Of a stretch of DNA of 34,049 nucleotides, positions 1 through 34,049 are shown piece after piece. Source of the stretch: Candidatus Synechococcus spongiarum SP3 (GTDB taxonomy: Bacteria; Cyanobacteriota; Cyanobacteriia; PCC-6307; Cyanobiaceae); the NCBI GenBank assembly GCA_001007665.1, contig JXQG01000018.1, positions 1 to 34,049 on the forward strand. Reading direction: 5' to 3'. Within the stretch, counting starts at the first letter, position 1, and each line of letters begins with the position of its first letter. The notes under the pieces are model-generated. The model was not told where the DNA came from. It was given only the letters and a program-made list of their open reading frames with translations, and did no database searches. The position numbers and the translations under genes are program-made.

Positions 1-817
1 ACCCCGCCCATGGCCATGCAAAATCCTGTATGGCACACTTTTGAAGGCCAATTCAGAGGTTCCTTAGGCTCTTCCGACGTTGCTCAACCCCAACCGCAGT
101 TTTTTGCGGGGCTGAATACAGTCGTCGTCATGAACAAGAACAATAATCTACGTTGGATTTCTGATTTTCTCCGCTTCCACATCCATCACCACAGATTAGA
201 GGGTATGGTCATGATGGATAACGACTCCACTTCTTATGATTTAAAAGAGCTGGAAGATGTAATTTATTCAACTGGTCTTTGACAATATTTAATAATTTCT
301 GCTCCATAATTGTGACATTGACGAATTGACTTACACGCTTAGGACAACGATTTTTGACCTTGCCGTGAAATCCCCTCTGGGCTTTATTTCTTTAGCCTGC
401 TTCTGGCGCTACAGTAACCCCACAGACCCTGACCCAACACGCCATGTTGCCCATCACTTCAAATATGTTGCCCAACCTGAACCATGTCATGCCAAGTGGT
501 GCATTGTTCCTCAAGGTCTGATCAACCGGTTCTCTTTGTCTTGGAATCTGCACTGGCTAGAGTTGCAACAACATGAGAGATCTATTGTGTTACAACTACT
601 ATCCTACCGCCTGAGTCATTTCCTTAATTATCTTTTCAAGCGTAGCTCCTTACTCCTCTGTCGGCGCGCCAAGCTCTGGCATTGCCGCAGCACCACTACG
701 GGTTGGAAAAGCGGTCGTCAAGCACCCCCTCCCACAACCCAACTCATTCCTGATCCCGAGTGCGAAGCGGCTCTGAACGCAGTCTTCGATTCTCCGTATT
801 CACCAGTTTCCTCTTGA
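1..817 (+). pseudogene. Broken glycosyltransferase (GT92/GT2-like), internally deleted and frameshifted
   Basis: Two reading frames look like the two ends of one protein. The first (10-282, 90 aa, open to the window edge so possibly longer at its N-terminus) contains NKNNNLRWISDFLRFH and, near 217, DNDSTSYDLKELE. This is the pattern of glycosyltransferases that read 'vvvknN..Wi.dfl.fH ... DN.ST.Y'. It stops at 282. The second (about 365-817, another frame) contains HAKWCIVPQG near 488, then HCRSTTTGWKSGR and PDPECEAALNAVF, which resemble the C-terminal part of the same family. About 90 residues between them, including the expected DxD-type metal site, are absent, and the frame changes. I infer a decayed surface-polysaccharide glycosyltransferase. 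The TTG at 326 has no credible ribosome site, so an independent second gene is unlikely. Family assignment is from memory of motifs and is moderately sure. Confidence 0.5.
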
Positions 818-869
818 GAAGATTATCCCGCCATCCTCTCCGTCAGCCTGTGGGGCAGGCCAGTTGTCC

Positions 870-1085
870 TCACATTGCCTCTCCAATGATTGACAGCGCG
901 CCGCCGGGAAGTTCACTGGCCTCCACCTGCCCGGCCTCCACCAGCGACTGGGATACGAGTATCCCGCAGGCACAATGTCCCACCCTCGTCCCCGTCGCCC
1001 ATGGAAAGGTAACGGGAAAAGGGCGGTCCAGCGGGTTTCGCTGCGCTGTCCTATACAAAAGACGGGTTTCCTTCACATCCACCAT
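870..1085 (-). pseudogene. Decayed duplicate of the GyrI-like gene at 1163-1627
   Basis: The 71-codon frame starts MVDVKETRL, as its neighbour does (MLDVKETRL), with the same Shine-Dalgarno GGAGG five bases before ATG (cctcc at 1091-1095). It then loses about 90 nt compared with the intact copy, reads out of frame for about 25 codons, and returns to the family frame at CGILVSQSL and GQVEASELPGG before stopping early. The C-terminal third of the domain is missing. At least three small indels plus the large deletion separate it from the intact copy, so it should not make a folded product. Confidence 0.8.
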
Positions 1086-1167
1086 CAGGACCTCCTTCGT
1101 CCCAATTCAAACAATTCCATCACCATAGAGCTCCGACGCCCATCCTCGGCAAAGAAGCACCCTCACT
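891..1167. repeat. Left copy of a tandem duplication (decayed)
   Basis: This stretch matches 1342-1707 base for base over long runs, including the coding region, the ribosome site and about 80 bp upstream of the ATG. The match ends with cctcact at 1161-1167; the right copy ends with the same heptamer at 1701-1707. The left heptamer overlaps the stop codon of the intact gene (1163-1165), so it probably marks the duplication junction. Confidence 0.8.
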
Positions 1168-1627
1168 GCACCGGGATCACGATCTCCGTGCGCCACTCTG
1201 CCGGGTCTTTGACCACGCCGGGATCGGTCCAATAGATTTCCCAGGGTGGCTCCCCCGACACTTTGCCGTTGTGTTTTACCCAGCGCTGGAGTGCGACCCA
1301 GGATTCAGGCAGGGTCTCATACCGTCCCCGATGCACTGTCGTGACAGCGTCGCCGCCGGGAAGTTCGCTGGCCTCCACCTGCCCGGCACCCATCAACGGC
1401 TGGGATACGGGTATCCCGCAAGCAATGTCCCACGCCTCTTCCTCGTCGCTCATGGAAAGGTAGCGGCAAAAGGGCGGTCCAGCAGGTTCCGCTGCGCTGT
1501 CCTGCACAAACGCCATCACATCAGGAAACAGCCTGCTCATGACCGGTCCCAACTGGTCTGGATGTGCCTTGGTCGTGATGACAACTACAGGCTGGGCCAC
1601 AAGGCGGGTTTCCTTCACGTCCAGCAT
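1163..1627 (-). CDS. GyrI-like / AraC effector-binding domain protein
   Basis: This 154-aa protein is a stand-alone GyrI-like small-molecule-binding domain, the fold shared by the C-terminal domain of AraC/Rob-type regulators and the gyrase inhibitor GyrI. Diagnostic pieces are GQVEASELPGG (about 81-91), a following HRGRYETLPESW, and the C-terminal PPWEIYWTDP, whose Glu is the usual cation-contacting residue, then PAEWRTEIVIPV. There is no DNA-binding domain. Length is normal for the family. ATG is preceded by GGAGG at a spacing of five bases, which fixes the start. It stands alone on the minus strand, divergent from dapF, with a decayed duplicate immediately downstream. The ligand cannot be told from sequence. 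Confidence 0.82.
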   Translation of the reverse strand: MLDVKETRLVAQPVVVITTKAHPDQLGPVMSRLFPDVMAFVQDSAAEPAGPPFCRYLSMSDEEEAWDIACGIPVSQPLMGAGQVEASELPGGDAVTTVHRGRYETLPESWVALQRWVKHNGKVSGEPPWEIYWTDPGVVKDPAEWRTEIVIPVQ

Positions 1628-1707
1628 CAGGACCTCCTCCGACTCAACCCAAACATCTCTGTCACCATAGCTCTGACGCCCATCCTTGGCGAGGAAGCCC
1701 CCTCACT
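1342..1707. repeat. Right copy of the tandem duplication (intact gene 5' half and upstream region)
   Basis: Partner of 891-1167. It covers roughly the first 95 codons of the intact GyrI-like gene, its ribosome site and about 80 bp upstream. Duplicated upstream sequence means both copies once had the same promoter region. Confidence 0.8.
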
Positions 1708-1844
1708 CCTGGCAATCGACTCCCCGGCACTGCCGCACGCACAACCGGGCACTCGTCCTGAGCGCTGCCAAAACCCGTTTTGACAACACTGCAGGTGCCT
1801 GGACAGTGGGAGCACATTAGGATGGTGGCAAAGCAGAAACGCTC

Positions 1845-2882
1845 GTGGAGTTTGCCAAATACCAAGGTCTCGGCAATGACTTTGTGGTTGTGGACGGACG
1901 TTCCGGGCCGCCCATCGACCCCAGCCCAACTCAGGTGAGACAGCTCTGTGACCGACGCTGGGGCATTGGCGCCGATGGGGTCATCCTGGCGCTCCCGCCC
2001 CGGCAGGGGGGCGATCTGCGCATGCGCATTTTCAATGGGGACGGCAGCGAGCCGGAGATGTGCGGCAACGGCATCCGCTGTTTGGCCCGCTTTGTGGCAG
2101 ACCAGCATCAAGGCATCTGTCCAGACGCCCTCACCATCGAAACCATGGCGGGTCCCATGCGCACCAGCCTGCAGGACCAGGGACAGGTGACGGTGGACAT
2201 GGGGGAGCCCCACCTGGAGCCGGCGGCAATTCCCACCACCCTGGGGGTTGATGCTCGGCCAGTGGTGGCTGAACGGCTCCTGGTGATGGGCCAGTTGCTG
2301 GAGGTGACCGCCGTGAGCATGGGCAATCCCCATGCGGTGATCCCCGTGGCGGACGTGGACCAGGTGGATCTGGAGCAACTGGGGCCTGCAGTGGAAACCC
2401 ACTCCGCGTTTCCCAATCGCACCAACGTGCATTTCCTCCAGGTGCTCAGTGACGAGCAGCTACGCCTGAGGACGTGGGAGCGAGGGGCGGGCCTCACCAT
2501 GGCCTGTGGAACCGGGGCCTGTGCCGCAGTGGTGGCCGCCCACCTGTTGGGGCTCAGCCAGCGCAAGACTCGGGTAATCCTCCCCGGCGGCACCCTGACC
2601 ATTGACTGGCAGGACAACAACCGTGTCTTCATGACAGGGCCTGCGCAGCGCACCTTTGTTGGCCATGTGGCCTTGGATCCGACGGAAGACGGCGCCTCTG
2701 CGGACACCGAGGCGGCAGCCTGTGCCCAAGCCAAGGCCATGTCGTTTCTGGCCAACACCTCCCTGGATGAAATGCTGGAGTTGGCCGCCAACTCCCTGGC
2801 CCGGCGCACCCAGCGCCGAGGAGGAACCCCCCTCCCCCCCCCTGGCGAACCCGTTCCGGACTGGGGCCACCGTGGCCACTGA
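1845..2882 (+). CDS. dapF: Diaminopimelate epimerase with C-terminal extension
   Basis: Converts LL- to meso-diaminopimelate, the precursor of lysine and of the peptidoglycan cross-linking residue. The two catalytic cysteines lie in MCGNGIRC and ACGTGACA, the signatures of the two mirror-image halves, and the N-terminus KYQGLGNDFVVVD is typical. Start is GTG at 1845. The usual family core ends at about residue 279 (FVGHVALDP), but the frame stays open for 66 more residues: an Ala/Asp/Glu-rich linker, a predicted helix (SFLANTSLDEMLELAANSLA) and a Pro-rich tail. The tail passes a run of nine C at 2834-2842 and overlaps the next gene by 11 nt. Function of the core is sure; whether the tail is a real part of the enzyme is open. 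Confidence 0.95.
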   Translation: MEFAKYQGLGNDFVVVDGRSGPPIDPSPTQVRQLCDRRWGIGADGVILALPPRQGGDLRMRIFNGDGSEPEMCGNGIRCLARFVADQHQGICPDALTIETMAGPMRTSLQDQGQVTVDMGEPHLEPAAIPTTLGVDARPVVAERLLVMGQLLEVTAVSMGNPHAVIPVADVDQVDLEQLGPAVETHSAFPNRTNVHFLQVLSDEQLRLRTWERGAGLTMACGTGACAAVVAAHLLGLSQRKTRVILPGGTLTIDWQDNNRVFMTGPAQRTFVGHVALDPTEDGASADTEAAACAQAKAMSFLANTSLDEMLELAANSLARRTQRRGGTPLPPPGEPVPDWGHRGH

Positions 2883-4086
2883 GCCGCGTCTCTATCTGGA
2901 CGGTTGCGCCACCACGCCCCCCAGTGCGGGTGTGCGTGCCGCGGTAGCCGCTGCCCAGGAGGCCCTCTGGGGCAATCCCTCCAGCCGCCATGAGGAGGGT
3001 CGTCAGGCATGCCTCGCTTTGGAACGGTCGCGAGAGCATGTGGCCCAGTTGCTGGATGTGCCGCCCGACTGGGTGGTGTTCACCAGTGGGGGCACCGAGG
3101 CCAATCAACTGGCCATCCATGGGGTGCTGGGTGCTGCGGGGGGATCTGCCATCTGCTCGGCGGTGGAACATCCCGCAGTGGTCAACCTTCTGCAGAACCG
3201 TCAGCAGGTGGCAACCCGGCTGGAGCAACTCCCGCCGGACGGCCATGGTCGTCTCACCGGTCCCAGCTTGCTGGAGCACCTCCATGAGGGACCGGTGGAC
3301 CTGGTGTCGGTCATTGCGGCCCAGAGCGAGATTGGCAGCCTCCAACCTCTGGACACCATGGCCGCCATCTGCGGCAGCTGTGGCATTCCCTTTCACAGCG
3401 ATGGGGTCCAGCTCTGCGGCAAGGCGCCCTTGTACCCCCGGCGATCCGGGGTGGATCTTCTCACCATCTCCGCCCACAAATTCTGCGGTCCCAAGGGGAT
3501 TGGCGCCTTGATCCGCAACCCGCGCCTCACCCTGGCGCCCCTGCATCTGGGGGGTGGTCAGGAGTCGGGGCTCCGGGCCGGTACACCGGCGGTCCCGCTG
3601 GTGGTGGGCTTTGGTGTGGCGGCCCAGGAGGCGGGGCGGGCGCTGGAGCAGCAGTCGGAGCCCCTCTGGCAACGCTGGACACGCCAGTTGCGGGAGCAGA
3701 TCTGGAGCTTGCCAGGGATTGAGCCAACAGGTCATCCAGAGGACCGCCTTCCGGGTCACATCAGTTGTCTGGTGGCCACACCGGGGGGTGAACCCCTGGA
3801 GGGCAGCCATGTGGTGCGGGCCCTGGATGGCTGTGGCTATGCCGTGAGCAGTGGTTCCGCCTGCCGCTCCGGTTCGGCGCAGCCCAGCACGGTTCTGCTG
3901 GCCATGGGAATCGACCCGGCCCGGGCCCGCAGCGGACTCAGGCTGTGCCTTGGCCCCTGGCTCTGTGGAGGAGACCCTGCGGTGGTGGAAGACCGCCTCC
4001 GGGAGTTTCCCCAGGTGATGCGCCAACTCTGTTGCCGCCTCACCCCCTTGAGCACGCCCGCCTCGGTCCGGCAGACTGGTGGGTGA
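2872..4086 (+). CDS. Cysteine desulfurase (NifS/IscS-like, class V aminotransferase)
   Basis: PLP enzyme of 404 aa that removes sulfur from cysteine as an enzyme-bound persulfide, feeding Fe-S cluster and thio-cofactor synthesis. Start is GTG at 2872, giving MATEPRLYLDGCATTPP. The PLP lysine is K203 in SAHKFCGPKG and the persulfide cysteine is C331 in SSGSACRSGS. EHPAV (99-103) and HSDGVQ (175-180) supply other cofactor contacts. The usual NNEIG segment reads QSEIG (151-155), so the canonical Asn pair is replaced. Its start overlaps the dapF 3' end by 11 nt, suggesting translational coupling, and the next gene follows closely. I do not give a symbol because cyanobacteria carry several paralogues. 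Confidence 0.92.
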   Translation: MATEPRLYLDGCATTPPSAGVRAAVAAAQEALWGNPSSRHEEGRQACLALERSREHVAQLLDVPPDWVVFTSGGTEANQLAIHGVLGAAGGSAICSAVEHPAVVNLLQNRQQVATRLEQLPPDGHGRLTGPSLLEHLHEGPVDLVSVIAAQSEIGSLQPLDTMAAICGSCGIPFHSDGVQLCGKAPLYPRRSGVDLLTISAHKFCGPKGIGALIRNPRLTLAPLHLGGGQESGLRAGTPAVPLVVGFGVAAQEAGRALEQQSEPLWQRWTRQLREQIWSLPGIEPTGHPEDRLPGHISCLVATPGGEPLEGSHVVRALDGCGYAVSSGSACRSGSAQPSTVLLAMGIDPARARSGLRLCLGPWLCGGDPAVVEDRLREFPQVMRQLCCRLTPLSTPASVRQTGG

Positions 4087-4117
4087 TTTTCATCTTTGTC
4101 TTTGGTGTCCTTGGCCC

Positions 4118-4804
4118 ATGGATCTTCCCGGTGACCTCAATGCCGCCCGCCGTCAATGCGCCGCAGCGCTGGAGGCGGCCCTGGCCGACGGCCTGACCCG
4201 CTTGCAAGTGGATTTGCGGTTTGAAGGGCTGCGTTGGCCTGTTGTTGCCCATGGGCTGTGCCAGGCGTTGCAACAGCGGAAGAACCGGGAGACCGTTGTG
4301 CTGGCCTTTGCTGACATGGGGGCAGCGGCCTTGGCCAGGCGGGATTTTGACCTCTCGGCGACTGAAGCCGTCACCTTTGCCGATCTCGGCAGTGGCCGCT
4401 GCCTGGACAAGGCCGCTCTGTGTATGGCTGTGACGCCCACAGCGCCTGACTTCACTGCATTTGAGAATGCCTGCACAGCCCTTGGGGAGCATCCCGTCAT
4501 TGCCCTGAATCCACGGCTGGAGGATGCTGCGGTGGGCATCGGCAGCGTTGCGCGCACGCGACGGCGTGGCTTTTTGGCCCGTTGGCGCGTGGTGTATGGG
4601 CTTTATCCCCTGGAGCAAGCCGCCCTGGCCTATGCCCACCCTGGCCCTTGGCGGCTGTTCCGGGAAGACCCGGACGGCTTCCGCCTTGTAGCGTCTCTCC
4701 CGAACCGACCGGATGGGAGCGCCATGGACCAGCTCCTGGGACAGGACCGTTGGGCTGGAGGGCTGGCCCAGGCAGCCGATGATCTTCTGCAACAGATGGG
4801 GTAA
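4118..4804 (+). CDS. DUF1995 family protein
   Basis: Cyanobacterial and plastid protein family of unknown chemistry; a plant member (LPA3) is linked to photosystem II accumulation, if I recall the family correctly. The 228-aa product starts MDLPGDLNAA and keeps the family's alternating beta/helix pattern: LTRLQVDLRFEG near 29-40, ETVVLAFADMGAAALA near 66-81, VIALNPRLEDAAVG near 128-141, and a C-terminal VYGLYPLEQAAL block followed by WRLFREDPDGFRLV. It is soluble, with no signal peptide. I chose ATG 4118 because the upstream GTG at 4079 lies inside the preceding gene and adds 13 unlikely residues. It lies 31 nt behind the cysteine desulfurase. Confidence 0.75.
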   Translation: MDLPGDLNAARRQCAAALEAALADGLTRLQVDLRFEGLRWPVVAHGLCQALQQRKNRETVVLAFADMGAAALARRDFDLSATEAVTFADLGSGRCLDKAALCMAVTPTAPDFTAFENACTALGEHPVIALNPRLEDAAVGIGSVARTRRRGFLARWRVVYGLYPLEQAALAYAHPGPWRLFREDPDGFRLVASLPNRPDGSAMDQLLGQDRWAGGLAQAADDLLQQMG

Positions 4805-4820
4805 GCCAGGAGCACAGCCG

Positions 4821-4847
4821 GGGGCTGGGGTCCCGATCACCAGCCCC
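4821..4847 (+). terminator. GC-rich hairpin, possible terminator after the DUF1995 gene
   Basis: GGGGCTGG (4821-4828) pairs perfectly with CCAGCCCC (4840-4847) across an 11-nt loop, 17 nt after the stop codon. There is no T run behind it, so it is either a weak terminator or an RNA 3' end stabiliser. Confidence 0.4.
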
Positions 4848-4925
4848 TGACAGGGAACGCCAACCAGGCCTGGCAGAGGCTCCGGAGCACCGGTAGCATC
4901 CAGTCAGCACGCCTTCCGTCGCGCC

Positions 4926-5426
4926 ATGAAACCCTGGCTGCGTCTTCATCCGGTGGACCTGGGGGCCCTTGTGGCCCTGGCCCTGGCCGCGGCCGGCCTG
5001 CTCTGGAGTCCCAAGCTGGTGACTGGTTTGGCCGCCGCCGGGGGCTATCTTGAACCCATTGACGTGATTGTGGACATCAAGCACATTCCCGTGGCAGATC
5101 CGGATGCCCTCCTGGCCAGCATCAAGGAGGAAGGGGAAACACGACTTGTGGTGCGCAACCAGCCCTCCGGAACCCTTCAGGTGCTGGATGGGCACCTGCG
5201 GCATCGCCTGGTGGCTCTGGCGGATGGCACCACAATCCCGGATCCCAATAACGAGGCGTTCGCCACGTTTGATGCCCAGTTGGTTCTCCAGGGGAAGGGG
5301 CAGGAAACCAGAACCGGGTTTGTTCTGGGGGACACCAACCTCAAAATTGGCGTTCCCATTGAGGTAGAGGGTAGGCTGTACCGCATGAAGGGTGTGGTCA
5401 GCGGGCTGGCCAAGGGGAACGGCTGA
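4926..5426 (+). CDS. DUF4330 family single-pass membrane protein
   Basis: The 166-aa protein has a short N-terminal tail, one membrane helix (about residues 10-27, DLGALVALALAAAGLLWS) and an extracytoplasmic beta-rich domain. The domain pattern (IDVIVDIKHIP near 45-55, then GTLQVLDG and a C-terminal KIGVPIEVEGRLYRMKGVVSGL) is that of the cyanobacterial DUF4330 family, whose function is unknown. ATG 4926 is the first in frame. Its stop codon overlaps the ATG of the carboxypeptidase gene (TGATG), so the two are probably translated together, which hints at an envelope role. Confidence 0.72.
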   Translation: MKPWLRLHPVDLGALVALALAAAGLLWSPKLVTGLAAAGGYLEPIDVIVDIKHIPVADPDALLASIKEEGETRLVVRNQPSGTLQVLDGHLRHRLVALADGTTIPDPNNEAFATFDAQLVLQGKGQETRTGFVLGDTNLKIGVPIEVEGRLYRMKGVVSGLAKGNG

Positions 5427-6919
5427 TGGGGAGTCGGCACAAGCGCACGTTGCTGTTGGGGTTGATGCTGCCCCTCTTGTCAACACCTGCCAGCTATGGT
5501 CAGGGCCTGCTGAAACTCCTGGATCAGGTGGCCGACGGCGAACCCGGCACGGTGGTGTCCCACGCCCCCCCTGGACATGGGGTTGCCACAAAGACCATGG
5601 TGGCGGCCACGCCTCCGGCCCGGATCCCTTCTCTGCCACCAGCCTCTACCACGCCGCCAGCCTCTACCACGCCGCAAGAGTCCACCACCACCTCCCCTGC
5701 GCCATGGCCTGTAGATACCCACCGGGTTGAGCCACACCAGGCGCGCACCCCACGGCCTGCTCCGCCCCCCCCGTTGGCAGCCCTCGTCCGCCTGGAATCC
5801 CATGTGAGCTGTGCCCCGCTGCAGAGGGAGGTGCTGGCCATCCTGGGCAGTGAGCACGCTGCCTGGAGTGTGACGGTTGCCGATCCCGTCGGTCGCCTGA
5901 TGGCGGATGTCAATGGCCAGGTGCCCCGTATTCCTGCGTCCAACCAGAAACTCATCAGCACCGCCCTGGCCGTTGACCGCCTGGGCGTAAACCACCGCCT
6001 CAAAACCTCCCTCTGGCGCCTGCCCGACGGCACTCTCCGACTGGAAGGGGAAGGAGATCCCGGCTTTGGCCCTCAGCAGGTTGCGCACATGGCGGCTGCC
6101 CTCTCCAGCCACGGTGTGAACACAGGCACCGTCAGCATGGAATTTGAAGAACTGGTCCCCGGAAACTGGTGGCCTGCTGATTGGCACAGTGCTGATCGCA
6201 ACTGGGATTACGGCGCTCCAGTAACACGACTCCCGGTGAGCGCCAACAGCAGTGGAGATTACGCGGTCTACGATCCCCCCAAGCGTCTGGCAGGGGTTTG
6301 GAGCCAGGTGCTGAATCAGCAGGGGTACGGCTTTGCGTGGGCAGAGGTGCCTGCGGACTCACCCAACCCACAGGGCAGTCAGCTGATCCACGAGGAGCTG
6401 TCCCAGCCGCTGCAATCCCTGATGTCCCGCGCCAATACGGAGAGCCACAACAACACTGCAGAGGTGCTGCTCAGGGTAGGCAGTGGGTCCTGGAACCTGG
6501 CGCAAGCCAGCCAGATCACCTTGCAATGGCTCAAGGACAAGAACCTTCCTGTGGACGGGGTTGCCATTGCTGACGGCAGTGGTCTGAGCCGCTCCAACCG
6601 CAGCACCACCCGCCTCTATGCGAGCCTGCTGCTCACGATGCAGCACCACGCCAACGGGAGCAACTGGTATGGAACCATGGCCGTGGCCAATCGCACGGGA
6701 ACCCTGGAGCGCTTTTCCAGCTCACCGTCCCTGACGGGGACGTTTGTGGGCAAGACGGGCACCATTCGTGGCGTGAAGGCGCTCTCTGGCCGAATGAGAA
6801 CTCCCCATGGGTATCGGTTTTTCAGCTTGCTGGCCAATGGTTCGGTGGAGCCGCGCTCCCGCATGGTGGGCATCCTGGAAGCGGTGCTCAAGCACTCTTC
6901 CTGTCCTCGGGTTCTTTGA
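5426..6919 (+). CDS. dacB: D-alanyl-D-alanine carboxypeptidase/endopeptidase, PBP4 type (peptidase S13)
   Basis: Periplasmic penicillin-binding protein of 497 aa that trims or cleaves peptidoglycan peptides. All three active-site motifs are present: SxxK as S172-N-Q-K175 in IPASNQKLIS, SxN as S340-H-N342, and KTG at 443-445. A Sec signal peptide covers about residues 1-25 (KRTLLLGLMLPLLSTPASYG). Between it and the catalytic domain lies a Pro/Thr/Ser-rich linker (about 50-117) that includes an exact 18-bp tandem repeat. The DNA downstream of KTG runs convergently into the coiled-coil gene: the two 3' ends overlap by 32 nt (6888-6919). Confidence 0.92.
   Translation: MGSRHKRTLLLGLMLPLLSTPASYGQGLLKLLDQVADGEPGTVVSHAPPGHGVATKTMVAATPPARIPSLPPASTTPPASTTPQESTTTSPAPWPVDTHRVEPHQARTPRPAPPPPLAALVRLESHVSCAPLQREVLAILGSEHAAWSVTVADPVGRLMADVNGQVPRIPASNQKLISTALAVDRLGVNHRLKTSLWRLPDGTLRLEGEGDPGFGPQQVAHMAAALSSHGVNTGTVSMEFEELVPGNWWPADWHSADRNWDYGAPVTRLPVSANSSGDYAVYDPPKRLAGVWSQVLNQQGYGFAWAEVPADSPNPQGSQLIHEELSQPLQSLMSRANTESHNNTAEVLLRVGSGSWNLAQASQITLQWLKDKNLPVDGVAIADGSGLSRSNRSTTRLYASLLLTMQHHANGSNWYGTMAVANRTGTLERFSSSPSLTGTFVGKTGTIRGVKALSGRMRTPHGYRFFSLLANGSVEPRSRMVGILEAVLKHSSCPRVL
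5646..5681. repeat. Two exact copies of an 18-bp unit in the dacB linker
   Basis: The unit ccagcctctaccacgccg occurs twice in tandem and encodes PASTTP-type repeats in the disordered linker. Unit length is a multiple of three, so gain or loss of copies keeps the frame. Confidence 0.75.
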
Positions 6920-7787
6920 ACTGGGTGATGCCGACAGCCCCCTGGGGAGAGGTCCGCTGCCGTGATGGAACCGTTGTGCGGTTATGGGCATGGATGGCTG
7001 CCGCGCCACTCTCCTTGCGCGTGGCGCCCACCGCCTGCTGAAGGTCCCGCAATTTATCGCTGAGCTCATCCAGCACCTGCCGTGCGTAGTGATCAGCTTC
7101 CTGTCGGATGGCCGTCGCCTGCCGCGTCAACTCTTCACAATGGGCATGGGCTTTCTGGCATAACGTCCGCATGTCCTGCCGCATGTCCTCAACTTCGCGC
7201 TGGGCGAGCTCCTTACGCCTGACCCTCTCTTGATTGATGCGCTCCAACTCTTGCCGCGCCTGGAGGCGCTGCTGCTCTAGCTGCTGATTCTGCTGCTCCT
7301 TGCGGGTGATGTACTCCTGCTCCATCTGGCTGCGACGGGACGCGAACTGCTGCTCGGCTTGCTCAACGTTCTTCTGCAGCGCCTGCTCCTTCTGGACAAT
7401 GGTTTGCTGCGCCTTGTCCAGCATCGTATCCCGTTGTGCCGCTGCCTCGGCCATGACCTGCTTGGCGCGGCGTTCCCCCTCCTGGACGGACTGCTGGATC
7501 AACTGTTCCCGCTTGCCCTTGGCCTGCTGAATGAGGGATGCCCCCTGGCTATGGGCCTGCTTCAGGTAGTCCTGCCGCTGATTGATCAAGGCCTGGGCCT
7601 GCTGAAACAACGGGGGGAAGCTTTCACGAATCTGGCTCAGGGCCTCGATGACCTCCTCCTCGGCCACAAGCAGCATCCCGGTCAGCGGAAGGCGAAGGCC
7701 TTGCAGGATGCTCTCCTCCAGTTGATCCAGTTGATCCAGAATGACGTCAGGTTCTTTGCTGGGAGGCGAGACAGGGGATGGACCCAT
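6888..7787 (-). CDS. Cyanobacterial coiled-coil protein (DivIVA / ATP-synthase-b-like appearance)
   Basis: This 299-aa soluble protein is unnamed. After a short Pro/Ser-rich start (MGPSPVSPPSKEPDVI) comes a helical region (LDQLDQLEESILQG... LLVAEEEVIEALSQIRESFP), then from about residue 65 to 255 a long, Gln/Glu/Arg-rich heptad pattern typical of an extended coiled coil. The tail is basic and disordered. No catalytic motif is visible. I chose ATG 7787 because residues upstream of it belong to the coaD frame region. It lies 16 nt behind the coaD stop, so the two are probably cotranscribed. A scaffolding or cell-division role would be a guess based only on shape. Confidence 0.75.
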   Translation of the reverse strand: MGPSPVSPPSKEPDVILDQLDQLEESILQGLRLPLTGMLLVAEEEVIEALSQIRESFPPLFQQAQALINQRQDYLKQAHSQGASLIQQAKGKREQLIQQSVQEGERRAKQVMAEAAAQRDTMLDKAQQTIVQKEQALQKNVEQAEQQFASRRSQMEQEYITRKEQQNQQLEQQRLQARQELERINQERVRRKELAQREVEDMRQDMRTLCQKAHAHCEELTRQATAIRQEADHYARQVLDELSDKLRDLQQAVGATRKESGAAAIHAHNRTTVPSRQRTSPQGAVGITQFKEPEDRKSA

Positions 7788-7803
7788 GGCACAGGGGAGT
7801 CGG

Positions 7804-8283
7804 CTAACCCGAATTAAAGTGCCTGTTGAGGTCTTCTGCCACCGCTGCAGGAACCATATGGGACACATCACCACCAAAGCGGGCCACTTCCTTGACCACG
7901 GAACTGCTCAGGAAGCTATGGCGGGCCGCCGTGGCCAGAAACAGGGTCTCCACCGTGTCACACAGGGAGGAGTTGGTGTGCGCCAACTGCAGTTCGAATT
8001 CAAAGTCGCTCAGGGCGCGCAGGCCCCGTAAGATAACGGCGCAGCCTTGCTGACGGGCAAAGTTGGCCGTCAGGCCGTCGAAGCTCTTTACGGAGACGTT
8101 GGTCAGACCTGCCGTGGCCAACCCCAGTTGCTGCTTCCGCTGCTGGAGAGAAAACGCCGGGGTCTTGCCGGGATTGCACAACACGGCCACAAACACCTCA
8201 TCAAAGAGGCGGCTGGCCCGCTGAATCAGATCCAGATGGCCGAGGGTGACGGGGTCAAAACTCCCCGGGTAGAGGGCACGCAC
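7804..8283 (-). CDS. coaD: Phosphopantetheine adenylyltransferase
   Basis: Fourth step of coenzyme A synthesis: ATP plus 4'-phosphopantetheine gives dephospho-CoA. The 159-aa length is standard. [20 protein letters not shown] carries the nucleotidyltransferase TxGH motif (13-16); [18 protein letters not shown] is the family's central signature; [11 protein letters not shown] is the C-terminal SSS/TxxxKE motif. No ATG fits: the GTG at 8283 puts the start exactly where the family begins ([12 protein letters not shown]). It is divergent from the flavin reductase gene, with 71 bp between starts that must hold both promoters. Confidence 0.95.
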
Positions 8284-8354
8284 GATGGGCAAGGGTGGAG
8301 ACCCCCAGCGGGGGATGGCTGCCACACTAAATTGGCCACAATGCGGTAAGCCCC

Positions 8355-8837
8355 ATGGATCTTGATGTTGCAGCCAAAACAACCCTGTTGAGAACCATCC
8401 CCCACGGTCTGTTCATCTGTGGGGTTGCGGAAGGTGACGTGGTCAACGGCTTTACAGCCAGCTGGGTGACCCAGGGATCCTTCACACCTCCTCTGGTGGT
8501 GGTGGGTGTGCGGTCTGACGCCACCAGCCACGGCATGATTCAGCGCACGGGCCGTTTCAGCTTGAACGTGATGGAAGTGGGGCAACAGGAGGAGGTGGCC
8601 AGGTTCTTTCGCCCGCAGGCGGCTGTTGGGGGACGCCTTGCCGAGGTTCCCTATCGCTTGGGCGTCTTGGGGCTGCCGCTGTTGGAGGATTGCCTGGGGG
8701 GGTTGGAATGTCGGCTGGTGGGCCACGTGGCCGCCGGTGACCACACCGTGTTTGTGGGTGAGGTGAAAGCCGCAGTGCTTCATCGGGAAGGGGAGGCCCT
8801 CACCATGGCCCACACCCGCTGGACCTATGGGGGCTAA
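8355..8837 (+). CDS. Flavin reductase-like FMN-binding protein
   Basis: The 160-aa protein has the split-barrel flavin reductase fold: IPHGLFICG near 15-23, then [21 protein letters not shown] (about 32-52), the FMN phosphate-binding segment with the characteristic T-A-S-W, followed by [12 protein letters not shown] and a central [21 protein letters not shown]. Such proteins use NAD(P)H to reduce free or bound flavin. In cyanobacteria similar domains also occur fused to flavodiiron proteins, but here the domain stands alone. Its 3' end overlaps the uvrC start by 11 nt, so the pair should be cotranscribed; no obvious functional link to repair is visible. Confidence 0.82.
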
Positions 8838-10788
8838 GGCCACGGAAACCCGTGCCCGTGAGTTGCGCAACGCCATGGCTGGCGGCTTGCTGCAGAATCT
8901 GGATGGACTGGAGGCCCGGCTTCGGGAGATTCCCCTGGAGCCGGGTTGCTATCTGATGCGGGATCGGGACTCTCATGTCCTCTATATCGGCAAAGCCAAA
9001 AAGCTACGTAGTCGTGTGCGAAGCTATTTTCGCGGCCATGAACTGCTGAGCCCCAGGATTCAGCTCATGGTGCGGCAGATTCATGACATTGACTTCATCG
9101 TGACGGATAGCGAGGTCGAAGCGCTTGTATTGGAGTCCAATCTGATTAAAGAGCACCAGCCTTATTATAATATCCTCCTCAAAGATGATTCCAGCTATCC
9201 CTACCTTTGTATCACCTGGAGCGAGGACTATCCCCGCATTTTTATCACGCGACGGCGGCGACGGCGCTCTCCTCAAGATCGCTTCTACGGTCCCTACGTG
9301 GACGTGGGTCTTCTGCGCAACACCCTGACCCTGGTGAAGCGCGCCTTCCCCCTGCGCCAACGCCCCCAACCCCTGTACCGGAATCGCACCTGTCTGAACT
9401 TCGATATCGGACGTTGCCCCGGCGTATGCCAGCAGCGCATCAGCCCTGAGGACTATCACGCCACCCTCCGGAAAGTGGCCATGGTGTTTCAGGGGCGCAA
9501 TGAAGAGCTGCGGGACATTCTGCGGGAACAGATGATTCGCAGCGCCGAACGCCTGGACTTCGAGAAGGCTGCCCAGATTCGAGATCAACTTCAAGGCTTG
9601 GATCAGCTGACTGCCCATCAAAAAATGTCCTTACCGGACGACCGGCTCAGTCGAGATGCCATTGCCATGGCCGCCAACGATCAACTGGCTTGTGTGCAGT
9701 TGTTTCAAGTGCGGGCTGGCAAGCTGGTGGGGCACCTTGGGTTTCATCTGGACCCCCAGGCGTCGTCGCCGGGCCACCTGCTCCAGTGGGTGTTGGAGGA
9801 GCACTACAGGGATGTCGAGCTCAGTGAAATTCCCCAGGAAATTTGTGTACAACATCCGTTGCCGGAAGCGGATATGCTGACAGCCTGGCTATGTCAAAGG
9901 CGGCAGCGAAAGGTTCACGTCCTTACGCCGCAGCGACAGCAGAAGGCCGAACTGGTGGAGTTGGTGGAGCGCAACGCCGGCTTTGCCCTGCAGCGGGCGC
10001 AGCGCAGTTCCCAGGAGCAACAGCTCGCCCTGGAGGATCTGGCCCAACTCCTGAGCCTGGATCACCCCCCTCGGCGCATTGAGGGTTATGACATCAGCCA
10101 CGTTCAGGGCAGTGACGCTGTGGCCAGCCAGGTGGTGTTCGTCCAGGGCCTGGCCGCACGACAGCACTACCGTCGCTACAAGTTGAAGTCCAGCAGCATC
10201 GCCCCCGGCCACGGCGATGATTTCATGGCCATGGCCGAAGTGATGAGGCGTCGTTTTCGGCGCTGGTCCCAGGCAAAGGCAGCGGGAGAGCCAATGGGCC
10301 ACCGCCGCCGCCATGGCTCCCATCCACTGGATCCCGTCGGCCTCAGCGATTGGCCCGATCTGGTGATGATTGACGGCGGCAAAGGCCAACTCTCTGCGGT
10401 GATGAGTGCCCTGCATCAGTTGGGACTGGCGGAGGATCTCCATGTCTGCGCCCTGGCCAAACGGCAGGAGCAGGTGTTTCTGCCCGGCGCCCGGGAGCCA
10501 TTGGCCAGCGAGCCCGACCAGTTGGGCATCCTGCTGTTGCGTCGTCTGCGGGACGAAGCCCATCGCTTTGCCGTCACCTACCACCGTCAGCAGCGTCGAG
10601 ATCGCATGAAGCGCTCTCGCCTCAGCGAAGTGCCGGGTTTGGGGCCCAAGCGGAGCCGTGAACTGCTGAGTCATTTTCGCTCCCTGGATGCCATTCAGTT
10701 GGCTTCAGCAGAGCAAATTGCCCAGGTGGAGGGGATTGGCCCTGGCGTGGCCCGTCAGGTGTGGAAATTTTTCCATCCCCAGAGCTAA
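8827..10788 (+). CDS. uvrC: Excinuclease ABC subunit C
   Basis: Makes both incisions around a lesion in nucleotide excision repair after UvrA/UvrB recognition. Domains in order: GIY-YIG nuclease (GCYLM 40-44, YIG 53-55), the UVR motif that binds UvrB (about 234-257, RSAERLDFEKAAQIRDQL), the RNase H-like second nuclease (IEGYDISHVQG and DLVMIDGGKGQL carry its acidic residues) and a C-terminal double helix-hairpin-helix (VPGLGPKRSRELL, VEGIGPGVARQV). At 653 aa the length is normal. There is a run of six arginines (TRRRRRRSPQDR) just before the conserved FYGPY. A later in-frame start cannot be excluded for the first 20 residues. Confidence 0.97.
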   Translation: MGAKATETRARELRNAMAGGLLQNLDGLEARLREIPLEPGCYLMRDRDSHVLYIGKAKKLRSRVRSYFRGHELLSPRIQLMVRQIHDIDFIVTDSEVEALVLESNLIKEHQPYYNILLKDDSSYPYLCITWSEDYPRIFITRRRRRRSPQDRFYGPYVDVGLLRNTLTLVKRAFPLRQRPQPLYRNRTCLNFDIGRCPGVCQQRISPEDYHATLRKVAMVFQGRNEELRDILREQMIRSAERLDFEKAAQIRDQLQGLDQLTAHQKMSLPDDRLSRDAIAMAANDQLACVQLFQVRAGKLVGHLGFHLDPQASSPGHLLQWVLEEHYRDVELSEIPQEICVQHPLPEADMLTAWLCQRRQRKVHVLTPQRQQKAELVELVERNAGFALQRAQRSSQEQQLALEDLAQLLSLDHPPRRIEGYDISHVQGSDAVASQVVFVQGLAARQHYRRYKLKSSSIAPGHGDDFMAMAEVMRRRFRRWSQAKAAGEPMGHRRRHGSHPLDPVGLSDWPDLVMIDGGKGQLSAVMSALHQLGLAEDLHVCALAKRQEQVFLPGAREPLASEPDQLGILLLRRLRDEAHRFAVTYHRQQRRDRMKRSRLSEVPGLGPKRSRELLSHFRSLDAIQLASAEQIAQVEGIGPGVARQVWKFFHPQS

Positions 10789-10800
10789 GCCAGTGCTAAA

Positions 10801-12195
10801 ATGGCCTTCCCAGCAGAATCCATGGTGCGCCCCACTGCTGTGATCGGTTTGGGACGCTCTGGCACCAGCGCTGCCCGGCTCCTCCACGCCCAGGGGCACA
10901 CGGTGTCGCTCCTGGAACAACGGCAAACCCCTCAACTGCGCGGCAAAGCCGCGGCGCTACGTCAGGAGGGCTTGCACGTGCAGATCAACTGCTGTCTGGC
11001 GTCCCTGGAGCAGTTGAATCCCCAAGCCGTGGTGCTCAGTCCTGGCGTGTGCTGGACAGATCCTGTCCTGGTGCAGTTGCGCCGTCGCGGCGTGCCGGTC
11101 TATGGGGAAGCGGAGCTGGCCTGGCAGACCATGACCAGTGCCCCCTGGATTGCCGTTACCGGCACCAACGGCAAGACCACCATCACCAGCATGGTGGGCC
11201 ATCTGCTGCAGCAAGCTGGCCAGGATGCCCCCATCTGCGGCAACAGTGGGGCAGCCGCCACCGAACTGGCCCTGGACTGCCACCGGGGGCGCTGCCCTGA
11301 CTGGGTGGTAGCGGAACTGAGCAGCTTCCAGATTGAGTCATCCCCCACCATGGCGCCCCGCATCGGCATCTGGAGTACCCTGACCCCTGACCACCTGGAC
11401 CGCCATGGCAGCTTTGCCGCCTATGGCGCCATCAAGGCAGCCCTGGTGACCCGCAGCGCCGTCCCCGTGCTCAACGGCGACGATCCCCAAATCTGGCGCC
11501 GCCGCGCCTGCTGGCCCACAGCCCGCTGGGTCACCTGTGGAAACGGGGCAGCCCTGCAGCCGCACCGACAGGCTGCCCTGTCCATCGAGGAGGGCACGGT
11601 CACCGCCCCCTCCGGCCCCCTCTTCAGCGCGGACATCCTGCCCTTGCCTGGTCAACACAACCGCATCAACATGCTGTTGGCCACGGCGGCAGCCCTGGAA
11701 GCAGGGTTGCAGCCTCGTCAAATCGCCGCCGGGCTCCGCTCGTTTCCCGGGGTGCCCCATCGCCTGGAAACCGTTGCCTGCCACCAGGGGGTGACCTACA
11801 TCAACGACAGCAAGGCCACCAACTACGATGCAGCCTGGACGGCCCTGAAGGCTCTGGGTGGTCCCCTGGTGCTGTTGGCAGGGGGGCGGGCCAAGCAGGG
11901 GGACGCCCGGGGCTGGCTGGAAGGCATTGCCGCCAAGGCCGCTGCCGTGATTTGCTACGGGGAAGCGGGAGATGTCTTCGCCGTCCAGGTGCAGCAGGCG
12001 TGTCCCCGGATTGTGTGCCAACGGTTGCCAGGGTTGCACGAGGCGGTTCCCCGCAGCCATGCCCTGGCCCTGGATCATGGCGCCACGACGGTACTCCTCT
12101 CCCCCGCCTGCGCCAGCTTTGATCAATACCCCAACTTTGAGGCCCGGGGAGAACACTTTCGTGCCCGGGTCCAGGCCCTGATGGCGGTCCAGTAG
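10801..12195 (+). CDS. murD: UDP-N-acetylmuramoyl-L-alanine--D-glutamate ligase
   Basis: Cytoplasmic Mur ligase that adds D-Glu to UDP-MurNAc-L-Ala in peptidoglycan synthesis. The N-terminal Rossmann fold has VIGLGRSGTSAARLL (14-28); the ATP site is TGTNGKTT (120-127); the central domain contains LTPDHLDRHGSFAAY; the C-terminal domain contains INDSKATNYDA and LLSPACASFDQY, all family hallmarks. Length (464 aa) is normal. ATG 10801 and ATG 10822 are both possible starts; the second gives MVRPTAVIGLG, closer to the family. It starts 12 nt after uvrC stops. Confidence 0.96.
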   Translation: MAFPAESMVRPTAVIGLGRSGTSAARLLHAQGHTVSLLEQRQTPQLRGKAAALRQEGLHVQINCCLASLEQLNPQAVVLSPGVCWTDPVLVQLRRRGVPVYGEAELAWQTMTSAPWIAVTGTNGKTTITSMVGHLLQQAGQDAPICGNSGAAATELALDCHRGRCPDWVVAELSSFQIESSPTMAPRIGIWSTLTPDHLDRHGSFAAYGAIKAALVTRSAVPVLNGDDPQIWRRRACWPTARWVTCGNGAALQPHRQAALSIEEGTVTAPSGPLFSADILPLPGQHNRINMLLATAAALEAGLQPRQIAAGLRSFPGVPHRLETVACHQGVTYINDSKATNYDAAWTALKALGGPLVLLAGGRAKQGDARGWLEGIAAKAAAVICYGEAGDVFAVQVQQACPRIVCQRLPGLHEAVPRSHALALDHGATTVLLSPACASFDQYPNFEARGEHFRARVQALMAVQ

Positions 12196-12205
12196 GGCCT
12201 CCGCT

Positions 12206-12231
12206 GCTGGAGAATAAAGCTCCGGCATTTT
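12206..12231 (+). terminator. Rho-independent-type terminator after murD
   Basis: GCTGGAG (12206-12212) pairs with CTCCGGC (12220-12226), with one G-T pair, across a 7-nt loop and is followed by ATTTT. It lies 11 nt after the murD stop and fits the end of the flavin reductase-uvrC-murD unit. Confidence 0.55.
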
Positions 12232-12249
12232 CCAGGCTTTCCCTAAGAG

Positions 12250-12490
12250 ACTGTTGAAAAAGACCTGTCCGACTCGTCAAATGAGTCCACTGCTCCAGGC
12301 AAGTTGAGAGGCCATTGCGGCAGATACGGTTGCTGGCCCACGAGGCGTTGCAGCGGCTGGACAGCACGTTTGAGGAATTTTATGCCGGTTCTGGCCGTCC
12401 GTCCCTTCCACCAGAACAGTTGCTGTTGGCGCTGCTGCTCCAAGCCATCTACGGCCTGCGTTCCGATATCCAGAACTGGGGTTTCCGTTT
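12250..12490 (+). mobile_element. Remnant of an IS5-type transposase (DUF772 N-terminal region)
   Basis: The frame from 12303 reads ERPLRQIRLLAHEALQRLDS (written here from the codons just before TTG 12315), then GRPSLPPEQLLLALLLQAIYGLRSD. This is the N-terminal DUF772 domain of IS5-family transposases, which read 'RPIR.ivdeaL..L...F..lY...GRPSiPPE.LLra.lLqalY.iRSe'. Upstream codons hit a stop in this frame, and after SDIQ the family pattern is lost, so more than 80% of the transposase, including the DDE core, is gone. The sequence gactgttgaaaaag at about 12249-12262 looks like an IS end, but its partner is not in the window. Confidence 0.72.
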
Positions 12491-12780
12491 GTGTGCTGCC
12501 TACCTCTCAGTTCCACCGCAACGTCTGGATAGCCTGAACAGCAGACCGCAGCAGGGTTTCCTCTTCCCTCTCTCCATCAGGTTTCCCCAAGCACCAACCA
12601 AGGCAGTGGGGACCTTCCCTGGGTTTACCTTGCCCGGAACTCGGGTTTAATAATACTCTCCAGGAACCCTCTGGGTTGGCCATCTGAAACAATGTAGCCA
12701 AAGTGCCAGGGATAAACTGCTGGCCAATACTAATTTTAAGACATTAAATCTTATTTTGCGAACAACTTCTTTGTTTTTCT
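12491..12780. other. Unassigned spacer between transposase remnant and MmeI-like remnant
   Basis: No gene is supported. Composition shifts here from GC-rich to strongly AT-rich at about 12700. The ORF on the minus strand at 12507-12701 has no recognisable family. Confidence 0.6.
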
Positions 12781-13290
12781 TTACTTTTTTAACTTTCTCG
12801 TATTTGTGATTAAAAAAGTAATAAAATAGACTGATATTTTGATTTTTTGATAACTCATGAAGAGAGAATCTTCTTTCTCTTGACCAATAACTAGCCTTAC
12901 CTTCCTTTCCTTTTTAAAGAAATACATCTCAAAATAATGAAAATCATTTACAAGAATATATTTGGGTTTAAGATAATCTTCAAGTTCTTGATAATAATTT
13001 CTAGCTTGTGCGAACGCTGCAGAAAGTTTTCAACCGGGGCTTTTATTTTCAATAAATATAACCCCAGGCCAGAAAACATCAATTCGGCTCTTGGAAGGTA
13101 GTTCATATTCAGGAAAGATATTGTAACCGTGATAGTCAATGCCAAAAATGCTAAAGAATTCATCCATGAAGTCTTCATGGTCTTTACTTTCTGTCAGTTC
13201 CTGTTTGCTACTCCACTTTTCTGCAAACTGTCTAACCTGTTGCTGAATTCTCCGCTTTTCATGAGCTCTTAACATAACGCTCCAATGCAC
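12781..13290 (-). pseudogene. MmeI-like type II restriction-modification enzyme, N-terminal nuclease domain remnant with in-frame TGA
   Basis: MmeI-family enzymes join a nuclease, an N6-adenine methyltransferase and a target-recognition domain. Only the N-terminal domain remains. Codons 1-86 (13290 to 13033) read RRIQQQVRQFAEKW, then DEFFSIFGID, then IDVFWPGVIFIENKSPG. Its D-x9-E-x-K spacing equals that of the MmeI catalytic site as I recall it (D70, E80, K82). Codon 87 is TGA (13030-13032). The same frame then continues for 82 codons as KLSAAFAQARNYYQ and YLKPKYILVNDFHYFEMY, again family-like, to TAA at 12781. TGA is one C-to-T change from CGA. Methyltransferase and recognition domains are absent. 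The AT-rich composition suggests transfer. The true start may be the ATG at 13275. Confidence 0.78.
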
Positions 13291-13296
13291 CAGATC

Positions 13297-14007
13297 TCAC
13301 TCCACAGGAACGGCCGCCTCGTCACAGAGAACCAAAACTTCCCCCTTCGGAGCCACCAGTTTGGCGGGGGTCCGCGCCGGATCTTCATCGGGATCCAGCA
13401 GCCGCTGCAAGGCTTGCCGCTTGGCGGCGCCGGCCACCAGGATGATCACGTGCTGCGCGGCACTGAGCAGGGGCGCCGTCATGGACACCCGGGGCAGACC
13501 CTTCCCCCACCCCACGGTGACCCATCGGTCCTTCACGTCCACGGCCACCGTGCCAGGGAAGAGGGATGCCGTGTGACCATCGTCCCCCAAGCCAAGGAGC
13601 ACCAGATCAAGCTGGGGTGGTGGGCTGGGGCAGAGGGTACTCAGAAGATCAGCATAGGCCTGGGCAGCGGCCTCGGGGCTGGGCAGGTGGGTGGGCACAG
13701 GGTGGAGGCGTGCCTGGTGGGCGCGGCTGCCGCTGAGGAGACAGCGGCGCACCATGCGGGCGTTGCTGGCGGGATCCTGGGCATCCACCCAGCGCTCATC
13801 CCCCAGCACCAGTTCCACCCTCTTCCAGGGCAGGTCCTCTTGCCCCAGGTGGGCATAGGCAGCCTCTGGTGTGCTCCCCCCTGCCAGGGCCACGACGCAG
13901 CGGGGCTTACGGATGGTGGTGGCACGGATGGCCGTGGCCATGGCAGCGGCAGCGGCTTGGGCCAGGGCTGCTTTGTCCGGGCTGCTTTGGAGGCGGTAGC
14001 GGCTCAT
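13297..14007 (-). CDS. pgl: 6-phosphogluconolactonase
   Basis: Hydrolyses 6-phosphogluconolactone, second step of the oxidative pentose phosphate pathway. The 236-aa protein has VVALAGGSTPEAAYAHL (near 38-54), VELVLGDERWVDAQDPASN (near 64-82) and LLGLGDDGHTASLFPG (near 137-152), the substrate and catalytic signatures of the SugAR/PGL family. I chose ATG 14007 because it overlaps the gnd stop as ATGA, a standard coupled junction; an ATG three codons earlier exists. It lies directly behind gnd, the next enzyme of the same pathway. Its 3' end borders the AT-rich MmeI-like remnant only 6 bp away. Confidence 0.95.
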   Translation of the reverse strand: MSRYRLQSSPDKAALAQAAAAAMATAIRATTIRKPRCVVALAGGSTPEAAYAHLGQEDLPWKRVELVLGDERWVDAQDPASNARMVRRCLLSGSRAHQARLHPVPTHLPSPEAAAQAYADLLSTLCPSPPPQLDLVLLGLGDDGHTASLFPGTVAVDVKDRWVTVGWGKGLPRVSMTAPLLSAAQHVIILVAGAAKRQALQRLLDPDEDPARTPAKLVAPKGEVLVLCDEAAVPVE

Positions 14008-15422
14008 GCCAGCCACTCCGTGTGGAAGCTCCCTTCCCGGTCCACCCGTTCATAGGTGTGGGACCCAAAGCAGTCCCGCATGGCCTGCACGGCGTTCTGG
14101 GGCAGCCGGGGTGAGCGGTAGCTGTCGATGTAGTGCAGCGCCGCCGAGAGGCACGGCAGGGGGATGCCCGCCCGGGCGCCCGCCTGTACAACGGTGCGCA
14201 GGTTGTCCAGCCGTGCATTGATCTGCCGTGCAAACCAGGGATCCATCATCAGGTTGGGCAGGTGATGGTTCTCGCGGAAGGCGTTCTGAATCCGGCTCAG
14301 CAGCTTGGCGCGGATGATGCAGCCCCCTTTCCAGACTCTTGCGATGCTGGTGAGATTCAGGTGGTAGTTGTGCCGCTCCGAGCCGCGTCGCAGCAGGGCA
14401 AGCCCCTGGGCGTAGCTGGTGATGATGCTGAGGATGACGGCATCCCGCAGAGGCGCCATGCCGCCCTCCACGCTGCCCAGCTCCACAGGGGTGGCGGAGG
14501 GGCCAGCCAGAACGCTGCTGGCCTTGACCCGCTCTGCCTTCAGGGAGCTCAGCACCCGTGCATTGACGGACTCATAGATGGTGGGTACGGCCACCCCCAT
14601 CTCCAGGGCGCTGATCACCGTCCAGATGCCTGTTCCCTTCTGGCCGGCCACGTCCAGGATTTTTTCCACCAGGTGGGCGCCGCTCTCCGGATCTTTGGTG
14701 CGCAGGCATACTTCCGTGATTTCCACCAGGTAGGAACTCAATTCCTCCAACTGATTCCAGGCGCTGATCACGTCAGCCATGGCCTGACCGTCAAGGGCGG
14801 CGCCACGCTTCATCAGGTCATAGGCCTCTGCCAGGATCTGCTCTACGCCATATTCAATGCCGTTGTGAACGGTCTTGACGAAGTGGCCGGCTCCACCGGG
14901 ACCCATGTAGGCCACACAGGGACCATCCTCCACCTGGGCGGCCATGGTTTCCACCAGGCTGGCGATGGACTGGTAGGCCTCCCTGGTGCCCCCGGGCATC
15001 ATACTGGGTCCCTCCAGGGCGCCCTTGGCCCCTCCGGAGATGCCCATCCCGATGTACCCGAAACTCCGGCTTTCCAGAGCCTGCACCCGTTGCTCCGTGT
15101 CCATGTAGAGGGAGTTGCCGCCATCAATGAGGAGGTCCCCTTCCTCCAGAAGGGGCGCCAGGGTGTCGATGGTGGCGTCAATGGGGGCACCCGCCTTGAT
15201 CATCATCAGAATGCGTCGGGGGCGTTCCAGTTGCTGGACAAATTCCGGCAGGGTGTAGGCCGCTTGAATGGCCTTCCCGGATCCGCGACCCGCCATGAAG
15301 GCGTCCGTCTTCTCGCGGGTGCGGTTGTAGACCACGCTACTGAAGCCGTTGCGCTCGGCGTTGAGGATCAGGTTTTCTCCCATGACGCCGAGGCCAACCA
15401 AGCCAAAGTGCGCTTTGCTCAT
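14004..15422 (-). CDS. gnd: 6-phosphogluconate dehydrogenase (decarboxylating)
   Basis: Oxidises 6-phosphogluconate to ribulose-5-phosphate and CO2, making NADPH. The 472-aa length is that of the long (dimeric) form. The N-terminal Rossmann fold has GLVGLGVMGENLILN (7-21) with the NADP-type YNRTREK following; ISGGAKGALEGPSMMPGG (about 128-145) and GHFVKTVHNGIEYG (about 180-193, catalytic Lys and substrate-binding residues) are intact, and the C-terminal all-helical domain ends with the family's RVDREGSFHTEW tail. It is followed by pgl with a 4-nt overlap. An 85-bp gap to glgC upstream could hold a promoter. Confidence 0.97.
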   Translation of the reverse strand: MSKAHFGLVGLGVMGENLILNAERNGFSSVVYNRTREKTDAFMAGRGSGKAIQAAYTLPEFVQQLERPRRILMMIKAGAPIDATIDTLAPLLEEGDLLIDGGNSLYMDTEQRVQALESRSFGYIGMGISGGAKGALEGPSMMPGGTREAYQSIASLVETMAAQVEDGPCVAYMGPGGAGHFVKTVHNGIEYGVEQILAEAYDLMKRGAALDGQAMADVISAWNQLEELSSYLVEITEVCLRTKDPESGAHLVEKILDVAGQKGTGIWTVISALEMGVAVPTIYESVNARVLSSLKAERVKASSVLAGPSATPVELGSVEGGMAPLRDAVILSIITSYAQGLALLRRGSERHNYHLNLTSIARVWKGGCIIRAKLLSRIQNAFRENHHLPNLMMDPWFARQINARLDNLRTVVQAGARAGIPLPCLSAALHYIDSYRSPRLPQNAVQAMRDCFGSHTYERVDREGSFHTEWLA

Positions 15423-15507
15423 GACGTGTTGTTGGACTAGGGACAGTTTGGCCGGATTGACCTTAAGGGACTGCTAAGAGTCTGTGCATCCAGCAATTGG
15501 ATCACGC

Positions 15508-16800
15508 TCAGATCACCATGTCGTTGGGAATGGTGGCGTTTTTAATCACCACCACCAGGTTGTTGCGGATGTAGAAGCCCAACTCGGGGCGGTCGGCGTC
15601 CTCAATGTGGTCTTTGTTGATGATCTGGACGTTGTTGCCAATGCGCACGTTCTTGTCCAGGATGGCCCCCTTCACCGTGGAGCCGGCCCCCACACCCAAG
15701 GGAATGCCTCCCCTGGCCCGCACGGCCTCCCTCTGGCCGTTGGACTCGTAGTAGTCATTGCCCATGGTCAGGGTGTCTTTCAGCACGGCGCCGCTCCCAA
15801 TGCGGCTACGCACCCCCAGCACGCACTTGTGAATGCTGCAGGATTTCAGGATGGAGCCGTCCCCAAGGATGGACTCGGTCACATGGCTATCCAGCAGCTT
15901 GGTGGGGGGCAGGTAACGGGGACGGGTGTAGATGGGGAAGTCCTCATCGTAAAAAGAAAACGCTGGCAAAGGCTGCACGGTCAGGGCCAGGTTGGCTTCA
16001 TAAAACGCCCGAATCGTCCCGATGTCCTCCCAGTAGTCGTTGAACAGGTAGGCCCGCAGATCATGCTCCTGCAATGCCGTGGGGATGATCTCCTTGCCGA
16101 AGTCCGTCGCCGACGGATTCTGATCCAGTAGATCGAACAGGGCCTTCCGGCTGAAGACGTAAATACCCATGGAGGCCAAATGGGGTTTGTCCCGGGACTC
16201 ATGTGGTGAGATCCCATAGGCGGAGGTATCCACCCGCATTTCCGCCAAGGCGTCACCGCGGGGCTTCTCCCGGAACTCCAGGATGCGCCGTGAGGAATCC
16301 GTGCGCATGAGGCCGAAGCTCTGGCCTTGCTCCGGGGTCACCGGCAGGGCCGCCACGCTGATGTCGGCCCCCAGGGCGCGGTGGGAGGCGACAAAGGCGC
16401 CGTAGTCCATGCGGTAAAGTTGGTCGCCGCTGAGGATCAGGTACTCGTCCACGTCCCATTCCTGGAAGAGCCACTTGTACTTGCGCACCGCATCGGCGGT
16501 GCCTTCAAACCAACTGGGGCTCTCCGGGGTTTGCTGGGCGGCCAGAACCTCCACAAAACCCTGGCCAAATCCTGCAGAGAGGTTATAGGTGCGGGAGAGG
16601 TGGCGGTTGAGGGAGGCGCTGTTGAACTGGGTCAGGGCATAGATCTTGGTAATGCCCGAATTGATGCAGTTGCTGACCGGAACGTCGATCAGGCGGTACT
16701 TGGCGGCCAGGGGAACGGCCGGCTTGGCCCGCATCTTTGTGAGGGGAAAGAGACGGGTTCCGGCGCCGCCGCCGAGGATGATTCCCAAGACCCGCTTCAT
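15508..16800 (-). CDS. glgC: Glucose-1-phosphate adenylyltransferase (ADP-glucose pyrophosphorylase)
   Basis: Makes ADP-glucose for glycogen, the regulated step of carbon storage; cyanobacterial enzymes are activated by 3-phosphoglycerate. The N-terminus [20 protein letters not shown] is the nucleotidyltransferase signature; [32 protein letters not shown] and [15 protein letters not shown] follow in order, then a left-handed beta-helix C-terminal domain. At 430 aa it is standard length. ATG 16800 gives [12 protein letters not shown]; an ATG 17 codons upstream is in frame but adds residues outside the family. It lies 66 bp downstream of hemA and 85 bp upstream of gnd. Confidence 0.97.
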
Positions 16801-16866
16801 GGACACGCTGCTGACAACGCTACTTTCGTTGATGGAGGGTGCAAACGGCAAGACCCAGAGGATGAA

Positions 16867-18174
16867 TCAAGACGTCTCCACCGGATCCAGGTCAAACAAT
16901 TCACACACAACCTGGAGCTGCTGCAGTCGTTTCTGCCGCTCCATGGGACCCCGTAGCCGGGTTACGGGACCGTGGAGCACTTTGTTGATGATCCCTTTGC
17001 TGAGGGCTTCCACAACGTTCTTCTCCCGGATCGAAAGATCCGGTCCCATACGGCTGAGGGCCTTGAGCAACTCCTGTTCACGCACCTGGTTCATGGTGCG
17101 CCGCAATCGGTTCAGCACGGGCACAGCCTCCAGACCATCCCACCAGGCGAGAAAGTCTTCGGCATCTTGCCGCAAGAGCACCTCCGCCACCTTGGCCGTG
17201 GCCTGACGGGCCTCCCTGTTGCGGGCCACCACTTCCTCCAGGTCGTCCACGTCATAGGCCGCTACCCCATCCACAGCCGCCACATCGGCGGTGATGTTGC
17301 GGGGCACACCAATGTCGAAAAGCTTGAGGCGGCGGATGGGCGCCAACTGCTCCAGCCGTGCCCGGGTGAGCATTGGCGTGGTGGCTGCTGTGCTGGTGAA
17401 CATCATGGAGGCTCTTCCCAGTTCTTCATCCAGCTTCTCCAGGCCGACACAGCGAATGGTGAGTTGAGAAAAATCCTTGGCCAAGGCTTCTGCCCGGGCA
17501 GCGGTTCTGTTCACCAGGGTGAGTGCTGTGCAGCCCTTCGCTGCCAGGTGCTGCACCAGCAACCGCCCCATCCGGCCACAGCCCACCACGGCCACAGCCT
17601 CCTCCCCGAGGCCGACAGGGTGCTGTTTGCCCTGCTCCTGAGCACATTTGAGCTGGGCCAATTCCACCGCAGCGCTGCTGATGGATACGGCACCTGTGCC
17701 CAACCTGGTTTCACTGCGCACCCGCTTGCCGGTGCTGACGGCTTGATTGAGTAGTCGCCCCAAAATGGGGCCGGTGGATTTGTGCTCCTGTCCCAGGCGC
17801 GCCATTTTCTTCACTTGGGCCAGGATTTGCCCTTCCCCCAGCACCAGGCTGTCGAGGCCAGCGGCAACCCGCAGCAGGTGGTCAATGGCCTCGGCGTGAT
17901 GAAGAACAAACAGGTGGGGCTTCAACTCCGTGGCAGGCAGGCCGCTGCGGTCGCTGAGGAAGCAGGCCATGGCGGCGATGCCTGCATCGGCATGGCGTAA
18001 AAGGGTATAGATCTCCAGCCGATTACAGGTGCTGAGAATGGACGCCTCCTGCACCTCCTGCACCGCCATCAAGCTCTTGAGGGAGTGGGGCAATGTCTCA
18101 TCCGTGATGCTGAGCCGCTCCCGCACCTCCACTGGCGCGGTGCGATGGCTGAGGCCAATGACGGCAATGTGCAT
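16867..18174 (-). CDS. hemA: Glutamyl-tRNA reductase
   Basis: First committed step of 5-aminolevulinate, and so chlorophyll, haem and bilin, synthesis: reduces Glu-tRNA to glutamate-1-semialdehyde with NADPH. The N-terminal catalytic domain has GLSHRTAPVEVRERLS (7-22) and the active-site cysteine C50 in STCNRLEIYT. LVLGEGQILAQVK (about 110-122) and the NADPH-binding VVGCGRMGRLLVQHL region follow, then a C-terminal dimerisation helix region. Length 435 aa is typical. It sits 32 bp behind glpX and 66 bp before glgC, so carbon-metabolism and tetrapyrrole genes share one strand and probably transcripts. Confidence 0.97.
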   Translation of the reverse strand: MHIAVIGLSHRTAPVEVRERLSITDETLPHSLKSLMAVQEVQEASILSTCNRLEIYTLLRHADAGIAAMACFLSDRSGLPATELKPHLFVLHHAEAIDHLLRVAAGLDSLVLGEGQILAQVKKMARLGQEHKSTGPILGRLLNQAVSTGKRVRSETRLGTGAVSISSAAVELAQLKCAQEQGKQHPVGLGEEAVAVVGCGRMGRLLVQHLAAKGCTALTLVNRTAARAEALAKDFSQLTIRCVGLEKLDEELGRASMMFTSTAATTPMLTRARLEQLAPIRRLKLFDIGVPRNITADVAAVDGVAAYDVDDLEEVVARNREARQATAKVAEVLLRQDAEDFLAWWDGLEAVPVLNRLRRTMNQVREQELLKALSRMGPDLSIREKNVVEALSKGIINKVLHGPVTRLRGPMERQKRLQQLQVVCELFDLDPVETS

Positions 18175-18206
18175 GGGAGGTGGGCTTTGGGGAGGGCGCT
18201 GGCGTC

Positions 18207-19211
18207 TCAGCGCAACGACACCTTGGTGGCACCCGCTTTGATGTGGACCGTGTTGGTGAAACGGGCTGTGCGATCCAGGGAGGAAATCACCAGGCTGCTT
18301 GTGCGGGTGCAGTCCGGCTCAAACTTCACCCCATGGAACAGGAGACCATCCGTGATGCCGCTGGCAGCAAAGACTACATTCTGGCCACTGGCCAACTCCT
18401 CCGCCCCATAGACACGGTCGGGATCCGTAATGCCCATGTCCGCCAGTCGGGCCAGGTTGCCCTCTTTGGTGAGGTCAGCCCATTCCCTGGTCATGGCAAT
18501 GGCGGGGTCATAGACCAGCTGACCCTGGAAGTGGCCCCCCAGGCAGCGCAACGCCGCCGCGGAAATCACGCCTTCAGGGGCCGCGCCGATGCCCATGAGG
18601 CAGTGGGTGCCGGTCCCTTCAAAGCCACAGGCAATGGCGGCACTCACATCCCCGTCGCTGATGGGTTTCACACGAGCGCCGGCACCCCGGATCTGGGCGA
18701 TCAGGGTTTTGTGGCGGGCACGATCCATCACCACCACCACCAACTCGTCCATGGCCAGCCCCAGGCAATCTGCCAGGATCTTGAGGTTGTCCGTGGGTGA
18801 CTTGCGGATATCTACTTTGCCCTTGGCGGCTGGCGGTGCAGCCAGCTTGTTCATGTAGAAGTCCGGCGCATTGAACAGCCCGCCACGGTCACTGGCGGCC
18901 AGAACCGCCATGGAGCCGGGCTGGGCATTGGCGCAAAGATTGGTGCCTTCACAGGGATCAACGGCGAAATCCACACCGGGACCGTGGCCACTACCCACCT
19001 CCTCGCCGATGTACAGCATGGGGGCTTCATCCCGTTCCCCCTCGCCGATCACAATGCGGCCCTGCATGGGAATGGTGCCCATGCGCTTGCGCATGGCTTC
19101 CACGGCAGCAGCATCCGCATCGTTTTTGCGCCCCTGACCGGTGAGCTGGGCTGACGCGATGGCCGCCTGTTCGACAACTTCCAGCAGTTCCTGAATCAGG
19201 TTGCGGTCCAC
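18207..19211 (-). CDS. glpX: Class II fructose-1,6-/sedoheptulose-1,7-bisphosphatase
   Basis: The GlpX-type bifunctional phosphatase of the Calvin cycle in cyanobacteria. [20 protein letters not shown] starts exactly as the family does, which supports the GTG at 19211. Metal and phosphate ligands lie in [18 protein letters not shown] (54-71) and VDPCEGTNL (84-92); [19 protein letters not shown] is the C-terminal catalytic segment. Length 334 aa is standard. It heads a minus-strand run with hemA, glgC, gnd and pgl, and is divergent from rpe, with a 122-bp shared upstream region. Confidence 0.97.
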
Positions 19212-19333
19212 GGATTCTTAAGCAAAGGTCTGATGCACGCCCCCAACGGAGGCGGGAGCGCAGGTGAGTCTATCAGCGCCATGCCACAACCGCCGGTTAG
19301 GCTGATGGCCAGCCCACCCCATTCGGCAGCGCC

Positions 19334-20017
19334 ATGTCTCCCAAGCCCCTTGTGATTGCCCCGTCCATCCTTTCGGCGGACTTTGCGCGGCTGGGGGATG
19401 AAGTGAGGGCCGTGGACCAGGCCGGTGCAGACTGGATCCATGTGGATGTGATGGATGGGCGCTTTGTTCCCAATCTCACCATTGGCCCGCTGGTGGTGGC
19501 CGCTCTGCGACCGGTGACGGAAAAGCCGCTGGATGTTCACCTGATGATCGTGGAGCCGGAGAAGTACGTCCCGGACTTCGCCCGGGTCGGCGCCGACCAC
19601 ATCTATGTGCAAGTGGAAGCCTGCCCCCACCTTCACCGCAACCTGGCGCAGATCAAGGACCTGGGGAAAAAAGCGGGAGCCGTGCTCAACCCCGGCACCT
19701 CCCTCAGCAGCCTGGAGTACTGCCTTGAACTCTGCGACATGGTGTTGATCATGTCCGTGAATCCTGGGTTTGGCGGGCAGAGCTTCATCCCTTCAGCGTT
19801 GGAGAAGATCCGTAAACTGCGCCAGATGTGCGAAGAGCGTGGTCTGGATCCCTGGATTGAGGTGGATGGCGGCGTCAAGGCCAGCAATGCCCGGAGCGTC
19901 ATTGATGCTGGCGCCAATGCATTGGTGGCGGGCTCGGCGGTTTTCGGTGCAGCAGACTACGCCGCCGCCATTGACGGCATCCGCAACAGCCACAACCCCG
20001 CTATGGCCGCAGTCTGA
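19334..20017 (+). CDS. rpe: Ribulose-phosphate 3-epimerase
   Basis: Interconverts ribulose-5-phosphate and xylulose-5-phosphate in both the Calvin and pentose phosphate pathways. A TIM barrel of 227 aa: [16 protein letters not shown] (8-23), [17 protein letters not shown] (36-52, with metal ligands H36 and D38), DVHLMI (73-78 region), [12 protein letters not shown] (flexible loop over the active site) and VDGGVKASN (last catalytic Asp). It is divergent from glpX, whose product feeds the same cycle, so a shared regulatory region at 19212-19333 is plausible. Its 3' end is convergent with the small secreted protein gene, 27 bp apart. Confidence 0.97.
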
Positions 20018-20044
20018 ATTCAAGTCCTGGTCCCAACAGGATGA

Positions 20045-20362
20045 TCAGAGTTCGAGAATCGCCTGAAACACACAAGCCAGGCGGTTCTCTTTGGTGAACG
20101 CCTTCAGGTCCTCCAGTGCATGGGATGATTGGCCAAGGGCATCCAAACGTTGTTGGAGACACCGGCACGATCTCTGAACGATTGCTTCTGGCGCCCCTTG
20201 GTGACGGGCCTCGGTTCGGCAGATTTGTTGGTAAGCCTCCAGAGGACTGGCCTCCATGGGCCCCACCACCTGTACAGAACCAGTGGTGGCGATAGCTGTG
20301 GGAAGCCCCGTGGTTGCAGTTGCACCCAGTGACACCACGGGAATCAGGAGCCAAGAAACCAT
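20045..20362 (-). CDS. Small secreted hypothetical protein overlapping ccsA
   Basis: The 105-aa product starts MVSWLLIPVVSLGATATTG, a plausible Sec signal peptide with cleavage near Ala 23-25. The mature part contains four cysteines (ICRTEA, RSCRCLQQRL, LACVF) and a predicted helical segment. I do not recognise a family. ATG 20362 lies inside the last codons of ccsA (19-nt overlap, other frame), the compact spacing expected of a coupled downstream gene. Exported and cysteine-bearing behind a cytochrome c maturation gene suggests a periplasmic or lumenal role, but that is inference. The frame is longer upstream (to 20563), though those codons are a shadow of ccsA. Confidence 0.6.
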   Translation of the reverse strand: MVSWLLIPVVSLGATATTGLPTAIATTGSVQVVGPMEASPLEAYQQICRTEARHQGAPEAIVQRSCRCLQQRLDALGQSSHALEDLKAFTKENRLACVFQAILEL

Positions 20363-21276
20363 CCGTAACTGTGCAGGCCAACACCTAGAAGGTTGACACC
20401 GATGTAGCAGATCGCCACCACCACAAGTCCGGAGGTGGCCAGCAGTGCTGAGCGACGACCATGCCAGCTGCGATTCAGGCGGGTGTGGAGATAGGCGGCA
20501 TACACCAGCCAGCAGATGAGTGCCCAGGTTTCCTTTGGATCCCAGCTCCACCAACTGCCCCAAGCTTCATTGGCCCACACCGCACCACTGATGATGCCGA
20601 TGGAGAGGAGCAGAAAGCCGACCGTGATGGTGCGGTAGCTCAAGTTGTCCAGGCGCTCGGCCTGGCTGAAGGTTTCGCTGGTGAGACTGGTAAAATTCTT
20701 TCCCGCGGCCATGGTGGGTGCGCGGAACCCACCGCTGCCAATGGAACTCCCCCGAACGGCTACGGCTTGATCCCGATTCACCAGCAGCACGCCCACAGCC
20801 AAGGCAGACCCCACCAGCAGTGCCCCGTAGCTGGCCATGATCACACTCACGTGCATCACCAGCCAACTGGAGCGCAGGGCCGGCACCAGAGAACTGGCGG
20901 TCTGCAGGGACGAGGGCAGGGCAAAGGAGGCAAAAGCCAAGGCTCCCAAGGCCAGGGGTGTGGTCAAGGCAGGCACCCAGGCATGGGGGGACATGCGCAT
21001 CAGTAGTAGCTGGGCAAAGCTGGCGCACCAACTGAGGAAGCAGAGGGACTCGTAGAGGTTGCTCACCGGAAAGTGACCCGTGTCGATCCATCGGCGCAGC
21101 AACAACGCCGCCAGGAACAGGTTGGCTCCTGCCACAAGGGCGCTGCTCAACCGCTGGGAATGGTCGCCTGCCATGAGACCCCAAAACGCTGCGGGCAAGG
21201 ACGTCAGCAGCAACAGCAGGGCTGCCAACCCCAGAACTGAGATGAGGTCGGTCGGTGTCAATAAAGCAGTGGGCAT
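20344..21276 (-). CDS. ccsA: Cytochrome c biogenesis protein CcsA (System II haem transporter)
   Basis: With CcsB (not in this window) it moves haem across the thylakoid or plasma membrane and attaches it to apocytochromes c and f. The 310-aa protein has about eight membrane helices. The WWD haem-binding motif is intact in WANEAWGSWWSWDPKETWAL (about 234-253). Haem-ligand histidines are expected in HVSVIMASYGALL (about 141-153) and near the end (GVGLHSYGW). The first codon of the frame is GTG at 21279, immediately followed by ATG 21276; the ATG is preferred. It lies 45 bp behind the lptF/G-like gene and overlaps the small secreted protein gene by 19 nt. Confidence 0.95.
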   Translation of the reverse strand: MPTALLTPTDLISVLGLAALLLLLTSLPAAFWGLMAGDHSQRLSSALVAGANLFLAALLLRRWIDTGHFPVSNLYESLCFLSWCASFAQLLLMRMSPHAWVPALTTPLALGALAFASFALPSSLQTASSLVPALRSSWLVMHVSVIMASYGALLVGSALAVGVLLVNRDQAVAVRGSSIGSGGFRAPTMAAGKNFTSLTSETFSQAERLDNLSYRTITVGFLLLSIGIISGAVWANEAWGSWWSWDPKETWALICWLVYAAYLHTRLNRSWHGRRSALLATSGLVVVAICYIGVNLLGVGLHSYGWFLGS

Positions 21277-21323
21277 CACTGATGCCGTATGGAAGCCTTC
21301 AGGCTAGAGCCAGAATCCAACGC

Positions 21324-22481
21324 CTAGCGGCTGGAGCGGTAAAGAAGAGCCAGGCCTGCCGTGAGGCCAATGGCAACTGGCGCCCAGGCAGAGAGATACG
21401 GGGAAAGAATCCCCTGCACGCCAAAAGAACTGAAAACGAACGATAGTAGATAGTAACCAAAGATGATGATGAGGCTGACACCAAATCCCTTGCCACGGCT
21501 CCGTGTTTTACCAACGGACTGGGCGCCGATGCTGGACCCCACAAGAGCGAATACCATGCAGCTCAATGGAACCGAAAACTTTTCTTGAAGGCGAACACTC
21601 AACTTACGCGCCTGGCGCAGATTACCTGTCTTCTCAAGCAGGGTCTGAGACATGCGGGTTTGGGCAACATTCATGCTGGCAGGATCCGTGGGGATCTCCG
21701 CCAAGCGCAAAGGGACGTCCCCAATGGGGTAAAATTGTTTCTCGAAACGCACCTGTGACTGGGAGCTGCCGTCCTCGGCCAGGGAGGTGGTCATGCCCTC
21801 AAGAAACAGCAAATTTCCCTGATCCTGGTCAAAGTAGGCCTCCTGGGCCTGCACCACCTGAAGCATGTCGGGGCGGCTGATGTCCAGCACCGTAATGCCT
21901 TTCATGCGGCCGTCCGCGGCCTCCCGTGCGTAGAACAGTTGTGCCAGGCCATGGCGAGAGCCGCCATCCGCCTTGGAAATTCTGGCGAAGTGGGGATAGA
22001 TGATGTGCTCACCGCTGCTTTTGGGCACGGACCGTCCCAAGGCGGTTTGCAAGACGACAAAAGAACTGTGGTTACTGTTGGGGACCACCAGATCGCTGAC
22101 CATAAAGCTGACCATGCTGAAGAACAGCCCCAACACCACAGCGGGCAGAACATAGCGCTTGGCGGGTACGCCAATGCTGCGCAGAGCAATGAGTTCGTTG
22201 CCACTGGAGAGCTTGCTGTAGGTGAGCAGGGTGCCCAGCAGCATGGCCATGGGGAAGGCATAGACCATCAAGCCCGGCAGCTGCAGGATGAGCACATGAA
22301 GCGCTGGGCCAACGGGTAGACCCTGCTCCACAACTTTGCGCACCAGGTCAAACAGGGCGTCACCGGTCACCAGCAGCAAGCTGAAGATGCCGATCCCAAA
22401 CACCAGTGGACCCAGCAACTCTCCATAGAGCCAGCGATCCAGAAGGCTCAGACGACGAGTCAAAGAGGACAGGGAAACCAT
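21324..22481 (-). CDS. LptF/LptG-family permease (YjgP/YjgQ)
   Basis: Inner-membrane part of the lipopolysaccharide export ABC complex. The 385-aa protein has the family plan: three N-terminal helices (including FGIGIFSLLLVTGDALF and GLMVYAFPMAMLLGTLLTYS), a coupling segment SSGNELIALRSIGV that contacts the ATPase, a periplasmic jelly-roll domain (about 125-285), and three C-terminal helices (SCMVFALVGSSIGAQ, LIIIFGYYLLSFVFSSFG, APVAIGLTAGLALLY). Its ATG overlaps the lptB stop (TGATG). Only one permease gene is present here; a second, or a homodimer, must complete the complex. Confidence 0.88.
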   Translation of the reverse strand: MVSLSSLTRRLSLLDRWLYGELLGPLVFGIGIFSLLLVTGDALFDLVRKVVEQGLPVGPALHVLILQLPGLMVYAFPMAMLLGTLLTYSKLSSGNELIALRSIGVPAKRYVLPAVVLGLFFSMVSFMVSDLVVPNSNHSSFVVLQTALGRSVPKSSGEHIIYPHFARISKADGGSRHGLAQLFYAREAADGRMKGITVLDISRPDMLQVVQAQEAYFDQDQGNLLFLEGMTTSLAEDGSSQSQVRFEKQFYPIGDVPLRLAEIPTDPASMNVAQTRMSQTLLEKTGNLRQARKLSVRLQEKFSVPLSCMVFALVGSSIGAQSVGKTRSRGKGFGVSLIIIFGYYLLSFVFSSFGVQGILSPYLSAWAPVAIGLTAGLALLYRSSR

Positions 22482-23209
22482 CAGATGGTGAAGCTTTCGC
22501 CCAGGTAGTACTGCTTGACCAACGAGTTACTGGCCACAACTTGGGAGGAACCGGACGCCAGGACGGTGCCTTCGTTGAGAATATAGGCACGATCTGTAAT
22601 GGAGAGGGTTTCCCGCACGTTGTGATCCGTGATGAGTAGCCCCACCTGCTTCTGCTTGAGACGCAGGATCAGGGTCTGCAAATCATGGATCGCCAACGGG
22701 TCCACGCCGGCGAAGGGCTCATCCAGCAGCAAATAGCGGGGACCATGGGCACCCACTGCCAGCGCCCTGGCCACTTCGGTCCGCCGCCGTTCACCGCCGG
22801 AGAGCTGGGCGCCGCGCCGCTGTAGAAAAGGCTCCAGATGAAAGTCTGCAACCAGTTGATTGAGCCGTTGGCGGCGTACGGGTACAGGCAACTCGGATTG
22901 CTCCAAACTGAGCAGCAGGTTGTCCCGCACGGTGAGGGAGCGGAAGACGCTGGCCTCCTGGGGCAGATAGCCCAACCCCATCCTGGCTCGCTGGGGCATG
23001 GTCAGCGCCGTGATGGAGCGGCCGTCTAAAAGGATGTCGCCCTGATCCGGCTGCAGCTGACCGGTGATCAGGTTGAAGGTGGTGGTCTTCCCTGCCCCGT
23101 TGGGTCCGAGGAGACCCACCACTTCGCCCAACTCCAGCCGCATGCTCAGTGATCGAATCAACTGGCGACCGGCCAGGCTCAAGTTGATGCCCTTCAACTC
23201 CAGACTCAT
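22481..23209 (-). CDS. lptB: Lipopolysaccharide export ABC transporter ATP-binding protein
   Basis: Cytoplasmic ATPase that powers lipopolysaccharide extraction. In 242 aa it has Walker A GPNGAGKTT (35-43), Q-loop in YLPQEASVFRSLTVRDNLL, signature LSGGERRRTEVARAL (136-150), Walker B YLLLDEPFAGVDP (159-171) and switch histidine in LLITDHNVRETL. The E-A-S-V-F-R-x-L-T-V pattern after the Q-loop is LptB-specific. It overlaps the lptA-like gene by 4 nt (ATGA) and the permease by 1 nt, a tightly coupled set. Confidence 0.95.
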   Translation of the reverse strand: MSLELKGINLSLAGRQLIRSLSMRLELGEVVGLLGPNGAGKTTTFNLITGQLQPDQGDILLDGRSITALTMPQRARMGLGYLPQEASVFRSLTVRDNLLLSLEQSELPVPVRRQRLNQLVADFHLEPFLQRRGAQLSGGERRRTEVARALAVGAHGPRYLLLDEPFAGVDPLAIHDLQTLILRLKQKQVGLLITDHNVRETLSITDRAYILNEGTVLASGSSQVVASNSLVKQYYLGESFTI

Positions 23210-23703
23210 GGAGTCAACACCTCCTGGGTAGGGGAGGACAGGTTATAGGTGCTATGCACTTGTTCACCTGGCTTGGACTCCACGACAAATGTCCGGGACT
23301 GTGTCGTATACACCAGCCGCTCACCACGAGTGCTGTTGCCCCCGTCTTGCCTGACCTCTACGCTGCCGCTGAGGACCAGCCTTCCCTCCCGGGTGAAGTA
23401 CTGGGCTTGGTCCGCCGTGGCGGTGAGGTTATAGGCCGGGTAAGTGATCTGCACCCGTCCCTCTGCCGTGAGGATGCCTTCCTCTTCATTCATCTTCTGC
23501 TGGTCGGAGCGGATGCTGATCCGGTTCCTGTCTGGCCGCTGTTGATCGGGGTTGGCGTCTGTGGTCTGCGCCAGGGACGGCAAGGGGACAGCGGATGATG
23601 GGGGGTGGAATGGCTGGGCTCTGCCGGGCCAGGCTGTTGTGGCTGCCAGAGCCATCATCAACAGCATCCAGGTTGGCCATAGCCAAGACAGATTGGTTAC
23701 CAC
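23206..23703 (-). CDS. lptA: LptA/OstA-like periplasmic lipopolysaccharide transport protein
   Basis: The 165-aa protein has an N-terminal signal (about 1-30, LSWLWPTWMLLMMALAATTA) and an OstA/LptA N-domain of repeating beta strands: NRISIRSDQQKMNEEEGILT, AEGRVQITYPAYNLTATADQ, then RLVLSGSVEVRQDG. LptA forms the periplasmic bridge carrying lipopolysaccharide between membranes. It is shorter than usual cyanobacterial relatives and could equally be called LptC/LptA-like. Start is GTG 23703; an ATG at 23667 would also keep a signal peptide. It leads the lptA-lptB-lptF/G unit. Confidence 0.82.
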   Translation of the reverse strand: MVTNLSWLWPTWMLLMMALAATTAWPGRAQPFHPPSSAVPLPSLAQTTDANPDQQRPDRNRISIRSDQQKMNEEEGILTAEGRVQITYPAYNLTATADQAQYFTREGRLVLSGSVEVRQDGGNSTRGERLVYTTQSRTFVVESKPGEQVHSTYNLSSPTQEVLTP

Positions 23704-23736
23704 TGGTGCGCGTATGGCCTGGCCAACCAGTTTGCC

Positions 23737-24111
23737 TTACCAGGGTGCCCCCTGGCTGGGGGAGGACAACCGCGGTGGGGGCGGGGCGCTGCCCCCTGGG
23801 GGTGCCTGCAGAAAGCGAAGCCAATACCGGCCTTGGTGGTGCAGGTGGCCCAGGTCCACCCCATCCAGCTCGTCACAGCAGCGGGATAGACGCGCCACGG
23901 CTTCACCCCAAAGCAAGGCGGCGCCACGGCGGTTGCCCTGCTGCCAATGGACCATGGCCACGGAAATCTGAATCAAGGCCTGCAGCGGCCTGCGGCGTGG
24001 CTCCAGGCTCTCCTGCCAGAGGGCCTCCAGGGCATCATGGCAGGCGTACCAGTCTTCCTGTGCAAAGAGGGCTAATGCCGAGACGAGGGCAGGATCCGGA
24101 CAGGCTGCCAT
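23737..24111 (-). CDS. DUF309 family protein
   Basis: The 124-aa all-helical protein has the DUF309 core: FAQEDWYACHDALEALWQE (16-34, with H25 and E29 of the H-x3-E motif), then LQALIQISVAMVHWQQGNRRGA and LLWGEAVARL. Function is unknown; the conserved His/Glu suggest a metal site. The C-terminal 20 residues are Pro-rich and not part of the domain. It lies 37 bp behind typA and 33 bp before the lptA-like gene, all on one strand, so cotranscription is possible. Confidence 0.85.
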   Translation of the reverse strand: MAACPDPALVSALALFAQEDWYACHDALEALWQESLEPRRRPLQALIQISVAMVHWQQGNRRGAALLWGEAVARLSRCCDELDGVDLGHLHHQGRYWLRFLQAPPGGSAPPPPRLSSPSQGAPW

Positions 24112-24148
24112 GGGAGGCGCAAGGGGGAAGAGTTCTTTCGAAAGAGGT

Positions 24149-25948
24149 CTAGCGTTTTACAGGCTTGCGGCTGGGCAGCTTGCGCAGGCGAATGGATTCA
24201 GGAGTCACCTCCAGTACCTCATCGGGGCCGATGTAACCTAGGGATCGTTCCAGGTTCATCTCCACGGGACTCTGCAAGGTGTCCAGTTCTTCTGCGCCCG
24301 CTGAACGCATGTTGGTGAGCTGTTTGGTCTTGCAGACGTTGATCTCCAAATCCTGGGGGCGTGTGTGCTCCCCCACGATCATTCCTTTGTAAACTCTGGT
24401 CCCAGGGCGAATGAAAAACTGGCCCCGGTCTTCCGCATTCTTGAGGGCATAGACGGTGGCCACGCCCGTCTCAAAGGCAATCAGCACCCCGGTATGGCGG
24501 GCTTGCAGATCCCCTTCCATCTTGCGGTAGTCCAAAAACGAATGGCTCATCAAGCCCTCTCCGCGGGTCATGCGGATGAAGTCACTGCGAAAGCCCACCA
24601 GGCCGCGAGCAGGAATGATGAACTCCATTTGACAGCGACCATCCCCGGCGGTAGTCATGTTCTGCATTTCCCCCTTGCACGTGCCAAGGCGCTCAATGCA
24701 GCTCCCCACCGCCGCTTCCGGCACGTCCAGAACGATGGCCTCGTAGGGCTCACAGATGTCTTCATCCATGGTGCGGAAGATCACCTGGGGTTGGGAGACC
24801 TGGAACTCGTAGCCTTCCCGCCGCATGGTCTCGATCAAAATGCCCAGATGGAGTTCCCCCCGTCCACAGACGGTGAAGCGGTCCGGAGACGTTGTATCGC
24901 TCACCCGCAGGGCCACGTTGGTGAGCAGTTCCTTGCTTAACCGGTCCCGCAGCTGACGACTGGTAACAAACTTGCCCTCCCGTCCGGCAAAGGGGGAATC
25001 ATTGACCATGAAGGTCATCTGCAAGGTGGGTTCATCCACCTTGATCAGCGGCAAGGCCTTAGGGTTGGGACTGTCACCGCAGGCAATGGTGTCGCCAATG
25101 TTGACCCCGCTAAAGCCCGCCACTGCAACAATGTCTCCGGTGGTGGCAGTCTCGATCTCCAGGCGCCTCAGCCCCTGAAACCCTAGAAGTTTGCTGATCC
25201 GGCCCCGCTTGATGGCGCCGTCACCGCGGATCAAGATTGCCTGCCGCCCGGTGTTGATGGTGCCGTTGTGGATGCGGCCAATGGCAATGGTGCCCAGGAA
25301 ATCGCTGTAGTCCAGGGTGGTGACTTGCAGTTGCAGGGGCTTGTCGGGATCACCTACGGGGGGTGGTGTGTGGCGAAGAATGGCCTCAAACAAGGGCTGC
25401 AAGGTATCGCTGCCCCTGGCCGGATCAGTCGTGGCAAATCCCCCAAGACCACTGCCAAAGAGGTAGGGGAAATCACATTGGTCATCGTCGGCGCCCAGTT
25501 CCAGGAAGAGATCCAGAACCTTGTCCGCCGCCGCGTCCGGCATGGCTTGGGGTCGATCAACCTTGTTGATGAAAACAATGGGCCGCAGGCCCTTCTCCAG
25601 AGCCTTTTTCAGGACAAAGCGGGTCTGCGGCATGGGGCCTTCGTTGGCGTCCACCACCAGCAGACAGCCATCCACCATGCCCAACACCCGCTCCACCTCC
25701 CCGCCAAAGTCCGCGTGACCAGGGGTGTCCACGATGTTGATGCGGGTCTGTCCGTAGTCCACCGCGGTGTTCTTGGCCAGGATGGTGATGCCCCGCTCCC
25801 GCTCCAACGCATTGCTGTCCATCACGCAACTGGGGACAGCCTCCCCCTGGCGAAAAATGCCCGACTGGGCGAGCAGGGCATCCACCAGGGTGGTCTTGCC
25901 ATGGTCCACGTGGGCAATGATGGCAATGTTCCGAATGGGTCGGCCCAT
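24149..25948 (-). CDS. typA: Ribosome-associated translational GTPase TypA/BipA
   Basis: Translation-factor GTPase that binds ribosomes under stress and helps assembly of the large subunit. The G domain has [15 protein letters not shown] (G1, 12-26), [15 protein letters not shown] (G3), NKVDRPQA (G4); EF-G-like domains follow, and the TypA-specific C-terminus contains [17 protein letters not shown] and [13 protein letters not shown]. Length from ATG 25948 is 599 aa, as usual; a TTG at 25969 would add seven residues with no better ribosome site. It is 24 bp behind the M15 carboxypeptidase gene. Confidence 0.96.
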
Positions 25949-25972
25949 AACAGGCAAGGCATCAGTCAATGG

Positions 25973-26752
25973 TTATGTTGCCGTATTGAAGCGGCGCGCC
26001 TGCTGGAATAATTCCAGCGCATGACTGCTGCCTTCCCAACGCCAGTGCCATGGCTCATAGGCCACGCCCTGACGATTGTCTACTGGGAAGGACAGCCGGA
26101 AGTGATAGCGGGCCGCGTGCTGCTGCAACCAGGCGAAGGCGGCACTCTGATCAAAGGTTGATTCCAGATCCAACTCGGGATGGCGGGCATCCCCCAGGTC
26201 CAGGGCATAACCGGTGTGATGCTCGGAGTACCCTGGCGGGGCGCTGACTTTGGCCCGCTCCTCCGGCCCTTGACTCCGTTCCACCATGACGGGGAAAAAC
26301 AGATTGTGCTGGGTCTCCTGATCCCGAAAGGCGCTCAGCAGCCGCAATTGCACGCCTGCTGCCGCTGCGTCCCTCTGCATGGCCAGAAATGCCGCCGCCG
26401 CATCCCCATGGAGTCGGCGGCCGGGGATCACCTCCACCAGGTCCGCCTCGTGCGCAATGGGGTAGGAGAAGTGCCCCAGGAGACGACCATCCGCCTCTGG
26501 CGTAGGCATGAGCTCTGTCAAAGGGTCAAACGGGGACACGTTCTGGGTGGAGCGCAGGAAAACGAACGTTCCCACCACGATACCGCTGGCCAGCAGGATC
26601 AGTAGTATCAACAGGCCCTGCTGCTGCCGGGGAACAGGTGGTGTCAGACGGCGAGCAACGGGGATCTCGTCCAATTGGTTTGTTACCTGTGGCACATTTT
26701 GGGCCCATCGCCTTCCCCCTGAATTATTGCTCCAGGGAGCCCCACCCTGCAA
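25973..26752 (-). CDS. D-alanyl-D-alanine carboxypeptidase, VanY/M15B type, membrane-anchored
   Basis: Zinc peptidase that removes terminal D-Ala from peptidoglycan stem peptides. The zinc site is intact: His and Asp in SEHHTGYALDLGD (about 189-201) and His in EPWHWRW (about 237-243); SAFRDQETQ (about 146-154) is the M15 substrate loop. A membrane helix (about 46-66, GLLILLILLASGIVVGTFVFL) precedes the catalytic domain, so the enzyme faces the periplasm. The start is uncertain: TTG 26752, GTG 26695 and TTG 26674 are in frame and none has a clear ribosome site; 26752 is the longest. This is a second, unrelated D,D-carboxypeptidase besides the PBP4 type in this window. Confidence 0.85.
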   Translation of the reverse strand: MQGGAPWSNNSGGRRWAQNVPQVTNQLDEIPVARRLTPPVPRQQQGLLILLILLASGIVVGTFVFLRSTQNVSPFDPLTELMPTPEADGRLLGHFSYPIAHEADLVEVIPGRRLHGDAAAAFLAMQRDAAAAGVQLRLLSAFRDQETQHNLFFPVMVERSQGPEERAKVSAPPGYSEHHTGYALDLGDARHPELDLESTFDQSAAFAWLQQHAARYHFRLSFPVDNRQGVAYEPWHWRWEGSSHALELFQQARRFNTAT

Positions 26753-26826
26753 CTGCTTGGCAACAGCTTACCCATTGCCCTGGGTCGTGGCTGTAGGTTC
26801 GGAGGATCGCTCCCTGCCAAGTACGA

Positions 26827-26834
26827 GGAGAGTT
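26827..26834 (+). promoter_or_regulatory. Ribosome-binding site that fixes the chlP start
   Basis: GAGGAG, within gaggagag, lies a few bases before ATG 26838, at normal spacing. The frame is open for 110 more codons upstream, so this site decides the start. Confidence 0.7.
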
Positions 26835-26837
26835 GTC

Positions 26838-28220
26838 ATGCTGCGCGTTGCCGTTGTTGGCGGAGGCCCCAGTGGGTCCTGTGCTGCGGAAGTGTTGGCC
26901 AAAGCTGGAATCAAAACCTGGCTGTTTGAGCGCAAGCTGGACAATGCCAAGCCCTGTGGCGGCGCCATTCCCCTCTGCATGGTGGAGGAATTTGACCTCC
27001 CCAGCCACATCATCGACCGCAAGGTTCGCAATATGCGGATGATTTCCCCGTCCAACAAGGAAGTGGACATCCGTCTGGATCCCCTCGGGTATCGCCGGGA
27101 TGAATTTATCGGGATGTGTCGTCGGGAAATTTTTGATGCCTTCCTGCGCAATCGAGCAGCAGCGAATGGCGCCACACTGATCAACGGCCTGGTCCAGGCC
27201 ATCACCACCGGGCCCCAACGTCAAGGCCCCTACACCATCCGCTACGCCGCGCACGGTGAGGGGCTCAAGGGTGACTGCCAAACCCTGGAGGTGGACTACA
27301 TCATCGGCGCCGATGGGGCTAACTCCCGGGTGGCCAAGGCCATGGATGCGGGGTCTTACAAAGTGGCCATTGCCTTTCAGGAGCGGATTCGTCTGCCCAG
27401 GGAGGAGATGTCCTACTACGAGGATTTGGCGGAGATGTATGTGGGCACTGATGTGTCCCCCGACTTTTACGCCTGGGTGTTTCCAAAGTACGACCACGTG
27501 GCGGTGGGCACCGGCACCATGCAGGAAAATCAGTCCCTGATCAAGGCTCTTCAACGGGGCATTCGCCAACGGGCCAGCAAGCGCCTGTTTCGTGGCGAGG
27601 TGATCAAGGTGGAGGCTCATCCCATTCCCGAGCACCCGCGCCCGCGCCGGGTGGTGCAGCAAATGAGTCTGGTGGGTGACGCCGCTGGCTATGTGACCAA
27701 GAGTTCCGGTGAGGGCATCTACTTTGCCGCCAAGAGCGGCCGCATGTGCGCGGAAGCCCTGGTGCAGGTGAGTCGGCAGGGCAAGCACATCCCCACGGCT
27801 GGAGAGATGAAACGCACCTACCTGCGCCAGTGGGATCGTCGCTATGGCTCCACCTACACGGTGTTGGACATCCTCCAGCGGGTGTTCTACGCCAGCGACG
27901 CAACCCGTGAGGCCTTCGTGGAGATGTGCGACGACAGGGATGTGCAACGCCTCACCTTTGACAGCTACCTCTACAAGAGGGTTGTGCCCATGAGTCCGTG
28001 GCAACAGGTGAAGATCACGGCATTGACCGTGGCAAGCCTGTTGCGGGGTCAGGCGATTGCGCCGAAGATCTACCACCCGGTGGACACCGCCGTGGGGCGT
28101 CCCCAGGAAGACTTTCTCAATCCCAATGCTGTCGAGGTGGAGATGACGCCACGGGGCTGTGCGCCAGCCGCCGACCCTCAACCGGATAAACGGGAAAAGT
28201 CGGCAATGACCAGCGCCTGA
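26838..28220 (+). CDS. chlP: Geranylgeranyl diphosphate/chlorophyllide reductase
   Basis: Flavoprotein that reduces three double bases' worth of unsaturation in the geranylgeranyl chain (three C=C bonds) to give the phytyl tail of chlorophyll and tocopherol. The N-terminus VAVVGGGPSGSCAAEVLAKA is the FAD-binding Rossmann motif (GGGPSG 8-13), followed by FERKLDNAKPCGGAIPLCMV, diagnostic of ChlP. DYIIGADGANSRVAKAM and SLVGDAAGYVTKSSGEGIYF are the second and third flavin signatures. From ATG 26838 the length is 460 aa, normal for the family. Its 3' end overlaps the glyS 3' end by 43 nt on the other strand. Confidence 0.96.
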   Translation: MLRVAVVGGGPSGSCAAEVLAKAGIKTWLFERKLDNAKPCGGAIPLCMVEEFDLPSHIIDRKVRNMRMISPSNKEVDIRLDPLGYRRDEFIGMCRREIFDAFLRNRAAANGATLINGLVQAITTGPQRQGPYTIRYAAHGEGLKGDCQTLEVDYIIGADGANSRVAKAMDAGSYKVAIAFQERIRLPREEMSYYEDLAEMYVGTDVSPDFYAWVFPKYDHVAVGTGTMQENQSLIKALQRGIRQRASKRLFRGEVIKVEAHPIPEHPRPRRVVQQMSLVGDAAGYVTKSSGEGIYFAAKSGRMCAEALVQVSRQGKHIPTAGEMKRTYLRQWDRRYGSTYTVLDILQRVFYASDATREAFVEMCDDRDVQRLTFDSYLYKRVVPMSPWQQVKITALTVASLLRGQAIAPKIYHPVDTAVGRPQEDFLNPNAVEVEMTPRGCAPAADPQPDKREKSAMTSA

Positions 28221-30358
28221 TTGCGCAGGACGGCCAGCAGGTTGAGCCGGTTGCGGCGTACGTCCGGATCGGAGGCCATCACCATCACGCTGTCGTCCCC
28301 TTCAAAAAAGGCCTGCAACTGGGGGGACAACATCCCCAGGCCCGTGAGCAGGCGTTCGTAGCCATCCCGATCCCTGGCCCGGCTGAGGGGGGCCAAGGCT
28401 TCCAAGGAAGCCAACACGGCCCCCTCCACGGGGGAACTGAACAGGGACGCATCCACACAGTCCTTGGGGTTGCGCTGATGACGCTCCAGATCACCCTTCT
28501 CCGCCAGCCGAGCAGCCCGCTGCACCACCATCTGGATGGGCGCCAACTCCCCGAAGTTCCGTAGCCGCTGCAGCAGCAGACCACGGCAGACCACGTCCAC
28601 CGGATCCTGGAGCAAGGCTGCAGGCTCCTGTGCTTCTGCCGCCACCGCATCAACGATGTCGTAATCCAGCCCCAGGTCCGCCAGCAGGGTGCGCAGGCGT
28701 TGCTGCAGAAAGGCCAACAGGTCTGCCAGCAGGGCTGCGGGACTCACGGTCAGATTGGAAAAGTCCTGGGCGGACTGGCTGCAGGCAGCCTCCAGCAAGG
28801 TCACCAGGTTGAGGGACCAGCCACAGTCCACCAGGATGCGCAGCAGTCCATTGCCAGCCCGCCGCAGGGCAAAGGGATCGGAAGAGCCGCTGGGACGCTG
28901 ACCGGTGGCAAAGATGGAGACCAACAGTTCCAGCCGCTCGCTCAAGGCCAGAACCCGACCCAAGTCCGAAGTAGGCAGGGGATCGTCAGCGCCACTGGGC
29001 AGGTAGTGCTCGCGGATGGCCTCGGCCACTTGCGAACCTTCGCCAGAGGCCATGGCGTACTTGGCCCCCATCACCCCTTGCAATTCCGGGAACTCACCCA
29101 CCATCTGGGTCACCAGGTCCGCCTTGCACAACAGTGCCGCACGGCTGAGCGCCTCCCGATTCAACTGGAGCGTCCCGTTCTGCCGCTGGAGCGCCATGGC
29201 CGTGGCCTGAGCCTGACGCGCCAAGCGGTCGGTACGGTCCTTCAGGGAGCCCAGCCCCACGGCAAAGGTGACCCCCTCGAGACGGGGTAGGTAGTCTTCT
29301 AGGGGTTGAGAGCAGTCCTGGTCGTAGAAAAAGGCCCCATCAGCAAGTCTGGCCCGCAGCACGCGTTCGTTGCCTTGGGTAATGAGGGCCGCGTCCGCAA
29401 GGGGGCTGGCGTTGGTGATGGCCAGAAAGTGGGGATCCAGCACCCCATGGGCATCCAGCGCCAAAGGATCCGCCGGGGCTTGAAACAACGGCACATAGCG
29501 CTGGTGCGTCACCATCTCCATGGCGCTCACCTCGGCCGGCAGGGACAGAAAACATTCCTCCATGCGACCAACGATCAACCCCGGTGCTTCCACAAGGTCC
29601 GTCAGTTCCTCCAACAGTGCCGGCTTGAGTTGGGGGACGGCGCCCAGTTCAGCAGCCTTGCTCTCAATCAGATGGCGGATGTGCGCCTGCCGCTGCTGGC
29701 GGTCGGGAACGATGCCCGCCTTCCGGAGGCTGGCCTCATAGGCTTCAGCCGTGGCAATGGGAAGAGGGTCATAACGCCAGCCCCGGCGGAGTCCATAGGA
29801 GCTGGCCTGGGCTGATACAACAGGACTGGTCTGCTCCAGTTGCACCGGCAGAAGCTGATCATCCAGTAGAGCCACCAGCCAGCGGATCGGGCGACTAAAC
29901 CGTTGAGTCCCTGTCCCCCAGCGCATCAGCCGTTTGCCCTGAATGGCTGCAATCCAGCCGGGAATCGCCTCCTGCAGCAATGCCTCTGTTGCCTGGCCCG
30001 GTTGCGGTACCTCGGCAAAGACAAATTCCCCTTTGGGGGTGGCGCGGATGGCCAGGTCCTCCACCGCCAGCCCCCAGCGCCGGGCAAACCCTTGGGCTGC
30101 AGGTGTGGGCTGGCCCTGGTGAAAGGCCTGCCGTGCTGGTGGTCCCTTGCATTCCTTCACCCGGTCCCTCTGCCGTGACGGCAGATCCCGCACCAACACC
30201 CCCAGGCGGCGGGGTGTGGCAAAGCCCTGCAACGGCAGGGCATCAAAGTGCCAGTCCTGCAAGGAGGCCGTGATCAACGGACCCAACTGGGTCAGAGCTG
30301 CCGGGCAAAATGCCGGCGGCAACTCCTCGGTGCCAATTTCCAGAAGTAGGGAAGCCAC
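28178..30358 (-). CDS. glyS: Glycine--tRNA ligase beta subunit
   Basis: Beta chain of the bacterial alpha2beta2 glycyl-tRNA synthetase; the alpha chain (glyQ) is not in this window. The family starts at LLLEIGTEELPP, so GTG 30358 (MASLLLEIGTEELPP) is the likely start, giving 726 aa, although the frame is open for 61 more codons. Other landmarks are GFATPRRLGVLVRDL, RFSRPIRWLVALLD, MEMVTHQRYVPLF (a characteristic segment), and a C-terminal anticodon-binding helical domain ending FEGDDSVMVMASDPDVRRNRL. Divergent from dnaG. Confidence 0.95.
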   Translation of the reverse strand: MASLLLEIGTEELPPAFCPAALTQLGPLITASLQDWHFDALPLQGFATPRRLGVLVRDLPSRQRDRVKECKGPPARQAFHQGQPTPAAQGFARRWGLAVEDLAIRATPKGEFVFAEVPQPGQATEALLQEAIPGWIAAIQGKRLMRWGTGTQRFSRPIRWLVALLDDQLLPVQLEQTSPVVSAQASSYGLRRGWRYDPLPIATAEAYEASLRKAGIVPDRQQRQAHIRHLIESKAAELGAVPQLKPALLEELTDLVEAPGLIVGRMEECFLSLPAEVSAMEMVTHQRYVPLFQAPADPLALDAHGVLDPHFLAITNASPLADAALITQGNERVLRARLADGAFFYDQDCSQPLEDYLPRLEGVTFAVGLGSLKDRTDRLARQAQATAMALQRQNGTLQLNREALSRAALLCKADLVTQMVGEFPELQGVMGAKYAMASGEGSQVAEAIREHYLPSGADDPLPTSDLGRVLALSERLELLVSIFATGQRPSGSSDPFALRRAGNGLLRILVDCGWSLNLVTLLEAACSQSAQDFSNLTVSPAALLADLLAFLQQRLRTLLADLGLDYDIVDAVAAEAQEPAALLQDPVDVVCRGLLLQRLRNFGELAPIQMVVQRAARLAEKGDLERHQRNPKDCVDASLFSSPVEGAVLASLEALAPLSRARDRDGYERLLTGLGMLSPQLQAFFEGDDSVMVMASDPDVRRNRLNLLAVLRNQALVIADFSRLSG

Positions 30359-30449
30359 GTATCCACAACGGGATCCATGGAACTGTATGGCCCGTCCTTC
30401 GCCATGGGGTTTCTGTTTAGCCTGCGGGGCCACCCCTAAGCACCCCTCT

Positions 30450-32585
30450 TTGGCGTCCCCGCAACTCCACTCCAGCACCATCGCTGCCGTCAAGGAGCGA
30501 GCCGACATTGTGGACGTGGTGTCCGAGCACGTGGTGCTCAAGAGGCGGGGACGGGAGTTTGTGGGTCTCTGCCCCTTTCATGAGGACAAGTCACCGTCCA
30601 TGACGGTGTCCCCCGCCAAGCAACTCTATTACTGCTTTTCCTGTGGGGCCGGTGGCCACAGCATCAAGTTCCTCATGGAGCTGCAGCAGAGCAGTTTTAC
30701 CGAGGTGGTGTTGCAACTGGCGCAGCGCTATCAGGTGCCGGTTCAGACCCCCTCTGCTGGCCAACAGGATCGACTGCGGCAACAGCTCTCCCATCAGGAG
30801 TCGCTCTACCGTGTCCTGGCCTTGGCCGCAGGCTGGTTTCAGGCCAATCTCCAACAGGCCCGGGGAGGGCAGGCGGCCCTGGCCTATCTCAAGCAGCGTG
30901 GCGTCAGTGGGGCTTCCATAGAGCAATTTCAACTGGGCTATGCCCCCGAAAGTTGGGATGCCCTGCTGCGCCACCTGGGGCAGGTGGAGGATGTCACGGC
31001 CTTGCAATTGGAGGCGGCAGGCCTGGCAGTGCCCCGCCAAGGAGGGGAGGGCCACTACGACCGCTTCCGCCAGCGGCTGATGATCCCCATTCGGGACAAG
31101 CAGGGCCGGGTGGTGGGCTTTGGCGGCCGCAGCCTGGATGGCCGTGAGCCCAAATATCTCAACTCTCCCGAGACGGCAGTATTCGAAAAAGGGAAAACTC
31201 TGTTTGGCCTGGACATGGCCGCGGGCGCCATCCACAAGGCTGACCTGGCCGTTGTGGTGGAGGGCTACTTTGACGTCATCACGCTGCACGGCGCCGGGGT
31301 GCGCAACAGTGTGGCGGCTCTGGGGACAGCCCTCAGCTCCTGGCAGATCAAGCAGCTCTGTCGTACTTCGGCCAGCAAACGCATTGTCCTGAACTTCGAC
31401 GGCGACAGTGCGGGCGCCCGGGCCAGCCAGCGGGCCATTCAGGAGGTGGAGCAGTTGACCCTGCAGGGGGAACTGGAACTGCGGGTCTTGCCCCTCCCCC
31501 CTGGGCAGGATCCTGACGATTATCTACGGCAGCACGGCAGTGACGCCTATGGCCAGCACCTGGCTGCAGCCCCCCTCTGGTTGGATTGGCAAATCGAGCA
31601 GGAGCTGCAGGATTGTGATCTGAGCCGCACGGACCACTTCCAGAGGGCACTGCGGTCCGCAGAGGAGTTGCTGGGCAAGATCCCCGCCAACGCCGTGGCT
31701 GTGCGCAGCCGCTACATCCACCAAGTGGCGGAGCGGCTTGCCGGTGGCCAGGCCCGCTTGGCGCTGGATCTGGAGGAGGACTTGCGCCACCGGGTCCGTG
31801 GGCAGCGGTGGCATGGTCGCTCCAGGCGCCACGCTCCGCCGGGTGAGACCAGTGCCCACGGCACTGCTGAAGGCCGCATCCTGCAGCTTTATCTTCTCTG
31901 CCCGTCACACCGCCTGGCCATCCGCCGCGCCCTGCGTCAGCGGGACTTGGAAGACTTTGCCATTGCCACCCATCGCCGACTGTGGGCAGCCATCACCACA
32001 GTGGAGCATCAACACTTGGCTCCCATGGAAGAGCGGCAGTGGTACCAGGTGGGCAGTGACCCGGCAACGTGTTCGGAACACATTGCCGAAGGCCTGACAT
32101 CACTGGATTTGCCCCCACTGCTGATGGCCCATTTGTCCGGGGAAGACACCATTGATCTGCAAACCCGATTGGCTGCCCTCCTGCAGCCCAGTGAAGCCGC
32201 ACAGGTGGAACTGGGACAGCCGCCGCTGTCCGTCCTGGGGGCTGCTGCAGCCCTGCTGGAGCGCCAGCGCAGTCTGAGACGCTGCCGCCACCTCCTTGAG
32301 GCGTGGAGTGCTCAATCCATCATCACCACGGAACACTGCATCGCCACCTTGCTGGAGCAGGAAGCCACCACGACGCCGGAGACCCACCCTGACCCCAGGG
32401 CCGCCGTGGAAGACAAAATCCATGCCCTCTACCTCCAGGGGAACAAAGATGCCCTACACCTGCAGGAGCTTTACTACGTGGAGCGCCGCACACTGTCTGC
32501 CCTGGACCAGGAACGTTGCGGGACACTGGAGGACCAGAAGTCGTTGAGTGGGCACAACGAACAGGGAACGACGAGGAATGAATGA
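30450..32585 (+). CDS. dnaG: DNA primase
   Basis: Makes RNA primers for the lagging strand. The zinc finger is C41-x2-H44 ... C62-x2-C65 (CPFHEDKSPS, YYCFSCGAGGHS). The catalytic domain includes FRQRLMIPIRDKQGRVVGFGGR; the TOPRIM fold has E271 (VVVEGYFDVITLHGAG) and D317/D319 (FDGDSAGAR); the C-terminal DnaB-interaction domain is helical. With TTG 30450 the start MASPQLHSSTIAAVKERADI matches the beginning of cyanobacterial primases and gives 711 aa. ATG 30387 would add 21 unconserved residues and cannot be ruled out. It is divergent from glyS with about 90 bp between starts. Confidence 0.95.
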   Translation: MASPQLHSSTIAAVKERADIVDVVSEHVVLKRRGREFVGLCPFHEDKSPSMTVSPAKQLYYCFSCGAGGHSIKFLMELQQSSFTEVVLQLAQRYQVPVQTPSAGQQDRLRQQLSHQESLYRVLALAAGWFQANLQQARGGQAALAYLKQRGVSGASIEQFQLGYAPESWDALLRHLGQVEDVTALQLEAAGLAVPRQGGEGHYDRFRQRLMIPIRDKQGRVVGFGGRSLDGREPKYLNSPETAVFEKGKTLFGLDMAAGAIHKADLAVVVEGYFDVITLHGAGVRNSVAALGTALSSWQIKQLCRTSASKRIVLNFDGDSAGARASQRAIQEVEQLTLQGELELRVLPLPPGQDPDDYLRQHGSDAYGQHLAAAPLWLDWQIEQELQDCDLSRTDHFQRALRSAEELLGKIPANAVAVRSRYIHQVAERLAGGQARLALDLEEDLRHRVRGQRWHGRSRRHAPPGETSAHGTAEGRILQLYLLCPSHRLAIRRALRQRDLEDFAIATHRRLWAAITTVEHQHLAPMEERQWYQVGSDPATCSEHIAEGLTSLDLPPLLMAHLSGEDTIDLQTRLAALLQPSEAAQVELGQPPLSVLGAAAALLERQRSLRRCRHLLEAWSAQSIITTEHCIATLLEQEATTTPETHPDPRAAVEDKIHALYLQGNKDALHLQELYYVERRTLSALDQERCGTLEDQKSLSGHNEQGTTRNE

Positions 32586-32781
32586 CAGGAGATGGGATGC
32601 CAGCCAAGCAGGGTGCATCTCACTGCCGGGCAAGGAAGGGACGCCTGTGACGCTGCTGGCCACCGTTCACCACCCTCAGCGTCGCGGGTTGCTTGTCATG
32701 AAGCTGAAGGGTGGTTCTCCCCTGTCTCCAGCGGAAATGGACAGTGGGTCGGGTGAGTAGAAGGGGGACACCGCGAGCGGG

Positions 32782-32988
32782 TTAGTAGTCCTGGTTGAAT
32801 GCGGCCGGAGTGTCTGTAAGGCTGCAAACCACGGACTCTTCCTCTGTCATTTCAGCAATCCTCACCACGGGACGACCCATTTTTTTCAGAACGTCCACAT
32901 CAGCCATGGTCTGGCAGCGGGCGATCAAGGTGCCCTGTTCGTCGTAGCAACAGAAAAACTTCACAGAAGGCTCCAACTCCATCATCAT
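32782..32988 (-). CDS. Small hypothetical protein, conserved-looking
   Basis: The 68-aa frame begins with three ATG codons in a row (32988, 32985, 32982) and reads MELEPSVKFFCCYDEQGTLI, then a QTMADVDVLKKMGRPVVRIAEM middle and a TEEESVVCSLTDTP end. It looks like a folded small protein: two short strands around a Cys-Cys pair, a helix, then a strand. I recall similar short proteins in marine picocyanobacteria but cannot name a family. The frame is open upstream to 33210, but that part is Pro/Gly/Arg-rich and unconvincing. It faces dnaG tail to tail. Confidence 0.6.
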   Translation of the reverse strand: MMMELEPSVKFFCCYDEQGTLIARCQTMADVDVLKKMGRPVVRIAEMTEEESVVCSLTDTPAAFNQDY

Positions 32989-33530
32989 TATGGCAGCGGA
33001 GCCAGGAACTTGCCGATGAATTGGCCTCATCCGCAGCCGCGCTTTTGGACCTGGACCAGAAATCCTTGAGGTGCTACAAGCGAGAACCAGCCTGTCGACT
33101 GGGAATTCCGCCCTTGGACCAGGAGCACGGGGCCTGGGACCTGGTTGGCCCAAGTCAGCCAACGCTGACATGACTGGAGCGTCTCGATTCAGTGGCGTGA
33201 CGGGAAGCACTGTCTGCCCAACCCCCAGCGCGCACCGTCGACCTCCATTGCTGCAACGTTATTCCGCAGGTCACAGGCCCTGCGCCCCCTCTGCCCATGT
33301 GACAAGTGAATTAGTGGCACACCATCTACTGCACCATGCCGGATCTTGGGTGCTACCTTTCGTTGGTGCTCATTGGCGTCCACCTTTCGAAAGGCGCTGT
33401 GAGCAGTACCTAGACAATCCAGTTCAGGAATCTTGCTCTGTCCTATGCCCTGAAGGGTTTGGCTCTCGTCAGTTTGCCGTCCTTCAACCATGGGCAATGT
33501 GCAGAGTGGAGGTCCCGTCAAAAATTTTTT
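32989..33530. other. Gene-poor stretch before the rrn operon
   Basis: No coding region is convincing on either strand; the open frames at 33071-33532 (+) and 33189-33521 (-) overlap each other, lack family motifs and lack ribosome sites. A possible imperfect hairpin lies at 33113-33154 (CTTGGACCAGG against CCTGGT and CCAAG). No tRNA or known small RNA was seen. Confidence 0.5.
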
Positions 33531-33561
33531 GAAGCCTTCAGGCTTTCGCTTTGAAGGCTTC
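33531..33561. terminator. Perfect 10-bp inverted repeat upstream of 16S, possible terminator
   Basis: GAAGCCTTCA (33531-33540) pairs exactly with TGAAGGCTTC (33552-33561) over an 11-nt loop. On the minus strand the hairpin is followed by AAAAAATTTTT; on the plus strand there is no T run behind it. It could end transcripts entering from the left, insulate the rrn promoter, or bind a protein. Confidence 0.45.
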
Positions 33562-33659
33562 TTGCCGGATCTGAGTCAACCGGACCGAGTTGTGAAATCA
33601 TGTTTTAATGATTCAATAACTCAATTCTCGAACCCCTTAACTGGGTGATCTTTGGCTAT

Positions 33660-33688
33660 TTGACTCATCAAATGGTTAAAGATATCTC
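33660..33688 (+). promoter_or_regulatory. Candidate rrn promoter
   Basis: TTGACT (33660-33665) is followed after 17 bases by TATCTC (33683-33688). The -35 is good, the -10 is poor (three of six bases). It lies in an AT-rich leader about 40-70 bp before the 16S gene, the right place for the last rrn promoter or a processing leader. Confidence 0.35.
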
Positions 33689-33730
33689 ACTTTGCGAATC
33701 TTTATTTTAAGAATCAAAAGGAAGTGAGCC

Positions 33731-34049
<319 letters not shown>

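Follow-up and report, generated by a model that had tools for sequence, protein, structure and literature searches.

The window (the entire 34,049-nucleotide stretch analyzed here, from Candidatus Synechococcus spongiarum SP3) very probably contains a non-functional pseudogene of a stand-alone MmeI_N-type nuclease gene that is restricted to the genus. This reading is drawn from homology, from synteny, from three lesions in the gene, and from the intactness of seven neighboring genes. The features that bear on it are the following:

14004..15422, reverse strand: gnd, 6-phosphogluconate dehydrogenase (PF00393), synteny anchor
13297..14016, reverse strand: pgl, 6-phosphogluconolactonase (PF01182), intact, upstream of the pseudogene, synteny anchor
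12625..13275, reverse strand: probable pseudogene of a stand-alone MmeI_N-type nuclease with a C-terminal hydrophobic helix, from the ATG to the final TAA
13042..13080, reverse strand: D-x9-E-x-K catalytic site (D 13080-13078, E 13050-13048, K 13044-13042, from the translation)
13030..13032, reverse strand: lesion 1, in-frame TGA (translation and frame-aware alignment)
12870..12918, reverse strand: lesion 2, -1 frameshift near 12900, placeable within this interval
12700..12706, reverse strand: lesion 3, +1 frameshift near 12703, within the hydrophobic-helix segment (frame-aware and DNA alignment)
12641..12732, reverse strand: remains of the C-terminal hydrophobic helix with the SDGQPR tail, bounds estimated from the alignment; a locus-specific segment, single-copy in sister genomes
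12243..12650, no strand assigned: degraded transposase remnant (DUF772 match), downstream, multi-copy in the genome

Translation bears out two observations made in the preliminary description of this DNA: a reverse-strand frame from 13290 to 12781 retains the D-x9-E-x-K site, and a single TGA at 13032-13030 is followed by sequence of the same family, as comparison with MmeI_N (PF20464) also indicates. The two halves of this frame belong to one family (first half, E 1e-7; second half weak, E 0.09), and when they are joined with an X at the stop the match rises to E 3.8e-14. The similarity does continue beyond the TGA, as had been described, but the last ∼30 residues of that frame (LFMSYQKIKISVYFITF...) are out of frame: the reading frame changes near 12900, past which the other frame reads YWSRERRFSLHELSKNQNISLFYYFFNHKY instead. 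Including this change improves the MmeI_N match to E 4.5e-15, and PF20464 is above cut-off in the pieced sequence.

Frame-aware alignment with three intact proteins, those of the related genomes G004, G009, and G008, traces the gene between 13275 and about 12641, and the remnant aligns with them end to end, up to '...SDGQPRGFLESII'. A profile built from the intact orthologs matches 12640-13272 with E 3e-51, and the similarity is therefore not due to chance. The frame terminates at a TAA near 12625, further downstream than the 12781 end first described. Depending on the ortholog used, the frame-aware alignment places lesion 2 at 12903, 12900, or 12870, while the DNA alignment places it at ∼12918; the remnant of the helix and SDGQPR tail is present and is split by the +1 frameshift. 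With a TGA and two frameshifts, the window copy has no open reading frame. Its linker is shorter than those of G004 and G009, which is not counted as a lesion because the linkers in G003 and G008 are also short. The dN/dS of the window copy relative to G004 and G009 is 0.24–0.31, still low, and the decay is therefore either recent or hard to date. An origin of the TGA from a CGA codon, as had been suggested, finds no support, as relatives carry Lys or Glu at that position. The nuclease stretch is an AT-rich island (25–39% GC) within surroundings of 65–70% GC, and the inverted repeat downstream, at 12776-12826, is AT-rich low-complexity sequence. The DUF772 transposase remnant adjoins the pseudogene, and many related copies of it occur in the window genome (G000).

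It is improbable that the gene is intact and only appears broken through errors of sequencing or assembly. Lesions 2 and 3 each alter the length by a single base, in an AT-rich region, which would suit such errors; however, the three lesions fall within about 330 bases and one of them is a substitution-type stop. Furthermore, seven neighbors (uvrC, a murD-like gene, pgl, gnd, glgC, hemA, and glpX) are open throughout as single frames, which speaks against poor sequence quality.

A search of related genomes found that the nearest relatives of the window gene are short frames of the same genus, not 900-residue MmeI genes. In six of these genomes (G003, G004, G005, G006, G008, and G009), a stand-alone MmeI_N gene lies directly behind gnd-pgl. 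An intact ortholog in related strains, which the preliminary description had proposed to look for, is thus found at this site in five sisters, where it is complete at 211–248 aa (the G006 copy is cut by a contig end). In G001 another gene follows pgl and the nuclease gene is absent there, while G002 and G007, whose genomes are incomplete, stand outside this presence/absence tally. By name, the records of these loci come from Synechococcus sp. and Prochlorococcaceae MAGs as well as from Candidatus Synechococcus spongiarum SH4. In G009 and G005, the opposite strand encodes, past the intact nuclease gene, a protein predicted to be exported (LLAIAMSLTATVGAQEA...; L006:654-1193 (+) and L010:2298-2798 (-)).

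The orthologs share one layout, comprised of an MmeI_N-type PD-(D/E)XK domain of about 150 aa, a variable charged linker, one C-terminal hydrophobic helix, and an SDGQPR tail that is conserved at the C-terminal end. PF20464 is above cut-off in all five intact orthologs scanned, and the catalytic D, E, and K are invariant among the intact copies. Neither a fused gamma-class N6-adenine methyltransferase domain nor a target-recognition domain (TRD) with a C-terminal helical bundle was found in these five proteins, and the methyltransferase domain was likewise not found in the window remnant ending near 12625. Values of dN/dS among the intact copies are 0.09–0.39 (full-length and nuclease-only), with several pairs saturated at synonymous sites, such that the closer pairs weigh most; by this measure, the intact protein is kept by purifying selection.

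The tree groups the stand-alone copies in a single clade, with support, and separates them from the full-length MmeI genes of the genus. Across 386 cyanobacterial genomes searched with the ortholog profile, almost every other match fell in a long frame, mostly of 900 aa or more, and the shorter matches that were read were at contig edges, broken, or continuous with spacer and methyltransferase sequence; the sampled cyanobacteria otherwise yielded no member of the gnd-pgl clade. The helix/tail segment could in principle be a C-terminal cassette common to many proteins; in the ten genomes searched, it was found only at the gnd-pgl locus. A viral origin was considered and rejected: a pattern search of viral contigs returned no relative, and PHROGs returned nothing. 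PADLOC mostly matches Type IIG models in their N-terminal part, with weaker matches of the nuclease region to mad2, and no defense genes were seen among the immediate neighbors read.

Among known systems, MmeI itself (Type IIL; PDB 5hr4; PF20464) is one of the closest. The nuclease domain of the intact orthologs covers MmeI residues 7-159 (E 5e-24), and the D-x9-E-x-K site of the orthologs and of the window aligns with D70/E80/K82, the catalytic residues of MmeI (PMC4833311). However, MmeI is a protein of 919 aa with a helical spacer, a methyltransferase, a TRD, and a C-terminal bundle, while the gnd-pgl proteins lack all four and have a linker and one hydrophobic helix in their place. The full-length MmeI-type genes of the genus (e.g., G009:C4 and G004:C15) share the N-terminal nuclease domain and its Pfam family, but they are 920–1018 aa where complete, are located at other loci, and occupy a separate branch of the tree.

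These comparisons bear on whether the window copy could be what is left of a full-length MmeI-type (Type IIL/IIG) gene after loss of the methyltransferase and target-recognition parts, a reading that we regard as very improbable. Its nuclease domain is indeed MmeI_N, full MmeI-type genes exist in the genus, and in the window genome two MmeI-type genes are represented, on two other contigs, by methyltransferase, TRD, and C-terminal pieces that in each case begin at the edge of the contig. Nevertheless, the remnant aligns through the linker, the helix, and the SDGQPR tail with syntenic orthologs that have neither methyltransferase nor TRD, and it is far closer to its nearest short ortholog (54–55% identity) than to the N-termini of the full-length MmeI genes of the genus (about 32–36%). 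Truncation of an MmeI gene was rejected on the strength of these short orthologs at the syntenic site. It follows that the two parts described at the outset as gone were never present in the intact gene, and that a silenced nuclease half of a restriction-modification enzyme, also considered there, fails in the same way, as no methyltransferase half existed. The view that a dead gene is most likely stands on the three independent lesions, although the reason given for it, truncation, was wrong: relative to its orthologs the gene is essentially full length. A methyltransferase part elsewhere in the genome, which had been suggested as a target for searching, does occur as MmeI_Mtase, solely on the two other contigs, but it belongs to other genes of the full-length type. 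Both genes (C54:1-519 and C100:1-519; L002 and L003) start at position 83 of the MmeI_Mtase profile, which looks as though the assembly had been interrupted within an N-terminal part common to them. Other damaged MmeI-type genes also occur in the genus (G008:C38:53676-54043, L076 and L080; and L068, G004:C34): one is frame-broken in the nuclease domain, while in the other MmeI_N leads straight into a more distal region of the enzyme, as would result from a deletion of the spacer.

Expression of a functional protein by readthrough or recoding of the TGA has almost nothing to commend it beyond the family-like sequence that runs on in frame past this codon, and it was rejected since bypassing the TGA alone would not restore the protein across the two frameshifts downstream, the sister copies all lack a stop at this position, and five genes of the window (pgl, gnd, glgC, hemA, and glpX) terminate normally at TGA, which speaks against a changed meaning of the codon.

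A second short MmeI_N protein, of 242 aa, is encoded in G003 on contig 114 (L073:1477-2205 (+)). Like the gnd-pgl copies, it has MmeI_N and one C-terminal hydrophobic helix and no methyltransferase; unlike them, it has another locus and another tail. Its nuclease domain is 46–49% identical to the full-length MmeI proteins of the genus versus 33–39% to the gnd-pgl copies, and the tree leaves its position unresolved. The architecture of MmeI_N with a C-terminal helix has possibly arisen twice, with an independent origin for the L073 protein.

The structural model of the G004 protein has a confident mixed alpha/beta nuclease part (residues 1–120, pLDDT mostly 77–92) and a long helix of low confidence at residues 186–226 (pLDDT about 45–57); the C-terminal helix of the orthologs is predicted by hydropathy. 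When the predicted fold of the intact protein was compared against the PDB, no match reached significance (best E 0.027, low probability), and the assignment to the MmeI family therefore rests on sequence. From the hydrophobic helix and the basic residues on its nuclease side, we infer a membrane location for the intact protein, and these basic residues suggest that the nuclease would be cytosolic. A small literature search returned no papers on MmeI nuclease domains that carry transmembrane parts or on membrane-anchored nucleases and phage.

Cleavage by MmeI requires recognition and the pairing of two enzymes (PMC4833311), and a stand-alone copy must be directed otherwise. The intact protein may be anchored by its C-terminal helix to the inner side of the cytoplasmic membrane, with the nuclease in the cytosol, where it would cut DNA that is incoming or otherwise accessible; its location or a partner could stand in for the target-recognition and methylation parts of MmeI. 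We propose this mechanism tentatively. The window genome has very probably lost the gene through point decay. With similarly limited confidence, we consider it possible that sponge-associated Synechococcus relatives have a lineage-specific, membrane-tethered MmeI-type nuclease without cognate methyltransferase or TRD, which possibly arose twice, perhaps cuts phage or other DNA on entry, and was recently lost in the window lineage.

The window copy is a pseudogene of an ordinary kind; more interest attaches to the intact gene. Its architecture, an MmeI-type cleavage domain without methyltransferase or TRD on a predicted membrane anchor, is apparently undescribed, as far as a small literature search indicates, and selection maintains the gene at one and the same locus in sponge symbionts. 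The intact family appears to be a variant on the MmeI-type nuclease theme, with a putative function, and it raises the directly testable question of how a nuclease domain that in MmeI needs target recognition may act safely on its own.
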